Source: Numidum massiliense
Lineage (GTDB): Bacteria; Bacillota; Bacilli; Thermoactinomycetales; Novibacillaceae
NCBI RefSeq assembly: GCF_001375555.1
Contig: NZ_CTDZ01000009.1
Location: forward strand, 2,287,758 to 2,351,757
Direction: 5' to 3'
DNA: 64,000 nt
Under the pieces are notes generated by a model. It made no database searches, was not told where the DNA came from, and saw only the letters and a list, made by a program, of their open reading frames with translations. Positions within the stretch are counted from its first letter, which is position 1; every line of letters begins with the position of its first letter. Position numbers and translations under genes: made by a program. Below, in pieces: positions 1 through 64,000 of the stretch.

Positions 1-45
1 TCGGGGGTAGCTTCACGTACGTTAAATCCTAATGGCCACTGTAAA

Positions 46-72
46 GCCGATAGACTCCCTCAATCTATCGGC
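46..72. other. Inverted repeat in left-edge intergenic DNA
   Basis: A perfect 9-bp stem (gccgataga at 46-54, tctatcggc at 64-72) with a 9-nt loop. Neither side has a convincing T tract, so it is at best a weak terminator for leftward transcription from the YfcC gene. Otherwise the 1-280 stretch holds only the tandem repeat listed next. Confidence 0.4.
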
Positions 73-139
73 CTACACGAACCTCTTCTTTTGGACGTAT
101 CCTCTTACGCATTCCTTTACAGAGAATGCACTTGATTAT

Positions 140-245
140 ACTCGATTTCTCTCCTGCTGAACAACACTCTACTATACTTGATTTCTCTCCTGCTAGAACA
201 GCACTCGACTACTCGATTTCTCTCCTGCTAGAACAACTCTTTAAA
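140..245. repeat. Three degenerate ~36-bp tandem repeats
   Basis: Three head-to-tail units begin at 140, 176 and 211, each carrying the core gatttctctcctgct followed by gaaca and cactc. The units differ by a few substitutions and one-base length changes. There are no unrelated spacers between units, so this is a tandem array and not CRISPR. It lies just beyond the 3-prime end of the YfcC gene. Confidence 0.75.
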
Positions 246-280
246 AATCTCCTACCACTCCTCTTAATACTCCCCGTCCC

Positions 281-1684
281 TTAAAACGGCCCCCAATTCA
301 TCAACACGCCGCCCACGAGGAACGCAATTCCCAACGCGGTCCAAATGAGGAGCAGCGGAAACACGAACCGCACCCACTTTGTCCACGGTACACCGGCAAT
401 GGCGAGGGTCGCCATCAAGATCCCCGACGTCGGCGTAATGACGTTCGTAAAGCCGTCGCCTAGTTTGTACGCCTGCACCGCCACTTGGCGCGGGATTTCC
501 ATCAAGTCGGCCAGCGGGGTCATAATCGGCATGACGATGACGGCTTGTCCACTGCCTGACGACACTAAAATGTTGAACAGCTCGTTCGCAATGAACATGA
601 CGACCGCACCACTGACACTCGTAAACGGCGTCATCACGGTAGCCATTCCTTGCACGATCGTATCCAAGATTTTTCCATTTTCCAAAATGACGACGACCGA
701 CCGCGCCATCCCGATAATCATTGCACCGTAGACGAGACCTTTAGCGCCGTTGAAAAACTCATTCACGAGGCGGTTGGGCGATATTTTAGCAATAATCGCT
801 GTACCTACCGCAATGATTAAGAACATCGCAGCCATTTGATTCAACGACCATTCGAAGCGGAACACGCCAAACACATAAATGCCAATACCGACCGCTAACC
901 AGAGCAGGACAATTTTGTGCAAACCGGTGAACGGCACTTCCTTACTTAGCTCTTCTTTTTCCTCCATTTTCGGGAAGGGCGTGTCGCCTAACACACTTTT
1001 AGTCGAATCCTTCTTAATTTTTTTCACATAATACGCAACGTACAAAATAGTCGCTAACAGTACCGCCAAGTAAATAACGATCCGATAACCAATCCCCGAG
1101 AACAGAGGGAGCTGCGCGATTTGTTGTGCCGTCCCCGTCGTGAGGGGATCGAGGAACGCCGTGTTAAAACCGGCATAGGCACCGAGATAAATCATCGCCA
1201 CCCCGACGACGGCGTCAAGTTTCATCGAGCGCGCTAAAATGATGCCAATCGGTATAAAGGCAATGACGGCATTGACGATAATGCCGAGCGCACCAAAGAT
1301 GGAGAACAAAATAGCGACGACGGTCATCAAGAGTATTTCTTTGTTCTTCGTCTTTTCGATCGTTTTTAAAATGAGCGCGTCGATCGCCCCTGTCGATTCA
1401 ATGACGGCAAAGGAGCCACCGATGACGAGGACGAGGAAAATGAGTGGCGCCGAGTCGATCATCCCTTGTTGAATGGCGAGGAATACGTCCATTAAACTCG
1501 CAGGCGACGATTCGATTTGCTTGTAACTGTCGGGCACAACCATGGAAATACCTTTGACTTCTTCGCGGGCAAATTCCCCAGCCGGTATGATGTACGTCAA
1601 GAGGGCAATTAACACGAGGATGCCGAATAGTATGACATATGCGTCTGGGATACTCCACTTCTTTTTGTCTTTCGCTTTATTCAT
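281..1684 (-). CDS. YfcC/DcuC-type anion or basic amino acid carrier
   Basis: A 467-residue polytopic membrane protein with about twelve hydrophobic segments, starting with one at residues 16-35 and ending in a hydrophobic tail. The overall sequence resembles the YfcC family (DcuC/short-chain fatty acid carrier superfamily), secondary transporters of dicarboxylates, fatty acids or amino acids. The start is supported by GGAGGT six bases upstream of the ATG. It is transcribed divergently from an RpiR regulator, an M20 deacylase and an N-acyl amino acid racemase. I infer that it imports their substrate, possibly an N-acyl amino acid or small peptide; the sequence alone does not give specificity. 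Confidence 0.8.
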   Translation of the reverse strand: MNKAKDKKKWSIPDAYVILFGILVLIALLTYIIPAGEFAREEVKGISMVVPDSYKQIESSPASLMDVFLAIQQGMIDSAPLIFLVLVIGGSFAVIESTGAIDALILKTIEKTKNKEILLMTVVAILFSIFGALGIIVNAVIAFIPIGIILARSMKLDAVVGVAMIYLGAYAGFNTAFLDPLTTGTAQQIAQLPLFSGIGYRIVIYLAVLLATILYVAYYVKKIKKDSTKSVLGDTPFPKMEEKEELSKEVPFTGLHKIVLLWLAVGIGIYVFGVFRFEWSLNQMAAMFLIIAVGTAIIAKISPNRLVNEFFNGAKGLVYGAMIIGMARSVVVILENGKILDTIVQGMATVMTPFTSVSGAVVMFIANELFNILVSSGSGQAVIVMPIMTPLADLMEIPRQVAVQAYKLGDGFTNVITPTSGILMATLAIAGVPWTKWVRFVFPLLLIWTALGIAFLVGGVLMNWGPF

Positions 1685-1709
1685 TTGGCTACCTCCAGTA
1701 AATTCTTAG

Positions 1710-1738
1710 TTGACTAACGCTATAATAAATCATACAAT
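1710..1738 (+). promoter_or_regulatory. Sigma-A promoter for the rpiR-M20-racemase operon
   Basis: TTGACT and TACAAT are separated by exactly 17 bp and lie about 50 bp upstream of the rpiR ATG. It overlaps the leftward promoter of the carrier gene. Confidence 0.6.
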
Positions 1739-1750
1739 TTATTTTAACAA
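1722..1750 (-). promoter_or_regulatory. Sigma-A promoter for the YfcC carrier
   Basis: On the minus strand TTGTTA and TATTAT are separated by 17 bp, about 40 bp upstream of the start codon. It overlaps the opposite promoter, so the two transcripts are probably co-regulated by the adjacent RpiR protein. Confidence 0.55.
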
Positions 1751-1783
1751 CTATAAAGCAAAAACTTTTTTTGGGAGCTGACG

Positions 1784-2599
1784 ATGACGTACCGCAAAAA
1801 GACGCAACAGCATTACGACAATTTGACGAAAGGGTTGAAAAAAGTTGGCGAGGCGCTCCTTGCTGATCCGGCGCTCTTCGCGACCCACCCGGCCAAAACG
1901 GTAGCACGGGCTATCGATGTGAGTGAAACGATGGTGATCCGCTTTTGTCAGGCGATCGGCTTTAACGGTTACAGCGACTTGCAGAAAGACGTGCAGCGCG
2001 CCCTGCTCACCGTCAACCCGCCCGATCCCGATGCCGATGCCAATCGTGCAAACGAAACGCAAGCCACGAATCCATTCGCAGCAGTGATGGCAACCGATGA
2101 ACAAACGATTGAGCTAGCGGCCCGAACGATCGAGTGGTCGGTGGCGGAGGACATCGTGGAACAGCTCGTCGCTGCCAGCGCGGTCAGTGTCGTCGGCTAC
2201 TACCATTCATTCGCGTTTGCACACTGGTTTTCTTTCCTGCTCGGGCACTTGTTGGACAATGTCACGTTATACCGACCGGAAACAGACATCGGCATCACGA
2301 AAAAAGGCACGAACGACTGTGTCGCCTTGTTTTCGTATTACCGCTACGCTTTAGCGACGATTCGGCTTGCAGAGGAGGCAAAAGCGAACGGCCTTCAAGT
2401 CATCGTCATTACCGACACGCGGTTGTCGCCGATTGCCGACTACGCGGACTACATCTTGACGATCCAAACGTCCAAAAAATCCGTGCTAGAAAAAGGACCT
2501 GTCACATTTTCCGTGCTGAATGCGCTGCTGCTACACATTGCGCAAAAAGTGGGCAAACTCGAGTTCGTCAATCCGACGAACAAATATTTTATTCAGTGA
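1784..2599 (+). CDS. MurR/RpiR-family transcriptional regulator
   Basis: A 271-residue protein with the RpiR layout: an N-terminal helix-turn-helix (about residues 20-65, including the ARAIDVSETMVIRFCQ stretch) and a C-terminal SIS domain (about 115-245) that in this family binds a phosphosugar or related ligand. A GGGAG site precedes the ATG. It is first in an operon with an M20 hydrolase 14 nt downstream and a racemase, and is divergent from a carrier. I infer that it controls both transcripts. RpiR-type regulators are common beside cell-wall sugar or peptide recycling genes, so the ligand may be a metabolite of this pathway. Confidence 0.88.
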   Translation: MTYRKKTQQHYDNLTKGLKKVGEALLADPALFATHPAKTVARAIDVSETMVIRFCQAIGFNGYSDLQKDVQRALLTVNPPDPDADANRANETQATNPFAAVMATDEQTIELAARTIEWSVAEDIVEQLVAASAVSVVGYYHSFAFAHWFSFLLGHLLDNVTLYRPETDIGITKKGTNDCVALFSYYRYALATIRLAEEAKANGLQVIVITDTRLSPIADYADYILTIQTSKKSVLEKGPVTFSVLNALLLHIAQKVGKLEFVNPTNKYFIQ

Positions 2600-2613
2600 G
2601 AGGTGCTACTGAA

Positions 2614-3894
2614 GTGGCGTTAACGAACGAGAAAAGAATTTATGACACATTCGACTACTTACACACCCACGCGGAGTTGAGCTGGGAAGAGAAACATACG
2701 ACTGTTTATATTAAAAATTTGTTGGAGCAAGCAGGATGTCGCGTGCGCACCTTCGACGATTGCACCGGGGTAATCGGTGACATCGGTAACATCGGCAACA
2801 TGGCAAAGGGTGGAGGCGCCAGCACCAACAGCAGCACCACCTATAGCAGCACCGCCAATAGCAGCGCCACCAATAACAGCACCAGCGGCAGCGCCAGTAA
2901 TGGTGGTGCTAGCCCCGAGAGCGTAGGCACTGCGGCGAACGCCACGTCTCAAGCGCCGCTGATCGCTATTCGCGCCGACATAGACGCGCTGTGGCAAGAA
3001 GTGGACGGCAACATGCAAGCGAACCACTCGTGCGGCCACGACGCCCATATGACGATGGTGCTCGGCACGCTGTGGAAGTTACAACAAGAACCCGAAGTGC
3101 TAAACAAAGTCGGCGTGCGCTTCATTTTTCAACCGGCGGAAGAAGTCGGCACCGGCGCCTTAAAGCTCGCAGAAAAAGGTGTCGTCGACGATGTCGATTT
3201 TTTGTACGGCATTCACTTGCGGCCAGTGCAAGAAACGGCTAACGGTTTTGCTTCTCCGGCAATCGTCCACGGCGCCACCCATTCGCTCGAGTTTGAGATT
3301 CGCGGCGACGATGCGCACGGTGCCCGTCCACACTTGACGCACAATGCGATCGAAGTCGGGCATCACATTCTTAACGCGCTACAGACGATTCACTTAGACC
3401 CGCGCGTCCCGCACTCGATCAAAGTGACACGGTTCATAGCCGGTGGAAAAAACACGAACATCATCCCCGGAAAAGCGTCGCTCGCCATTGATATGCGCGC
3501 GCAGACGAACGAGCTAATGACGCAGTTGAAACAGCGCGCCAAGGACATTTTACGGCAGACGGAAGCACTGTTTGACACGGAAATCGTCGTTACCGAGGAT
3601 TATGGCATTGCCGCCGCAGAAGTGCACGAAGAGGCGCAAGCGATGGCGCAGCAAGCAATCGCCAATGCGCTCGGCGAGGAAAAGGTGATCGCCCCGATCA
3701 TTACCCCGGGCGGCGACGATTTCCACTTTTACACCTTGAAAAAGCCACATTTAAAAGCGACGATGGTCGGTCTAGGCTGTGATCTCAAACCGGGCTTGCA
3801 CCATCCGTACATGCACTTTGACCGCAAAGCGCTCTTCAACGGTATCGACGTTTTAACAGAAATCGTGAAATTACACGCACAGGAGGAGAAATAA
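2614..3894 (+). CDS. M20-family N-acyl amino acid amidohydrolase with low-complexity insert
   Basis: This metallo-amidohydrolase of the M20 (AbgB/HipO/ArgE-like) family should cleave an N-acyl or N-succinyl amide from an amino acid. Metal-site motifs are visible: ADIDAL, NHSCGHDAHM, a FQPAEE motif with the catalytic Glu pair, and HGARPH in the lid domain. The GTG at 2614 is chosen because AGAGGTG lies about 8 nt upstream; the open frame begins further left only as a shadow of rpiR. Residues about 56-113 are a Ser/Thr/Asn/Gly/Ala-rich insert where relatives have a short loop. The stop is 6 nt before the racemase start, so the pair is probably co-translated. In Geobacillus-type pathways the racemase works with an L-specific desuccinylase, which fits this gene. 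Confidence 0.87.
   Translation: MALTNEKRIYDTFDYLHTHAELSWEEKHTTVYIKNLLEQAGCRVRTFDDCTGVIGDIGNIGNMAKGGGASTNSSTTYSSTANSSATNNSTSGSASNGGASPESVGTAANATSQAPLIAIRADIDALWQEVDGNMQANHSCGHDAHMTMVLGTLWKLQQEPEVLNKVGVRFIFQPAEEVGTGALKLAEKGVVDDVDFLYGIHLRPVQETANGFASPAIVHGATHSLEFEIRGDDAHGARPHLTHNAIEVGHHILNALQTIHLDPRVPHSIKVTRFIAGGKNTNIIPGKASLAIDMRAQTNELMTQLKQRAKDILRQTEALFDTEIVVTEDYGIAAAEVHEEAQAMAQQAIANALGEEKVIAPIITPGGDDFHFYTLKKPHLKATMVGLGCDLKPGLHHPYMHFDRKALFNGIDVLTEIVKLHAQEEK
2803..2952 (+). repeat. AGC-ACC-rich in-frame repeat insert inside the M20 gene
   Basis: The stretch consists mainly of agc, acc, aac and gcc codons and encodes a Ser/Thr/Asn/Ala/Gly run. It lies between conserved strands of the catalytic domain without breaking the frame. 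It looks like expanded and then decayed simple-sequence DNA. Confidence 0.7.
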
Positions 3895-3900
3895 GCTAAG

Positions 3901-5067
3901 ATGCAACCGACCGAGCAAGCAAGCCAGCAACCGATCCACATTAGGGAAGTGATTTTGCACACCGTAAACGTTTCGTTGCAGACCCCGTTCACGACAAGCT
4001 TTGGCACGATGCGGACGAAAGATGTCTGTCTCGTAGAGGTCGTCGACTCATCCGGCATCTCCGGCTGGGGTGAAACGGTGACGAGTGACGAACCTTACTA
4101 CAACGAGGAGACGACGTACACCGCCACCTACATCTTAAAAGACTTCCTCATTCCGAAAGTGATCGGACGCGACATCGCCCACCCGCGCGACGTGCACAAC
4201 ATGCTTACCTTCGTCAGGCGCAACAACATTGCGAAGGCGGCGTTGGAGACAGCGATCTGGGACGTTTTTGCCAAAAAAAATGGGCAACCGCTGCACGCGC
4301 TCCTCGGCGGGGAAAAAGAGAAAATTGCCGTTGGTAAGAGCATTGGCATTCAAGCCTCGCCGGAAAAGTTAGTGGAAAAAGTGGGGCAGTACGTCGCGGA
4401 AGGCTTTAAAAAGATCAAAGTAAAGATCGCCCCGGGAACCGACATCGCGTTTATTGACGCTGTCAGAAAACAATACCCGGACATCCCGCTCATGGCGGAT
4501 GCGAACTCGGCGTACACGTTAGACGACATTGCCCATCTGAAGCGATTGGATGAGTACAACTTAATGATGATCGAACAGCCGCTCGCCCACGACGACATTA
4601 TCGACCACGCCACCTTGCAAAAAGAACTGCAAACGCCGATCTGCTTAGACGAAAGTATTCACAGCTACGAAGATGCGCGCAAAGCGATCGAACTGGGCAG
4701 TTGCCGCATCATTAACATTAAGATCGGCCGTGTCGGCGGACTCGGGGAATCAGTCCGCATCCACGACTTGTGTAAAGCACACGACATCGCGGTGTGGTGT
4801 GGCGGTATGCTGGAGACAGGCGTCGGGCGTGCCCACAACATCCACATGACGGCTTTGTCCAACTTTACGTTGCCGGGCGATACCGCTCCGTCCTCTCATT
4901 ACTGGGAAGAAGACATCGTCACGCCGGAAATTACGATGAAGGATGGTTACATCGACGTACCGAACGGTCCGGGAATAAGCTATGAAGTGGACAGAGCAAA
5001 GCTAGAAAAAGTGCTCCTCCATTCTGAACGCATCGATTCGGCGCACTCGCCGCACCCGATTCCTTAA
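3901..5067 (+). CDS. N-succinyl/N-acyl amino acid racemase (MenC/NSAR enolase family)
   Basis: A 388-residue enolase-superfamily enzyme of the MLE subgroup. The second-base lysine pair is at K173/K175 (IKVKI), Mg ligands are D200 (MADANSAY), E225 (IEQPL) and D250 (CLDES), and the opposite catalytic Lys is K274 (INIKIGRVGG). The sequence closely follows Geobacillus-type NSAR/o-succinylbenzoate synthases (APFTTSFGT-like N-terminus, WCGGMLE, GVGRAHN). It should epimerise N-acyl amino acids, with the upstream deacylase releasing the L form. No other men genes are nearby, so racemase is favoured over menaquinone synthesis. AGGAGGAG precedes the ATG. No GNAT succinyltransferase is present in the window, so the acylated substrate may be imported. 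Confidence 0.88.
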   Translation: MQPTEQASQQPIHIREVILHTVNVSLQTPFTTSFGTMRTKDVCLVEVVDSSGISGWGETVTSDEPYYNEETTYTATYILKDFLIPKVIGRDIAHPRDVHNMLTFVRRNNIAKAALETAIWDVFAKKNGQPLHALLGGEKEKIAVGKSIGIQASPEKLVEKVGQYVAEGFKKIKVKIAPGTDIAFIDAVRKQYPDIPLMADANSAYTLDDIAHLKRLDEYNLMMIEQPLAHDDIIDHATLQKELQTPICLDESIHSYEDARKAIELGSCRIINIKIGRVGGLGESVRIHDLCKAHDIAVWCGGMLETGVGRAHNIHMTALSNFTLPGDTAPSSHYWEEDIVTPEITMKDGYIDVPNGPGISYEVDRAKLEKVLLHSERIDSAHSPHPIP

Positions 5068-5081
5068 TAACGAACAAGGCC

Positions 5082-5112
5082 GGTCAAGCATGTCAAAAGG
5101 ACGTGCTTGACC
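5082..5112 (+). terminator. Probable terminator hairpin after the racemase gene
   Basis: A 9-bp perfect stem (ggtcaagca/tgcttgacc) with a 13-nt loop lies 15 nt after the stop codon. The following U tract is poor (accgttta), so efficiency is uncertain. Confidence 0.45.
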
Positions 5113-5194
5113 ACCGTTTATTAGTATCGTAAAAAAGGTTGCCGCCTCGCTGTTTGCTATTGCTAGTTACACTGGAAACACTAGGGATCCATTT

Positions 5195-6364
5195 TCATCC
5201 CATATTTTCCAAAAAAAGCCGAATCACGTCCGCTCCGCCAACAAACGTACCGATGGAACTTCCCAGGTTGGCCAGCACAACGACAAGCAAAACTCGTGTT
5301 ACCTTATTATGCCAGAATCCTTTTAAGCTGAAAACGTCCACTGACAGATTCTCAAAATCCCTCACGTGAGGCCTCCTCATATATGCTTGGACGGCGCCAG
5401 CAAACCATCCCGCCGCAAGCAGCGGATTCAGTGAGGTGATAGGTGCTGCGATGAATGCCGTGAAAATGGCCAATGGATGACCAAAAGCAATTGCAGTTCC
5501 GATGGCTGATAAAGAACCGTTCCATAAGATCCAACTGATGGCCTGCTGCAAGCCTGCGGAAGGATTGGCATAAAGAGTATAGGCTATGATCGCTAAAATC
5601 AATGCGGGAATCGACCAGCCAATAATTTTTGGAACATTTGACTTCGGCGGGCGTTCAGAGAGACGCTTTAAGTCGTGTTCCTTGCTGATTTCCTCCGTAA
5701 TTCCCGGTACGTGAGCGGCACCCAAAACCGCCACAACTTTTTTCCCAGGGGCTTCTTTGATTTTTTGCGCCAAATACTGATCACGCTCATCAATCAACGG
5801 AACCTTCAGTCTTGGGAAGCCTTCAGTGAATTCCTTTAAAATGGCGTTGATCGTATCCTGATTTTTCATTTTTTCCAGTTCATCTTCTGAAATTTGCTTA
5901 TTGTTGAAAATACTGAAGAACACCTGTGAAAGCAGCTGTGCCTTCCCCCAAAAGCCGACGTTGTTCCAAATGCGAGCAAATGTGATTTGAATATTCCGGT
6001 CAGCCAAAACAAGGTCGGCACCTATTTCCTTCGCGGATTCGATTCCTTGGATCATTTCCTGTCCGGCCTTTATCCCAAACTGATCGGCCATTCGTTTCTG
6101 GAAGGATGAAATCGCTAGGTTCATCAAAAGCAAAGTGGCTTTCTTTTCCTTGATCACCTTAAAGATATCCATGTCTTTCCATTTACTTTTATTCTGGATC
6201 GATTCATACCTTTGTTCATCGAGCTCCACACACACAGAGTCCGGCCGTTCGGCTTCGATGACCTCTTTTACCTGCTCCGCACTTTGCTTGGAAACATGAG
6301 CTGTTCCAATCAATATGAATTCCTTGCCATTTAATTCAATTCTCGTAGTATTATCTTCTGCCAT
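5195..6364 (-). CDS. TraB/PrgY-family membrane protein
   Basis: A 389-residue protein with an N-terminal TraB domain (GTAHVS at 20-25, ELDEQRY at 47-53, DER near 193, GAAHVPG at 215-221) and a C-terminal region of several hydrophobic helices from about residue 248. TraB/PrgY homologues include the enterococcal pheromone-shutdown protein, and the GTAHVS and Glu/His motifs suggest a Tiki-like metalloprotease fold. Activity here is an inference. AGGGAGGT sits five bases before the ATG at 6364, which is preferred over an upstream ATG with no ribosome site. The gene looks more AT-rich and adenine-heavy than its neighbours and has no evident operon partner. Confidence 0.82.
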   Translation of the reverse strand: MAEDNTTRIELNGKEFILIGTAHVSKQSAEQVKEVIEAERPDSVCVELDEQRYESIQNKSKWKDMDIFKVIKEKKATLLLMNLAISSFQKRMADQFGIKAGQEMIQGIESAKEIGADLVLADRNIQITFARIWNNVGFWGKAQLLSQVFFSIFNNKQISEDELEKMKNQDTINAILKEFTEGFPRLKVPLIDERDQYLAQKIKEAPGKKVVAVLGAAHVPGITEEISKEHDLKRLSERPPKSNVPKIIGWSIPALILAIIAYTLYANPSAGLQQAISWILWNGSLSAIGTAIAFGHPLAIFTAFIAAPITSLNPLLAAGWFAGAVQAYMRRPHVRDFENLSVDVFSLKGFWHNKVTRVLLVVVLANLGSSIGTFVGGADVIRLFLENMG

Positions 6365-6420
6365 AAGTACCTCCCTCTGAAAAAACGGCATTTTCAACTC
6401 TTAAAAGCTTTCCAGATACA

Positions 6421-6458
6421 GATCTAACTTATCATTCAAGATCTAGCTTATCATTCAA
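6421..6458. repeat. 19-bp direct tandem duplication
   Basis: Two adjacent 19-bp copies (gatctaacttatcattcaa, then the same with one a-to-g change) lie just upstream of the TraB gene start. A second tandem duplication follows in the same 310-bp intergenic region. Confidence 0.7.
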
Positions 6459-6500
6459 TTCGTCTATGACCAATCGAAAGCTTCCGCGTTTTTATTTCTG

Positions 6501-6552
6501 TTCCTTATTATTGTAGTGGAATGACATTCCTTATTATTGTAATGGAATGACA
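6501..6552. repeat. 26-bp direct tandem duplication
   Basis: Two adjacent 26-bp units starting ttccttattattgta differ at one base. With the 19-bp pair next to it, this forms a repeat-rich segment between the TraB gene and the muconate operon. No gene is seen in the segment. Confidence 0.75.
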
Positions 6553-6585
6553 AAGGGGACTCAACGCTAAAAAACTGTACAACTT

Positions 6586-6616
6586 ACAAAAACCGCCGCT
6601 CACGCTGAGCAGCGGT
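6586..6616 (-). terminator. Intrinsic terminator of the muconate operon
   Basis: Read on the minus strand, a 10-bp stem (accgctgctc/gagcggcggt, one wobble) with a 5-nt loop is followed by TTTTTG. It lies about 60 bp downstream of the thiolase stop codon. Confidence 0.8.
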
Positions 6617-6624
6617 TCCTCTAT

Positions 6625-6673
6625 CCGCATCACATCACACCACATTACGTCACATCACGTCGCATCACACTAC
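6625..6673. repeat. Degenerate catcaca short tandem repeat
   Basis: About seven imperfect copies of a catcac(a) unit lie between the terminator and the thiolase stop codon. This is simple-sequence DNA outside any gene. Confidence 0.6.
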
Positions 6674-6674
6674 A

Positions 6675-7868
6675 TCACACCCTCAAATTTTCCACAATGG
6701 TCGCAATGCCCATGCCGCCGGCGATGCAGAGCGTCACTAATCCGTACCGGCTGCCCGTTCGCTCGAGCTGATGGAGTAGCTTCGTCATGAGGATGGCGCC
6801 GGTTGCGCCGATTGGATGCCCCAACGCGATGGCGCCGCCGTTCGGGTTGACCTTCTCAATGTCGAGACCTAGCTCCCGGATGCAGGCGATGGCCTGCGAG
6901 GCGAATGCCTCATTCAATTCAATGACGTCGAGATCGTTCACTGTCAAACCAACTTGTCGCAACGCCTTTTGTGTCGCGCCGACCGGGCCCATGCCCATCG
7001 TTTCTGGGTCGCAACCAGATGCGGCCTGTGCAATGATTCGTGCCTTTGGCGACAAACCGTAGCGGTCGGCCGCTTGTTCGTTCATGACTAACAGTGCCGC
7101 GGCGCCATCGTTCCGGCCGCTCGCGTTGCCAGCGGTCACCGTACCGCCGGACTTGAAGACGGGCTTCAGATTCGCCAACTTCTCTAGGCTTGTCTCCCGC
7201 GGATGCTCGTCGACCTTGAAGTCGACCGTCTGTTTCCGATCCTGCACAGCGTACGGGGTGATCTCGTCCCCGAAGCGGCCTTCTCGAATGGCCGCGTGTG
7301 CCCGCTCCTGACTAAGCAAGGCAAATTCATCTTGCTCCTCGCGGGAAATCCCGTATTTCTCCGCGACATTTTCTGCGGTGATCCCCATCTGTAGGTGACC
7401 GTACTGTTCGACGGGCTGAGAGCCTGGCTGGCTTTCAGTGTTAGGGTCCTTTAGTATCGCGTTACCCGCTTTCACGCCAAACCGGACGCCACTTACATAG
7501 TACGGGGCTGTGCTCATCGATTCTGCGCCTCCCGCGATGATGACCTCACTTAGACCGATACCAATCTGCTGAGCGGCGTTGTTAACTGCCTGTACGCCGG
7601 AGCCACACTGACGGTGGACGGTATACGCCGGAATGCCGACGGGGAGACCTGCCCGCAACTGCGCGACGCGGGCGAGGTTTGACTCATCTGCACTCTGTTT
7701 CGCCTGGCCGAAGATGACTTCCTCAACGATGTTTTTCTCAATTCCTGTGCGGGCGATTAGTGCCTCAATGACGTGAGCCGCGAGGTAGTTCGCCTCGACG
7801 TTCGCTAACGCGCCGCCGAGCTTGCCGATCGCCGTTCGGACCGAGTCAACAATCACGGCGTTGTTCAT
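6675..7868 (-). CDS. pcaF: Beta-ketoadipyl-CoA / acetyl-CoA C-acyltransferase (thiolase)
   Basis: A 397-residue thiolase with all three catalytic elements: nucleophilic C88 (RQCGSG), H351 (GHPIGATG) and C381 (CIAGGMG). In this operon it most likely cleaves beta-ketoadipyl-CoA to succinyl-CoA plus acetyl-CoA, the last step of the beta-ketoadipate pathway. By sequence alone a general acetoacetyl-CoA thiolase cannot be excluded. AAAGGGG precedes the ATG, and the start overlaps the stop of the cycloisomerase gene as ATGA, indicating translational coupling. It is the last gene of the operon and is followed by a terminator. Confidence 0.85.
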   Translation of the reverse strand: MNNAVIVDSVRTAIGKLGGALANVEANYLAAHVIEALIARTGIEKNIVEEVIFGQAKQSADESNLARVAQLRAGLPVGIPAYTVHRQCGSGVQAVNNAAQQIGIGLSEVIIAGGAESMSTAPYYVSGVRFGVKAGNAILKDPNTESQPGSQPVEQYGHLQMGITAENVAEKYGISREEQDEFALLSQERAHAAIREGRFGDEITPYAVQDRKQTVDFKVDEHPRETSLEKLANLKPVFKSGGTVTAGNASGRNDGAAALLVMNEQAADRYGLSPKARIIAQAASGCDPETMGMGPVGATQKALRQVGLTVNDLDVIELNEAFASQAIACIRELGLDIEKVNPNGGAIALGHPIGATGAILMTKLLHQLERTGSRYGLVTLCIAGGMGIATIVENLRV

Positions 7869-8992
7869 GTGAGATCCCCTTTCTCCCTCGAGTAATGCTT
7901 CACTTTTTCACGGTCGATCTCCAAGCCGAAACCGGATCCATCCGGGATGACGACTTCAAAGTTCTCAAACCGAATGCCATCCACCGCGATCGAATCCTTG
8001 AATAGTAACGGTCCGAATAGTTCCGTGCCGAACTTGAATTCCGGAATAGTCGCGTACACAGAAGCGCACACGGCCGTGCCGAGGTCTGATTCGATCATCG
8101 TGCCTCCGTACAGGCCGAGCCCTGCGCCTTCTGCGATGGCGGCAGTCTGTTTCGTCGCCGTTAGGCCGCCCGCCTTGCATACTTTCAGTGCGATCGAATT
8201 GCCGGCTCGGTGCTTCGCAATGTGAAACACTTCCTGGATGGATGTCGCCCCTTCATCCGCCAAGATCGGTACGCGGTATCGTGCAGCAAGCCGAGCCATC
8301 CCTTCGTGGTTCCAAGCTGGGAGCGGCTGCTCGATCATCGAAATACCGCCTTCCTCAAGAGCCGGGATGCACGCATTCGCCGTATCTTCGTCCCACGCCT
8401 GGTTGATGTCGACCGTCAGCCGAGCCTTGTCGCCAACCGCTTGCTTGATCGCAAGCACATGCGCGACATTTTTCTTCGGATCCCCTATTCCGATCTTCAG
8501 TTTGAAGATGTTGTGCCGCTTCTGACGGAGGAATTCTTTCGCTTCTTCGATATCCTTGCCGGTATCACCGCTGGCGAGGGTCCACGCGACGGGAAGCGAA
8601 TCGTGGATCTTCCCGCCGAACAGTTCGTATGCCGGAATCGAGCGCTGCCTTGCGGCGAGGTCGACAACCGCTGACTCCACCAGCGCTTTAGCGAAGTGGT
8701 TGCCGCGCACTTGCTTCGCCACGTCGTTCATGATTTTGCCGAACCGGATCGGGTTCCGCCCGATGACGAGAGGTGCGATGTACCGGTCGATGTTCACCTT
8801 AATTGCTTCCGGCGTCGATTCCCCGTACGACGCCCCGCCAATTGTGGCGACTTCCGCCCATCCTTCGACGCCGTCCTCATCGCGGACGCAGGCGACTACG
8901 ATCGTCTGCTCAGTGATTGTATGCATCGCGAGCTGGTGCGGCCGAACGGTCGGAAGATCCAATATATAAACGTCAACCGAATGGATGTTCAA
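7865..8992 (-). CDS. catB: Muconate cycloisomerase (muconate lactonizing enzyme)
   Basis: A 375-residue enolase-superfamily enzyme of the MLE subgroup: KxK at 164/166 (FKLKIG), metal ligands D195 (VDINQAW), E221 (IEQPLP) and D246 (ADEG), and K270 (LKVCKAGG). The VDINQAW and ESDLGTA regions match cis,cis-muconate cycloisomerases and not the NSAR type at 3.9 kb. It should convert cis,cis-muconate to muconolactone. A TTG start at 8992 is chosen because AAAGGGG lies nine bases upstream; the longer frame from a TTG at 9025 has no ribosome site and would overlap the upstream gene. A racemase role is possible but the beta-ketoadipate neighbours argue against it. Confidence 0.82.
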   Translation of the reverse strand: MNIHSVDVYILDLPTVRPHQLAMHTITEQTIVVACVRDEDGVEGWAEVATIGGASYGESTPEAIKVNIDRYIAPLVIGRNPIRFGKIMNDVAKQVRGNHFAKALVESAVVDLAARQRSIPAYELFGGKIHDSLPVAWTLASGDTGKDIEEAKEFLRQKRHNIFKLKIGIGDPKKNVAHVLAIKQAVGDKARLTVDINQAWDEDTANACIPALEEGGISMIEQPLPAWNHEGMARLAARYRVPILADEGATSIQEVFHIAKHRAGNSIALKVCKAGGLTATKQTAAIAEGAGLGLYGGTMIESDLGTAVCASVYATIPEFKFGTELFGPLLFKDSIAVDGIRFENFEVVIPDGSGFGLEIDREKVKHYSREKGDLT

Positions 8993-9017
8993 TTCATCTA
9001 TCCCCTTTTGTCCCTTT

Positions 9018-9662
9018 TTATTCAATGAATGCCGCTGCCGTCTTCTTGCGGATTTCCTCGATCGTCGCGCCCGGCATGGGCTCGACGAGACGGAGCTGCC
9101 TATCTTCCGTCACTTCAAACACAGCGAGCTCCGTAAAGATCAGGTCGACACTGCGGGTGGAGGTGATCGGATACGTACATTCTTTAAGAAGCTTCGGCAA
9201 TCCGTCCTTCGAAGTGTGGCTCATCGTCACAAATACCTTTTTCGCCCCGACGAGCAAATCCATCGCACCGCCGACGCCCATAATATTCTTCCCAGGAACT
9301 GCCCAGTTCGCGATGACGCCGCGCGCGTCGACCTGTAGCGCTCCGAGAATGGCGACATCGACGTGGCCGCCGCGGATGATGGCAAACGACTCAGAACTGT
9401 TGAAGTAGGCGGCACCGACTGCCTCGCCGACCGGGAGCTTGCCCGCATTCACCAAGTTCGGGTCGATGTCCTCCTCTTTGACGTCGGTTACACCGAGCAG
9501 GCCATTTTCCGTATGCAAGTAGATGCTGTCATCATCTAAATACTGCGCAACGAGAGTCGGAATGCCAATTCCAAGGTTGACGGTAAGCGGGCCTTTCAGT
9601 TCTTTCGCCACCCGCTTCGCAATCATATGCTGCCCATCGCTTTTCGACAGGGACGCCTTCAT
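9018..9662 (-). CDS. pcaJ: 3-oxoadipate/3-oxoacid CoA-transferase subunit B
   Basis: A 214-residue class I CoA-transferase beta subunit with the ENGLLG motif whose Glu (near residue 52) forms the acyl-glutamyl intermediate, and NLGIGIPT near the N-terminus. With subunit A it moves CoA from succinyl-CoA to a 3-oxo acid. The neighbouring muconate genes point to beta-ketoadipate, although acetoacetate is the alternative in this family. Its ATG overlaps the stop codon of subunit A (ATGA), typical of paired subunits made in equal amounts. Confidence 0.87.
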   Translation of the reverse strand: MKASLSKSDGQHMIAKRVAKELKGPLTVNLGIGIPTLVAQYLDDDSIYLHTENGLLGVTDVKEEDIDPNLVNAGKLPVGEAVGAAYFNSSESFAIIRGGHVDVAILGALQVDARGVIANWAVPGKNIMGVGGAMDLLVGAKKVFVTMSHTSKDGLPKLLKECTYPITSTRSVDLIFTELAVFEVTEDRQLRLVEPMPGATIEEIRKKTAAAFIE

Positions 9663-10342
9663 ACGCTTACCACTCCTTCCTTCGTTAGCACCTGCTTCGC
9701 CTCAATGATCGTATCGACGAATAAATGCGGTGTGACGATTTCTTCCGGATCTAGTTCACCGGGATCGACGATCTCATCGACTTCGACGATGACCGTCTTT
9801 CCGGCCGTCGCCATGAGTGGATTGAAGTTCCGTGCCGTTTTGTAATAGACGAGGTTGCCGAGTGTATCCGCCTTATGTGCTCGGATGAGTGCCACATCAC
9901 CTCTTATGGCCTTCTCGAAGACGTACCGGACACCGTCAATCTCCCGCTCTTCCTTTCCTTCCGCTAGATCCGTTCCCACACCAGTCGTCGTGTAGTAACC
10001 GCCTAAGCCAGCACCGCCCGCTCGAATCGATTCTGCAAGCGTTCCCTGTGGCAGAAGCTCTAGCTCAATCTCGCCGCGCTGGTACTTGTCACCGACATCC
10101 CGGTTGCTCGTGAAATACGAGCCGATACCTTTTTTGATTTTGTTCTGGTTCAATAAAATTCCAAGCCCCTTGCCCGATTCACCGAGGTTGTTGCTAACGA
10201 TCGTCAGCCCGTCGACGTCCATCCTAGTTAGTTCATCAATCAAGGTGAGCGGCGCGCCGATCAGCCCAAAGCCGCCGACTAAAATTGTATCTCCAGATTT
10301 TACACAGGCAAGCGCTTCTGCTGCACTCTCTTTTCGTTTCAT
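9659..10342 (-). CDS. pcaI: 3-oxoadipate/3-oxoacid CoA-transferase subunit A
   Basis: A 227-residue class I CoA-transferase alpha subunit with the GGFGLIGAP CoA-binding motif near residues 23-31. It pairs with subunit B, which starts in the overlapping ATGA. It lies 7 nt downstream of the CMD-family gene within the same leftward operon. Its length is near that of subunit A of bacterial two-chain enzymes. Confidence 0.87.
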   Translation of the reverse strand: MKRKESAAEALACVKSGDTILVGGFGLIGAPLTLIDELTRMDVDGLTIVSNNLGESGKGLGILLNQNKIKKGIGSYFTSNRDVGDKYQRGEIELELLPQGTLAESIRAGGAGLGGYYTTTGVGTDLAEGKEEREIDGVRYVFEKAIRGDVALIRAHKADTLGNLVYYKTARNFNPLMATAGKTVIVEVDEIVDPGELDPEEIVTPHLFVDTIIEAKQVLTKEGVVSV

Positions 10343-10349
10343 CTTCCGA

Positions 10350-11090
10350 TCAGCCCCCGTTCTTCTGATCCACGGCAGCTAGTAGCGAATCACTTAGTTC
10401 AAACCATGTCGGGATGCCGGCAGTTAAGATGCAGATATAGCCGACATCCGCGAGGTCAGCTTCACTTGCTCCGGCTTCCCGGGCACGCTCGATCCACGGG
10501 ATAGCCCCTTTCCCGTCTAGCTCGACAACATGGTTCCCGACCATGTTTAGGAGCTTTAGGCGAGTCGGGACGAGACCATCCGATAACACTTTCTCTTCGA
10601 TGGCCTGTGAATCGCCGTTCTCCATAAGGTGAAGGACCTCTTTTAAATAGGAGGTGTCCTCGCCGTCGAGCCAAGTGATGACCTGGCGAAATAGTTCCAC
10701 CGCGTTAGCTCCGCTATCAGCCAGTTCCGGAACAGTCTTCCCATTTAACTCAAGCGCATAGCGGATGGCTTCCGTAGCCGTCTGCAGCGCACGGTTCCCT
10801 TTATAGAGGAAGGCTGTCAGGAAGAACTCCACGATTTCCGGCGCGGAGTAGCCGAAGTCGATCGCGCCTTTCGTATGGTACACCATACTACGGGCATATA
10901 GCCGCGCAGCGTTCATGCTCGCGATGAGGACATCCTTCTCCTTTCGAGACAGTGCCCCATCCTGCATAATCTCCCCACGGATTCCGGTGTACGTGTCTAG
11001 CACCGCCGGACTGTAGTCGTGCATCTTTTGCACCCAGCCCGGAACCACATCGTAGACTTTCCTAAAATATGTCAATGCGTCGCTCATCAT
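10350..11090 (-). CDS. Double-domain carboxymuconolactone decarboxylase (CMD) family protein
   Basis: A 246-residue alpha-helical protein with two CMD/AhpD-like halves (about 25-115 and 130-240). The first contains KEKDVLIASMNAARLYARSMVYHTKGA and the second AREAGASEADLADVGYICILTAGIP, each resembling the CMD core helices. The AhpD redox CxxC is absent, so peroxidase activity is unlikely. In this operon it sits where a muconolactone isomerase or carboxymuconolactone decarboxylase would be expected, and I infer that it acts on a lactone intermediate. GAGGAG lies five bases before the ATG at 11090; a GTG six bases further upstream is too close to that site. Confidence 0.7.
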   Translation of the reverse strand: MMSDALTYFRKVYDVVPGWVQKMHDYSPAVLDTYTGIRGEIMQDGALSRKEKDVLIASMNAARLYARSMVYHTKGAIDFGYSAPEIVEFFLTAFLYKGNRALQTATEAIRYALELNGKTVPELADSGANAVELFRQVITWLDGEDTSYLKEVLHLMENGDSQAIEEKVLSDGLVPTRLKLLNMVGNHVVELDGKGAIPWIERAREAGASEADLADVGYICILTAGIPTWFELSDSLLAAVDQKNGG

Positions 11091-11108
11091 TTCCACTCCT
11101 CACCAGTT

Positions 11109-12794
11109 TTATTTAAGTGCATCCGGGTATTCGTACTGATTGATGCCGAATACGAACGGAAGAATGAAGTAAACGAAGGCCAAAATTAGGACGAACGAAA
11201 GGATCGTTAGCCATGTTCCTTTTTTTAGCATGTCGATCATCGTGATCTTTCCAGTTGCGAAGACAATGGCGTTGGACGGCGTTCCGATCGGCAACATGAA
11301 TGCAAACCCCGCGCTCATTGCAATAGCCGTCATAACTGGCAGCGGGTGAACGTCGATAGCAAGCGCAAGAGACGCTCCAATCGGAAGTAAAATCGTGACG
11401 GTCGCCGTGTTCGGTGCTAGTTGGGTCATGGCGATGGCCAGCAATGCCGGAATCGCGAGAATCATTACATACGAAGCACCGTCAAGCAGCAGAAGCTGAT
11501 TGCCAATCCAGCTCGCAAGGTCTGTTCCGTTGAAACCCGCAGCAAGCGCCAAGCCGCCGCCGACGAGAAGCAGGACACCCCACGGCATATTCTTCAGTGA
11601 ATCTGCTCCGAGGATACGGCCGCTGTTTTCCTTCGAAGCCGGAATAGCATGCAGTAGGACGATACTCACCATCGCGATCATCGTATCGCTAAGCCCCGGG
11701 ATGAGATCAGTCCAGATAAATGTCCGCGTCAGCCACATGAAAGCTGTAAATAGAAAGACTGAGAGAACCACTTTCTCTTCATACGACATTTTGCCGAGCT
11801 CTTTCTTGCGCTCAATCACGAACTCGCGGCCATTGGCAATCTTCTTGACCTTCATCGGATAAGCGATTTTGGTAATATAGACCACTCCAAACAGCATGAG
11901 CAGCACTATAAGGGGAAAGGCGAATGCAAAAAAGGTGGCAAACGAGATGTCGATGCCGAGCAACTCTTTCGACAGCCCAGCGAGCACTAGGTTCGTCGGC
12001 GTCCCGATCAACGTGGCACTGCCACCGATCGTTGCACCAAATCCAATGGCGAAGATGATCGCTTTTGTGAACTTCGTCTCTTCCTCTTCGGAATGAACGC
12101 CATCTTCCTTCATTAATGTAACGACCTTCGCAATGATGGCCGTCCCAATCGGTAGTATGAGCATGACCGTCGCCATATTTGAGACCCACATTGAGATAAA
12201 GCCTGTCGCAAGCATGAATCCCAGCACTAGACCAGATGTACTCGTTCCGACCGCTCCAATGATGGAGAGGGCGATCCGTTCATGCAGATTCCACTTTTCC
12301 AGTGCAAGGGCGATTGCAAATCCTCCGATAAATAGGAAGATGAGCGAGTCCCCGTAGGCGGATGCTGCCGTTCCGCCGTCAACTGCTCCCATCATCGGCA
12401 GCAGGATTAGCGGCATCAGCGATGTAATACCGAGCGGAATCGCTTCCGTGATCCACCAGACTGCAATCCAGGCAGTAATCGCTAGGACGGCCCGTCCCTC
12501 ATCACTGAGTCCGGGGAGCGTCAAGAAGGACAAGATGCCGAAGAACAGCAGCGGACCTAAGATAAGGCCCACGATCTGGGTTAGACTGTACGCATCTCGC
12601 TGATCATTATCCCGGCTGTTCCCCGTCTTTTCTTCCCCCATTTTCCCATAAAATGCCTTGTCCTTCGGTAGCTCTGCTGTCGCTTGTCCTGCAGCGTTAA
12701 ATTCACTACGAAGGGTGGCAAATGTTACGACATCTTTCGTATGTTGGTGCGAGTTCCACATTTTCCGGCTAAGTGCGCGTAACGGATTTCCCAT
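11109..12794 (-). CDS. DASS (SLC13) family anion/dicarboxylate transporter
   Basis: A 561-residue protein with a polar N-terminal tail of about 70 residues followed by about eleven hydrophobic segments. DASS family signatures are visible as two substrate/sodium-site motifs (ATLIGTPTNLVLAG and LPIGTPSNAIVFATG) and APNTATVTILLPIG. Members cotransport sodium with di- or tricarboxylates at the cytoplasmic membrane. Located between an alpha/beta hydrolase and a CMD protein in the muconate operon, it probably imports an aromatic-catabolism dicarboxylate such as muconate or beta-ketoadipate. A GGGGGG run lies nine bases before the ATG. Confidence 0.83.
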   Translation of the reverse strand: MGNPLRALSRKMWNSHQHTKDVVTFATLRSEFNAAGQATAELPKDKAFYGKMGEEKTGNSRDNDQRDAYSLTQIVGLILGPLLFFGILSFLTLPGLSDEGRAVLAITAWIAVWWITEAIPLGITSLMPLILLPMMGAVDGGTAASAYGDSLIFLFIGGFAIALALEKWNLHERIALSIIGAVGTSTSGLVLGFMLATGFISMWVSNMATVMLILPIGTAIIAKVVTLMKEDGVHSEEEETKFTKAIIFAIGFGATIGGSATLIGTPTNLVLAGLSKELLGIDISFATFFAFAFPLIVLLMLFGVVYITKIAYPMKVKKIANGREFVIERKKELGKMSYEEKVVLSVFLFTAFMWLTRTFIWTDLIPGLSDTMIAMVSIVLLHAIPASKENSGRILGADSLKNMPWGVLLLVGGGLALAAGFNGTDLASWIGNQLLLLDGASYVMILAIPALLAIAMTQLAPNTATVTILLPIGASLALAIDVHPLPVMTAIAMSAGFAFMLPIGTPSNAIVFATGKITMIDMLKKGTWLTILSFVLILAFVYFILPFVFGINQYEYPDALK

Positions 12795-12824
12795 AAGATA
12801 TTTCCCCCCGTTCTCTTCATTCGT

Positions 12825-13664
12825 TTAATTTTCGATTTCCCCCAAAAACTCCTCGATCGCCTCTGCCACTTCTGTCCGCTCTTCAAAAACAAGCGTGTAG
12901 TGATTAGCGTCCGTTTCGATCACCTTAAGGTTGCGGATGACGGCTTTCGTCTTGTCGTAGTGCGCCATGAGGAACAGTGGTGGCATTGGTCCGATCGCAC
13001 CGGACGCGTAAACGAGGAGCACCGGACAATCAATCTTCGTGCCCACCTCTTCTGGCTGGAATGAACGGAAGCTGTCGAAATCAGCACGGATCCCGGCTTC
13101 GTCGGATTTATGCACCCAAAGCCCGTTCTTTTCTTCGACTTCGTAGGCCGCCGTTTCAGCCAGCTCATCGGACCAGGTGATGCCCAAGTTCTCATAGATT
13201 TTCTGGATTTCCGATACGTACTTTTCCTTGGATTCGTAAGTACGGCTGATCCGCCCTAGTGAAGGTTCTACAATGGCACGCTGGTGGTCGGACGTTTCGG
13301 CAGCCCCGTCGAGAAGCACTACCCCCTTTACGAAATTCAGGCGGCTTGCCACAATCGCTGAGATAAATGCCCCCATCGAATAGCCGACGAGAATCGGGCT
13401 ATCGATCTTCAGTTCCTTAATCAGACCGATGATGTCATCTGCATGCTTGAAGATTGATGGCTCGGGATCGAGCGCACTGCTGTTGCCGCGCCCGCGGAGG
13501 TCGACGGCAATGATGCGGTAATCGCCCTTGAACCGCTCGATTAGGTAGTGCAAATTCCGGTAATTGCCCGTCAGTCCGTGGATGACAATGATCGCTTCCT
13601 TCACACCTGGATAATCCGCTACTTGAATGTCGTTTCCGTCCACAGTCACTTTATAAAATTCCAT
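12825..13664 (-). CDS. Alpha/beta hydrolase, likely enol-lactone hydrolase
   Basis: A 279-residue alpha/beta hydrolase: HGLTG oxyanion loop, DLRGRG, nucleophile elbow GYSMG, and a C-terminal catalytic His in ANHYT. It is the first gene of the muconate operon, so a beta-ketoadipate enol-lactone hydrolase (PcaD-type) role is the natural inference; general esterase is the fallback. The ATG at 13664 is preferred because GAGGAGGG stands seven bases before it; the 12 upstream codons contain that ribosome site. The IclR operator candidate at 13704 is within its leader. Confidence 0.75.
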   Translation of the reverse strand: MEFYKVTVDGNDIQVADYPGVKEAIIVIHGLTGNYRNLHYLIERFKGDYRIIAVDLRGRGNSSALDPEPSIFKHADDIIGLIKELKIDSPILVGYSMGAFISAIVASRLNFVKGVVLLDGAAETSDHQRAIVEPSLGRISRTYESKEKYVSEIQKIYENLGITWSDELAETAAYEVEEKNGLWVHKSDEAGIRADFDSFRSFQPEEVGTKIDCPVLLVYASGAIGPMPPLFLMAHYDKTKAVIRNLKVIETDANHYTLVFEERTEVAEAIEEFLGEIEN

Positions 13665-13703
13665 CTTTTTACCCTCCTCTACGGTACATAAATCGTACAA
13701 TCA

Positions 13704-13716
13704 TACGCTATGCGTA
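13704..13716. promoter_or_regulatory. Candidate IclR operator for the muconate operon
   Basis: Inverted repeat tacgc-tat-gcgta, embedded in GTAC-rich sequence similar to the second site at 13944. It lies 40 bp upstream of the first leftward gene. The assignment to the divergent IclR protein is inferred from position and similarity between the sites. Confidence 0.5.
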
Positions 13717-13739
13717 CAACAAGATCATAAGAAAAAAGT

Positions 13740-13778
13740 GGACATCCGATTTAATGTCCTTTCTGGACTTAAATGTCC
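13740..13778. other. Alternating ggacat/atgtcc inverted repeats
   Basis: ggacat (13740) and atgtcc (13754) form one inverted repeat, and ggac (13765) and gtcc (13775) a second with TTAAAT between. It may be another protein site in the 348-bp divergent control region; the rest of that region holds no gene. Confidence 0.3.
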
Positions 13779-13922
13779 TCTCATAAAGAAGAAGTCAAAC
13801 GAAACGGCCTCATAGTCACCGACTTGTTCCGATTCGGTTTCGTCAGAAGCTCAATTTTGAACTGTTCATACCACCCCTTTCGTGAAACGTTATGTCTGCA
13901 GCGACTGGATACAATAAAAGCG

Positions 13923-13952
13923 TTGACAGAAACCGCTTTAATATTGTACGAT
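13923..13952 (+). promoter_or_regulatory. Sigma-A promoter of the iclR gene
   Basis: TTGACA and TACGAT are separated by 18 bp. The -10 hexamer lies within the inverted repeat at 13944-13962, which would give autorepression. Confidence 0.6.
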
Positions 13953-13962
13953 ATACGTACAA
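13944..13962. promoter_or_regulatory. Candidate IclR operator over the iclR promoter
   Basis: A perfect 7-bp inverted repeat with 5-nt centre (ttgtacg-atata-cgtacaa). It overlaps the iclR -10 element. IclR-family operators are commonly such short palindromes in divergent promoters. Confidence 0.6.
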
Positions 13963-14012
13963 AACATCTTATAGCGTACACCTTGTTTTAAGTATAGGAA
14001 GGAGCATCTAGA

Positions 14013-14804
14013 TTGTCAATAAATAAATTCAGGAAATCGGGTGACTTTATCCAATCCCTTGAACGCGGCCTCATCGTCATTCAAGCCTTTTCGCAGGAAA
14101 CCCCTCAGCTAACGGTCAGCCAGGCCGCCGCGAAGACAGGACTGTCGCGTCCGGCCGTCCGCCGCATTTTGCTTACACTTGAGGCGTTGGGTTTCGCTGA
14201 ATCGTCAAACGGCATCTATTCACTTACCGCGCGGACACTTACACTGGGATACGCCTATCTTTCCTCGAAGAGCATCTGGAACCTCGCCGTCCCGATTATG
14301 CGGAAGTTCGCAGAGAAGACTGGTGAATCGTGCTCGATTTCAATCTTGGACGGAACCCATATCATCTACGTCGCTCGTGTTCCCGCTAACCGGATCATGA
14401 GCATTAACCTCGACGTCGGCTCTCGTCTCCCGGCCTATGCCACTTCAATGGGTCACATCCTCCTTGCCCACCTGTCGGAGGATAGACAAGATGCCACCCT
14501 CAATGAAATTCCGTTCAAGTCGTTCACGGCGAACACGATCACCGACAAAGCAACGATGAAGGCGGAACTCCGGGAAGTTCGGGAACGCGGCTGGGCATGC
14601 GTCGACCAACAGCTCGAGGAAGGCCTTCGTTCCATCGCTGTCCCGATCGCAGCAAACGGCCGCGTTATCGCGGCGATTAACTGTTCAGCGCATGCCGGTC
14701 GGGTATCCAAAAAGATTTTATTGGAGGAATTTCTACCACTTCTTCGGCAGACGGCGGATTCAATCAATACGGCGATTGCAGCTTCAGGGGCGGTGTTCGT
14801 ATGA
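14013..14804 (+). CDS. IclR-family regulator of the PcaR/PcaU type
   Basis: A 263-residue protein with the IclR layout: an N-terminal winged helix-turn-helix (about 14-75, LTVSQAAAKTGLSRPAVRRILLTLEALGF) and a C-terminal ligand-binding domain (about 90-255). The SLERGL start and SCSISILDGTHIIYVARVP region resemble regulators of the beta-ketoadipate pathway. It is divergent from the muconate operon. A TTG start is used, nine bases after AAGGAG. Its stop codon is directly followed, in the same frame, by a remnant of a padR gene, so the 3-prime end marks a recombination junction. Confidence 0.86.
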   Translation: MSINKFRKSGDFIQSLERGLIVIQAFSQETPQLTVSQAAAKTGLSRPAVRRILLTLEALGFAESSNGIYSLTARTLTLGYAYLSSKSIWNLAVPIMRKFAEKTGESCSISILDGTHIIYVARVPANRIMSINLDVGSRLPAYATSMGHILLAHLSEDRQDATLNEIPFKSFTANTITDKATMKAELREVRERGWACVDQQLEEGLRSIAVPIAANGRVIAAINCSAHAGRVSKKILLEEFLPLLRQTADSINTAIAASGAVFV

Positions 14805-14963
14805 GCTAATTTAAAAACCTTCAGAAATGGGCCCCCTAGGAAGTTTTACACGCTCAACGAAAAGGGGATTGAAGAATTGGCGTCTTTTTGGGAAAGATGG
14901 GATTTTCTAAGTGGGCGTATTCAAATGTTGAGAAATCATGGAGGTGAAGACAATGAGCTTTAG
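14805..14963 (+). pseudogene. Headless padR-family regulator remnant (3-prime end only)
   Basis: From the codon after the IclR stop, 52 codons stay open and encode a sequence containing GPPRKFYTLNEKGIEEL and ASFWERWDFLSGRI. The GPPRKxYxLxxKG stretch is the wing of PadR-family winged-helix regulators, followed by their C-terminal helix. The N-terminal helix-turn-helix is missing and there is no start codon or ribosome site for it. Its stop overlaps the start of the next gene, the normal arrangement for padR followed by its partner membrane gene. I infer that the 5-prime half was lost when the muconate/iclR segment arrived or by a deletion. Confidence 0.72.
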
Positions 14964-15525
14964 TCCTAAAATTAAGGAGAAAATGAACCAATTTGCCAAA
15001 GAGCAGTCACGGCACTATTTAGAAGAAGCCGAGATGACCTACTTGGAGAAGCTCAGGCGGAAAACTGGTCAGGCCAAGAACAAGTTTATGGCGAAACTCG
15101 CAAAGTTTAAGAGCCGCTCTGAGACCTCACTCGAAGCGCAAAACGATATGGTGCTTTACATGAGCGACTACATGAACGATTTGATCGCAGAAGGACTTTC
15201 CGAGCAAGAAGCGTTTGCACGCGCCCAAGAGGAGCTCACGTTTCGCAGTGAATCCGCAAAGTCTGCCGACTTGCAGGAGCGGTTTGCCGAGTACTATAAA
15301 AACCGCGACCCTGCAGATTACGAAGCGATCGGTCTGTTTTACGCAGGATTCATGTTCTTTGGGCTCTCAACCGGCGCACTCATTGGATTTCTCGGTAGCG
15401 GTGGGCGGGAGATGTTCCTCGCTGGCGGGTGGATCGATACGCTAATTGGCGCTATCGTTGGCGTAACTACCGGAATGGGATTAGGGCTGATTAGCAACGC
15501 CATGATCGTATTGAAAAATAAATAA
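14953..15525 (+). CDS. PadR-partner membrane protein with N-terminal HAAS-like helical region
   Basis: A 190-residue protein: a charged helical N-terminal part (about 1-120) including DMVLYMSDYMNDLIAEGLSE, reminiscent of the HAAS/DUF1700 signalling helices, then two hydrophobic helices (about 126-147 and 157-183). GGAGGTGA lies six bases before the ATG at 14953, preferred to an ATG at 14938 that contains the ribosome site. Proteins of this layout usually follow padR genes and act in membrane stress signalling, but here the padR gene is truncated, so the product may be unregulated. Exact function is unknown. Confidence 0.7.
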   Translation: MSFSPKIKEKMNQFAKEQSRHYLEEAEMTYLEKLRRKTGQAKNKFMAKLAKFKSRSETSLEAQNDMVLYMSDYMNDLIAEGLSEQEAFARAQEELTFRSESAKSADLQERFAEYYKNRDPADYEAIGLFYAGFMFFGLSTGALIGFLGSGGREMFLAGGWIDTLIGAIVGVTTGMGLGLISNAMIVLKNK

Positions 15526-15578
15526 TTCAGAGGACAAACGAATGTTTATAGAAAAGCCCCCTCGCAAATGCAGTAGTC

Positions 15579-15618
15579 ATTGGGCCTACATCGTTTAGCT
15601 TAAGTAGGCCCAATTTTA
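15579..15618 (+). terminator. Strong intrinsic terminator
   Basis: An 11-bp perfect stem (attgggcctac/gtaggcccaat) with a 14-nt loop, followed by TTTTAC. It lies 54 bp after the HAAS-like gene; on the other strand it would also end leftward transcription of the small membrane gene. Confidence 0.8.
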
Positions 15619-15635
15619 CATTCAATTTGAAGTAG

Positions 15636-15758
15636 TCATCTGTTGCTCATCGCCTTCTCCATGGCATACAATAACTGCACACAGTCCATCGAAGAGAAGT
15701 CAATTTTCCGGTTAAAGCGTTCACCTAGACAGCCTATGCACTTGACACTTTTTCCGGT
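15636..15758 (-). other. In-frame open extension beyond the TAG of the small membrane gene
   Basis: After the TAG that ends the 15759-16022 gene, the same frame stays open for 40 codons to a TGA. It encodes KCIGCLGERFNRKIDF and MDCVQLLYAMEKAM, which looks like a real polypeptide with a CxxC pair. It has no own start site. It may be a formerly fused domain cut off by a nonsense mutation or a chance frame. Confidence 0.35.
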
Positions 15759-16022
15759 CTAAAGCATACCGTAGCAAAGTGATTGTAGGAGAAAGACCAC
15801 ACCTGCCCCAATCGCCATACCCTTAACGAGATCGGTCTTTCCCTTAAGTTTAGCCACGATTATGAGCGGGATGATATAAATTAATTGGATCACCCCTATA
15901 AGCAGGATGAATTGTATAAAATATCCCAAACCTATAGATAGAGTAAGAGCCAAAAAATTGCACCCAAATACAATGGCACAACCAGACCAACCGTCACCTG
16001 TTTCACGGTTTTCTTCCTCCAT
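15759..16022 (-). CDS. Small hypothetical membrane protein
   Basis: An 87-residue protein with an acidic N-terminus (EEENRE) and three hydrophobic stretches (about 15-35, 38-58 and 68-85). GGGGAG lies seven bases before the ATG at 16022, favouring it over a GTG five codons upstream. I do not recognise the family. The stop is a TAG followed by an open extension in the same frame. Confidence 0.5.
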   Translation of the reverse strand: MEEENRETGDGWSGCAIVFGCNFLALTLSIGLGYFIQFILLIGVIQLIYIIPLIIVAKLKGKTDLVKGMAIGAGVVFLLQSLCYGML

Positions 16023-16099
16023 AACACCACTCCCCACATAATCTATTTTGCGCCACGCTCATTTCGCTAACATTCATAGCGCTAATGTTGTATCGCTAC

Positions 16100-17506
16100 C
16101 TACGTCATCGGCACCATTTCTTCGCGCAACTGCTGAAGCAACGTCTCGCGCCCGTCGCGGTAAAACATGTTGTACGTATCGAACGGGATAATGCGTCCGT
16201 CGGGATGCACGATATGCACACACGATTTTTTCACCGAGCGGACGTCAAAATTGTACGGATCGAGAAACTGCATAATGATAACGCGAAACACATTGTCATA
16301 CGCAATCGACTCCGGTACTTGCACCGGCGGCAAACAACACAACAGATTTTTTAGAGACAGCGCGGACGATTCCGGCGAATGACTCGTGGAAAAGAGTGAA
16401 AAAATGTGTTCCTTTAACGTCTCGTCCTGCTCGTACACGATTGTATTTCCCGAGCCCGCTAATAACACATCGGGATCGATCAGCCCAGTTAACGGCACCA
16501 CTTGTTCTCCTACCTTAAGCGCATACCCCATGGCCAAACAGTCGGGATGACACGGCACGGGAATGATATCTTCTTGGCGGAATACACCCGATTGCGCAAT
16601 AATGTGTTCCCTTACTTCACTCAACGTGAGGCGATCAACTGCCGGGTCAAACTGTTCCAGCCTCCCCGCCGCTTGAATCGGCTGAAAGGTAACGCCACGT
16701 ACCGCGCGCTGCTTTAACCCATACTGAATCATACGCCCAATCTCATTGTCGTTTAACCCTTTTTTCAAAGTGACAACTAATGTTGTGGAAATATTAAACT
16801 CGTTCAAGTGTTGCATTGCTTGCTCGCGTATGTTGCGGAGGTCGGCACCGCGAAGCTCTTTGAGCGCTTCCGCTTCGAAGCTGTCAAACTGCAAATAAAT
16901 TTCAAACCCCGGCATGTACGAAGCTAGCCTGCGCACAAAATCCCGATCCTTAGCGATACGCAATCCGTTCGTGTTTACCATGATGTGCTTAATCGGTCGC
17001 GCTTTCGCCGCGTCGAGAATAGCAAAAAAGTCCGGGTGGATGGTCGGTTCGCCACCGGAAATTTGGACGATGTCCGGCTCGCCTTCGTTGCGGACGACCG
17101 CGTCGAGCATCGCCTCAATGTGCGCCAAGCTGCGAAACGTCTGCCGCTGAGGAGAGGATTCCGCATAGCAAATCGGACACTTCAAATTGCACGCTTCCGT
17201 CACTTCGACGAGCGCAAGACAACTATGCTGCTCGTGATCCGGACACAAGCCGCAGTCGTACGGACACCCGTAGCGGATCGGTATATTGAAGTGGCGGGGC
17301 ATCGAGGACGGTTTTAAGTAGGCGCGGCACATTTTGTAATATGCGGCATCACTCGCGATTAGCACCCGTTCCGCCCCGTGCTGCGGACAACGCTTGATCA
17401 TGTACATTTTACCGTCCTGTTCGACAATTTTCCCTTCGACCTTACGGTAGCAAGTGGAGCAAATGCTGTTCGTTAATTCATAAAAAATGTATGGCCGTTC
17501 AGACAT
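16100..17506 (-). CDS. Tes/MJ0619-like radical SAM protein
   Basis: A 468-residue radical SAM enzyme. A zinc-ribbon-like N-terminus (C16, C19, C40) precedes a Cys-rich stretch (C81, C85, C88, C96), then the radical SAM CxxxCxxC at C106, C110 and C113 (ACNLKCPIC), SAM-binding SGGEPT, and a C-terminal part with LCCLPP, FRVIIMQF and KKSCVHI. This layout matches the family containing archaeal MJ0619 and the tetraether lipid synthase Tes, which couples lipid tails, and not the SPASM or MoaA types. The start overlaps 8 bp with the upstream Lgt-like gene, so the two are co-translated. I infer lipid modification; the substrate is unknown. Confidence 0.82.
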   Translation of the reverse strand: MSERPYIFYELTNSICSTCYRKVEGKIVEQDGKMYMIKRCPQHGAERVLIASDAAYYKMCRAYLKPSSMPRHFNIPIRYGCPYDCGLCPDHEQHSCLALVEVTEACNLKCPICYAESSPQRQTFRSLAHIEAMLDAVVRNEGEPDIVQISGGEPTIHPDFFAILDAAKARPIKHIMVNTNGLRIAKDRDFVRRLASYMPGFEIYLQFDSFEAEALKELRGADLRNIREQAMQHLNEFNISTTLVVTLKKGLNDNEIGRMIQYGLKQRAVRGVTFQPIQAAGRLEQFDPAVDRLTLSEVREHIIAQSGVFRQEDIIPVPCHPDCLAMGYALKVGEQVVPLTGLIDPDVLLAGSGNTIVYEQDETLKEHIFSLFSTSHSPESSALSLKNLLCCLPPVQVPESIAYDNVFRVIIMQFLDPYNFDVRSVKKSCVHIVHPDGRIIPFDTYNMFYRDGRETLLQQLREEMVPMT

Positions 17507-18284
17507 GTCCAGTCAATCTCCTCTCGCTTGTCATTTTTTTAAGTAACCGGATGAGGCGCGGCAAGTGGCGGGTGTAATATAGGATCCCTAGCACACAAGC
17601 GACTTGAATCGCCCCCAACCCGATATACGGACGCGGGTACGGTTTAATAAAGTCAACGCCTAACCGGAAGGCGAAATACGTAACCATAAACAGCTTAAAA
17701 ATGTCCCCTTCTCGATGCAGGACTCGTTTGATAAACGAGAGCATAATTCCTAACGCGAGTAAAAACAGTAGCTCATACAACTGTGTCGGATGCCGCAATA
17801 CACCGTCCCCGAAGTCGATCCCCCAAGGCAAAGCGGTAGCAATGCCGTACGTGTTGTCCTCCAACCCGGTCAAAAAACAACCGATCCTCCCCACAGCCAT
17901 CCCGAATATAAGCGGTAACGTTAAATCGTCGCCTGTTGAAGCGGTGTGCCCGACCATTTTCTTCGCCAGCTCCACCCCGATTAAACCGCCGAGTAATCCT
18001 CCGACAATACTCTTCCCTTCCATCCAAAATATCGGCTCGTCAAGTGGCTTAGCAATATGTGCCCATAAGACAGACGGGTCGTACAGCCATGCGAGTATTT
18101 TTGACCCAAACGCCGCCCCCACGATTGCGCCGGCGATGACCGACCATTGAACGGTGCGCGACAACCTCTCTGGTCGACGGAACCATAGGTACAAACGAAA
18201 ACCGAGAAAATAAGCAAGCGCCTCCATCACAAAATGAGGATGGAGCCTTACCGGACCGAGCTCGATCCATACCGGAAACTGCAT
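17499..18284 (-). CDS. Divergent Lgt-family (prolipoprotein diacylglyceryl transferase-like) membrane protein
   Basis: A 261-residue protein of about seven transmembrane helices. GRIGCF (132-137) aligns with the Lgt signature GRxGNFxNGE, and RHPTQLYE (164-171) with the conserved Lgt motif. The Asn of GNF is Cys, the following NGE is TGL, and the HGG motif is VGG (94-96), so residues important in true Lgt are missing. It is therefore unlikely to lipidate prolipoproteins in the normal way. It lies upstream of and overlaps a Tes-like radical SAM gene, suggesting a joint lipid reaction. AAGGAGG lies six bases before the ATG at 18284. Confidence 0.8.
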   Translation of the reverse strand: MQFPVWIELGPVRLHPHFVMEALAYFLGFRLYLWFRRPERLSRTVQWSVIAGAIVGAAFGSKILAWLYDPSVLWAHIAKPLDEPIFWMEGKSIVGGLLGGLIGVELAKKMVGHTASTGDDLTLPLIFGMAVGRIGCFLTGLEDNTYGIATALPWGIDFGDGVLRHPTQLYELLFLLALGIMLSFIKRVLHREGDIFKLFMVTYFAFRLGVDFIKPYPRPYIGLGAIQVACVLGILYYTRHLPRLIRLLKKMTSERRLTGHV

Positions 18285-18310
18285 CACTAACCTCCTTCCA
18301 ATCGTCGTCA

Positions 18311-18346
18311 CGTGTCGTTTCACGTGTCGTTTTACGTGTCGTTTCT
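18311..18346. repeat. Three 12-bp tandem repeats (cgtgtcgttt core)
   Basis: Units at 18311, 18323 and 18335 share cgtgtcgttt and differ in the last two bases. They lie just upstream of the Lgt-like gene, in its leader. Confidence 0.75.
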
Positions 18347-18499
18347 TATTGCGAAGCTATTCACACCACACACAGATCACCCGTGATCAATAAGTATTCG
18401 CCACGATTTAAGTATTCGACAATATTTTACCAAGTCCTTCTTTATCTATGTAGAAGGACCTTCCCAACTTTGAGTCAACATTTATAAAGGCAAAATTTA

Positions 18500-18528
18500 T
18501 TGACGATCCCGCGCAGTTATCATACACT
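18500..18528 (+). promoter_or_regulatory. Sigma-A promoter of the AraC-hydrolase pair
   Basis: TTGACG and TACACT are separated by 17 bp, ending 50 bp upstream of the chosen AraC start at 18578. The TTG within it could be misread as a start codon for a longer protein. Confidence 0.4.
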
Positions 18529-18577
18529 CGATGCAAATCTATTGATCCGGAACTACTTGCAAACGAAAGGGAAGGAA

Positions 18578-19369
18578 ATGAAGGTTATCGGTATTGCAGA
18601 ACAATTTTTCGTCTTGTTCGGTAACGAGCAAAACGAACGTCCACACCGTCATTACGGGATTCAACTACTTATACCGACGAATACGTTGGCGATTAATCGG
18701 TATCAAACAGATGCATCCGCCATAATAGACAGCCATGTTGAACACGTCGTCTATGGCGACGGGAACATTTTATCCCTACTGTTCAATCCAGAAACGACGA
18801 TCGGACGACGGATTAGTAACCACCATTTTCAAAATAAAAAAAGTGCTTATGAAGGTATCGTTTATTTCCACAACCCTCACCTAACCACAAACGCCAAAGC
18901 GATGACGCGGACGATTGACGGCAGCGCGCCGAATAACGCAGCCATCAATGAGTTAATCTACTCGACCGTCGAACAGTTGTTGCGAGGAGTCCCCCCATTG
19001 CGACAGCTAGACGACAGAGTCTCTGACGTTATTCAATATATTGAGTCAAGCGATTTCACTCACTTACGTTATGAAGATGCCGTAAATAGTGTTTTTTTGT
19101 CTAAATCGCGAGTGACTCATTTGTTCACTGAAGAAATGGGCATCTCGCTTATGAAGTATATGACGTGGAAAAGACTGCTTCACGCCTCTAAGGAAATAGC
19201 CCTCTCCGGAAAATCGATCACAGAGGCGGCCCATCTATACGGGTTTGCCGATGCGGCACACTTTTCACGCGTGTTTAAGGAAAACTTCGGCGTTAGTCCG
19301 AGTGGCGTCTTCCAGAAGCAACAAAAAAATGACCGTCTCATTCATGTGTTTACACGCGATTTTTCGTAA
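18578..19369 (+). CDS. AraC-family transcriptional regulator
   Basis: A 263-residue protein with a cupin-like N-terminal sensor (RPHRHYGIQLLIP) and two helix-turn-helix units at the C-terminus (about 160-250), including ITEAAHLYGFADAAHFSRVFKENFGVSPS, the classic AraC second motif. The ATG at 18578 is preceded by GGGAAGG; a longer frame from a TTG at 18500 would start inside a likely promoter. The next gene begins 25 nt downstream, so it probably controls the hydrolase operon. Confidence 0.83.
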   Translation: MKVIGIAEQFFVLFGNEQNERPHRHYGIQLLIPTNTLAINRYQTDASAIIDSHVEHVVYGDGNILSLLFNPETTIGRRISNHHFQNKKSAYEGIVYFHNPHLTTNAKAMTRTIDGSAPNNAAINELIYSTVEQLLRGVPPLRQLDDRVSDVIQYIESSDFTHLRYEDAVNSVFLSKSRVTHLFTEEMGISLMKYMTWKRLLHASKEIALSGKSITEAAHLYGFADAAHFSRVFKENFGVSPSGVFQKQQKNDRLIHVFTRDFS

Positions 19370-19394
19370 ACTGACCGTGAAGGAGATGATCGAT

Positions 19395-20516
19395 GTGGCA
19401 TTCGAAGCAATTTTCGACGATGTTAATTTCAATTTTCAAGTAAACCGGGTACTGTCCTTCGGCGATGTGGCCTGCAACCGCGAAGAAGTGTATGCTGCCG
19501 CGGCCAACATACATAATTTCGAGACATGGTATGTGGAATGGCGACGTATGGCGGAAATCGCTGAAGGGGAAGGTAGATACGTCCACAGCATGTATTACTA
19601 CCGCATGGCAGAATTCATGCTAATGGACGACGATCCCGCAAAAAATGTTATGTATCACAAAATGGCGGAAATGTTTCAGAAAGCAGTCCCTTCCGCCGTG
19701 AGGTATCAGGTGCCGTTTAAGGGTGGTCACTTGCCTTGCCTATTCATCGAAGCGGACGCACCTGCCGACACATCTCAGACGGTCCTCGTACACGGAGGAT
19801 ACGACTCTTTCATTGAAGAATTTTACCTCATCTGCGAGCGGTTCGCGCGCGCCGGATACAACGTTCTCTTATTTGAAGGGGAAGGACAAGGCGCCACACT
19901 GCGGCAAGGCATGACGTTCAACGAGAAATGGGAACAGTCGGTAGGCGCCATTTTGGATTATTTCCAGCTCGACCAAGTGGCCTTAGTCGGAATCTCTTGG
20001 GGCGGGTATTTTGCTCTAAGGGCGGCGGCGATGGAGAAGCGGATCGCCCACGTCGTCTGTTACGATGTGTGCTATGACGGGCTCGATGTGCTGTTTCACT
20101 TATTGCCGCAGCCTGCGAGAACGTTACTGCAACAACTGTATAAGTTCAGCTGCAAGCGAATCATCAATGCCCTCGTACGCAAAAAAATGCAGCAGGACAC
20201 GCTCGCCAATTGGGGCATCACCCACGGCATGTATATTACTGGCACGCGTTCGCCGTTCGATTTTTATCGCGCGATTGAAAAACATACGTTGAAAGGGCTG
20301 CTGAACCGCATCGAGCAACGTGTGCTGCTGCTCGCAGGCGAAAAGGACCACTATATTCCGCAGTGGCACTTCGATTATTTACGGAATCATTTGCCCCGTG
20401 CCCGGGTCACGAGCAGGCTTTTCACTACAGCGGAGGGTGGGGAGCAGCACTGTCGGGTCGGGAATTACGACTTAGCGATCGGTTACATTTTGTCGTGGTT
20501 GCACGATAAAAACTAA
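19395..20516 (+). CDS. Alpha/beta hydrolase (FrsA/dipeptidyl-peptidase-like)
   Basis: A 373-residue protein whose first 120 residues are a helical cap, followed by an alpha/beta hydrolase core: VHGGYDS oxyanion loop, nucleophile elbow GISWGG, acid in LAGEKDHYI and His in GEQHC. The layout resembles the family of FrsA-like and 2,6-dihydroxypseudooxynicotine-type hydrolases acting on C-C or ester bonds of small molecules. A GTG at 19395, nine bases after AAGGAG, is the best start; the ATG at 19386 is too close to that site. It follows the AraC gene. Substrate is unknown. Confidence 0.75.
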   Translation: MAFEAIFDDVNFNFQVNRVLSFGDVACNREEVYAAAANIHNFETWYVEWRRMAEIAEGEGRYVHSMYYYRMAEFMLMDDDPAKNVMYHKMAEMFQKAVPSAVRYQVPFKGGHLPCLFIEADAPADTSQTVLVHGGYDSFIEEFYLICERFARAGYNVLLFEGEGQGATLRQGMTFNEKWEQSVGAILDYFQLDQVALVGISWGGYFALRAAAMEKRIAHVVCYDVCYDGLDVLFHLLPQPARTLLQQLYKFSCKRIINALVRKKMQQDTLANWGITHGMYITGTRSPFDFYRAIEKHTLKGLLNRIEQRVLLLAGEKDHYIPQWHFDYLRNHLPRARVTSRLFTTAEGGEQHCRVGNYDLAIGYILSWLHDKN

Positions 20517-20770
20517 CATACCTCGCTTTTCCACGATGACAATTCCGCTCGCGACACACCGCTGTGCAGGAGAACAACCGGCTTTCTGCTATAAGTGGTC
20601 GCTATGCGTGTGGGATACATGCCGAGAATATCCGATAGACATTTCTTAAAAGCGAGTGGCTCGATCGAGTTCGCAAACGATGCGTAAACACGTCGAGGCG
20701 TTCCGCCCTTCTCCGTTTGCGAAACGCCTCTTAATACGTCCAAGTAAATCTCTAATAGTCGACTTCCATT
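20517..20770. other. Intergenic stretch between convergent genes, no supported gene
   Basis: A 76-codon leftward frame spans much of it (20513-20743), but it starts with a TTG without a ribosome site and resembles nothing I know. No clear terminator was seen. Confidence 0.4.
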
Positions 20771-21754
20771 TTAACTGCGGTTAAGCGTCACAACTTGCTT
20801 CGTCCGGCTCGATTCGTACGCCGCCTTCACGACTTCGAGCGTCCTAAGCCCGTCTTCACCCGTAATTGAAGGCTCGCCCTCCTGCTTTACACACTGTACG
20901 AAGTCGCCGATTAAGCGTTTGTCCATATCTTCTGCCCACGGAAGCGACTGCGTCTTTCCTTCGCGGTCGTTGTAATAATGCAGCGCCTGCTTAAACGCAT
21001 CGACTGACAGTGTCCCCTTCGTACCGACAATTTCCATCGTCACATCGCCCCACGTCGGGAACGTTTTTGGCCGTGACCAGCTCGGGTCGATCGTCACGAT
21101 GACGCCCGATTCGAGTTCTAAACTGACCATGCCGCAGTCTTCGACAGCGATGTCGTAAAAGCGCGTGTCTAATTCCGCGTACACGTTTTTCACTTCATCT
21201 TGCAGCATCCAGCGGATCAAGTCCATCACGTGTACGATATGGTCTGTCGCCGAGCCGCCCCCAGACAGCTCTTCTTCAATAAACCAGCCACCCGGCATCT
21301 GACCGTGGTTCGTGCCTTTAATCGCCAAAATCTCCCCTAACTGCCCCGACTGGACGATGTCGCGCACGCGCTGGACTACCGGCGCAAAACGTACAGGGTA
21401 GGCGATTTGTAAAATGACTCCCGCGTCCTTACACGCGGCAAGCATCGCTTCGGCGTCAGCGACTGTCGTTGCAATCGGCTTTTCACACAAAATGTGCTTA
21501 CCCGCTTGCGCGGCTTGGACGACGTGTGCGCGGTGCTTGTTATTTTCAGAACATACGACGACCGCATCGAGATCTGTAGCGAGTAAGTCTGCCAAATCTT
21601 CGTAGAACGTCCCGCCGAACTGCTCGGCCGCCGCTGTACCGCGCGCGGGATCATCGTCCCAAATCGCGGCTAACTCGACGTCCGGATGGGCGTGTAAATG
21701 GGCGGCATAACTGTAGGCGTGCATGTGCGCAAAACTTATCATTCCGATCTTCAC
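20771..21754 (-). CDS. Gfo/Idh/MocA family oxidoreductase
   Basis: A 327-residue NAD(P)-dependent dehydrogenase: N-terminal Rossmann domain (residues 1-120) with the family EKP motif (CEKPIA, catalytic Lys) and a C-terminal beta-sheet domain with DHIVHVMDLIRWM. Members oxidise sugars or inositols or reduce their derivatives. It starts with GTG one base after the stop of a second Gfo/Idh/MocA gene, preceded by GAGGTG, so the two form an operon. Substrate cannot be read from the sequence. Confidence 0.85.
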   Translation of the reverse strand: MKIGMISFAHMHAYSYAAHLHAHPDVELAAIWDDDPARGTAAAEQFGGTFYEDLADLLATDLDAVVVCSENNKHRAHVVQAAQAGKHILCEKPIATTVADAEAMLAACKDAGVILQIAYPVRFAPVVQRVRDIVQSGQLGEILAIKGTNHGQMPGGWFIEEELSGGGSATDHIVHVMDLIRWMLQDEVKNVYAELDTRFYDIAVEDCGMVSLELESGVIVTIDPSWSRPKTFPTWGDVTMEIVGTKGTLSVDAFKQALHYYNDREGKTQSLPWAEDMDKRLIGDFVQCVKQEGEPSITGEDGLRTLEVVKAAYESSRTKQVVTLNRS

Positions 21755-21755
21755 G

Positions 21756-22778
21756 TCAGTTCACCTCTTCCGCTTCCGCTTTCAGTGTAACCACTTCGCC
21801 TGTTTCCGCTGACTTTAGCGCCGCTTGCGCGATTTCGACCGCCTTTAACGCGTCGTACGCAGTGACGATCGGTTCACTGCCGGTTAACAGACACTGGGTG
21901 AAGTGCCTCAGTTCACGCTCGTACGGTCCTTCTGCCAGCGGACTTTCCGGGACAGCTACCCCTTGCGCTGCCGCTACTTTTGTCCCGCGCTGACTCACTG
22001 TAAGCGGCGTACTCGTGCGGCTGTCGTGTTCGAGCATACCGTCCGCACCCGCAATTTCAAACGTGGTGCGGAACGTCGCGTGTGCCCACGAGCCTTCGAC
22101 GTGTGCGATCGTACCGTCCGCCATCCGCAACGTGACGAGCGCATACTCGAGCGGATCGTCGCCAGTGAGGCGCGACTGACAGCGAGCCATTACGCGGCAG
22201 ACGTCGCCGAACGTCCACCGCAACCAATCAAAGTCGTGGATAATCATATCGAGAATTAGGCCACCGCTCTTTTCCTTATCCGCGTACCAATTTTTCCAGC
22301 CGCGCGGAAAGTGACCGCCGCGCGTCATATTGACGACACCGGACTTGCCGACGGCACCGTTTTTCACCTGTTCGTGCGCTTGAACGTATTCCGGGAAAAA
22401 GCGGACGACGTGCGCCACGTACAGTTGGACGCCGTGCTGCTTACATGTATCGATAATTTCAGTAGCTTCTTGGACGTTCAATCCTAACGGCTTTTCACTA
22501 ATGACGTGCTTGCCTGCCCGAGCCGCTTGCTCGATCAACGGCTTATGCAAATATGTCGGGAGACAGACGTCGACAACGTCGACATCGGGCGCCGCGAGTA
22601 TGTCGTCAACCGAATCGTACGCTTGTGCGCCGTACCGATCCGCTAACCGCTGCGTCTCCTCGCGGTCGAGTGACGTCATGCCAACTAACTGCGCTCCGGC
22701 GATGCGCGACCATGCATCCGCGTGTACTTTTCCCATCGTGCCTGTCCCAAGCACGGCGACTTTTAACGGTTTGTTCAT
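21756..22778 (-). CDS. Gfo/Idh/MocA family oxidoreductase
   Basis: A 340-residue dehydrogenase with GTGTMGKVHADAW at the dinucleotide site, SEKPLG carrying the catalytic Lys and a C-terminal DMIIHDFDWLRW motif. It is paralogous in fold to the next gene and just upstream of it. The ATG at 22778 gives the expected N-terminus right before the Rossmann strand; an ATG at 22814 would add 12 non-conserved residues. The pair may interconvert a sugar acid or inositol in two steps, an inference from the duplication. Confidence 0.83.
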   Translation of the reverse strand: MNKPLKVAVLGTGTMGKVHADAWSRIAGAQLVGMTSLDREETQRLADRYGAQAYDSVDDILAAPDVDVVDVCLPTYLHKPLIEQAARAGKHVISEKPLGLNVQEATEIIDTCKQHGVQLYVAHVVRFFPEYVQAHEQVKNGAVGKSGVVNMTRGGHFPRGWKNWYADKEKSGGLILDMIIHDFDWLRWTFGDVCRVMARCQSRLTGDDPLEYALVTLRMADGTIAHVEGSWAHATFRTTFEIAGADGMLEHDSRTSTPLTVSQRGTKVAAAQGVAVPESPLAEGPYERELRHFTQCLLTGSEPIVTAYDALKAVEIAQAALKSAETGEVVTLKAEAEEVN

Positions 22779-23290
22779 TCCTCTCACCCCACCAAATCGT
22801 TCGCCTTTGCTCATTCTAGCTGCCTGTTTTCATTCCACGTCCTACAGTTACTCTCTCCACTAACCGGATACATGTTTATCCGTTCTACTGAGACGTTCGT
22901 TTGAGACGTTCGTTTTTTTACCGATTCCTACACGCTTACATTTCTCCTTCGGACTATACAAAGCCTGCTTGATTTGCGATTTTCACGTTACCGCTTTCAA
23001 CAGCAGTGAATAGTTAACCCTATGACCCATTGACTACAATCATGATAAGCATACCACGCGCCGGATATTTCCGCCACTATTTAGTGAGAAATGAATAAAC
23101 CCTTAACAAATATGTAACACGGGGCAACGATACATAAAAATAGTGCAAAATGGAAAAACCAACAACTGTGTGTCCTAAAGTTAGTCGTGTTAATTTTTCC
23201 CGGTATGGCGAGATGGCTAGGTGCGCTGATTCGTTTATATTGTGCACATAAATATACAGCTTGTAACATACATCGAAAGAAGTGATTTAC
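22779..23290. other. Long divergent intergenic region
   Basis: About 510 bp without a supported gene between the oxidoreductases and the germination operon. It contains a 13-bp direct tandem repeat (gagacgttcgttt at 22890 and 22903). The promoters of both flanking operons should be here. Forespore sigma-G elements are expected for the germination genes but I could not place them with confidence. Confidence 0.4.
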
Positions 23291-24385
23291 ATGACACCTA
23301 GCTCGCATAAAATTAGCGTTTTTCTTTCCTTTATGGTCATCGTCTTAGCGACCGGGTTGATGAATCACGTAACCATCTTACCCCCTTTAATCGGTACAGC
23401 GAAACGGGACGCCTGGTTGAGCGTCGTCCTTACGATTGTCCCTATGCTGTTATGGATCGGGCTGCTTAGTTACATCATAAAGAATATCCATCCAGAACCG
23501 CTTTTCTCTTGGTTAAAAGCCCACTTTGGAATAGGCGTGACGTTAGCCGTCAAGATGTTCATGTTTATTTATTTAACGAGCATCGTACTTCTTACGTTAA
23601 AAGATACGACAGGATGGACGAAAGTATTTTACCTACCGCAAACACCGGTCATCGTGATCGCTGCGTCCTTTACAGCTGTCTGTCTGTTCGCCGCCATCTC
23701 CGGTATGCGTACGATCGGCATAACTGCAGGGATTTTATTACCTGTTGTCATCATTTTCGGTGATTTTGTCATGTCAGCCAACCTCCCGGAAAAAAACTAC
23801 ACATTGCTTTTACCCCTCTTCGAGCACGGTTGGAATCCGGTGCTAAGTGGTCTCGTCTACGTCGGAGGAGGCATCGCAGAACTGATTATCATTCTTCAGC
23901 TACAGCAATACGTGCGGAGGAGGATTCGTTTTATCCCCTTACTGTTACTCGGTCTTTTTTTACTACTACTCATTTTCGGTACGTTGACTGGAGCGATCGC
24001 TGCCTTCGGACCCGATGAAGTTGCCAAGCAACGATACCCCGCGTATGAACAATGGCGCTTGGTGACGATCGGGAAATACATCCGCCACGTTGACTTTTTG
24101 TCTATCTATCAATGGCTCTCCGGGGCGCTTATTCGCATTGCAGCAGCCATGTTTTTACTCGCTGACTGCCTGAGTCTCACGAAGCGCTACCGGACCATCT
24201 TTCTTTTGTCTTTCAGTATCGCGATCGTTTTCTTCGTCCAATTGCCGATCGGCGATGCCAGTATGCTCAATTTTCTTAACCGCTTTTACTTCCCGCTTTC
24301 CCTCGCTTCCGTCGCTGTACTCACGCTTGCATTATTTTTGCTTGTGCTTATGGCTAAAAGGAGGAAAAAAGGATCGTGCGCATAA
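23291..24385 (+). CDS. Spore germination receptor permease subunit (GerAB/GerB type)
   Basis: A 364-residue protein with ten hydrophobic helices typical of the GerAB endospore permease family (APC superfamily fold), which binds the germinant in the inner spore membrane. The start ATG at 23291 is preceded by AGAAGTGA. It is first in a three-gene operon whose order is permease, GerA, GerC, differing from the usual A-B-C order. Its 3-prime end overlaps the GerA start by 10 nt. Confidence 0.87.
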   Translation: MTPSSHKISVFLSFMVIVLATGLMNHVTILPPLIGTAKRDAWLSVVLTIVPMLLWIGLLSYIIKNIHPEPLFSWLKAHFGIGVTLAVKMFMFIYLTSIVLLTLKDTTGWTKVFYLPQTPVIVIAASFTAVCLFAAISGMRTIGITAGILLPVVIIFGDFVMSANLPEKNYTLLLPLFEHGWNPVLSGLVYVGGGIAELIIILQLQQYVRRRIRFIPLLLLGLFLLLLIFGTLTGAIAAFGPDEVAKQRYPAYEQWRLVTIGKYIRHVDFLSIYQWLSGALIRIAAAMFLLADCLSLTKRYRTIFLLSFSIAIVFFVQLPIGDASMLNFLNRFYFPLSLASVAVLTLALFLLVLMAKRRKKGSCA

Positions 24386-25923
24386 CCCCCTTTCGTTACT
24401 TACAAAATTTTTTCCGTCAACTAACAGCGACCGAACAACCTGATCAGACGATTGAGGAAGGGGCGGGAACAGAAAAAATTACCGAGCAACATTTACGGGA
24501 GACATTTGCCGATAGCGCAGATGTACACGTACAAAAATATCGGTTCGGGAGTGAAAAAAATGAACAGCCTATTTTACTTTTGTTCTGCGAAGGTATGACT
24601 GATACGAAACAAATTAACGAGATCGTCCTCCCGCGACTGGAACAAATGATCGCACGTGGTTTTCTCCCAAGTGGTGACAAACCGCCGGAGGAAAAAACGT
24701 TGGCACTAGAAAAGATGGAAGACAAACCGCTATTAACTAAAGTGATTACAACGGTGTATGCAGGAGAGCTCGTTATTTTCTTCCCGAATGATAGTGATCT
24801 GTACTCTGTCGATATCGCCGATCCACCGCGCCGCACGCCGAGTGAATCGAATACGGAATTATCCATCAAAGGTCCCCGCGACGCCTTTACAGAAGAACTG
24901 ACGACGAATGTCGCCTTAATCCGCAAACGCCTGGCGACAAATTCTCTTTGCCACGAGCAATTCACGGTCGGGAGGAGAAGTCAAACAAAAGTATCCCTTC
25001 TGTATATACGCGACATCATTAACCCGGAAATTGTCGAGGAAGCACGTACAAGAATAAACAAAGTTGACATTGACGCCTTACACGGAAGCCCACAGCTAGA
25101 AGAAATAATCGCCGACTCGACATACTCCCTATTCCCGTTGTTAGATTACATTGGACGGCCTGATTTCGTCGTCCACTCTTTAGTGAGCGGTCGTTTTGCC
25201 ATTTTAGTCAACGGTTCACCGATGGCTGTCATTGCACCTGCAAATTTTACGTTACTGCTCAAGTCGCCCGAAGACTTGTATAAGCCTTTTTACTTCGTTT
25301 CACTTGAGCGGTTCCTTCGCTTGATCGGTTTTTTAGTAGCAATATTTTTACCCGGATTTTGGGTCGCTTTGACGACCTTCAATGTAGATCAACTTCCTTT
25401 TCCCTTACTAGCTACAGTTACTTTGTCGCGAATCGGCATACCGGTATCTGTTCCCCTCGAGGCCTTTTTGCTACTTGGACTGTTCGAATTGTTCCGTGAA
25501 GCAGGGGAACGGTTACCCAAAGCAGTCGGAGGAATCGTCGCTGTTGTCGGTGGTTTAATTGTAGGCGAAATGCTCGTTCGCGCTGGCCTCGCCTCTTCGA
25601 CTCACCTCGTCATGGCTGCGCAGACAGCTGTCGCTACGTTTGCGTTAGTCAACCACTCGTTAAGTGGGACGGTAAGTGTCTTGCGCATCTTCGTCTTAAT
25701 CTGCGCAACCTTTCTAGGTATGTTCGGCTTTTTTATCGCCTCCTTTGCGATCGTCATTCATATGGCCCGGCTCGAGTCGTTTAAAGTCCCTTATTTAGCA
25801 ACGCTCGCCCCCCTTCAGTTCAAAGAGCTGTTTGCCTCCTTGTTTAAATTGCCTTGGAAAGACATGACACATCGCCCTAAAAGCTTATCGATTCAAGATA
25901 ACACACGACGGAAGGACGAATGA
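24376..25923 (+). CDS. Spore germination receptor GerA-type subunit
   Basis: A 515-residue protein with the GerA layout: a large soluble N-terminal domain (about 1-300) and five or six C-terminal transmembrane helices (from about residue 310, FLRLIGFLVAIFLPGFWVAL onward). The conserved GerA stretch LPFPLLATVTLSRIGIPVSVPLEAFLL is present. It starts with GTG inside the end of the permease gene and AAGGAGG lies upstream. It assembles with the permease and the lipoprotein into a germinant receptor, expressed in the forespore. Confidence 0.9.
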   Translation: MRITPFRYLQNFFRQLTATEQPDQTIEEGAGTEKITEQHLRETFADSADVHVQKYRFGSEKNEQPILLLFCEGMTDTKQINEIVLPRLEQMIARGFLPSGDKPPEEKTLALEKMEDKPLLTKVITTVYAGELVIFFPNDSDLYSVDIADPPRRTPSESNTELSIKGPRDAFTEELTTNVALIRKRLATNSLCHEQFTVGRRSQTKVSLLYIRDIINPEIVEEARTRINKVDIDALHGSPQLEEIIADSTYSLFPLLDYIGRPDFVVHSLVSGRFAILVNGSPMAVIAPANFTLLLKSPEDLYKPFYFVSLERFLRLIGFLVAIFLPGFWVALTTFNVDQLPFPLLATVTLSRIGIPVSVPLEAFLLLGLFELFREAGERLPKAVGGIVAVVGGLIVGEMLVRAGLASSTHLVMAAQTAVATFALVNHSLSGTVSVLRIFVLICATFLGMFGFFIASFAIVIHMARLESFKVPYLATLAPLQFKELFASLFKLPWKDMTHRPKSLSIQDNTRRKDE

Positions 25924-27068
25924 CCATGAGAAAGTGGGTAAAAACGACATTGTTGTTCTTACCGACCCTCCTGTTGTTATCCGCTTGCTGGGATGCCACG
26001 AATATTCAAGATGTGAACTACTTAGCCGCTCTCGGCGTCGATTACGACAATGGGAAGTACACCGTCTACGTGCAGTTGTTGGATCACTCGAGCGTCGCTA
26101 AGGAGGAGGCCGACAAACCGACGCAACCTGTGCCGGTATGGGTGGGCAAAGCAAGTGGCGACACACCGAGCACAGCAGTCAACAACTTGTATAATACAGC
26201 CCAGCAAAAAATTTCCTTTAGCCATATATCGAGCTTACTCGTCTCGGTGAGAGCGCTGCAACACGATCTTGAGCCCATTCTCGATTCCCTCGGTCGCTTT
26301 CGGGAGATTCGTTACACACCTTGGCTATTTGCTACGAAGGAAAAAATCGAAGACGTTTTTGCGAAGCTTCCTTTTTTCTATTTGTCGCCACTCATCTCCG
26401 TTATGCACCAACCGCAAGAAACGTATGGCCAGCTTTCGATTACGCCGCCTCTTAGATATCACCGCTTTATTTCAGAATACCGGGAGCCGGGTTCAACGGT
26501 TTTACTTCCGTTGCTGTCGCTAAACCGTTCCCAATGGCGAGAGAGTATGGAGCGCAAAGCACTCATCGGTGTTGGCGGTGTCGCCGCCTTACACGATCGA
26601 AAATATAAAGGCACGTTCTCTGAAAAACAATTGCGTGGCACACGCTGGATAACGGGCAAAACGGTACGGAGCCCGCTTACTTTTCGTGCGGATGGAAAAG
26701 GGCAGGCGACGGTCTCTTTGGGAGATCCATCGGTGACAGTTAAGTCGCACATTAAAGATGGCATTCCTCGCTTCCACGTAACGATTACCCTTGACGGAAA
26801 TCTCGTCGAGTCTTTTGATAGCACGCCTGTTCATTTGATCCGGCGACACGCAGAACAAGAAGTCGCGCGACAGGTAAGACAAACGTACTTGCACGGTTTA
26901 AAAAGGGAAACAGACTTGTTACAGTTAGAGGAATACTTGTACCGGTATCACAACAAACAATGGAAACAACTCGACGCAAAAAAGTTCCCGCTCACCCCAG
27001 AATCTTTAGCCTCGGTTCACGTGAAGGTCAACCTCATACACACAGGGAAATATAAGGAGAAGAATTAA
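25920..27068 (+). CDS. Spore germination lipoprotein GerC type
   Basis: A 382-residue lipoprotein. A signal peptide ends in the lipobox LLLLSAC with the modified Cys at residue 23, followed by WDATNIQDVNYLAALGVDY, the standard GerC opening. Its ATG overlaps the GerA stop codon (ATGA); a second ATG two codons later is also possible. It completes the germinant receptor at the outer leaflet of the inner spore membrane. Confidence 0.9.
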   Translation: MTMRKWVKTTLLFLPTLLLLSACWDATNIQDVNYLAALGVDYDNGKYTVYVQLLDHSSVAKEEADKPTQPVPVWVGKASGDTPSTAVNNLYNTAQQKISFSHISSLLVSVRALQHDLEPILDSLGRFREIRYTPWLFATKEKIEDVFAKLPFFYLSPLISVMHQPQETYGQLSITPPLRYHRFISEYREPGSTVLLPLLSLNRSQWRESMERKALIGVGGVAALHDRKYKGTFSEKQLRGTRWITGKTVRSPLTFRADGKGQATVSLGDPSVTVKSHIKDGIPRFHVTITLDGNLVESFDSTPVHLIRRHAEQEVARQVRQTYLHGLKRETDLLQLEEYLYRYHNKQWKQLDAKKFPLTPESLASVHVKVNLIHTGKYKEKN

Positions 27069-27157
27069 ATAATGACACACTATATACAGTCAAATAAATG
27101 ATATTTTATATATTTCCAAATTGTCAGCAACATATTCTAACACAGCTAATAACAACC

Positions 27158-27180
27158 CCCCCAACGCCGATGCGCTGGGG
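27158..27180 (-). terminator. Probable terminator hairpin for the dehydrogenase operon
   Basis: A 9-bp stem, ccccaacgc with gcgctgggg, that pairs through a G-T wobble on the minus strand. It lies 33 bp downstream of the leftward semialdehyde dehydrogenase gene. The following tail is GGGTTGTT, so the U tract is weak. Confidence 0.45.
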
Positions 27181-27212
27181 ATTTGAAGTCAGCCTTTCTG
27201 TGTATGCTTTCA

Positions 27213-28670
27213 CTAATAGCGTGCCGTTAACATCTTCCGCCGCGTGTAAAACTCGACGCCGTCCGGCCCGTTAGCGTGTAAGTCACCGTAAAACGAGTTT
27301 TTCCATCCCGAGAAGGGGAAGAACGCCATCGGTGCCGGTACACCGATGTTGACGCCTAACATGCCCACCTCGATACTTTCCCGGAAATACCGAATGTTTG
27401 AGGCGTTGCTCGTAAAAAGGCAAGCGCCGTTGCCGAAGTCGGAGGCGTTCGTTATCTCGATCGCCGTTTGCAAGCTGTCGGCCCGCACGATCGATAGCAC
27501 CGGAGCAAAAATTTCTTCTTGCCAAATACGCATCGTCGGTCGCACGTTGTCAAAAATCGTCGGCCCCATAAAGTACCCTTGTTCCTCGTAGCACGCGTCG
27601 TTGCGTCCGTCGCGCACGAGTGTGGCCCCTTCTTGTTCGCCGAGGGCGATGTAACTGGCGGTCCGCTCTTTATGGTCTTGGCGAATGACTGGACCTAAAA
27701 ACACGTCTGCTTCAAGGCCGTTGCCGATTTTAATCTCGTCGGCGCGCTGCTGTAACTTGGCGAGAAATGGTTCTGCCACATCGCCAACCGATACGACGAC
27801 GGAACAAGCCATACACCGCTCACCGGCCGAACCGAATGCGGCGTTAATAATTTCTTTCGCCGCTATGTCTAAGTCAGCATCCGGCATAACGATCGAGTGG
27901 TTTTTCGCACCGGCTAGCGCCTGTACACGTTTCCCGTTGGCAGCTGCCGTCGTGTAGACGTATTTAGCTACTGGTTCCGAACCGACGAAGGAAATCGCCG
28001 GGACGTCCTTGTGCGCGAGCAAGCCGTTGACGACGTCGCGAGCCCCGTGCACGACGTTTAACACGCCATCCGGAAGTCCAGCTTCTTGCATCAATTCGGC
28101 AAGGCGGTTGGCGAGGAGAGGTGTCCGTTCCGACGGTTTAAGCACGAATGTGTTCCCGAGAGCGATCGCCAAAGGAAACATCCAACACGGCACCATCATC
28201 GGGAAGTTAAAGGGGGTAATTCCGCCGACGACACCTACCGGATAGCGGTACATACCCGATTCGATGTTAGTCGCAATATCGGGCAACTGTTTCCCCATCA
28301 TTAAAGTAGGTGCCCCTGCAGCAAATTCGACACACTCGATGCCGCGCTGTACTTCCCCGTACGCTTCTTTATAGCTTTTTCCGTTTTCTAATGTGATGAG
28401 CTCTGCTAGCTCGCCCCAATGGTCTACTAACAGTTGCTGATATTTAAACATGAGGCGAGCCCGTCTCGGAACGGGTGTAGCACGCCACGAGACAAATGCT
28501 TCCTTCGCTACCGCTACCGCGCGGTCGACATCTTCTTGCGTCGATAACGGCACTTCGGCCAACGTTTCACCCGTGGCTGGATTGGGTACAGTGGCGTATA
28601 TCTCCGTGTGGGCGTCCACCCACTCGCCGCCGATGAAGTTTTTCAACACTTGTCCATTTGTTGTCGTCAT
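27213..28670 (-). CDS. mmsA: CoA-acylating (methyl)malonate-semialdehyde dehydrogenase
   Basis: A 485-residue aldehyde dehydrogenase of the MMSDH/IolA type. The catalytic Cys is C286 (GERCMAC). At the position where ordinary aldehyde dehydrogenases have ELGG, it has AGAKNH (253-258), the hallmark of CoA-acylating members that do not hydrolyse the thioester. It should turn malonate or methylmalonate semialdehyde into acetyl- or propionyl-CoA with CO2 release. It is last in a leftward operon after an iron alcohol dehydrogenase and a GntP permease. GGGAGGGG precedes the ATG. No iol or valine genes are nearby. Confidence 0.9.
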
Positions 28671-28748
28671 TTCAATAATCCCCTCCCAAAAATGAATGTC
28701 GAAATTACTAGACTAGACTTGCGAGTGCGCTAGAATAACAGCTACGGC

Positions 28749-30209
28749 CTAGAAAAGCGAGTATAGGATGACAGCGATGCCCAAAGCAACGGTTGGGAGT
28801 AGCACACTGAGCATAAAGATCGGTTTATACGCCCGCTGGTGCGTCTCCCCGCAAATGGAGCGAATCGTCGTGACGACGTACCCGTTGTGCGGTAGCGAGT
28901 CCAAACCGCCCGACGCGAGCGCCGAAATACGGTGCATCGCCCCCGGATCTAATCCTTGCGCCATATAGAGCGGCGCCAAAATCGGCAAGGCGATGCCGAG
29001 CCCTCCCGAAGCAGAACCGGTAATGCCGCAAATGAGTGTCACCGCGATCGCCAGTCCTAACATTGGTGGACCGGGGATGTTAACTAGCGTGTCGACGACT
29101 CGATCAAACGCTGGCACGTGCGCAGCGACACTGCCAAAGCCGACGACGGCACACGTATTTGCTGCAGCTACGAGCGCGTCTTGCGCCCCTTTAGCTAACG
29201 AACCCCAATATTCGCTAACTTGCTTATGCATGAGTAGCCAGGCAAGGGTGATACCACTCGTTAACGAGATGAGCGCCGCACCGGTCGACGACATATAGTT
29301 GGCCAAAATGTTCAAAATTGCTATGACCGCCACTAACGGAAGCACCGCGCACACGATGTTGGGAAGCGTGTTTTCAGCCACCCCGCCTGCCGCGTGTACA
29401 GTCGCTCCTGTCTCCGCTGCCGCAGCACTTTCTTCTTCACGATCTGGCGCCGTACGTTTGCTTGCTACTATTCCCATTGTCGCGTTCCCCGCTACGGCGT
29501 GTTTCGTTGCTGGATTGTCTGTTGTCCCACTTTCCGCCCCCTCGTGCGTAAGGCGGCGGTTCCCGTGCGGTAAGGCAAACTCTTCTCCGTTTTGTACCGC
29601 TTTCTTTACGACCCGACCGAGGTATAAGCCGCCGATCACCATAATTAGAACGCCGATGACGACGCCGATGAAACCGCCAGCTGTCGGAGTCGTGCCGAAA
29701 TACTTCGTCGGTATTAAGTTTTGAATCTCAGGCGATCCCGGTGAGGTCATCGTGAACGAAATCGACCCGAACACGAGAGCCGCTGGAATAAAGCGGTGCG
29801 GGTAATTTGCTACTTTGAATAACGAGACTGCGATTGGGTAAACGGAAAAACCTACGACGAACAAACTGACTCCGCCGTATGTCATCAGTGCTGCCGCGGC
29901 GACGACGGCAAACACGGCGCGCGATGGTCCGACTGTGTTTTTTACCCAGTTAGCGATACTGTCTGCCGCTCGCGTATCTTGCATCACCTTGCCAAAAATC
30001 GCTCCGAGTAAAAAAATCAAAAACCACGTCGCAAAGTAACCGGTGAAGCCTTCCATGTAATGTTTCGTTAAAGCCGTCTCTAAATTTAAGCCACCCGTCA
30101 CTGCTACGAGGACGGAACTGATTAACGCAGCGATAATGATGTTTATGCCCCGCATCGTCAAATACATCAACAGCGCCAATGAAGCCAGTAATCCTATAAG
30201 CCCGAACAT
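28749..30209 (-). CDS. GntP-family carboxylate permease with low-complexity loop
   Basis: A 486-residue membrane carrier with about 12 helices. The SPGSPEIQNLIPTKYFGTTP region and the ALPILAPLY region match the GntP family, which imports gluconate, hydroxybutyrate and related hydroxy acids. Residues about 220-278, in a central cytoplasmic loop, form an Ala/Glu/Gly/Thr-rich insert (EEESAAAAETGATV). GGGG lies eight bases before the ATG at 30209. Between an alcohol dehydrogenase and a semialdehyde dehydrogenase, it probably brings in their hydroxy-acid substrate. Confidence 0.83.
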   Translation of the reverse strand: MFGLIGLLASLALLMYLTMRGINIIIAALISSVLVAVTGGLNLETALTKHYMEGFTGYFATWFLIFLLGAIFGKVMQDTRAADSIANWVKNTVGPSRAVFAVVAAAALMTYGGVSLFVVGFSVYPIAVSLFKVANYPHRFIPAALVFGSISFTMTSPGSPEIQNLIPTKYFGTTPTAGGFIGVVIGVLIMVIGGLYLGRVVKKAVQNGEEFALPHGNRRLTHEGAESGTTDNPATKHAVAGNATMGIVASKRTAPDREEESAAAAETGATVHAAGGVAENTLPNIVCAVLPLVAVIAILNILANYMSSTGAALISLTSGITLAWLLMHKQVSEYWGSLAKGAQDALVAAANTCAVVGFGSVAAHVPAFDRVVDTLVNIPGPPMLGLAIAVTLICGITGSASGGLGIALPILAPLYMAQGLDPGAMHRISALASGGLDSLPHNGYVVTTIRSICGETHQRAYKPIFMLSVLLPTVALGIAVILYSLF

Positions 30210-30308
30210 CGTCTTCACCCCTCTCGCTAACGATTTGCCGTTAGCTGTCGTCTGTTTTGATTGCGCATTTGCGCGTTTGCTTTTTTGTACCGTTTACATT
30301 GCTACTGC

Positions 30309-31592
30309 TTACTCGGCTACTCCAACGCTCGCGCACGAATAGTCGTAGTCGTAACAGACGCGGTAAAGAGCCACAATCTCATCTTTCGTCGGCACCCTCG
30401 GATTGTTGGCCGGACTGCCGCTCGCCAGTGCATCTTCCGCCATTTTTTCAATGGCGTCGTTAAACGTTTGTTCATCGATGCCCCACTCCCGCACGTTCAG
30501 AATCTGCAAGTCGATGCAGAGCTGATTCACCTCGCGCACGGCAACGTCTGCTGCCTCTCGGTCTGACAACCGAGTGGCTTCTTTAGAAAATTTAGTAGCT
30601 TGCTTGGGTTGATCTGCCGCCGCTTCAGTTGGTTGCGAGCCACGATCACACGATTCCGCCCCCTGGGATAAAAATATGCGTCCCAAATCGGCGAGTCGCT
30701 CAATGCAAGCGTCCTTACTAAATTGTAAAACCGCGGGCAAAAGCATCGCATTGGAGACGCCGTGAGGGACGTGGAATAACGCGCCGATCGGGCGAGACAT
30801 GCCGTGTACTAAACATACGGAGGCATTCGTAAAGGCCATCCCCGCTTGTAGCGATCCGAGTGACATCGCTTCCCGCGCGGCGACATCGTCGCCCTCCCGA
30901 TACGCTTGCCGAATGTTGCGCGTAATTAAACGCATCGCCGACAACGCTAGCGTATCGGTCATCGGCTGAGCCCGCTTCGATAAATACGCTTCAATCGCGT
31001 GACTGAGTGCGTCGATACCAGTCGCCGCTGTCACGCGACCCGGCGACGACTGGGTTAACACGGGATCGACGAGAGCGACAGACGGCATGAAAGCTGGTTG
31101 TTTGATCATCATCTTTACGTCGTCGGCCGTGTTCGTAATAACGGTCACATCCGTTGCCTCAGACCCGGTTCCCGCTGTCGTCGGGATCGCCATGTGGGGC
31201 ATTGGCTGACGGGTAACCTTTTTTTGGTCGTCCATGTAGTCGCCGATATACCCGCCATTTGTCGCTAAAACGGCAACCGCCTTCACCGTATCGATGCAAC
31301 TCCCGCCGCCAATCGAGATGACGAGGTCGCACCGTTCCTTTTTTTGCAAGGCTAACGCCTCCGCGACATATTCGTCGGTCGGTTCACTATTTACTCCTGT
31401 GTACACGACACTTTGGATACCTTCGCTTCGCAAATAACGCTGACACTCGCGCACGTACCCCAGCTTTTCGATGATGTTGTCACTGACGATTAGCGCTTTC
31501 TTCCCATAGGCCGACGCTTCCGCCCCAACTTGTTGAAAACTGTCATTGCCGTAAACGATTGTTTGCGGCGTGCGGAATACGAAAAACGACAC
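30309..31592 (-). CDS. Iron-containing alcohol dehydrogenase (hydroxy-acid oxidising)
   Basis: A 427-residue group III alcohol dehydrogenase: nucleotide site GGGSCIDTVKAVA, and metal-binding His residues in HAIEAYLS, HGMSRPIGALFHVPHG. Residues about 310-355 are a polar insert (QPTEAAADQPKQATKFSKEA) absent from typical 380-residue relatives. GTG start, with AAGGAGGAG upstream. First gene of a sigma-54-promoted operon. Together with the downstream permease and CoA-acylating dehydrogenase it could oxidise an omega-hydroxy acid such as 3-hydroxypropionate to its semialdehyde. That substrate is an inference. Confidence 0.85.
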   Translation of the reverse strand: MSFFVFRTPQTIVYGNDSFQQVGAEASAYGKKALIVSDNIIEKLGYVRECQRYLRSEGIQSVVYTGVNSEPTDEYVAEALALQKKERCDLVISIGGGSCIDTVKAVAVLATNGGYIGDYMDDQKKVTRQPMPHMAIPTTAGTGSEATDVTVITNTADDVKMMIKQPAFMPSVALVDPVLTQSSPGRVTAATGIDALSHAIEAYLSKRAQPMTDTLALSAMRLITRNIRQAYREGDDVAAREAMSLGSLQAGMAFTNASVCLVHGMSRPIGALFHVPHGVSNAMLLPAVLQFSKDACIERLADLGRIFLSQGAESCDRGSQPTEAAADQPKQATKFSKEATRLSDREAADVAVREVNQLCIDLQILNVREWGIDEQTFNDAIEKMAEDALASGSPANNPRVPTKDEIVALYRVCYDYDYSCASVGVAE

Positions 31593-31663
31593 ACAGCACT
31601 CCTCCTTAACTGTTTTGACACATTTGTATCGCTAAAATATAACAATATGCGTATAAAGTAAAA

Positions 31664-31678
31664 GCAATAAGTGTGCCA
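31664..31678 (-). promoter_or_regulatory. Sigma-54 promoter of the alcohol dehydrogenase operon
   Basis: On the minus strand TGGCAC-N5-TTGC, a full match to the -24/-12 consensus, lies 72 bp upstream of the GTG start. Such promoters need an AAA activator, and a (frameshifted) one is encoded immediately upstream. Confidence 0.82.
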
Positions 31679-31865
31679 AGTGGCGTCGCAAAAAAGGTGA
31701 ATATATATAAAAAAAGCGACCGAGATGTGTACATCGACAGTCACTTAACGGCTCATCCATACCGTTTATTAACTTTTTATCTATAACAGTCGCTCGCTAG
31801 TTGAGAACGTGTGCGGCCGACGGACTCAAAATATGTAACGCGTTTCCCATACTGGAAGAACAGTT

Positions 31866-31915
31866 GTGTAGTTATAATGTAGTGTTTTCACTATAACTGT
31901 AGTTATTTCACTACA
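31866..31915. promoter_or_regulatory. Palindromic cluster, likely activator binding sites (UAS)
   Basis: Nested inverted repeats: GTTATA (31871)/TATAAC (31892), TGTAGTG (31878)/CACTACA (31909) and ATAACT-gt-AGTTAT (31893-31906). They lie about 190-250 bp upstream of the sigma-54 promoter, the usual position for enhancer sites. Confidence 0.55.
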
Positions 31916-31988
31916 TACTATCTACACTGTGCGATAATAAAATATTTCGCGGACACGGCACCATTTTTTTTGCCTGTATCGCTTTCAA

Positions 31989-33640
31989 TCAACTGATGCC
32001 GTGCTTTTTCAGTTTTTGATACAACGTCGTGCGGTGAATGCCTAACATTTTCGCCGCTGCTGTTTTATTGCCCCGCACCATCCGCAAAATGTGTGTCAGC
32101 ATCTTTCGCTCCTGCTCCCGACCTTGCACTTTTATTTGCGCAATAAAGTTGTGAGGGGAAGCGCTCTCGCCACCAACCGCCTGCTGCTCTGTAGCTGTGC
32201 CGTTCGTTGTGCCGTTTGATATATCGCCAGCTGTGCCGTTCGTTGTGCCGTTTGGTGTATCGCCAGCTGTGCCGTTAGATAGGACGCCAGCCGTGCCGTC
32301 CGCGCGGTACGCACTGTCAGCGGAGTAAACGTCGTCCTTGCCGTACGTATCTCCCTTTCGGAGCGTGTAATCTCCGTAGTACGTATAATTTCCACAGTTA
32401 TCGTCATCGGCGAGTTTCCCTTTAGCGGAAAGCCGGTTCACCTGAAGGTGCTCGAGGCCGATCCACTCTTTTTCGACTAAAGTGACCAATCTTTCCACAA
32501 TATTGACCATCTCTCTAATGTTGCCCGGCCAGTGATAACGAATGAGTGCGGCTACCGCCTCAGAGGTCAATCGCTTTTCCGGGATGCGGTAGTTTTTGCA
32601 AATTTCCGTTAAATAGTGGGACAACAAAATCGGAATATCGCTCTTTCGTTCGCGCAGTGACGGGACGTGTAGGCGAATAATGTTTAACCGATAATATAAA
32701 TCTTCGCGACCATTTCTTCGAGATTCCGGTTCGTGGCAGCAACGATGCGCGCGTTAAAGTCGTATTTGGTAATGCCGCCGACTCGCTCGGCCTCTTTTTC
32801 CTGTAGGGCTCGCAAAAGTTTCGTTTGCATTGGGAGTGGCATTTCCCCAATCTCGTCCAAAAAAAGCGTCCCGTTGTTGGCTAGTTCAACTTTGCCCGGC
32901 TTACCGCCTTTGCGTGCCCCGGTGAAGGCGCCTTCTTCGTACCCGAACAACTCGGATTCAATGAGGTTTTCCGGAATCGCACCGCAATTGACGGTAATGA
33001 GCGGACCGTCGGCGAACGGACTTAAATAGTGAATACTTTTCGCAAAAAGCTCTTTGCCCGTGCCGCTTTCACCTGTTATGAGAACCGTCGCAGACGTGCG
33101 CGCCGCCCGCCGCGCCAACCTTTTTACTTCGGACATGCGTGCGCTCTCGCCAATTATTTGCGCAATCGTGACGCGCTTCTCGCCGTTGTTGGTGCTGGTG
33201 CGTTTTGCACTCGAACGCGCCCACTCCGCCTGCTGGTGAAGCGCATGGTTTTGTAGTTTCTCGTATATGTGATACAGTTCGGAAACGCCTTCAAAAATAA
33301 GCATGCCGATTGCCCCCGCGACTTTTCCGTCCTTCCAAATCGGGATGCGGTGGACGACCATCGGGTTGCCTTGGATCGTCTGCAGTACACCGCGCTCGGG
33401 AATCCCCGTCTTTACTGTGTTGTGCAAATTCGTATTGTCGATTACTTCGGTAACGTGGCGCCCGAGAGCGTCCTCTTTTTTAATCCCGGTAAAACGACTG
33501 TACGCATCGCTAAATTGTACGACGATGCCTTGGGCGTCGACGACGGCAATTCCTTCATACGCGCTTTCCAAAATGACGTTCAAGGTGTCGGCGTCAGTCG
33601 TATTATTCCCAGTGTAAAAATCGGTTGTTGCTGTTTCCAT
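31989..33640 (-). pseudogene. Frameshifted sigma-54 activator (PAS-AAA-Fis)
   Basis: Intact order: PAS domain (about residues 17-120), AAA core with Walker [15 protein letters not shown] loop and Walker B LFLDEIGE, then an HTH (GNKTAAAKMLGIHRTTLYQKL). After NLEEMVA the frame runs into KIYIIG and stop, while [20 protein letters not shown] continues in another frame. The missing piece is the GxFR half of the conserved GxFRxDLYYRL motif, consistent with a 16-nt deletion between short cgc repeats near 32693-32702. The downstream half has no good start of its own. GGGAGGG precedes the ATG at 33640. Unless this is an assembly error, the activator is inactive. Confidence 0.82.
32194..32289 (-). repeat. 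36-bp tandem repeats inside the activator gene
   Basis: Units at 32194-32229 and 32230-32265 are identical apart from two bases; a shortened 24-bp unit follows to 32289. In the coding direction they encode NGTAGD-type repeats in the linker between the AAA domain and the helix-turn-helix. Confidence 0.85.
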
Positions 33641-33673
33641 CGTTCACCCTCCCATCATTTTGCCTATGGGGTA

Positions 33674-33967
33674 TTCGCAACGCATTCATCGAAGCAGCTA
33701 AATCGTCTGGCGTTGCACCGCTTCCCTTTCCTTCGCAAAATACGATAACCTTGGATATTCGTCGTGCCGCTGCCGCCCAAAACGTGGTGCAATATATGTC
33801 GCTTTGGGCTGGACAGGCGACACAACTGTTCAATGACGGCTTAAGTGCCGAGGAAGTGATCCACCGCATCGTCGACGAAGCGACGCCAATGCTTCGTTAG
33901 CGCTATGCGACTTCTCAGGCGATATGCTGTTGTTTACTAGGATCACATTGACCCGTGCCCATCGGTG
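33674..33967 (+). pseudogene. Truncated duplicate of nitronate monooxygenase 3-prime end
   Basis: This segment aligns without gaps to 47225-47518, with 21 mismatches in 294 positions counted by eye. It contains the last 75 codons of the monooxygenase (to TAG at 33898-33900) plus 67 bp of downstream flank. The front three quarters of the gene are absent and there is no start signal. It sits about 30 bp upstream of the divergent activator gene, so it may alter that gene's control region. The mechanism of copying is not visible; there are no terminal repeats or transposase. Confidence 0.88.
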
Positions 33968-34056
33968 CTTCGACTATTTAAACGCAAACCTCCGAGTATG
34001 ATCCAGGTGTAATTCCGGGTTTAATTCCGGGTTTAATTCCGAATGTTCTGTTGGCA

Positions 34057-35208
34057 TTACTTTTTTTGCATATAGACAGTCACTTCGGAGCGATTGTGGA
34101 ACAATTGCCTGACACCGCAAATATTGTACCAGCGCTCGAGCTTCGCCACCGCTTGCGTGACTGTTTTTTGCGAGTGCCTTTTTGGCAACTTTAAGGTCAC
34201 GACGGCGAAGCCGCCCTCTTTTAACCGTTCGGCGGCCTCGCCCATTAACGCGACCGACTCTTTCGTATCAAGGCGCATATCATTGACGATCAGGGCAAAC
34301 GTCCGGGCGTTGTCGCGCTTAAAGTAGAGCTGTGCCGTCTCTCTGAAGTGGTGGACGCTACCATCTCGTACAAGGGAGCGGTCGAGTTTCGCCGGGTCGA
34401 CCGCGACGACATTTATATTGTGCTTTCGCAACACGCGCGTCCAACCACCTGGCGCAGCCCCTAAGTCGAGTGCCCATCCCCCACTCGGCATCGAGATGCC
34501 AAAAACTTCTATTGCTTCGAGCAACTTAAATTCGGCACGTGAGATTTGCCCTTTTTCTTGCGCAAAGCGGCGTTTGCCTCCCGCCCAATCGCTCAAGTTA
34601 CAAGCCGCTAGCGACACGCCGACAAACGCACACCCTTCCGTCACCACGACAGAAACGATCTGCTCTGGCTTCTTTACGTCTAGTTTGAGGCCGGTTTTCT
34701 GGGCGACATTTGTGGCGATGGCCTCGTTCACCGTAAACCTTTTGTACGGTGGTTTAAATCGTTCGCTCATCCGTGTTTGTACGGAAAACGACAGGCGATC
34801 CTGTAACAAATTGTGCATATGTTGGACGTGCTGCACGATATTCGGCACATCGTCTACGCGGTTTGCTAAGCTTACTGTTAGATGCACCGGACACATGTGC
34901 TGTACGAAAATCGGCGGATGCTCCCGCCATTCGCTCGCGAGATTATCGAACCCTTTTGGCAGCTGGATCACTGCGAGCCCGTCGTCGAGCCACTGTTCTA
35001 GTTTTGCATCTGGTGCCACTTGGTGCAGCTCGTTTAACCCCGCTTCCGTCTCGTCCGGTTTAATCGTCACAATTGCTTTTGTTGCATCAGTGCGGCAAGG
35101 ATCAAAGTGATTGTCGGTACAACATACATTCGATTGATCGCCGTTGCGCGATTCCGCTGGATTCATGTCGGTGTGATCGATCTTCTGATGGTCGTTGTTA
35201 CTTTCCAT
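34057..35208 (-). CDS. RlmM-like rRNA 2-prime-O-methyltransferase
   Basis: A 383-residue protein with an N-terminal THUMP-like part (about 50-200) and a C-terminal RrmJ/FtsJ-type Rossmann methyltransferase: ALDLGAAPGGWTRVL (SAM site), VNDMRLD (catalytic Asp) and VTLKLPK (catalytic Lys). This layout is that of RlmM, which methylates C2498 of 23S rRNA. The first 45 residues are a polar Asn/Asp/His-rich extension not found in relatives, yet AGGGGGA lies five bases before this ATG, so the extension is probably translated. Apparently monocistronic. Confidence 0.78.
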   Translation of the reverse strand: MESNNDHQKIDHTDMNPAESRNGDQSNVCCTDNHFDPCRTDATKAIVTIKPDETEAGLNELHQVAPDAKLEQWLDDGLAVIQLPKGFDNLASEWREHPPIFVQHMCPVHLTVSLANRVDDVPNIVQHVQHMHNLLQDRLSFSVQTRMSERFKPPYKRFTVNEAIATNVAQKTGLKLDVKKPEQIVSVVVTEGCAFVGVSLAACNLSDWAGGKRRFAQEKGQISRAEFKLLEAIEVFGISMPSGGWALDLGAAPGGWTRVLRKHNINVVAVDPAKLDRSLVRDGSVHHFRETAQLYFKRDNARTFALIVNDMRLDTKESVALMGEAAERLKEGGFAVVTLKLPKRHSQKTVTQAVAKLERWYNICGVRQLFHNRSEVTVYMQKK

Positions 35209-35440
35209 GTATCCCCCTACTTCATATCGCCAAGCTCATTGCCTTTTTACAAACTCCTTCGGCCGGCTCGGTGTCGCTTTTTATCACTCTCTCCACAATA
35301 ACACGAATGCCATCCCGCGACAAAACGATCGATCCCATACGTTTAACACACGCGTACCCCACATACTACATGCGTGCCACACGCGTAACGCTACCCTCAC
35401 ACATACTTTGACCTGCGCACCCAACTCATCGCTTCACCCG

Positions 35441-36955
35441 CTAATCGACCAGTTTAAAGCGAGCGGTAAAGTGGCGCAACAGCGAAGGCTCATAAGTAAA
35501 GGCCACGCCTTGAATCTCCTCTCGCTTTGCAAGCAAGCGAGTGAGCGCGTCGGCAATATAGCGCATATGGTTGTCCGTGTACGTGCGACGCGGAATCGTG
35601 AGCCTGAGCAGTTCAAGGGGCGCTACTCCGTCGGCGCCACTCGCCACATCGCGCCCGTACAATAACGAGCCGACCTCAACAGCGCGCACGCCGCTTTCCC
35701 GATACAATGCGACGGCGAGGGCATGCGCCGGAAATTGCGCTTTCGGTATGTGGGGCAAAAACTTCCCTGCATCGACAAACACAGCGTGACCACCAACCGG
35801 CTGCTGAATCGGCACCCCGCCACGCTGCAGGAGCTCACCGAGTAATTCCACTTGACCGATGCGGTGCTGTAAATACGCCTGGTCGACGACTTCGCGCAGT
35901 CCGATTGCGAGCGCTTCCATATCGCGCCCAGCAAGCCCGCCATACGTCGGGAACCCCTCGAACGGAACGATCATCGCCCGGCAGCGTTCGTACAAGTCGC
36001 GGCAGCTATCGCGGCTAGCACCGTCTTCAGCACCGTGGCCTTCATCGCTGTCAGCACCGTGACCTTCATCGCAGTTAGCACCGTGACCTTCATCGCGGTT
36101 AGCACCGTGGTCGGTTCCGCCGTCGACACCGCGATCACCTCGCAGAGCGATCATCCCGCCGATGTTGACGAGCCCGTCTTTTTTCGCACTCATCGTCAAC
36201 CCGTCACCGTAAGAAAACATTTCTCGTACGATGTGGGCGATCGGCTTCTCCGCGTACCCTTCCTCGCGCTGTTGTATAAAATACGCATTTTCCGCGAAGC
36301 GTGCCGCATCGAAAAAGACGGGGATGTTATGCTGCCGAGCAATGCGCGACACTTCTCGAATGTTTTCCATCGACACCGGTTGTCCGCCGGCACTGTTACA
36401 CGTCACGGTAATGAGAATGAAAGCGACAGCCTCCGCCCCGTGTGTGGCGATGTACGTCCGCAGTTGCTCGAGGTCAACGTTTCCTTTGAACGGATGTTGC
36501 ACCGACGTGTCGTGCGCCTCCTCGATCACGAGGTTCACCGCTTCTGCCTTGTTAAGTTCAATGTGTGCTTTTGTCGTATCGAAGTGCATGTTACCCAGAA
36601 CGGCCTGTCTTTCGCGCCGAATAAGTTGCGGGAACAGCACTTGCTCCGCCCCGCGCCCTTGGTGCGTCGGCAGCACATACTCGTAACCAGTCAGCTGTTG
36701 CACCGTTCCCTGTAGCCGATAAAAACTACGGCTCCCTGCATACGATTCGTCCCCATGCATCATCCCGGCCCACTGGGCATCACTCATCGCACCCGTCCCA
36801 CTGTCAGTTAGTAGATCGATGTATACATCCTCACTCCGCAGCAGGAAAGGGTTATACCCTGCCGCCGCGATGCGCGCTTCTCGTACCTCCCGCGGCTGTA
36901 AGGTAATCGGTTCGACCATCTTGATCTTGTAAGGTTCTGGAATGAAACGCGTCAT
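35441..36955 (-). CDS. tnaA: Tryptophanase (beta-eliminating lyase) with repeat insert
   Basis: A 504-residue PLP enzyme of the tryptophanase/tyrosine phenol-lyase family: [38 protein letters not shown]-lysine region [13 protein letters not shown] and the C-terminal [15 protein letters not shown], which is closer to tryptophanase (VExGSxLxGRD) than to tyrosine phenol-lyase. It should split tryptophan to indole, pyruvate and ammonia. Residues about 270-315 hold an insert with repeated DEGHGA units; relatives of about 465 residues lack it. A TATAAT element at 37041-37046 is a likely -10. No tnaC-like leader or tnaB permease is obvious. Confidence 0.82.
36029..36112 (-). repeat. 24-bp tandem repeats inside the tryptophanase gene
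   Basis: Units at 36029, 36053 and 36077, plus a 12-bp partial unit at 36101. Neighbouring units differ by one to three bases. Each encodes eight residues of the pattern DEGHGAxx in frame, within a loop ahead of the EGFPTYGG motif. Confidence 0.88.
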
Positions 36956-37227
36956 TTCTTCCCCTCCAATTTGTCATGTGTTTTTTTCAGTGATAGATCG
37001 CTAGTTCTATATTGTGTAGTGAAAATAATTCCCCATATTCATTATAATAGCGTATAAAAGTACATAATGTAAGCGGCTGACCTAGCGGCGTTTCCCTTTG
37101 TTCTTACAAGATTAAGGACACTATCAACTCCGGCACGGTAGCCCCGGTTGCCGTTTAATGTGAGACAAGCTTCCCACGGCAACGGCTTACCGTCTGCAGG
37201 TTCGGGACAATATTGGTTCTAGTGTGC

Positions 37228-37258
37228 AAAAAAAACACCATACACTTCCGGATGGTGT
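37228..37258 (-). terminator. Intrinsic terminator of the Lpl-type ABC operon
   Basis: On the minus strand, ACACCAT and ATGGTGT form a 7-bp stem around a 10-nt loop and are followed by eight T residues. It lies about 105 bp beyond the solute-binding protein stop. Confidence 0.85.
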
Positions 37259-37302
37259 GATCGAATATTGTTATGTCCTTGGGCGTTTAGATCACCTGCA
37301 CA

Positions 37303-37351
37303 CGAATAGCTTCTGACCCCCTTAAGCGTACAGGGGGTCAGATGTCGGCTA
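37303..37351. repeat. Long imperfect hairpin
   Basis: A perfect 10-bp inner stem (ctgaccccct/agggggtcag, 9-nt loop) is extended by an outer stem (cgaatagc with gctatttcg, one bulge). It stands between the terminator and the solute-binding gene in a 406-bp gap. It may be an mRNA 3-prime stabiliser or a small repeat element. No gene is seen in the gap. Confidence 0.6.
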
Positions 37352-37361
37352 TTTCGAACCG

Positions 37362-38945
37362 TTATTTTTTCTCGTAACGTTTGTAGGCATCACTATAAAT
37401 TTTGACTAACTGATTGGCGTCCATCTTCTCGATCGTCTTCACGTAGTCGTCCCATTTGCTCAGTGGTTGTTGCCCCGTAATGAACTTAGCCTCCATTTGT
37501 TGCACGTACGTATCCAAATCGGAGCGGATCCGACTGACTTCATTCGACTCCTCTTTTGTCAAGTAGACGTGCGGCATGGGGACGTGCCCGACGGGAAGTA
37601 ACTTTTTCTCCGTTTCCTCTACTGTAAAGTCATTAAAGTGGTCATCTTCCCATACAATCGCATCTTTACGTTCCCATTTCGGCACAGGAATACCGTAGTC
37701 CGGAGTCAACGTGCCGCGGTAATCTTCCATACTTTTAAACCCTTCGGGCTGATCGACGTGTGCGCGAATGTTTTTCGCTTTGTCTTTCCACTTCCACGTC
37801 TTTCCTTCCGCTCCGAGGTTTAAGTAAACAGCGCCTTCTTCAGAATAAGAATCGTCAATCCAACGCATCGTCGCTTCCGGGTGTTTGTTTTCACTCGTAA
37901 TCGCGAATTGGCCCACACTGAGACCGTCGGTAATCGGCAGGACCGGTTTGTCCACATCCGGGCCTTTCACCGGCCGCATCATCGGATTGTCCGTACTGTC
38001 ATCTGGCCCGCCGAGCGTAAAATGCGGGAACCAATCGGCAAATAATCCGACGCGATTGTCGTGCCCTTTCGCTTTTTTCTGGTCATCTGTTTGCGAGAAC
38101 GTCTCATGGTCTAATAACTTTTCGTCCCACAATTTGTTCATGTAGGTCAAGTATTGTTTGTACCCCGGTTGGATGGCTCCATACTTTACTTCGCCGTCGA
38201 GCACGTACACACCCGGATCGAGTACGCCAAATGCACCGAGGAACCATTGGCGGATGTCCTCGATTTTAAACCCAGTTAATGGAATTTCATCGGCTTTGCC
38301 GTTGCCGTTCGGATCGTCCGTTTTAAAGCGCTTGAGTAACTCGTACAGCTCGTCCGTCGTTTCCGGCAATTTTTTTACACCAAGCTTTTTTAGCCACTCC
38401 CCGTTGTACCACATCGGTCCGCGCGCCCACGCCAGCCCTTCGTTAAAGTTCGGCAAGGCGTAAATGTGACCGTCATCAGTCGTAATCGATTTTTTCACGT
38501 GCGGGTTATCGTCCAACATTTTTTGCACATTAGGTGCATACTGTTTGATCAAGTCTTCTAGTGGGATGAGCAACCCTTGATTGCCGTATTTCACTTGTTC
38601 CTCTTTCGTCAACGATGACGCGTAAAATATGTCCGGTAAATCGCCGCTCGCAAACGTCAAGTTCTTTTTCGTATCTAAACTGTCCACTGGCGGTGTGTTA
38701 AATTTAAACTTAATGTTCGTCTTTTTCTCCATTTCCTTAAAGTAATCCATATCTTCCCACTCGTTCGAACCGACGTTAGGTGCGAACATGGTCAGCGTAA
38801 TCGATTCATCGACGATCGGGTACCCCGTTTTATTCACCTTCCCCGCACTTTCCGGCTTGTCCGCTTTCTCCTCACTACCAGAGCAAGCGACGAGTAAGCC
38901 GACTAGTAACACAACCGACAATAAAACTGCTGTAAATTTCTTCAT
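37362..38945 (-). CDS. LplA-like extracellular solute-binding lipoprotein
   Basis: A 527-residue family 1 solute-binding lipoprotein. Signal peptide MKKFTAVLLSVV, lipobox LLVAC with the lipidated Cys at residue 21, then a long periplasmic-binding-protein fold with FASGDLPDIFYAS and DDPNGNGKADEIPLTG, a sequence seen in LplA-type binding proteins. It would capture an oligosaccharide for the two permeases upstream. GGAGGAGG precedes the ATG at 38945; the 22 codons before that are not conserved. No ATPase gene lies nearby, so a shared MsmX-type ATPase must serve it. Confidence 0.88.
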   Translation of the reverse strand: MKKFTAVLLSVVLLVGLLVACSGSEEKADKPESAGKVNKTGYPIVDESITLTMFAPNVGSNEWEDMDYFKEMEKKTNIKFKFNTPPVDSLDTKKNLTFASGDLPDIFYASSLTKEEQVKYGNQGLLIPLEDLIKQYAPNVQKMLDDNPHVKKSITTDDGHIYALPNFNEGLAWARGPMWYNGEWLKKLGVKKLPETTDELYELLKRFKTDDPNGNGKADEIPLTGFKIEDIRQWFLGAFGVLDPGVYVLDGEVKYGAIQPGYKQYLTYMNKLWDEKLLDHETFSQTDDQKKAKGHDNRVGLFADWFPHFTLGGPDDSTDNPMMRPVKGPDVDKPVLPITDGLSVGQFAITSENKHPEATMRWIDDSYSEEGAVYLNLGAEGKTWKWKDKAKNIRAHVDQPEGFKSMEDYRGTLTPDYGIPVPKWERKDAIVWEDDHFNDFTVEETEKKLLPVGHVPMPHVYLTKEESNEVSRIRSDLDTYVQQMEAKFITGQQPLSKWDDYVKTIEKMDANQLVKIYSDAYKRYEKK

Positions 38946-39058
38946 TGACTGACGACCTCCTCCATAATTGTTCGTGTAAATAACGGGCTCTCGTCCATGC
39001 CCATGCCGCACAACATGTGATTCTTAGACTCTTCGTTCAGTTGAAACGCCCTTTTTCA

Positions 39059-39964
39059 TCACCCTTTGATCGAGCCAATCATCACTCCTTTGACAAAATA
39101 ACGTTGCAAGAACGGATAGACGATAATGACCGGCAAGGTGGAGACAATCATCACTGCATATTTAATAATCGCGGCGATTTCCGCTTTGTTTGCCATCGCC
39201 GTGGCGACGGCTCCCACTGCCCCACCTGTCGTCTCCGCGTCCATTTGCTGCAAGACGAGAATTTGCCGTAGCACTAATTGCAGTGGGTACAAGTTTTGAT
39301 CCGACAAATAAATTAACGCGTTAAAATAACTGTTCCAATGGCCGACACCGTAAAACAGTGCCATGACGACGATGATCGGCTTGGACAGCGGTAAGATGAT
39401 TTTTAGAAACATCTTCACCGTCGAACAGCCGTCAATGGTCGCCGCTTCCTCTAATTCGCGGGGGATGGTCGATTGGAAAAATGTGCGACAAATAATGATA
39501 TTCCATACCGCCGCCGCGTTAGGTAATACCATCGCCCAAATCGTGTTCACCATCCCCATGTTTTTCACGAGCAAGTACGTCGGAATGAGCCCGCCACTGA
39601 AAAACATCGTGAAGACGAACATCCCCATAATCCAGTTCCGGCCGACGAGATCCCGTCGCGATAAGGCGTACGCGGCAGGAATGGTCACTAGTAAGTTGAT
39701 CGTCGTACCGAGCAGCGTGTAAAAAATCGTGTTGCGGTACCCAATCCATATTTGTTTGTTTTCAAACACGCGTACGTAACCTTCCCACATAATATCTTTC
39801 GGGAAGAGCCACATTTGTCCCGAGTTGACGAACGCCGGATTGCTAATCGACGCACTGACAACGTAAATCAACGGGTACAGCACGATGGCGAGCACGACCG
39901 TCAGAAACGTGTAGTTGGCAATTTTAAACAGTCGGTCAGACCTACTCTCCCGAACCGCTTCCAT
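39059..39964 (-). CDS. LplC-like sugar ABC transporter permease
   Basis: A 301-residue permease with six helices and the ABC EAA loop (EEAATIDGCSTVKMFLKIILPLSKP). It is the second inner-membrane subunit of the Lpl-type carbohydrate uptake system. GGAGG lies six bases before the ATG at 39964, so that start is preferred to an ATG two codons upstream. Its gene is separated from the other permease gene by 244 bp of repeat-rich DNA. Confidence 0.88.
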   Translation of the reverse strand: MEAVRESRSDRLFKIANYTFLTVVLAIVLYPLIYVVSASISNPAFVNSGQMWLFPKDIMWEGYVRVFENKQIWIGYRNTIFYTLLGTTINLLVTIPAAYALSRRDLVGRNWIMGMFVFTMFFSGGLIPTYLLVKNMGMVNTIWAMVLPNAAAVWNIIICRTFFQSTIPRELEEAATIDGCSTVKMFLKIILPLSKPIIVVMALFYGVGHWNSYFNALIYLSDQNLYPLQLVLRQILVLQQMDAETTGGAVGAVATAMANKAEIAAIIKYAVMIVSTLPVIIVYPFLQRYFVKGVMIGSIKG

Positions 39965-40040
39965 GCTCATCCTCCTCTCTTACAGTTGTTCAAACCCCTT
40001 TTTCCCTTTAACGCCAGATACTGTTTCCACTGACTACAAA

Positions 40041-40173
40041 TTCGCTAACTAAGGATTCACTTGCTAGACTCGCATACTAGATTCACTTGCTAGACTCGCT
40101 AACTAACGATTCACTTACTAGATTCACGTACTAGAGTCATTCTAGATTCACATTCTAGAGTCACATACTAGAT
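40041..40173. repeat. Degenerate tandem repeats between the two permease genes
   Basis: About eight imperfect copies of an actagattcac/ctagactcgc-type unit of 12 to 26 bp. They sit inside an operon where a gap of this size is unusual. A local palindrome ctag recurs in most copies. Confidence 0.7.
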
Positions 40174-40208
40174 TTCTCATTCTGAAGGTCGGATTTCTAA
40201 AGATCCGC

Positions 40209-41186
40209 TTACCAAAGGCTTGTCTCACTCTTTTTCCGCGCGATGTAGTTGACCATGACGAGCAAGATGGCGTTAATGACGGCGTTGAACAACCCGACAG
40301 CAGCAGCGAAGCTGTACTGTGCTTCTAATAACCCGCTGCGGTAGACGAACGTCGAAATGACGTCAGACGACTCCATGTTTAACGGGTTTTGTAAGAGTAA
40401 GATTTTCTCAAAACCGACCGCCAACAAGCTGCCCGTGTTCAAAATGAGTAAAATGACCATCGTCGGAATGAGTGTCGGAATGTTGATATACCATATCCTT
40501 TGCCACCGAGTCGCCCCGTCGACGATCGCCGCCTCGTGCTGTTGCGGATCGACGCCGGCCAGTGCGGCCAAATAAATAATCGTCCCCCACCCGGTGTTTT
40601 GCCACACATCCGACAGCACGTAAACGGTCTTAAACCACTTCGGATCGCTCATAAACGGAATCGGTTCAATCCCGAGTGCACCGAGTGCCAAGTTAATAAT
40701 TCCCGTCGTCGGAGACAAGAAGGCGATGATCATCCCAGCCATGACGACGACTGAAATAAAGTGTGGCGCATAAGTAATCGTCTGTACGCCCCGTTTAAAT
40801 AAGCCGTCTTTCACTTCGTTAATGGCGAGTGCCAAAATAATCGGGAGCGGGAAACCGACGAGTAGCGCGTACACACTGATGCCGAGTGTGTTTTTAATGA
40901 GATCCCAAAAATAGTACGACTCGAAAAACCGCTGAAAATGTTCGAAACCAACCCACGGGCTACCCCAAATGCCGAGTGACGGGTTGAATTCTTTGAACGC
41001 AATTTGTACGCCGTACATCGGAATGTAGTGGAAGACAAAGAAATACACGACGGCCGGTAACAAAAATAAGTAGAGTTGCCAATTTTGTAGAACTTTACGC
41101 CACTTCGTACGGCGCCTTTTTTGTTTTATTCCTTCTCGAGTTCCAATGGCTAACGCATCCGCTTGCCTTTCTGTTGCCGTTTCCAA
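40209..41186 (-). CDS. LplB-like sugar ABC transporter permease
   Basis: A 325-residue permease with a basic N-terminal tail and six helices. The EAA loop HEAAIVDGATRWQRIWYINIPTL is clear, and FHYIPMYGVQIAFKEF is typical of LplB. It forms the channel with the LplC-like protein. The start is a TTG at 41186 with GGGGAGG about ten bases upstream. It follows the membrane-bound AraC regulator by 144 bp. Confidence 0.88.
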   Translation of the reverse strand: METATERQADALAIGTREGIKQKRRRTKWRKVLQNWQLYLFLLPAVVYFFVFHYIPMYGVQIAFKEFNPSLGIWGSPWVGFEHFQRFFESYYFWDLIKNTLGISVYALLVGFPLPIILALAINEVKDGLFKRGVQTITYAPHFISVVVMAGMIIAFLSPTTGIINLALGALGIEPIPFMSDPKWFKTVYVLSDVWQNTGWGTIIYLAALAGVDPQQHEAAIVDGATRWQRIWYINIPTLIPTMVILLILNTGSLLAVGFEKILLLQNPLNMESSDVISTFVYRSGLLEAQYSFAAAVGLFNAVINAILLVMVNYIARKKSETSLW

Positions 41187-41217
41187 AATGAGTTCGCCTC
41201 CCCTCTATGCTAGCTTC

Positions 41218-41231
41218 CGTTTCCGCTTTCA
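41218..41231. promoter_or_regulatory. Possible cre site upstream of the LplB-like gene
   Basis: On the minus strand TGAAAGCGGAAACG matches the CcpA cre consensus TGWAANCGNTNWCA at 12 of 14 positions. It lies in the leader of a sugar transport operon. Two mismatches make it tentative. Confidence 0.3.
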
Positions 41232-41330
41232 GCATAATGCAACTGGAGAAGGCGTGACAATATGTGAGATTTTTGTACGCCGCCCAAGGGATAGGACAAA
41301 TTCGACATACCCTATTTAAAGGACTACCCA

Positions 41331-43619
41331 TTAAGGCATGTCTAGGGACAACTTTTCTTCACTCTCATTTTGCTGCAGATCCCTGTGGTGTGCTTTACGG
41401 TATTGCCCCGGAGTTATTCCCTCCTCTTTCTTAAACTTGCGCGTAAAGTTTGGCACATCGACGTAGCCGACGGCTTGTACAATCGTTTTAATCGGCTGAT
41501 CGGTCGTCACTAAGAGCACTTTTACTTTTTCGGAGCGCAAGCGCCATAAGTGCTTCGTAAACGTCTCGCCGGTTACTTCTTTAATAAAGCGACTTAAATA
41601 TGATGTCGATAAGTTAAAATGATCGGCCATGCGCTCTAAACTGAATTGGTCACTTGTAAAGTGCGCATTCATGTAGCGAATCATTTCATTGTGTAATCGT
41701 TTGTGGTCTAGCTCTTTATTTTTGTTTGCGATCGCACACAGTTGACGAATGACTGCCGTTATTTTTTGTTCAAGATCACCGACTGACGTAAAATCGACCA
41801 AGTCTTTAATCGTCCTGTTATCTCCGTACTGTAACTCGCGGGCCGTTCGCAACACCGCGTTAATTAAATCGAAACTGTAACATTTTAAAAGATGGATCGG
41901 TAAGTGCTGTTCGCTCAATCGGTGAAACACGTCTTTCGTCGCGGCGAGGGCAACTTTCTCGTTCCCTTGTTTCAACGCTTGGACGAGTTTTATTTGCGCA
42001 TCGCTCGCAGTCCAATCTAGGACTTCAGGGCGTGTCGCTAACTCGTGAAAGTAGATGACACTTATGCGATCACTGGCCATCCAATAGGCCACCGCACCGG
42101 ATGCCTCAATGAACGACTGGTGAATGTGCTGTAACCCGCGGTAGACGTTGCCGACGCCGAGTGCAACGTGAACGTCTGTCGCTAGCTGCACTTGCTCGCG
42201 CAACTGTTGATTAATCGCGTCAATGTCAGCGATTGTTTCGCCGTTTGTGTTGACAATAACGGCGATCGCATTATCGTGAATAAGTTCCACTTCGTAAGTG
42301 ACGGCTCGCGCCAATGTCGATGATTTCAATGCACTGAGGACGGCGCCTTTTGATTTCGCATTACTGGCTTTATCATCGAATGTAACGAAAGTCACGAAAT
42401 TATTGCGATAAGGAAAGGTCACGCCAATCGTGACTAACAGTTGCTGTAAATGAGCGATGTCGTGCCAATCGCCTTTGAGCAAGCGCAGTAAACACTGATC
42501 GCGTACAAACGGCTCCTGTGCACTCACTCGTTCTTGCAAGGAATCGTGATCCTCCATTAAAGACGTCACGATATGTTGCACGGAGTGCTCACCGCTTGTT
42601 CCTGCACGCTGTTTTGTTGTACCGCTTCGGTTTTGAGTAAAGTCGATCAGTGTACGGATCGGCTTGAACTGCTGTACGGCAAAAATGAGCGCGAGTAGCA
42701 CGCCACCGAGTACGACGGAACCGAAAAACACGGCCAGCACGAGCTGAATTTGACTGACGCTCCCGAAAAATTGCGCTGTCGGCATCGCTGTCACGAACGT
42801 CCAACCGGACACGTCCGATTGCACCGATACGAGTGAGTAATTGTTGCCCCTTATTTTTGCCGTGTGGATTCCTAAAGGTGTCGTCTCCGTCGGGCGCAAG
42901 TCGTCCACTGTTAAATCGCCGCCGTTACTCGCTGTCGCTATCAACCGATTTTTACTGTCAAATATACCGACGTCTCCTTTAAAATCGCCTAACGTATGTT
43001 CGATTAAATGGCGAAACACACTTTCCTTCACATAAAACATAACTACCCCGTTTTTATACGCCCACCCTTGCGGAATCGGATACAAAAAGCTTATAATGCT
43101 CGACGTCTTCTGGTTGTTCTTCACGACGATATCTGCCGGGAGAATCGTCGGTTGGTCGATCGTTTGCAGTGTATTGATAAAGGCGTCTTTTGGTCGCGAT
43201 TTAATAATGTACGCCTTGTTGAGCAGTGTATCGAGAGAATATAGCCCTTGGTCCGAGTAAATCTCATCGGAGTTCCGGAAGTACAAAAACAGTTGATCGA
43301 CGATCGAACTGCTAGCCTTGTACAACGCGAGCTGGTTGATCGCTTCCATTTGGGTGATCGGGTTGTTCACCATGTACCGTGTAAGATGAGGGTCATAAGC
43401 AATGCGGATCGCAATATTTTGCATTTCTTGCATCCGGTTTTCCGTTTCCTTACGCACCTGCTTCAACTTATTAATGTTTGAGTGCTCGATTTCTGTTTTT
43501 AAATTCGTGACCGAATGGTGGTAAATAAACACGCTCATAATCGCAAACGGAATAAAGAAAACGACTAAATAAGACAAAATGTACTTGCGAAACACTCTCG
43601 ATTTAAGTAATCGCCACAC
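41331..43619 (-). CDS. Membrane-bound AraC-family regulator (YesN/Lpl-operon type)
   Basis: A 762-residue regulator: a transmembrane helix near the N-terminus (about 12-32), a large extracellular sensor (about 35-280), a second helix (about 285-310), a cytoplasmic linker and a C-terminal AraC double helix-turn-helix (FSLERMADHFNLSTSYLSRFIKEVTG and VGYVDVPNFTRKFKKEEGITPGQYR). Such one-protein sensors often sit next to Lpl-type sugar transporters and control them. The GTG at 43619, eight bases after AAGGGG, is favoured over a GTG three codons earlier. Confidence 0.85.
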   Translation of the reverse strand: MWRLLKSRVFRKYILSYLVVFFIPFAIMSVFIYHHSVTNLKTEIEHSNINKLKQVRKETENRMQEMQNIAIRIAYDPHLTRYMVNNPITQMEAINQLALYKASSSIVDQLFLYFRNSDEIYSDQGLYSLDTLLNKAYIIKSRPKDAFINTLQTIDQPTILPADIVVKNNQKTSSIISFLYPIPQGWAYKNGVVMFYVKESVFRHLIEHTLGDFKGDVGIFDSKNRLIATASNGGDLTVDDLRPTETTPLGIHTAKIRGNNYSLVSVQSDVSGWTFVTAMPTAQFFGSVSQIQLVLAVFFGSVVLGGVLLALIFAVQQFKPIRTLIDFTQNRSGTTKQRAGTSGEHSVQHIVTSLMEDHDSLQERVSAQEPFVRDQCLLRLLKGDWHDIAHLQQLLVTIGVTFPYRNNFVTFVTFDDKASNAKSKGAVLSALKSSTLARAVTYEVELIHDNAIAVIVNTNGETIADIDAINQQLREQVQLATDVHVALGVGNVYRGLQHIHQSFIEASGAVAYWMASDRISVIYFHELATRPEVLDWTASDAQIKLVQALKQGNEKVALAATKDVFHRLSEQHLPIHLLKCYSFDLINAVLRTARELQYGDNRTIKDLVDFTSVGDLEQKITAVIRQLCAIANKNKELDHKRLHNEMIRYMNAHFTSDQFSLERMADHFNLSTSYLSRFIKEVTGETFTKHLWRLRSEKVKVLLVTTDQPIKTIVQAVGYVDVPNFTRKFKKEEGITPGQYRKAHHRDLQQNESEEKLSLDMP

Positions 43620-44004
43620 GATGAACACCCCTTATTCACTTGATTGACCAGCTTCCTTTTGGCAAAGAGGAACATCAGTCAACAATCGTCGCCGCGCGTT
43701 AACATATACAAGACACGATGAGCTTTATGTATGTGCTTTAATTGCTGCTGCATTCGCTTTCAACAGGAACGACATAGTTACTTCTGTATGTTTCCTTTTT
43801 TATCCATTTTATTTTTATCTCATACAGTGTATATTTTACTATGTATGTACGATCGATTTCTTGTCAATATGTCGTTTTTGCGCTTTGTGTCGTTTTTGTT
43901 CCTTTAATTGTTACTACCACTACATAACGTCCAGCAATTGACGGTGTCTGCTGTCCAGAATTAGACAGTAGACGTGTCCCCAAATGGTAAAGAGAAAGGG
44001 AGAA
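43620..44004. other. Intergenic region upstream of the AraC regulator
   Basis: About 385 bp, AT-rich from 43790 to 43920. A cre-like TGAAAGCGAATGCA on the minus strand near 43750 has two mismatches. No supported gene; a 61-codon leftward frame (43920-44105) overlaps the small gene in another frame and has no ribosome site. Confidence 0.4.
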
Positions 44005-44124
44005 TCAATACAATTCTCCCTGAATGATCTCATCAAATGCGTTCTTGATTTGACTCGTTTTAAAAAAATATAGCGCAGCCAACAATACAAGCAAGATAAG
44101 TGCAACCTTCCACCGCATGCTCAT
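44005..44124 (-). CDS. 39-residue membrane peptide downstream of toxin-like gene
   Basis: A short frame starting with ATG overlapping the stop codon of the toxin-like gene (ATGA). The product has MRWKVALILLVLLAALYFF as one transmembrane segment and a polar tail IKNAFDEIIQGELY. Position suggests an immunity gene, probably truncated, since known immunity proteins of this class are longer. I do not recognise the family. Confidence 0.5.
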   Translation of the reverse strand: MSMRWKVALILLVLLAALYFFKTSQIKNAFDEIIQGELY

Positions 44125-45374
44125 CGGTAATCACCCATTTCATTTTTCCCGTCCTTTAGACTCCGGTAAAAGTTATACGTGTCGGGTGCTATTTTACGGA
44201 CCTCTTCCATCGTATCAACCTTCAACTTTGTCAAAATAGCCTTCTTAACTTCTTCCAAGCTCTTGATCTTTCGAAACATTTCAGCCCGCGTATATTTCGC
44301 ATCGAGGTCACGGTAATATTGATTACTGGCCTCGATGTAAGATATTTTTTTCGTTTTCATCACGTGGTGAATGTTCACCGCGTCTAAATCCGCTTTGTAA
44401 TCGTCCGGCCCCATGCTGAGTGGGCCATCTTTATCATTAGTGGCATCGCCTAACCAACCAGCATTATCATCGGTTTCTCCTAGGGTAACAATATCTGCCA
44501 AGAAAGGTAGGGGATTTTCATGTGTTAATGTCGCAACGATGATCATTTGGTGAGCAAAATCGCCGCAGTGTTTCATTGCGTCATACTGCTCCTTCCATTT
44601 TTTCTCGAACTCTTCCATATTTAACTTGCGACCCGTCGCCTTCTCGAAGTTTTCCTTTATTAAATTGAATTTCTTACTTTCTTTGATTTGATCCCAACTA
44701 TAATCGATTGGTCTACCGACTATGAAGTTCTGAATCCGCACCTTATACCTCAACAATTTATACTCTTCTTCCGGTATACCTAATACCTTAGTAAAGTAGA
44801 ATTCTTCCGTTAAGGGAACAAGTTGCCCATCCAGTGTGAGGTATTCTACATCGACATATGGGTTTCCTGCCGTCGACTCCCAAGCAATATTATTCCCTAA
44901 GTCTTTCAAGAAGTTACTTCCTTCGGGATTGCCATAAACAAACCCTCCCAACAGTCGCGAGAAATACCAGTCAAGCTTTTCTGGCGGGAGCTTCGGGTAT
45001 CTTTCTTGTATTTTCTTCCGTAGTTTCTCCATAATCTCTATTTCGTCGTCGGAAAAACCGTATTGTTCCTTCATCTGGTCAATAAATCGTTCTCGTTCTG
45101 TTTTCCGAGAGAAATCCCAGTCCTTCTGCAATATACGGCTCCACGATAGGTCCTTTAGCTGATGGGTATAACGATTCGTTTTCGCATCCCAAGTGCTGTA
45201 ATAATTGACCGCCCTTAAACCCGCTTGAATCTGTTCCATTAAAAATTTTGCTGAGTCGTATATATCTGCGCTACTGCAGTTAAATTGGCGCAGAGCGGCA
45301 ATCGTTTGTGCCAACTGTTCAATGTTAAGCTTATCGTTGATGAGATTCTCAAAGTTACCGTTCAATTTATCCAT
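44121..45374 (-). CDS. LXG/T7SS-effector-like toxin C-terminal protein, probably lacking its N-terminus
   Basis: A 417-residue soluble protein. The region HCGDFAHQMIIVATLTHENP, GWLGDATNDKDG and DDYKADLDAVNIHHVM is an Asp- and His-rich domain that I associate with C-termini of LXG polymorphic toxins of Bacilli secreted by the type VII system. No LXG targeting domain is encoded. The frame continues upstream to 45722 but that part lies antisense to the PepSY gene and lacks a ribosome site. The ATG at 45374 has only a weak GGAAGAG before it. It may be an orphan or truncated toxin cassette. The enzymatic activity is not known to me; a TelC-like Asp-rich phosphatase is one guess. Confidence 0.6.
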   Translation of the reverse strand: MDKLNGNFENLINDKLNIEQLAQTIAALRQFNCSSADIYDSAKFLMEQIQAGLRAVNYYSTWDAKTNRYTHQLKDLSWSRILQKDWDFSRKTERERFIDQMKEQYGFSDDEIEIMEKLRKKIQERYPKLPPEKLDWYFSRLLGGFVYGNPEGSNFLKDLGNNIAWESTAGNPYVDVEYLTLDGQLVPLTEEFYFTKVLGIPEEEYKLLRYKVRIQNFIVGRPIDYSWDQIKESKKFNLIKENFEKATGRKLNMEEFEKKWKEQYDAMKHCGDFAHQMIIVATLTHENPLPFLADIVTLGETDDNAGWLGDATNDKDGPLSMGPDDYKADLDAVNIHHVMKTKKISYIEASNQYYRDLDAKYTRAEMFRKIKSLEEVKKAILTKLKVDTMEEVRKIAPDTYNFYRSLKDGKNEMGDYR

Positions 45375-45507
45375 TAATTTTCTCTTCCAATTATTTAGCT
45401 CGTCAATTTGTCGTCTTAATTGGTCTTCGTCGATGATGGCACTTGTTAATAAAGTTGTCCAAAATGGGTAAGGTATACAAATATCCCATTTAGAAAGGAA
45501 TGTGCAC

Positions 45508-46107
45508 ATGAAGCGTAACCGAAGCAGGATTTTAATAAACTTGGCAGTTGTCGCGACAACGATCTTCTCCTTAGTTGGGTGCTCAACCGCAACGACACCA
45601 CAACCGCAAAGTACGCAAAACAACAATGCAATCGAATCAGCCGAAAGGAGCCAAGGCGCTACTCGAGAAAAGGATCGTCGTGGCAACTTGCAGAAGCCGG
45701 AAATTTCAATGGAACAAGCCATTGAAACTGCAGTAAAAAAACAACCCGGTCGCGTGACGGCGATTGAACTGGAACAAAACCACGCGTTACAATACGAGGT
45801 CGAAGTGCTTGCGGAGCAGACTACTTACGATCTGCGCATTGACGCCACGACTGGCGAGGTGACAAAAGTTACAGATGACGGTGACGACCCAGAGGACCGC
45901 AAAAAATCACAAGCAGCGAAAACAAATATCGTCGATGCGATTACAACAGCACGTAAAGAAAAAGACGGCCTGCCCGTCTCCGCCGAACTCGATTACAAAA
46001 AAGGCCAGCTCGTATATGAAGTTGAAATCCGAATGGGCAAAAACGACAAATATGAAGTACTAGTTGATGCGGGCAGTGGCAAAGTACTTCATGTTGTAGC
46101 CGACTAA
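45508..46107 (+). CDS. PepSY-domain lipoprotein
   Basis: A 199-residue lipoprotein with signal peptide, lipobox SLVGC (Cys at residue 25) and a Gln/Asn/Ser-rich linker. Two PepSY repeats follow (about 60-120 and 130-195: ISMEQAIETAVKKQPGRVTAIEL and the second ending YEVLVDAGSGKVLHVVAD). PepSY domains are thought to inhibit or modulate extracytoplasmic proteases. AAAGGA lies eight bases before the ATG at 45508. It is followed by a strong terminator and looks monocistronic. Confidence 0.85.
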   Translation: MKRNRSRILINLAVVATTIFSLVGCSTATTPQPQSTQNNNAIESAERSQGATREKDRRGNLQKPEISMEQAIETAVKKQPGRVTAIELEQNHALQYEVEVLAEQTTYDLRIDATTGEVTKVTDDGDDPEDRKKSQAAKTNIVDAITTARKEKDGLPVSAELDYKKGQLVYEVEIRMGKNDKYEVLVDAGSGKVLHVVAD

Positions 46108-46146
46108 CTACTCAGTATACGAAATGAAGTAAGTGATTGTGTATAC

Positions 46147-46191
46147 AAAAAAGCAGCGTATCGCTACTCATGTCGCGGAGCTGCTTTTTTT
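46147..46191 (+). terminator. Intrinsic terminator after the PepSY gene
   Basis: AAGCAGC and GCTGCTT pair around a 22-nt loop and are followed by a run of T residues. It ends the PepSY transcript before the monooxygenase gene. Confidence 0.8.
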
Positions 46192-46344
46192 ACTGCGAAA
46201 AAACGTGTGGACACACGACAAGTCTATGAGACACAATGTCAAAAGCTAAATGTGTGTTATATTATAATAAGCGTGATTACGCGCACACTATTTCACAATT
46301 TCACGCCTAAATTGCAAAAATGGCTGGGGAAAGGAGCCCTTTCG

Positions 46345-47451
46345 TTGACACTACGTATACATACACCACTATGTGAGAGATTACAAATTCACTATCCGAT
46401 CGTGCAAGCGGGAATGGCGGGCGGCGTTACGTCGGTCGACATGGTCGCCGGTGTCGCCGAGGCTGGCGGCTTAGGGACGCTCGGCGCGGCCTACATGGCG
46501 CCAGAAGCGATTCGACAAGCGATTCGCAACATTCGCGCGAAAACGGAGCGACCATTTGCGGTCAATTTATTTGCTACTTCGCTGCAGGACGACTTTTCTC
46601 GCGTAGAGGAAGTGGCGACCGTCCTACAACCGATTCGAGAGAAGCTCGGAATTATTTCTGCCGAAGCAGACAGGACGGCAGAGGTGGCGGCTAAGGTATC
46701 TTCCCTGCAAACCCCGGATCGGTTTACCGAACAATTCGAAGTGCTGCTTAGCGAACAAGTCCCGGTAATCAGTACAGCCTTCGGCGTCTTACCGGAAGAT
46801 GCGATGCGGGAGGCACACGCTGCGGGATGTACGGTTATTGCGATGGTAACGACCGTACAGGAAGCGCAGCTCGCCGAGGAAAAGGGTGCGCACGTCATCG
46901 TCGCCCAAGGAAGTGATGCGGGCGGGCACCGCGGTACTTTCGACGTCGCGAAACATCCGCATGGCGCGAATGTCGGTACGTTTTCCCTCGTACCGCAAAT
47001 CGTCGACAGCGTACGCATACCCGTCATTGCTGCAGGCGGTATTATGGACGGACGCGGGCTCGTCGCGGCACTGGCACTCGGCGCACAAGGGGTGCAAATG
47101 GGGACGCAGTTCCTAACGACTCGCGAGTCGAGTGCCCACCCTGCTTACAAACAGGCACTATGGGAAAGTACCGAGGAGAGCACGACGATTACGAATGCGT
47201 TTTCGGGACGTCCGGCACGCGGCCTTCGCAACGCATTCATCGAAGCAGTCGAATCGTCTGGCGTGGCGCCGCTTCCCTTTCCTTCGCAAAATACGATAAC
47301 CTCGGATATTCGTCGTGCCGCTGCCGCCCAAAACGAGGCGCAATATATGTCGCTTTGGGCTGGACAGGCGACGCGACTGCTCAATGACGGCGTAAGTGCC
47401 GAGGAAGTGATCCACCGTATCGTCGACGAAGCGACGCGAATCCTTCGTTAG
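46345..47451 (+). CDS. Nitronate monooxygenase
   Basis: A 368-residue FMN TIM-barrel enzyme of the nitronate monooxygenase/2-nitropropane dioxygenase family: PIVQAGMAGGVTS at the start, VAQGSDAGGHRG with the catalytic His, PVIAAGGIMDG and GAQGVQMGTQFL phosphate-binding stretches. It oxidises alkyl nitronates such as propionate-3-nitronate. The TTG at 46345 is chosen because AAAGGAG lies eight bases upstream; the longer frame from 46207 is not conserved. The last 75 codons and flank are duplicated at 33674-33967. Confidence 0.87.
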   Translation: MTLRIHTPLCERLQIHYPIVQAGMAGGVTSVDMVAGVAEAGGLGTLGAAYMAPEAIRQAIRNIRAKTERPFAVNLFATSLQDDFSRVEEVATVLQPIREKLGIISAEADRTAEVAAKVSSLQTPDRFTEQFEVLLSEQVPVISTAFGVLPEDAMREAHAAGCTVIAMVTTVQEAQLAEEKGAHVIVAQGSDAGGHRGTFDVAKHPHGANVGTFSLVPQIVDSVRIPVIAAGGIMDGRGLVAALALGAQGVQMGTQFLTTRESSAHPAYKQALWESTEESTTITNAFSGRPARGLRNAFIEAVESSGVAPLPFPSQNTITSDIRRAAAAQNEAQYMSLWAGQATRLLNDGVSAEEVIHRIVDEATRILR

Positions 47452-47783
47452 CGCTATGCGACTTCCCAGGCGATATCCTGTTGTTTACTAGGACCACATT
47501 GACCCGTTCCCATTGGCGAAAAAGGAAATGGCAGTCGCCGAAAGGTAAAAACGACAACCAGATCGCACGAGAAAACACCCGATAAGATCGCCCGAGTACC
47601 CCTAACGACAGTCAAGCCATGCATACGTCTTGCTCCGCTGTAAAAAGAGGGGGATCTTGCAGCCGCGGTTTGCATTACGTGTACGTCCTGCGGCTGTAGA
47701 TTAGTCGGTCACGTCGTCGATTGGCCATTCTCCCTTCAATCGCCAAGGGGACTTAAATGTTCGTGAACGAATTTCCACTCGCC
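47452..47783. other. Intergenic region between convergent genes
   Basis: The first 67 bp match the flank of the duplicated fragment at 33901-33967. A hairpin with 7-bp arms (cagccgc/gcggctg) lies at about 47660-47697 without a clear U tract. No gene is seen. Confidence 0.45.
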
Positions 47784-50700
47784 TTAGCGCGCCACCGTGC
47801 GAAGCGTTTCCCCGCGAATGGGATTGTCCAAGTGCAGCTGTTCGTACGAAACAGCCTCTTGTTTAAACATCTCACTGACGTGCCGATGACAAGTGAAAAA
47901 GAGAATTTGTCGCTTCTCCGCAAGGTCAGCCAACGTCCGAATGGCCGCCCGTGTCCGCGGCGGATCAAAATTGACAAAAATGTCGTCCAAAACCATCGGT
48001 AGACACGCTTGTTCCCGGTAAGCCTCAACTAAAGCGAAACGAATCGCTAAGTAAAGCTGTTCGACAGTGCCACGGCTCAAAAAGGCAGGTTCGCGGCGCT
48101 GTCCGTCATAAGTTTCTACCTCAATTGTCTTCTTACCGAAGGGTGCTAACACTTTCACATACCGCCCTTCAGTTAACGTGTGAAAATAGTGTGAGGCATA
48201 CTTTAGTACCTCTGGTTGTTTCTCGCGTTCGTACACGTTGATCGCCTGCTCGATAAAGTACCTACTCAACGCGACCGCAGCCCACTGCTGTGCGTCGCGC
48301 TCTAATTCAGTTACGAGTTGAAAATAGCGGTGTTGTTGCTCAGAAAGGTCAGTTCCCGCAGTCAAGTGCTCAATCGTCGCCCGCACGTCGGCCCACTCGT
48401 CCCGCAACTGTTTTGTACGCTCGCGTACCGCCGCTAACTCCTCTTGTGCAGCGTGCAACTTGTCTTCGAGTTCCAACACACTCACCTGTGACCACGCATG
48501 TAGCAAGTTCGCGACTGCCTCTTCTTGCGGATGGCGACCGACAGTCGCGGATTCGGAAGCCGCAGCCACTTCGGACACGTCAACCGTTTCATCCGCTATA
48601 TCACATTGGCCGTCTTCAACCACTGTAGCGACCTCATCTTTGGCGACAATTTTATCCGTTTCATCTGCTGCAACCACTTCCGTAACCTTAGCCGCAGCGG
48701 TCAAAATCTGTTGTCCCCCAGTAAGCTCGGCGAGTCTAACAAATGATCGGTACAGCGTGTCACGCTCTTTCTGCAACTCTTCCCTTTCTCGATACTGAGC
48801 CGCACGTTCGCGGAATGTCTCCTGATCCGTTGCACCGCCCCGCTGCAGTAGGGCTGCCACTTCCGCACGTTCACCCCTTAACCGCTCGGTGACGCGTTCA
48901 CGTTCTTCCGTCACCTCTTTCAGACGGGTAGACAACTCCTGTTGTAGCTGCCGTTCCCGCTTCGCTTTTTCCAGTAAAAAGGTTAATTCCCGCACTTGCG
49001 TATCCGGACTCCCCGCCGTTAAGGAAACATTACAGCGGGCGATGACCGTTTGAACCCGTTGGATAAACGTGTTGACGGCGTCTTCGCGTTGATCTCGCTC
49101 GGCTTGTAAATCTTCCATGCGACGGATCGTTTCTTTTGCTTGCTCCACGTCGCGCGTCATTTCTAACGCAAGTTCCGGAGACAAAAGCTGCTGCACCTCC
49201 TCTTGCACTTGCCGCCTCCATTCTGGAGGATTCGCTTCTGTTCCCCGCCTTGACTCCGACGTTAACCGGTTGCCGTCAGTCGTTACGATAAAGCCTTGTT
49301 CCTTCAACCAATTGCGCCATTCGTTCCACTTCTGCCGATACGCCTCAACGTGTTGCCTTAACGTGTGCGCTTTAAAAGCGAGCTCACTCTGCACCTGCTC
49401 AACTTGTCGTTCCAGTTCTCCCCATTTTTCTTGCCATCCATCTGCCACACGCAAGTGTTCCCGCTTTTCCGCTAGCTGCTCTTCCCATGTAAAAAGGTCG
49501 CTCATCCGCTGCCCGAACTGGCGACAGACGTCATGTGCCGTCCGCTCCATCCGTTCATACTCTGCCTGGATCGCCTGACACTGCTTGTCCGCCTCTTCCT
49601 TTTTTTGTGTTACATCGTGCAACATGTGGTCATAAAAATCATCTTCGGTTTGCGCCGGTTGTTGCTTTCTAAACTCATTCGCCGTCACAATCGCCAAGAC
49701 GGCAAATACCGCCACGGCAGTCAGCGGCTCGGACATCGCAAAAAAAACCGTCGGCAATACTGCCGTGAGTACTGCGAAGAGCCACTTCAAAGTAAGCCGC
49801 TGTTTTTTTGCGTTTTTCACGTTTTTCGCGGTCGACTGCATCCGTTGCCGCAGTGACGCCTCGGAGTCGCTGTAATCGCGCAACCGCTCCTCCGCGGTCA
49901 ATAGACGCTCCTCTAAAGCTAACAGCTGTAGTTTGAGTTGCTTTACTTGCTCTAACGCACGCTGCTCGCGTTCAAGCCCTCGCTTCACTTTCCCTTGCCG
50001 CAGCGCACGCTGCCCAGCGTCTAAACCTACACCTAGCTTAGCCCTTCGACTAGAACCCACATCCGGATTAGCACCCAGACTCGGACCCGCATCTGGATTA
50101 AGACCCAAACCCTGCTCCACATCTGGATTAAGCTCCGCGTTCGTACCCATCATCGCGCCCTGGTCGCGGACATCCTCATCGGTACCCACCGTCGCACCCC
50201 GATCGTAGGTACCATCATCCGTAACTGCCATCGTTCCTCTATCGCGGACACCCTCATCCCCGCTCACAGTCGCACCTTTGTCACGAACACCCTCATCCGC
50301 TTTCCGAAGCAGATCTCCCCAAGCAACCCGTGGTTTGCGGGCGAGCCACGCGGTTCGTTGTTGTTCACACACCTCTACCGCCCGCTTGGCCGTTTCCTGT
50401 TCTTTCTGTGCGAGCGCCGTATCCGTCTTTAACTCGTTCAGCGAAAATGCAAAGTCACGCACCGCTTGTTTAACGGCAAGTGACGTGTCGAACGCGGCGA
50501 CTCGCTCGGCCGTCCAGCCGTCCCCGAGCCGCTGCAAAATTTCCGTCAACCGCTCCTGTTCGCGGTAGCTTTTTTGCATAATGAGCGTTATTTGCTCTTT
50601 ATTTTCTTGAAAAGTCGGTACGTGATCGCGTAGCGCTTCAATTTGAGCCTGCTCCTTGAGCAGCGGTAAGTGTACATCGAGATGCGCTAACTGCTGCTCG

Positions 50701-51599
50701 ATATCGAGGCACTTATCCTCTAGCTCCGCTTGCTGTGCTTCGCTGTCTCTAATTTGCCGTTCCAACGCTTCTAGTCGCGGCACTCCGTCTGTAGGGAACC
50801 GTTCAATGGCAGGCAACACCGCTAACCGATCAACGACCGTTACGTAGCGGTTGTAATCGTCGAAATGAGCCAACATCTGCTCTAACTGCCCCATGTCGCG
50901 ACGGAGCACTTCTGCCCGTTCCTCTTCACGCTCAATCTCGCGTGCGAGATTGTCCCTCTGCCCGGTGAGCTGCCCGTACTGGCGGTTGTTTTGTTTTAGT
51001 TGGGCAAGGGTACGCTGCACGTCGCGAATGGCCCGCAAGTTGGCGTTAATGCGCGCTTTGCTACTGCTCGGGCGGTACAGCGCTTGCTCCCGCTCTTGCA
51101 ACTCTTTTTGCACGCGCAAAATCGCATTGCCGTCCCCTGTCCCGACTGTATAAATAAAGCGGTTAATCTCATCCTCGCGAATCGTATCCATTTCTTGTAA
51201 TTCACGTAGCCCAAAGGCAAAAATGTTTTTGAACACTTTTTCGTTCATTTGTTTTACGAGTTGGCTTAACACCGCTTCACCGGCTTGCCCTCCGTCGGGA
51301 AGGTGCACGGTGACGTCACCCGCGACGCGTTGGCGGTAAATGCGTTCCACGCGAAAAGTCCTACCGTCTTCGTCTACGACGGTGAGCGCTCCGCCAAAGG
51401 TACCCCCCTCCCGCGGTTCATAGCGAAGCTCCGGGTTACGCCGGCTTTCAAATCCAAACAACACCGCACGAACGAACGCCATCAGCGTCGATTTCCCTGC
51501 TTCGTTTAAACCGAGGGCGACGTTTAGCCCGTCACCGAGCTGCCACGACACGTCGCGCAACCCGCCAAACCCGTAAACGTGAATCTCTTTAATCCACAC
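47784..51599 (-). CDS. yhaN: YhaN-type SMC/Rad50-like ATPase with low-complexity inserts
   Basis: A 1271-residue coiled-coil ATPase: Walker A GLNEAGKST (30-38), long coiled coils, a pair of hydrophobic helices in the middle (LKWLFAVLTAVLPTVFFAM onwards), then FLSRGTVEQLYLAI signature and Walker B LPMVLDDIFVNFD near the C-terminus. This matches YhaN, the partner of the YhaO nuclease, an SbcCD-like DNA end-processing pair. Two inserts break the coil: residues about 433-530 with repeated DEGVRDRG and NPDxG units, and about 970-1025, rich in Ala, Glu and Val. GTG start after AAAGGAG, 25 nt downstream of yhaO. Confidence 0.86.
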   Translation of the reverse strand: MWIKEIHVYGFGGLRDVSWQLGDGLNVALGLNEAGKSTLMAFVRAVLFGFESRRNPELRYEPREGGTFGGALTVVDEDGRTFRVERIYRQRVAGDVTVHLPDGGQAGEAVLSQLVKQMNEKVFKNIFAFGLRELQEMDTIREDEINRFIYTVGTGDGNAILRVQKELQEREQALYRPSSSKARINANLRAIRDVQRTLAQLKQNNRQYGQLTGQRDNLAREIEREEERAEVLRRDMGQLEQMLAHFDDYNRYVTVVDRLAVLPAIERFPTDGVPRLEALERQIRDSEAQQAELEDKCLDIEQQLAHLDVHLPLLKEQAQIEALRDHVPTFQENKEQITLIMQKSYREQERLTEILQRLGDGWTAERVAAFDTSLAVKQAVRDFAFSLNELKTDTALAQKEQETAKRAVEVCEQQRTAWLARKPRVAWGDLLRKADEGVRDKGATVSGDEGVRDRGTMAVTDDGTYDRGATVGTDEDVRDQGAMMGTNAELNPDVEQGLGLNPDAGPSLGANPDVGSSRRAKLGVGLDAGQRALRQGKVKRGLEREQRALEQVKQLKLQLLALEERLLTAEERLRDYSDSEASLRQRMQSTAKNVKNAKKQRLTLKWLFAVLTAVLPTVFFAMSEPLTAVAVFAVLAIVTANEFRKQQPAQTEDDFYDHMLHDVTQKKEEADKQCQAIQAEYERMERTAHDVCRQFGQRMSDLFTWEEQLAEKREHLRVADGWQEKWGELERQVEQVQSELAFKAHTLRQHVEAYRQKWNEWRNWLKEQGFIVTTDGNRLTSESRRGTEANPPEWRRQVQEEVQQLLSPELALEMTRDVEQAKETIRRMEDLQAERDQREDAVNTFIQRVQTVIARCNVSLTAGSPDTQVRELTFLLEKAKRERQLQQELSTRLKEVTEERERVTERLRGERAEVAALLQRGGATDQETFRERAAQYREREELQKERDTLYRSFVRLAELTGGQQILTAAAKVTEVVAADETDKIVAKDEVATVVEDGQCDIADETVDVSEVAAASESATVGRHPQEEAVANLLHAWSQVSVLELEDKLHAAQEELAAVRERTKQLRDEWADVRATIEHLTAGTDLSEQQHRYFQLVTELERDAQQWAAVALSRYFIEQAINVYEREKQPEVLKYASHYFHTLTEGRYVKVLAPFGKKTIEVETYDGQRREPAFLSRGTVEQLYLAIRFALVEAYREQACLPMVLDDIFVNFDPPRTRAAIRTLADLAEKRQILFFTCHRHVSEMFKQEAVSYEQLHLDNPIRGETLRTVAR

Positions 51600-51624
51600 A
51601 GTACACGCTCCTTTCTAGAAGACG

Positions 51625-52887
51625 TCACTTTAAAAACAACTGCAGCGTCAAATCTTTCGCTTCTTGCAATAGCCGTTTCGTCTCATCTTCCGTTAGTTGC
51701 TCTAAATGTTTGCGCGCCTCTCGATGCATAAACACGTCATTTAGCACGTCTTTTTTTAACGACTCTAGCTGTTCCGCGCTACTTTCCGCCTGCTCGACGA
51801 GCCTCAGAAAGTCCCCTAAAAAACTGTCTTCACTAAGCAATGTTTCCCGGGAAATTACCGGCTGTGTGCGGACGACGACGGACTCCACGCAAAGCCAGTC
51901 TTCCTGTAACATGAAGTCTTCTAAGTACGGGTCGAGTAACTCTAATAAGGAGTCCGCCGGCTTTAACGCGCTATGTAAATCGGTTCTACCCGTCAAATAC
52001 AGTCGGACGACGGCTGCACGCCCTTCGGCGCAGCGCGCACTTTTTTGCAAGGACTCTAAGATGAGGTCAATCCCTTGCTGCATGTCGTTAACGTCCGTTA
52101 AGTCGACTTCCGGCGAAAACATGCGCACGTCGTCCGTTGCGCAAAACGCGACGCGGTCAATGTGGCCGTCGCTTACGTCGACGAGCGTACACCCTTTCGC
52201 CCCGCTTTCTTTCACGCTCCGTCCCTGCGTATTGCCCGCGTACACGATGTAGGGATCGCCGGCGTGCACAACGGCCCGCTTGTGAATATGTCCGAGCGCC
52301 CAATAGTCGAAACCTTGGGCGAACAGTTCATGTCTCGTACTCGGTGCATAATTGTCGTGCGCTTGATCACCGTCCAAGTTCGTGTGCAGGACCCCGATCG
52401 CAAAAGGGACATCCGGCTCACGAACGTAGTCTTGTACGATCCGTTCCGTAAACTTGGCTGTCGGATAGCTACGGCCATACACCCGTGCCACCTCGCGCCC
52501 ACCTTTAATGAAGGGCACCGCCTCGACTTCCTCCGTTGAAAAAAAGTGCACATTGTCCGGCCAAGTGAGCGGAATTTGCCCTCCGTCAGCCGGGTCGTGA
52601 TTGCCGTGACAGACGTACACGTGAATACCGTGCGCCGCTAACTCACGCATCTTTTTCTGAAAAAAGGTTTGTGCCCGCAAGCTGCGGTCAGCGAGATCGT
52701 ACACGTCCCCCGCGATACACAAAAAGTCGACCCGCTCTTCGATGCAAAGCTGCACCAACCGTTCGCAAGCAGTAAACGTCGCCTCTTGCAACCGCCGCCG
52801 CGCCATCTCCGGCAGTCGCTGACCGATCCCTTTGCACGGGCTGTCTAAATGCAAGTCGGCCGCATGTATAAAGCGAAAAGATGTCAC
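51625..52887 (-). CDS. yhaO: YhaO-type DNA repair metallophosphoesterase (SbcD-like)
   Basis: A 420-residue calcineurin-like nuclease: metal ligands in HAADLHLDSP, AGDVYD, CHGNHDP, and GHIHKR. It is the SbcD/Mre11-like partner of the YhaN ATPase encoded 25 nt downstream, forming an exonuclease on DNA ends. The GTG start is preceded by GGGAGGAG. Confidence 0.88.
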   Translation of the reverse strand: MTSFRFIHAADLHLDSPCKGIGQRLPEMARRRLQEATFTACERLVQLCIEERVDFLCIAGDVYDLADRSLRAQTFFQKKMRELAAHGIHVYVCHGNHDPADGGQIPLTWPDNVHFFSTEEVEAVPFIKGGREVARVYGRSYPTAKFTERIVQDYVREPDVPFAIGVLHTNLDGDQAHDNYAPSTRHELFAQGFDYWALGHIHKRAVVHAGDPYIVYAGNTQGRSVKESGAKGCTLVDVSDGHIDRVAFCATDDVRMFSPEVDLTDVNDMQQGIDLILESLQKSARCAEGRAAVVRLYLTGRTDLHSALKPADSLLELLDPYLEDFMLQEDWLCVESVVVRTQPVISRETLLSEDSFLGDFLRLVEQAESSAEQLESLKKDVLNDVFMHREARKHLEQLTEDETKRLLQEAKDLTLQLFLK

Positions 52888-53263
52888 TCGTACGCTCCTC
52901 CCGAACAGTTTTATTGTCCACCATTATACCAAACATTCGTTCGCTTTTGCAAGCTAAGTTAGATGAAGAAAGGAATTCATTAAGCGTAGTTGAAAGTTGT
53001 TGAAAGGTATTTAATCGTGCTCACCCTTGGGCATTTTGTTCACAATGATATAATTATATAATATTATTTGATAAACCTATGCTTCATCAAGATATATTTT
53101 GTCCTCCTTTCTTAATAACCCACAAACTACCTTATATACACACTTTTTTAAGACGCTGTAGCGCAAGTCTATACGATTGTAAGAGATTTGAATATACTAT
53201 TTAGCAAACATAGTCTTCTGATGGAAGATTGTGTTTAACTACCACTCTCAGAGGTGATCTTAT
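52888..53263. other. AT-rich divergent intergenic region
   Basis: About 375 bp between yhaO and the small poly-Arg protein, AT-rich from 53040 to 53220. Both flanking promoters should be here. No gene or strong repeat is seen. Confidence 0.4.
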
Positions 53264-53578
53264 TTGGCTAAACGAGGAAAAACGTACACCGTCCAGGTTA
53301 TTACCTTACGACCTGGAGAAGTATTCCAGTACAGTCCCCCTCTCGCTGCAAACGAAACGATCACAAGCGCTAATGTTACTGGGTCAGTCGGTGTGTTTGA
53401 AATCGTACAGGTTACGACGACAACTGTCACTCTTCGGGGAACAATGGCCGGCACTTCTTCGATGCGGGTAAGGACGAACTTGCGTACCATCGATGTCGCT
53501 GTTTCAGTAACGGCACCGACGACACCGCCAACACCACCTAGAGAGCCCAGAAGACGCAGAAGACGCCGCCGTCGTTAA
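53264..53578 (+). CDS. Small beta-rich protein with Pro linker and poly-Arg tail
   Basis: A 104-residue protein. Residues 1-85 are Thr/Val-rich with alternating hydrophobic patterns that suggest beta strands; then a Pro/Thr linker (TTPPTPP) and a tail of about ten Arg residues. TTG start after GAGGTGAT. I do not recognise the family. Arg-rich tails occur in some spore coat proteins and DNA- or polyanion-binding proteins, so a spore or surface role is a guess. Its own terminator follows. Confidence 0.6.
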   Translation: MAKRGKTYTVQVITLRPGEVFQYSPPLAANETITSANVTGSVGVFEIVQVTTTTVTLRGTMAGTSSMRVRTNLRTIDVAVSVTAPTTPPTPPREPRRRRRRRRR

Positions 53579-53637
53579 TAAATATTTACTAAAAAGAAAG
53601 GGCCATTCAAAATAATCGCCGCTAATCGCGTGCAAAA

Positions 53638-53681
53638 CCCCAGAAGATGGGATATAAACAAGTCCATTTCCTGGGGTTTTT
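53638..53681. terminator. Bidirectional terminator
   Basis: CCCCAG and CTGGGG flank an inner gatgg/ccatt pairing. The plus strand continues in TTTTTC and the minus strand in TTTT, so it can end both the poly-Arg gene and the converging large gene. Confidence 0.78.
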
Positions 53682-53737
53682 CTTCAGAAGAACGCTAATC
53701 GGTACTAAAAGACCCTACGAGACACGCTTATTTCCCG

Positions 53738-56700
53738 CTACTTTTTCCCTTTCAACACGAACGTCTTCGCAAAGTCACCCGTTTTCACCGTTAACTTCAC
53801 CGTTCCTGCCCGGTAAAAAATAATCGTTTGCTTCTCGGGATCAAAGGTCGCGATCGCCTTTTTCTTGGCGGTTTGGTTGGGCGTTGTCGGTTGTCCTTTG
53901 ATCAGTAATTTGTCGGAGGCTACATACTGCAGTGTCGCCGGATACTTCAGTGGGAAATGCCATCCTTCCGCTTGAATCCCGGTCATCGCTACCTGTTCTT
54001 TGGCTTTCACTTTGAACGTTCGTTTGCTCAGCGTGACGTCTAGCAAAACAGGGCGGACATCGACGAGCATCCACGGTTTCCAGTTACCCTCTAGATTTCC
54101 TTGCACTGTAGCTCGTCCAACGTGTGAACTTCCTGTAGTTTGTTGTTTAGTTTGTTGCAAAGAACCTTTTTCGCCATCTGAACGTACCTCTGATTGCTGC
54201 ACCGAACCGTGTGCGCCGTACGCGTTCACGTCTTGTGGCGACTCCGCATCAGTCTCCGACGCAACCGATGCCGCTGGGTCCTCCGCCGATGCAAGTGGTT
54301 TCGCTTTCGCTCGCGGATCGATGCCATAAATGCCGTAACTGTAAAACCCGCCATCGTCCCGCGAACCGTATGTCCCTTTGCCGAGGGGCCCGTTCACCAA
54401 GTAAGGGATGCCGTCCCGCTGATCAATATTAACGACGTGCGCGTGCCCGGAAACCATCATCGCCGGTTTACCGCTCGTCTCTCGAAACTGCGTTAACAGC
54501 GATTCGAGCAAGTCCGCTTCTTTCTGGTCGTCCACCGTGTGGCCCCCATCCGGCAGTGGGTCTTTTAACGGGTGGTGCGCCATGACGATGACATTTTTCA
54601 CACGACGGTTTCGCGCCGCGTCTTTTAAGCCGTTCCGGAGCATCGACCATTGAGCCGCATTGCTAACGCGAAACCCGGCAAACGTCGAGTTCAACAAAAT
54701 AAAGCGCGTCCCTTTATGGTCAAACGTTTGGTAGTCCGGGCCGAAGTACTTCTTGAAGTTGTCTAAGTTTCCTGAACCGTACGCTTCGTGGTTGCCGGGG
54801 ATGACGTAGTAAGGTCGTTTAAGGTTGTCGTCGATTAGCTTTTTGGCAAATTCGTATTGCTCTGTCGTGTCGAAGTCGACGATGTCGCCGTTTAAGATGA
54901 CAAAGTCGACATCCGTTTCATTCACCGCTTGCATGGCAGCGATCGAGTTACTCACTTCTTTACTGTCCGGATTACTATGGACGAGTTGCAAATCGTTGAG
55001 GACCGCGAACTTCCACATGCGGTCTGGTAACTCGCCGTGTTTTAGCACAATCGGCGCCTCTAGTTTTTTTACTTGAGGCAGCTCCAATTGTTGCGCTGTT
55101 TTGATCGTAACGTCGTCGAGCAGAATGTATCCGGTGTCTTGCTTGTTCATATCGGGTTCCACCAGATAGATGCGATCCAACGTAATCGGGTACTGCACCC
55201 CGGGCGGGATGTCCGCTTCGACGTATTTCCAGCCTCGCCAGTCGACGGTCAAGGCGAGATCGAGCGTGTGGTACACGTCGGCTCCGTCCAAAATGCGCGC
55301 CCGCAGCCAGTGGTCGTTCCCTTCGTCACCGTACACGCGTACGCCGATTTTTTTCACATCTCCCGGTAAATCGAGTAATCCACCCGGAGGAAACGCATAC
55401 ACTGCCCGCGTCCGCGTCGACGTCGTAAAGTCGTAACTCAACTTAATCGCTTGTCCGTCACCTTCTGGTGTGTCGACATATTCCAAACTACCTTCAACCT
55501 CGTCCGGCACTTTAAAAAACGTCCACGGATCGGACGCATCCTCAAAACCTTCGACGCGCGCCGTCTCTAACCCGACAGTAATTCCGAGAGGCGTACTCAG
55601 TTTTCCGACCGTTGCCGTCACGACTGTCGCGCCCCGTTCAACGCGCGGGGTAACTGTAAAAGAACCATCCGCGTTCGCCTGAATGTCGACGATATCGCGG
55701 TCGTACGTCAAGTCGATGTCCCGCGGTTCGATAAACGTGCTGTACCCTTCCTCGTCTTTTCCCGTTACGAGAAACGTCTCCGTTTCACCTTTTTCGAGTC
55801 CGATCTGCTTCGGCTTTATTTCTAGCGCAATCGGTTTTCCTAACACTCGAACCTGTTGTTTTGTCGAAACGTTGCCGTAACGCGCCCGCACGTTCCCGAC
55901 CCCGGCGCGCTTTGCCCGAAACGCGTTCTCCTTAAATTTCCCTAACGCCCCCGGCTTGGCATCCCACTTAATCTTTTTCGCATCGAGCTCTAGCGGTGCG
56001 TACGCCGTATCGTACGGGTGTGCGCGGAACGTCCGACTAAGCCCTGCAAACACGCGCTCTGCCGGTGCCTCAATGCGAAACCCTTTTAACTTCCCTGTTT
56101 TAGCTTCGCTCCAAAGGCCGATGCCGTTTGGAACCGGACGTTCCGTTCCATCGGATGGGCTGTTCACGACGGCGATCCTCTCCTCACCGAGCGGTCGCGA
56201 CACCATCGTCGTCGATCCCCCGCCGTCGAGGTTGATAGCGGTCCAAGCCCCTTCGTCCCGTAGCAAGGTGGCTAACTCTAAATACGTCATACCGCGGCTG
56301 TCTTGTTGCCGACCGTCAACAGTGACGAGGAACATCTTTTTCCCGTCACGGCTAAAACCGACGGCCGTCCGCGGGTGGGCTGCCCCGTCGTCGGTCGTAT
56401 CGATTTTCCCCTCTTTCACCAGCTGCACATTACCGGCAACCGAAAAAAGCATCTCCGTATACTGTGGGTCCGTCGCATAATCGATTTGTACCGCATCGCT
56501 GACCGTAAGCCCTTCCAAGAAAGCAGCCGCTTTACCTTTACCGCTGAGAAGCGATTGCTCCTCTGTGAGCGGCTTGTCGTACACATCGCCCCGGATCACC
56601 TTGGCGACCTTCCCTTTTTGTAAAAGCACCTCTACATACGCCCCTGTTCCCGCTTTCATATGCTTGCGGGAAGCATCGCCCCACTGCGGGGTAAACATCA

Positions 56701-57343
56701 CAAGTTCGTCGGCAGCGACATTCGCGTGGTTAATACCGCTCAGTGGATGACTCGCCTCTCCCGCGCGCACGGTGCCTTGCAGCACCATGCGGCCGATCGC
56801 CCCGAGCTTGTCCTTCGTCACGGCGGCTTGTAACCACTGCTTCGAGCCGCTCTTCAACAGTTCTCCCGACTGCACCTCGCCCCCGAGCGCGGCATTCGTA
56901 TTGCCAATGTCAAAAAAATCGCCGTTCACGCCGACGATCGCCCCGGATTTTTTCACCTGTTCTCTCGTCGGCGTCGCCTTGGCCACTTTTCCTGCCGTTA
57001 GTAGATCCGTTTTCACCGTCCCGTCTTGCAAGTCGACCGTCATAATGCCGCCGCGCAACCATCCGCGCGTGTCAAAGCGGACAAATTGCGTCAGTGCAAT
57101 CCCTTGGGCAACGGCTTCTTCTGTGCGTTCTTCGTGAATAATCGCAACGTCAGATGTAATTTCTGTACTCCCGTTCGCGGTCGGTCCATTCGCGTGACGA
57201 TCGTGTTGACCTTGTTCCCTACCCGTCTCTCCTATGAGCCATTCGTCCGACGTCTGTGACGGCGGTTCTTGCGCAAAAGCGTAAACCGGTAACAACAGGG
57301 CGACAATAAGTAACCAGCAGAAACCTTTTTTAAAATAGCTCAT
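53738..57343 (-). CDS. Secreted phosphodiester glycosidase plus metallophosphoesterase (YvnB-like)
   Basis: A 1201-residue exported protein. Signal peptide ending near AFAQ (residue 25); a phosphodiester glycosidase (NAGPA) domain at about 110-420 with GVNGDFFD and NLDGGGSTTM; Ig-like beta domains (430-600); a galactose-binding-like module (600-770); and a calcineurin-like phosphoesterase (about 785-1040) with LNDLQL, LNGDIVD, PGNHEAY and SGHAHV. A Ser/Ala/Gln-rich insert (about 1050-1100) precedes a final beta domain. Two hydrolytic domains on one chain suggest stepwise attack on a sugar-phosphate polymer such as teichoic acid. B. subtilis YvnB has a similar plan from memory. Confidence 0.82.
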   Translation of the reverse strand: MSYFKKGFCWLLIVALLLPVYAFAQEPPSQTSDEWLIGETGREQGQHDRHANGPTANGSTEITSDVAIIHEERTEEAVAQGIALTQFVRFDTRGWLRGGIMTVDLQDGTVKTDLLTAGKVAKATPTREQVKKSGAIVGVNGDFFDIGNTNAALGGEVQSGELLKSGSKQWLQAAVTKDKLGAIGRMVLQGTVRAGEASHPLSGINHANVAADELVMFTPQWGDASRKHMKAGTGAYVEVLLQKGKVAKVIRGDVYDKPLTEEQSLLSGKGKAAAFLEGLTVSDAVQIDYATDPQYTEMLFSVAGNVQLVKEGKIDTTDDGAAHPRTAVGFSRDGKKMFLVTVDGRQQDSRGMTYLELATLLRDEGAWTAINLDGGGSTTMVSRPLGEERIAVVNSPSDGTERPVPNGIGLWSEAKTGKLKGFRIEAPAERVFAGLSRTFRAHPYDTAYAPLELDAKKIKWDAKPGALGKFKENAFRAKRAGVGNVRARYGNVSTKQQVRVLGKPIALEIKPKQIGLEKGETETFLVTGKDEEGYSTFIEPRDIDLTYDRDIVDIQANADGSFTVTPRVERGATVVTATVGKLSTPLGITVGLETARVEGFEDASDPWTFFKVPDEVEGSLEYVDTPEGDGQAIKLSYDFTTSTRTRAVYAFPPGGLLDLPGDVKKIGVRVYGDEGNDHWLRARILDGADVYHTLDLALTVDWRGWKYVEADIPPGVQYPITLDRIYLVEPDMNKQDTGYILLDDVTIKTAQQLELPQVKKLEAPIVLKHGELPDRMWKFAVLNDLQLVHSNPDSKEVSNSIAAMQAVNETDVDFVILNGDIVDFDTTEQYEFAKKLIDDNLKRPYYVIPGNHEAYGSGNLDNFKKYFGPDYQTFDHKGTRFILLNSTFAGFRVSNAAQWSMLRNGLKDAARNRRVKNVIVMAHHPLKDPLPDGGHTVDDQKEADLLESLLTQFRETSGKPAMMVSGHAHVVNIDQRDGIPYLVNGPLGKGTYGSRDDGGFYSYGIYGIDPRAKAKPLASAEDPAASVASETDAESPQDVNAYGAHGSVQQSEVRSDGEKGSLQQTKQQTTGSSHVGRATVQGNLEGNWKPWMLVDVRPVLLDVTLSKRTFKVKAKEQVAMTGIQAEGWHFPLKYPATLQYVASDKLLIKGQPTTPNQTAKKKAIATFDPEKQTIIFYRAGTVKLTVKTGDFAKTFVLKGKK

Positions 57344-57474
57344 CCTCTTAACCCTCCTGTATTTTTAGAATGTTACTCCTATATTATTATAGCAAATGTG
57401 GGACAAGCCCGGGAAGGTTTTATGTAAATATCCTAATGCTTACTTCTATGATCCTAATATCTCCGACTCGTAAC

Positions 57475-58203
57475 TTACGCTTGATGAAAGTGCCCACGGC
57501 GCGCAAAGTCGACGAAGCGGAATTTGTCGGGGCGGTGCCGCGACTCGTTGTATTGAAACATACTCGCATCGTTTAAATAGACGTGACTCTTTACGACGAC
57601 GATGCTCGAAAACCGTTCCAAGTCAAGTAGGTGCTCGTCTTGGGTCGTCGCCTCCTCCACCACGATTTCCTTTTTGGCAAAACTTATCTGCAAGCCACAG
57701 TCTCGCTCCAAATGTTCGTAAATCGAGTCTTCACATACGTCTTTCGTCAACGTAGGTACGAAGCTGCGGTTAAAGTAGTCCTTATCTAAAATGACGCGCT
57801 CCCCACCTACTTCCCGTACGCGAACGACTTTCCACACCTCATCCCGTTTTGCCAATTTTAACTGCTTTTGTAAAAAGGGATCAGCCTTAACAAGTGTCAG
57901 CTCATGCACTAACGTCCGCACCGACAGTCCAGTTTGCGCCGTAAGTTCTTTAAAGCTGACCAACCCGGAAACGGGCAAATTCCATTTTTTTATATCTAAC
58001 ACGACCGATCCTTTGCCCCGTACTTTTTGAATGTACCCTTCTTGCGCCAACAAGTTGAGCGCTTTGCGAATCGTCTCTCGCGAGGCGCCATACGTTTCGG
58101 CGAGTTGATTTTCCGAAGGTAGGGTCGTATGCGGTTGAAAGTGGCCGATCTCAATCTGATCGGCCAATTCTGCGAAAATTGCTAAATACTTATTACGTTT
58201 CAT
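57475..58203 (-). CDS. treR: Trehalose operon repressor TreR (GntR family)
   Basis: A 242-residue GntR/HutC-type regulator: winged helix at 1-70 (LPSENQLAETYGASRETIRKAL) and a UTRA ligand domain (about 85-235). It is third in the treP-treA-treR order of B. subtilis. In the known system trehalose-6-phosphate releases it from operators of the type found at 61688 and 61719. The ribosome site is weak (GGTGAT). Confidence 0.9.
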   Translation of the reverse strand: MKRNKYLAIFAELADQIEIGHFQPHTTLPSENQLAETYGASRETIRKALNLLAQEGYIQKVRGKGSVVLDIKKWNLPVSGLVSFKELTAQTGLSVRTLVHELTLVKADPFLQKQLKLAKRDEVWKVVRVREVGGERVILDKDYFNRSFVPTLTKDVCEDSIYEHLERDCGLQISFAKKEIVVEEATTQDEHLLDLERFSSIVVVKSHVYLNDASMFQYNESRHRPDKFRFVDFARRGHFHQA

Positions 58204-58226
58204 TGCAAATCACCACGAACTTTTTT

Positions 58227-60101
58227 CTAGCTAAGGTAATACACAATCGACTCGTACGGCCGGAGCGCGATTTTTCGAAAGTCTCCCACGGAATTAGGGT
58301 AGTTAGCGATCAACACGCGACTCCCATTCGCGCGACGCGCCACGTCGCCTGGCATGCCATCACTTTCACTATTAGTGCCACCACCAACCGTCCCACTGTC
58401 TTCGCAACCTACGCCGTCTACCCCAACCGCTCGCGCAAACGCTGGAATCCCCAGCAACTCGTCGGGTAACACAAACGTCGCCGGCTGTTCATAAAAGTTA
58501 CTCACTACGAGTAGCGCCTCGTCTAGGTACGTGCGCACATAAGCAAAGATGTGTGGATCGTCTGGTAGCAGCAAACGATAGTCTCCATATGTGATAATAT
58601 CATATTTTTTCCTTAAGCGGATCAGCTGCTGGTAATGGTAAAACGGTGAATCGTGGTCTTCCAACGCCTCCTCCGCGTTGATTTCCCGGTAGTTCGGCGC
58701 GACGGGGATCCACGGCACACCCGTCGTAAAACCAGCGGCAGGACTCGCATCCCATTGCATCGGCGTACGCGCATTGTCCCGCGACCGCTGCTGGATCACA
58801 GTGAGGGTGTCCTTCTCGGACATGCCACCGTCTCGCAGTGCACCGTACGCATTTAACGATTCCACGTCGCGGTAGTCGTCAATGCGGGCAAAGTTCGGGT
58901 TCGTCATGCCCAGCTCTTCCCCTTGGTAAATGTACGGCGTCCCTTGCATCATGTGCAGTGTCGTCGCCAACATTTTTGCCGATTCCTTCCGGTAGCGCCC
59001 CTCGTCGCCAAAGCGAGAGACGATGCGTGGCTGATCGTGGTTACACCAGAAAAGCGCATTCCAGCCACCGCCTTCGTGCAACTTCACTTGCCACATCGAC
59101 AAAATCTGCTTGAGTTGATGGAAGTCGGCGTCCGCTAAGGCCCATTTTTCTCCGTCCGGGTAATCCACTTTCAAATGGTGGAATTGGAATACCATGTCCA
59201 GTTCGTGGCGTGCCGGTTGCGTGTAGCGCAAGCCGTGCTCAACCGTCGTCGAAGACATCTCGCCGACAGTCATCATGTCGTACTTACGAAACACTTCGCG
59301 GTTCATTTCTTGTAAATACTGATGAATCTTCGGGCCATCGGTATAAAATTTCCGACCGTCCCCTGGCGGTACTGAACCGTCGTCATCGGGGAAGCGCGCG
59401 TCTTTCGACAGCAAATTGATCACATCAAGGCGGAAACCGTCGATCCCTTTTTGCAGCCAAAAGTGCATAATTTCATAGACACTTTGGCGCAGTTGTTCGT
59501 TTTCCCAGTTTAAATCGGCCTGAGTCACATCGTACAAGTGCAGATAGTACTGATCGGTCTGTTCATCGTATGCCCAGGCCGGGCCACCGAACTTCGACTG
59601 CCAGTTGTTTGGCAAGTCGCTGTTCTTGCCATCTTTCCAAATATAGTAAGATCGAAACGGGTTCGTGCGCGATTGTTTTGCCTCCTGAAACCATTCGTGA
59701 TCCGTCGACGTATGGTTGACGACCATGTCCATAATCACTTTAATGTCGCGGCGATGCGCCTTTTCGAGTAACTGCTCAAAATCAGCCATCGTTCCGTAGG
59801 CGGGGTCAATGCGATAATAGTCGCTAATATCGTAGCCGTTGTCGTGTTGCGGCGATTCATAAATCGGCGTCAACCAGATGACGTCTACCCCTAACGTCTG
59901 TAAATAATCGAGCTTAGCGATAATGCCTTGTAAGTCCCCCGTACCACTCCCGGTCGTATCGTAAAAGCTTTTCGGGTAAATCTGGTAGACGACAGCCTTC
60001 CGCCACCATTGGTCGTCGTGCCCAGTCCCGTTATGCCTGTTTACGGTACGCTTTTCCCCAATGTCCAACATTTTCCCGATTTCTTTTTTAAAGTTGCTCA
60101 T
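58227..60101 (-). CDS. treA: Alpha,alpha-phosphotrehalase (trehalose-6-phosphate hydrolase)
   Basis: A 624-residue GH13 enzyme: VVYQIYPKSF, DMVVNHTS, nucleophile in GFRLDVIN, acid/base Glu in VGEMS and NHDQPR. It splits trehalose-6-phosphate imported by TreP into glucose and glucose-6-phosphate in the cytoplasm. Relatives are about 560 residues long; the extra length is an N-terminal tail of 30 residues and a Gly/Asp/Ser-rich insert (about 550-590, GTVGGGTNSESDG) in the C-terminal beta domain. GGTGAT precedes the ATG. Downstream treR starts within 24 nt. Confidence 0.92.
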   Translation of the reverse strand: MSNFKKEIGKMLDIGEKRTVNRHNGTGHDDQWWRKAVVYQIYPKSFYDTTGSGTGDLQGIIAKLDYLQTLGVDVIWLTPIYESPQHDNGYDISDYYRIDPAYGTMADFEQLLEKAHRRDIKVIMDMVVNHTSTDHEWFQEAKQSRTNPFRSYYIWKDGKNSDLPNNWQSKFGGPAWAYDEQTDQYYLHLYDVTQADLNWENEQLRQSVYEIMHFWLQKGIDGFRLDVINLLSKDARFPDDDGSVPPGDGRKFYTDGPKIHQYLQEMNREVFRKYDMMTVGEMSSTTVEHGLRYTQPARHELDMVFQFHHLKVDYPDGEKWALADADFHQLKQILSMWQVKLHEGGGWNALFWCNHDQPRIVSRFGDEGRYRKESAKMLATTLHMMQGTPYIYQGEELGMTNPNFARIDDYRDVESLNAYGALRDGGMSEKDTLTVIQQRSRDNARTPMQWDASPAAGFTTGVPWIPVAPNYREINAEEALEDHDSPFYHYQQLIRLRKKYDIITYGDYRLLLPDDPHIFAYVRTYLDEALLVVSNFYEQPATFVLPDELLGIPAFARAVGVDGVGCEDSGTVGGGTNSESDGMPGDVARRANGSRVLIANYPNSVGDFRKIALRPYESIVYYLS

Positions 60102-60187
60102 CTGTAATCACCATTTCTACTTTTCAACAATCGCGGGTTATCGTGAATGACTGATGGTATCCGATCTATTGCGAGTAGCGTCCCCTG

Positions 60188-61585
60188 TTATTGCTTCCGC
60201 GCTTTTCCGATGACAAACGTAAGAACAAACGGTACGACGATGGCAACGGCCATACCGATGAAGAACGGTAGCCACTTTTCTGGAACGATCGACAAGAAGG
60301 CGGGCAAACCACCGACGCCGATCGACGGTGCCAGTACTTTGTTGAGCGTAATCCATACGGCTGCTGTCGCCGAACCGATCATCGCCGAAATGAACGGATA
60401 GCGGAAGCGCAAGTTAACTCCAAACATCGCCGGTTCCGTGATGCCGAGATAGGCGGAAATCGCTGAAGTGAGCGACAGTCCTTTTACTTTCTCATCTCTC
60501 GATACGAGCATCATCGCCAGTGCGGCTGACCCTTGCGAAATGTTGGACAAGGCAACAATCGGCCACAAAAAAGTGCCACCCATATCCCCGATGAGCTGCA
60601 AGTCGACAGCCAAAAAGGTGTGATGCATCCCAGTGATAACGAGCGGCGCATATAGCGCACCGTAAACTAAACCACCTAAGATCGCAAATTTATCGAAAAT
60701 CGTTGTAAAAAATAACGTAATCGCGTTCCCTAAGCCGAACGTCACCGGTCCAATGACGATAAAGGACAAAAAGCCTGTCACGAGTAGGGCGATCGGCGCG
60801 ACGAGTAACAACTGAAACGCGTCGGGAATGCGCTTCTTAAGGAAGATCTCCAGTTTAGCCAGTGCATATGAGGCGAACAATACCGGTAACACTTGCCCTT
60901 GGTAACCGACTTTTTCGATCGTTAGTCCGAATAAGTTCCAGACGGGAACTTCCTTTGCTTCCCCGTATCCCCACGCATTTAATAAGTCGGGGTGAACGAG
61001 CATGAGTCCGAGCACGATCCCAAGTAGTGGGTTACCGCCAAAGCGCTTCACCGCTGACCATCCGATTAGGGCAGGCAAAAACGTAAACGCCGTATTGGCG
61101 ATTAGGTTAATAATATCAGCAAAATCTTTCCATGCCGTGTGTACGTCGACGACCGACTTACCGGCGTAAAAAATACCTTTACCCGCTAAAATGTTATTAA
61201 TCCCCATCAACAACCCAGCGGTGACGATCGCCGGCAGGATCGGAATAAAGATGTCTGCGAGCATCTTTACCCCGCGCTGCAACCAATTGAGTTTCTTTTC
61301 CGCTTCATCTTTTACGTCTTGCTTCGATGACTCCTCGATTCCAGCCAAATCCGTCAATTCGACATACACTTTGTCGACGAGCCCTTGTCCAATGACGACT
61401 TGGAACTGCCCGTTCGCGGAAAACGATCCCTTCACCGCGTCAATTTGTTCGAGCGCTTTTTGGTCGACCTTCCCCTCGTCGACGAGTGCAAACCGCAACC
61501 GCGTCACACAGTGACTCGCCTTGGCAATGTTGTCTTTACCGCCGATAGATGCAATGATGTCTGCCGCCGTCTGCCGAATATCCAT
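60188..61585 (-). CDS. treP: Trehalose-specific PTS transporter EIIBC
   Basis: A 465-residue PTS component: EIIB domain (1-90) with phosphorylated C26 (ASHCVTRLRF), then the EIIC membrane domain with ten helices (from about residue 110) and the MHHTF and LGITEPAMFG motifs. It takes up and phosphorylates trehalose; EIIA must be supplied by another PTS protein. The ATG at 61585 follows GGGGGAGG; the earlier codons in the frame contain the cre site and ribosome site. First gene of treP-treA-treR. Confidence 0.92.
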   Translation of the reverse strand: MDIRQTAADIIASIGGKDNIAKASHCVTRLRFALVDEGKVDQKALEQIDAVKGSFSANGQFQVVIGQGLVDKVYVELTDLAGIEESSKQDVKDEAEKKLNWLQRGVKMLADIFIPILPAIVTAGLLMGINNILAGKGIFYAGKSVVDVHTAWKDFADIINLIANTAFTFLPALIGWSAVKRFGGNPLLGIVLGLMLVHPDLLNAWGYGEAKEVPVWNLFGLTIEKVGYQGQVLPVLFASYALAKLEIFLKKRIPDAFQLLLVAPIALLVTGFLSFIVIGPVTFGLGNAITLFFTTIFDKFAILGGLVYGALYAPLVITGMHHTFLAVDLQLIGDMGGTFLWPIVALSNISQGSAALAMMLVSRDEKVKGLSLTSAISAYLGITEPAMFGVNLRFRYPFISAMIGSATAAVWITLNKVLAPSIGVGGLPAFLSIVPEKWLPFFIGMAVAIVVPFVLTFVIGKARKQ

Positions 61586-61597
61586 TGTATCCTCCCC

Positions 61598-61611
61598 CGT
61601 GAACGTTTTCA
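61598..61611 (-). promoter_or_regulatory. cre site in the tre leader
   Basis: TGAAAACGTTCACG on the minus strand matches the CcpA consensus at 13 of 14 positions. It lies between the promoter and the ribosome site, where CcpA would act as a roadblock. Confidence 0.7.
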
Positions 61612-61687
61612 AAACGTCTCCAAAAAGAATTTGTCTCACACAAAAAGATTGCTTTTGCCCGAGCATTTGATAGAGAATGCATGCAGG

Positions 61688-61703
61688 ACATGTATATACA
61701 TGT
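61688..61703. promoter_or_regulatory. TreR operator, downstream copy
   Basis: A perfect 16-bp palindrome, acatgtatatacatgt, just downstream of the predicted transcription start. It shares the gtatatac core with the known B. subtilis tre operator. Confidence 0.75.
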
Positions 61704-61712
61704 TACAGTTTA

Positions 61713-61741
61713 ATCTTAACTTGTATATACATGTATGTCAA
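61713..61741 (-). promoter_or_regulatory. Sigma-A promoter of treP-treA-treR
   Basis: On the minus strand TTGACA and TAAGAT are separated by 17 bp. The spacer contains the second TreR operator. Confidence 0.8.
61719..61734. promoter_or_regulatory. TreR operator, promoter-spacer copy
   Basis: acttgtatatacatgt differs at one position from the other operator and is centred 31 bp away (about three helical turns), within the -35/-10 spacer. Confidence 0.75.
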
Positions 61742-61935
61742 CGAACAAAAAAGTAGAACTAAGTCTAAACGGTGAATTCGTTTCTGCAAACCGCATCAGA
61801 CGCGCTCATCTCCGGTATTCATTTTTTGCATTCAGCTTCGATGTAAGAACATGTTCACCGTTTTTTCAGACATTGTTTGCTAAAATAGGGGAAGGTTGCA
61901 CTTATGCCTGACATATTAGGAGGAAGCTAAGCATA

Positions 61936-62349
61936 ATGAACGTGCAGGAAACGATCTCACACGACTACCCTCGCCGATACATCGAATTTTTATACCATTT
62001 CAGTACGACGCGGGATTTTTTGCAATGCCACGAATTGCTGGAGGAGTTGTGGGTAGCAGAAGGACGGCAGCATCTGTTTTATCAAGGGTTACTACAAATC
62101 GCGACCGCGCTGCATCATTTTAAGAAAGGGAATCTTAAAGGCGCGCGAAAATTGTTTCGCGTTGGGGCGGAAAAAACAGGGCAGTTCCCCGACGAACATC
62201 TCGGCATTGATGTCCAGCAATTAACGAAGGATGCGAAAGAATACTACGCAAAAATAACGGTGTACGAGAAGGAGCCGTTTGACTTTTACGTCTTTGACAT
62301 CGTGATCCGCGACCGCGAACTCGAGGCGCTAGTAGCAGCGGTCAAATAA
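61936..62349 (+). CDS. DUF309 domain protein
   Basis: A 137-residue helical protein with the DUF309 signature CHELLEELWVAEG and FYQGLLQIATALHHFKKGN. Members are small soluble proteins of unknown role, common in Bacilli, with conserved His/Glu/Trp. AGGAGG lies twelve bases before the ATG. It stands alone, divergent from the tre operon and convergent with trpB. Confidence 0.82.
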   Translation: MNVQETISHDYPRRYIEFLYHFSTTRDFLQCHELLEELWVAEGRQHLFYQGLLQIATALHHFKKGNLKGARKLFRVGAEKTGQFPDEHLGIDVQQLTKDAKEYYAKITVYEKEPFDFYVFDIVIRDRELEALVAAVK

Positions 62350-62370
62350 GGACAAATAAGTATACAGATG

Positions 62371-62399
62371 AAAAAACCCCCTCCAATCAACTGAGGGGG
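62371..62399 (-). terminator. Intrinsic terminator of trpB
   Basis: CCCCCTC and GAGGGGG form a 7-bp stem with a 9-nt loop; on the minus strand it is followed by TTTTTT. It lies 43 bp beyond the trpB stop and could also slow rightward transcription. Confidence 0.85.
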
Positions 62400-62441
62400 C
62401 AAAACGAACCTTTCATTTATCGTATATTCTCACCCATGTAA

Positions 62442-63629
62442 TTACCGCTGCACAAGATCAAACACTTGTTGCACATCTTTATCGCCACGGCCGGACAAGT
62501 TGACGATGACAATTTGCTCGCGATCCATTTGCGGCGCCACTTTCATCGCGTAAGCGACGGCGTGTGCGCTTTCCAACGCGGGAATAATGCCTTCCGCTTT
62601 CGAAAGTACTTGGAACGCGTTTAGCGCCTCTTCGTCTGTCACGGTCACATAGTCCGCGCGGCCGCTCGCTTTGTAGTAACTGTGTTCCGGGCCTACACCG
62701 GGATAGTCGAGCCCGGCGGCAATGGAGTGGGTCGGTTGAATTGCCCCGTCATCGTCTTTCATCACGTAACATTTGAAACCGTGGATTTCACCCGGACCAC
62801 CGTACGTGATTGGCGCGGCGTGTTCACCGCGTGCACTGCCTCTTCCACCTGGTTCTACACCGACGATTTTGACTGTTTCGTCCTGCACAAACGGGGAAAA
62901 TAACCCGATGGCGTTACTGCCGCCGCCGACGCACGCGGTGATGAGGTCCGGTAAACGCCCTTCCTGCTCCAACAGTTGTGTCCGCGCTTCCCGCCCAATT
63001 ATCGATTGGAAGTGGCGGACAATCGTCGGGTAAGGGTGGGGCCCGACGGCCGAACCGAGCAGGTAGAACGTGTTCTCGTAATTCGCCATCAAGTCACCGA
63101 GCGCCGCGTCGACAGCGTCCTTCAATGTGCGTGTCCCTGTAGTAACCGGGACGACTTTCGCGCCGAGAAGTTCCATGCGGAACACGTTCAACGCCTGCCG
63201 CTTTGTGTCCTCTTCACCCATGTAAATGACACAGTCAATGCCGAACATGGCGCATCCCGTCGCCGTCGCGACGCCGTGCTGTCCCGCACCTGTCTCAGCG
63301 ATGATCCGCTTGGCGCCCATCCGTTTGGCCAACAACACTTGCCCCATCACATTGTTTATTTTGTGTGAGCCAGTATGATTTAACTCTTCCCGTTTCAAAT
63401 AAATTTTTGCGCCGCCCAACGCATCTGTTAGGCGCTCGGCGAAATATAACGGGCTCGGTCTCCCGACGAACTCGCGCAAATAGTGGTCTAACTCCTGCCG
63501 AAAGTCAGGATCGTCCTTGTACGTTTGAAACGCCTCGTCTAACCGATCGAGGACTCCCTGCAGTTGTTCCGGGACAAAACTTCCACCAAAATCACCAAAA
63601 AAACCTACTTTAGTCTGTGCCAAGCTCAT
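62442..63629 (-). CDS. trpB: Tryptophan synthase beta chain
   Basis: A 395-residue PLP enzyme: PLP-lysine K90 (HTGSHKINN), [14 protein letters not shown] phosphate loop and catalytic Glu region in TETGAGQH-like AETGAGQHG. It condenses indole with serine, normally in complex with TrpA. No trpA or other trp gene lies next to it in this window, and a terminator follows directly, so it is transcribed alone. AGGAGAG precedes the ATG. The sequence is of the standard TrpB1 type. Confidence 0.92.
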
Positions 63630-64000
63630 CTCAGCTCACTCTCCTCAGCTCGTATAAATTGTACGCTTGCTAGTATATCCTATATATTAGTACAACCGCG
63701 TGACGATTGCTACCTTATTTTTTCGTGTGAATATGCTTCACACTAATTCGTAAAAACATAATACGTAAAACCGGAATACGTACAATGACGAATTACTTTT
63801 TCTTCCATGTTGCAAACAAGCAAGCAATGTAAAACATCGCCACGGGTACGGGTACATAACTGGCAGGAACTTTGACAACAACTATAAATGGATATCACCT
63901 TAAACCCTCGATGTTTAGAAAATGTATAGTTACACATTGTAAAATGGATTTAAGTAACCTCTTGGTAGTAAATATATAGTTTGTAATAACACTTTTAAGT
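63630..64000. other. Upstream region of trpB to the window edge
   Basis: No gene is supported. It should contain the trpB promoter. I searched by eye for a T-box (GGTGGNACCGCG) and found none. The only clear structure is the inverted repeat listed at 63725. Confidence 0.4.
63725..63743. promoter_or_regulatory. Perfect inverted repeat upstream of trpB
   Basis: gtgtgaa-tatgc-ttcacac, a 7-bp perfect inverted repeat with a 5-nt centre, about 100 bp upstream of trpB. It has the size of a dimeric repressor or activator operator. The regulator is unknown. Confidence 0.5.

Follow-up and report, generated by a model that had tools for sequence, protein, structure and literature searches.

Two overlapping genes in a 64,000-nucleotide stretch of Numidum massiliense DNA (the window) raise the question of what an Lgt-like membrane protein and a Tes-type radical SAM enzyme might do together, and on which substrate. 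We read the layout of the locus from its open reading frames (Table 1). The two genes lie where the initial annotation had placed them, on the minus strand with an 8-bp overlap. The Lgt-like reading frame spans 17499-18323 and is open to a GTG at 18323, with the likely start at ATG 18284 after AAGGAGG. A third gene, absent from the initial annotation, encodes a small membrane protein. It is codirectional with both enzyme genes, its reading frame is open to a GTG at 16037, and 77 bp (to ATG 16022) or 62 bp (to GTG 16037) separate its start from the radical SAM stop codon. A scan for promoters and terminators gave matches not above those in shuffled sequence.

Table 1. Genes and associated elements of the locus, numbered within the window
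Feature	Position	Strand	Description
Lgt-like membrane protein gene	17499..18284	minus	261 aa from ATG 18284; Pfam LGT, Lgt fold model
Ribosome-binding region of the Lgt-like gene	18285..18299	minus	GGAAGGAGGT, read directly from the sequence
Overlap of Lgt-like stop and radical SAM start	17499..17506	minus	8 bp
Tes-type radical SAM enzyme gene	16100..17506	minus	468 aa; Radical_SAM profile, Tes fold
Small membrane protein gene	15759..16022	minus	87 aa from ATG 16022; proposed lipid acceptor

The membrane protein matches Pfam LGT (PF01790) at E 8.1e-26, its 91.2 bits lying above the curated cutoff of 24.9, and scores under the cutoff of each of the six NCBIfam lgt models listed, including TIGR00544 (46.9 versus 118.9) and NF000778 (59.5 versus 334). 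The closest solved structure is E. coli Lgt (5azb, E 6.3e-8), and our structure model (pLDDT 91.2) has the Lgt membrane fold: 5azb was the only PDB match by Foldseek at E ≤ 0.001 (3.8e-8) and gave a VIA Z of 13.4 over 240 residues, the next among the matches listed reaching 7.7. The motifs described previously are all present, namely, GRIGCF, in which Cys replaces the Asn of GNF; VGG in place of HGG; and RHPTQLYE. Residues matching R143, E202, Y235, and R239 of the E. coli enzyme (5azb/5azc) are invariant in the paralog family, the catalytic R143 and R239 being R146 and R220 here. In contrast, H103 of HGGL is Val (V107), N146 of the signature motif is Cys (C149), Y26 is His, and Y30 is Glu, each replacement being conserved in the family. 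The changes at V107 and C149 are beyond chance, since each is at least 97% conserved among 74 paralog sequences. In E. coli Lgt, H103 has been proposed to bind the acceptor peptide, and no mutant tested at this position complemented; with Val and Cys at H103 and N146, lipid transfer by the Lgt-like enzyme is therefore not assured. C149 could be a disulfide partner or a nucleophile. The initial annotation had set this gene apart from a standard lgt, and a separate, true lgt does lie elsewhere in the genome (C9:3414754-3415572; 244 bits versus 91 for the window gene), adjoining a gene that we take, by eye only, to be hprK-like. The same coexistence holds more widely: of 40 genomes with the paralog, 39 also retain a strong Lgt.

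The radical SAM protein matches the Radical_SAM profile (8.9e-23) and carries an N-terminal zinc ribbon (PF23545, HMPTM family; 1.4e-17). Its closest solved structure is Tes/GDGT-MAS (MJ0619; 7tol, E 1.4e-65), with which it shares 31% identity. Foldseek matched our model, which is weak at 84-92 and 352-398, to Tes at 1.6e-35, and the VIA Z was 40.5 for 7tom/7tol (rmsd of 2.7 over 401 residues for 7tom) versus 19.1 for MoaA, the next among the matches listed, and 17.9-18.6 for SuiB and SkfB. The MJ0619-like layout proposed earlier holds for the fold, the rubredoxin-like site, and the N-terminal and SAM clusters, but not for the C-terminal cluster domain. Compared with the Tes metal-site ligands given in the available part of PMC9433317, the rubredoxin-like site C16-C19-C40-H43 (Tes C9-C12-C33-H36) has identical C-X2-C-X20-C-X2-H spacing, the N-terminal cluster ligands C81-C85-C88 keep the exact spacing of Tes C73-C77-C80, and the SAM cluster (C106-C110-C113, CX3CX2C) is as in Tes. 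The C-terminal cluster domain, with C319, C323, C390, C391, and C429, is altered: compared by position, Ser428 (Ala in locus L066) and Asp443 stand where Tes has Cys, Cys390-Cys391 is extra, and Ile occupies the place of Tes Tyr459.

The radical SAM protein scores 288.6 against the NCBIfam Tes equivalog cutoff of 450, and the best-scoring model, TrsS (NF045646), gives 326 bits, under its cutoff of 490. The N-terminal ligands are shared with TrsS, but TrsS sequences form their own clade (support of 1.0) with the window protein outside it, and we rejected membership on score and clade. Within the fetched flanks of 17 above-cutoff TrsS matches, no Lgt-like gene was found. TrsS reportedly comes from Haft and Tolstoy (2025). 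None of the pterin or peptide-maturase cutoffs among the 25 NCBIfam models listed was passed, and together with the gap in Z between Tes and MoaA this bears out the earlier expectation that the protein would not group with those families. A role in anti-phage defense was rejected, the only similarity being of the viperin type, in the radical SAM domain.

The three genes form a module that travels together across several bacterial phyla. Within one family, the radical SAM gene is present in 38 of 245 genomes and the Lgt-like gene in the same 38, side by side; both also lie within the fetched stretch at 77 of 80 loci, whose record titles indicate at least five phyla, so the pair is conserved, as its proposed joint function presupposed. 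The small protein of the window type occurs in 22 of the 245 genomes, all among the 38, and in none of the 207 others (E 1e-5). Distances for the Lgt-like and radical SAM proteins correlate with r of 0.84 over 69 loci, uncorrected for shared species history, and 0 of 1,000 permutations reached as high. Among 68 same-strand pairs, 43 overlap, 19 are 0 to 100 bp apart, and 6 are further apart; because each start was set at the earliest start codon available, overlaps may be overcounted. When open reading frames from 85 loci, many of them close relatives, were clustered, the most frequent were the radical SAM protein (78 loci), the Lgt-like protein (73), and the small protein (47); ABC ATPases came next (19 of 85). 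Further conserved neighbors were rejected, the remaining clusters examined being common families or opposite-strand shadow reading frames, with the exception of a B-box variant of the partner. At a single locus (L072), an ABC permease gene lies between the two enzyme genes. A cyanobacterial genome (G639) has the radical SAM gene with no Lgt-like match, 13 of 23 candidates having been scored, and a homolog on a Mycolicibacterium plasmid (41%; L180) is without an Lgt-like gene both by annotation and by profile. A class-level search around genome G243, which reached 10 genomes, gave no new relatives.

These distributions bear on the simplest account of the locus, an ordinary second Lgt serving some normal lipoproteins, with the radical SAM enzyme as a chance neighbor. 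Such an enzyme would fit the Pfam match, and some genomes do hold several Lgts. However, co-inheritance in the same 38 genomes already contradicts a chance neighbor, and the H103 and N146 replacements, together with the NCBIfam lgt scores, argue against an ordinary Lgt; we rejected this account as extremely improbable.

If the Lgt-like enzyme has a dedicated acceptor, the small protein is the candidate. It matched nothing in Pfam up to E 10 or in NCBIfam up to E 0.1. Its tail reads ...LLQSLC near the C terminus, the conserved Cys being followed by 4 residues. The small proteins are diverse in sequence, and in most loci examined they sit at the same place or just before the Lgt-like gene. What they have in common is a run of positive charges followed by some 15 hydrophobic residues and, near the C terminus, a Cys; this arrangement has the form of a lipoprotein signal, but at the end of the protein opposite the usual one. 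A canonical lipobox, [LVI][ASTVI][GAS]C, ends an N-terminal signal peptide, and the window small protein has none in that position. Prolipoproteins with an N-terminal lipobox share the charged stretch, the hydrophobic residues, and, by predicted topology, a Cys at the outer face. They differ in that the element here is C-terminal in most loci, with only 2 to 15 residues after a Cys that lies within the hydrophobic helix (hand-listed small proteins), unlike a mature lipoprotein; usual cleavage before the Cys would therefore leave almost nothing. Each of the 54 hand-listed proteins carries K/R ahead of its last helix, 146 such residues overall, and the 444 residues after the Cys include 12 K/R and 1 D/E, so the helix is predicted to run in to out and to leave the Cys at the outer face, the same orientation as a lipoprotein signal.

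We counted this tail across loci. An adjacent small reading frame with a C-terminal membrane helix was present at 77 of 84 loci (the L085 case was judged spurious, and two loci are duplicates), and 75 had a Cys in the last 24 residues; for small membrane reading frames elsewhere in the same loci, the count was 10 of 52. A stricter tail signature, defined after most loci had been inspected, occurred beside the module at 65 of 82 loci versus 17 of 336 places beside other genes of these loci by the same procedure, or in 71 of 312 frames versus 17 of 1,044 control frames. The Cys is present in 30 of the 30 tails of alignment A1. Among loci inspected afterward, the tails of a Bacteroidota locus (L179, ...GTGICGSLLS) and a deep relative (L109, ...ILTVVLCF) both fit. 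The small partner was not found at L063, L066, L083, L084, or L085, nor in the short stretch at L148.

The rest of the small protein varies. Its N-terminal part may be proline-rich, a B-box zinc domain, or zinc-ribbon-like, and four loci carry tandem copies (L046, L067, L068, L073), as would be expected of substrates. At the cyanobacterial loci L152, L153, and L154, mini-prolipoproteins take its place, and at L065 lipobox-like proteins are interleaved with both enzymes; only these four loci have N-terminal lipobox-like forms, with ASEAC, ATQAC, SMAC, or GWAC before the tail. In a Nostoc paralog outside the module, Tyr replaces the Cys. A search of 11 genomes with the A1 tail profile found one strong copy in 10 (E of at most 2.9e-8), located next to the module where checked, plus a few weaker matches at E 0.001 to 1; G376 gave a chance-level match only, and the second copy in G379 (1.8e-6) is without the Cys. 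With 10 of 11 genomes holding one strong copy, we rejected, at the sensitivity of A1, the idea that the tail is a C-terminal sorting signal shared by many substrates across the genome.

We put at about an even chance a module in which the Lgt-like enzyme lipidates the Cys of the small protein with a diacylglyceryl-type group, the tails of which the Tes-like enzyme modifies. The candidate transferase would move the group from a phospholipid to the thiol of the C-terminal Cys, which is predicted to lie, as in a prolipoprotein, where an in-to-out helix reaches the outer face. At the cytoplasmic face, the Tes-like enzyme would abstract hydrogen from a lipid tail, with coupling or another alteration to follow, either after or before lipid transfer. 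We count in favor of this model the co-inheritance of the parts, the correlated distances, the strong Lgt kept beside the paralog, the recurrence of the Cys-containing tail beside the module, the variable and tandem small proteins, the retained Tes ligand spacing, and the invariance of the lipid-side Lgt residues while H103, the proposed acceptor-peptide residue, is Val. Against it we count the loss of H103 and N146, the position of the Cys within the helix and the few residues after it, the loci without a small partner, G639, the changed C-terminal Cys relative to Tes, and the tail signature itself, which also occurs at control places, was defined post hoc, and comes from related loci. A more specific version, in which a protein-bound acyl tail is coupled to another tail after C-terminal lipidation, tying the protein into both bilayer halves, seems doubtful.

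Alternatively, the radical SAM enzyme might modify the small protein itself, for example, by forming a carbon-sulfur bond at the Cys, with the Lgt-like protein anchoring or exporting it. A small, variable gene adjoining a radical SAM gene, a conserved Cys, and structural matches of second rank to SuiB and SkfB all suit a peptide-modifying enzyme. The much closer match to Tes, the predicted position of the Cys at the outer face, and the absence of any passed peptide-maturase cutoff among the models listed make this quite improbable.

The two enzymes could instead make a free modified membrane lipid, such as a tail-coupled or alkylated phospholipid, with the Lgt-like protein as a lipid-presenting platform and the small protein as a structural subunit whose Cys has a structural role, binds metal, or forms a disulfide. 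In PMC9433317, free lipids are the substrates of Tes, and the enzyme produced in E. coli carries phospholipids of that host; PMC8941075 proposes bacterial Tes homologs as makers of membrane-spanning lipids. Retention of the lipid-side Lgt residues without H103 and N146 would also suit a platform. A structural subunit, however, is unlikely to be so variable at its N terminus, to occur in tandem, or to be replaced by mini-lipoproteins that keep the charged stretch, helix, and Cys. We consider a free lipid product unlikely, if still a serious alternative to lipidation of the small protein.

Bacterial Tes homologs are numerous and are without a confirmed product in the portions of PMC8941075, PMC9433317, and PMC11868695 consulted. 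Here, one conserved clade of these homologs is linked through the module to a paralog of a lipid transferase and to a candidate acceptor. If the model is right, a dedicated Lgt paralog would act on a C-terminal signal-peptide-like helix, a previously undescribed protein lipidation route, and bacterial lipoprotein biology would gain both lipidation at the C terminus and radical chemistry. The hosts are soil bacteria and cyanobacteria, many of them in culture, so the substrate question is directly testable on one small protein. Within the sources covered, we found one passing mention of such a gene pair in print, given without function in the available part of PMC12010503. That text describes a roughly 3,500-bp segment carrying radical SAM and prolipoprotein diacylglyceryl transferase genes, which may be the same pair; the segment is present in three of four Pseudarthrobacter single-cell genomes and missing in one.

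The overlapping pair named in the initial annotation, an Lgt-like gene and a Tes-like radical SAM gene, was found where stated, on the minus strand. By profile search, the first product matched Pfam LGT (8.1e-26) and the second matched Radical_SAM and an N-terminal ribbon, PF23545. That annotation described a two-gene system and missed a third gene on the same strand, which encodes a small membrane protein with a C-terminal Cys. It also cited MJ0619 and tetraether synthase (Tes) as two comparators; the Tes-like layout held up, but both names denote one protein. Lloyd et al. (PMC9433317) considered an older pterin assignment of MJ0619 incorrect.

Features on the contig (window positions)
Feature	Position	Strand	Remarks
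Lgt-like ORF	17499-18323	minus	likely start ATG 18284, preceded by GGAAGGAGGT
Radical SAM ORF	16100-17506	minus	shares 8 bp with Lgt-like ORF
Small membrane protein gene	15759-16022	minus	87 residues; ATG preceded by GGGGAG; downstream of radical SAM gene
Probable catabolic cluster	7865-13700	minus	mandelate racemase/muconate lactonizing enzyme, CoA transferase, carboxymuconolactone decarboxylase, alpha/beta hydrolase
Spore germination genes	23282-25923		Spore_permease and GerA matches
Next ORF	25920-27068

The radical SAM protein had at least 574 relatives in a scan of genome contigs, and the best 80 loci (64-82% identity) were retained. Their record titles name Bacilli, Cyanobacteria, Verrucomicrobia, Acidobacteria and Planctomycetes, plus one bin each labeled Bacteroidetes and Actinomycetota; several of the records come from metagenome bins, which may be mislabeled. 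Within these best 80 stretches, 77 contained an Lgt-like gene, which was more distant in L065, L072, L077, L079 and L080 and a partial, downstream match in L088. The fetched stretches of L074, L087 and L090 contained no Lgt-like gene; in each of those genomes an Lgt in the paralog score range lies elsewhere (at 106, 101 and 61 bits, respectively, the last near a contig end). The initial annotation had raised the question of a separate true lgt, and the window's genome has a canonical Lgt at 244 bits versus 91 for the window gene. All 40 module genomes searched had a paralog-range match (61-112 bits), and 39 had a strong Lgt (at least 159 bits) besides; G374 had the paralog only.

Conservation of the pair, also in question, was confirmed in genome samples. 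Of 245 genomes sampled as a fixed set from the family of G164, which belongs to the window's class, 38 had the radical SAM gene, and the Lgt-like gene was present in exactly those 38, adjacent on one contig. Strong radical SAM matches occurred in 8 of 194 cyanobacterial genomes, 7 of them with a strong Lgt-like match. In this set, G639 has the radical SAM gene and no Lgt-like match at the threshold used, G651 and G661 have weak matches, and a ninth radical SAM match (G685, 217 bits) groups outside the clade. Around the window, 5 of 61 genomes (the window's included) hold the radical SAM family, each with an adjacent Lgt-like gene; a sixth match reached only 43 bits. The family is therefore patchy and is gained or lost as one unit. 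Pairwise distances within the two protein families are correlated (r 0.84, 69 loci; 0 of 1000 permutations as high), a result that common species history could produce by itself. Separately, a Mycolicibacterium vanbaalenii plasmid (L180) carries a radical SAM homolog (41% identity) without an Lgt-like gene, neighbored by a methyltransferase, a second radical SAM gene, CcdA and a disulfide oxidoreductase.

The window small protein matched no Pfam or NCBIfam family and clustered with small ORFs directly after the radical SAM gene at 47 of 85 loci, from Bacilli and cyanobacteria by title. A 30-sequence tail alignment has only two invariant columns, one Leu and one Cys. This type occurs in 22 of the 245 G164-family genomes, all within the 38 with both enzymes; the other 16 belong to genera g48, g30 and g47, which, judging from Paenibacillus and Saccharibacillus loci, would carry a zinc-binding variant. 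Overall, 77 of 84 loci have, adjoining the enzymes, a small ORF with a membrane helix at its C terminus; the 84 include two pairs of loci that repeat the same tails (L005/L031 and L006/L037). Cys lies in the last 24 residues of 75 of these 77, compared with 10 of 52 comparable ORFs elsewhere in the same loci. The L085 hit among the 77 was judged spurious. Partners were added by hand at L042 (further away), L077 (...LFLLPLCGR, between the two enzymes) and L065 (lipobox-like proteins); none was present at L063, L066, L083, L084 or L085 among the loci inspected, L090 ends at a contig edge, and L080 is partly masked in this region. L077 (1940-3882, a Planctomycete-side bin) also has several small membrane ORFs between the enzymes with, by eye, a common N-terminal L-x-Y-R motif. 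A stricter signature, set after seeing the data (K/R, 12-24 uncharged residues, Cys, short tail), was found beside the module at 65 of 82 loci. The identical procedure applied to 336 other genes of at least 200 aa in these loci found it beside 17; by frames, the counts are 71/312 versus 17/1044.

The partner takes several forms. Three-helix proteins occur in Bacilli and cyanobacteria, and tandem pairs at L046 and L067. In the Paenibacillus and Saccharibacillus loci L045, L047, L053-L057 and L059-L062, the three-helix partner is replaced by a single-helix protein with a B-box-like zinc domain and a C-terminal Cys (e.g., ..LLLTICGAILFSY), encoded just upstream of the Lgt-like gene. In 54 hand-listed small proteins, K/R precedes the last helix in all 54, and the tail after Cys (median 8 residues) has 12 K/R and 1 D/E in 444 residues. 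Lipoprotein signal peptides are laid out in this way, but here the element is shifted to the C terminus. Five loci examined afterwards fit the pattern: L179 (a Bacteroidota plasmid; tail ...YFVIGTGICGSLLS), L109, and L152, L153 and L154, where a mini-prolipoprotein lies upstream of the module (..VGWFATQAC-FPILRPP.. in L154). L109 is a deep relative belonging to a different class of the phylum; its tail is ...ILTVVLCF and its gene order is small protein, radical SAM, Lgt-like. The three-helix type occurs in L149, L150, L151 and L155, and L148 has no small partner in its short stretch. A Nostoc paralog (G379; L168 1324-1638), on a contig other than the module's, has Tyr in place of the conserved Cys.

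The Lgt-like model (43-sequence alignment, pLDDT 91.2) had E. coli Lgt as its sole Foldseek match at E <= 0.001 (3.8e-8), and structural comparison (VIA) gave Z 13.4 and rmsd 5.2 over 240 residues; the next match scored 7.7. Residue equivalences come from a profile alignment to 5azb, with numbering and mutants as given by Mao et al. (PMC4728403). The lipid-pocket residues R143 (R146), E202 (E184), Y235 (Y216) and R239 (R220) are kept, and R246 becomes K227. In contrast, H103, a proposed acceptor-peptide binder in that paper, is V107, and N146, Y26 and Y30 are C149, H30 and E34; each replacement is at least 97% conserved among paralogs. Thus the donor side is retained and the acceptor side altered, a pattern that a new acceptor would predict.

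The radical SAM protein was modeled from 32 sequences (pLDDT 79, with residues 84-92 and 352-398 poor), and the model matched Tes at Z 40.5 over 401 residues and MoaA far lower, at 19.1. The Tes rubredoxin ligands (here C16-X2-C19-X20-C40-X2-H43) and N-terminal cluster ligands (C81-X3-C85-X2-C88) are matched exactly. The C-terminal domain differs, with Ser428 (Ala in L066) and Asp443 where other displayed relatives, except one gapped row, have Cys. Among displayed relatives, Cys390-Cys391 is confined to the window clade and L109. Since L109 has both Cys sets, its sequence looks like an intermediate; its Lgt-like neighbor is 33% identical to the window protein. In the tree, the window clade plus L109 has support 1.0 (0.55 without L109), TrsS, a related radical SAM family, plus one below-cut-off relative form their own clade (1.0), and the placement of Tes among the remaining sequences has support 0.1. 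Unlike the module, TrsS had an Lgt-like gene within fetched flanks for 0 of 17 above-cut-off matches.

We propose that the Lgt-like enzyme would use phospholipid to form an S-glyceryl lipid anchor at the small-protein Cys, which lies on an in-to-out helix, and that the radical SAM enzyme, by its modeled fold, would take acyl tails from the membrane into a tunnel and alter or couple them. ORF clustering of 85 loci found no further gene conserved beside the module, which suits substrates found in every cell (phospholipid, SAM). The reaction may be C-C coupling, as in Tes, although the C-terminal cluster domain differs. C149 in the Lgt-like active site could also be involved, either forming a disulfide or acting as a nucleophile, and the radical step might come before transfer, acting on free phospholipid.

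Lgt is a textbook enzyme. Published work already describes bacterial Tes homologs whose function is unconfirmed (PMC8941075, PMC9433317, PMC11868695). Our literature searches, in the text accessible to them, found one paper mentioning such a gene pair and neither a functional account nor the small protein. That paper (PMC12010503) mentions a strain-variable segment of ~3,500 bp in Pseudarthrobacter in which a radical SAM gene adjoins one for a prolipoprotein diacylglyceryl transferase, and proposes no function; this may be the same pair, in which case it would be mobile and also occur in Actinomycetota. The parts have known folds; taken together, they may form a new system.

The L109 genome (G243) has three Tes-like genes, one being L109 with its Lgt-like neighbor and small Cys-tailed protein. 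The other two (L115/L117) lie in tandem behind an ORF judged SDR-like by inspection and a protein with a weak FabA-like match (21.6 bits, below the cut-off of 23), surroundings that hint at a fatty-acid-building operon.
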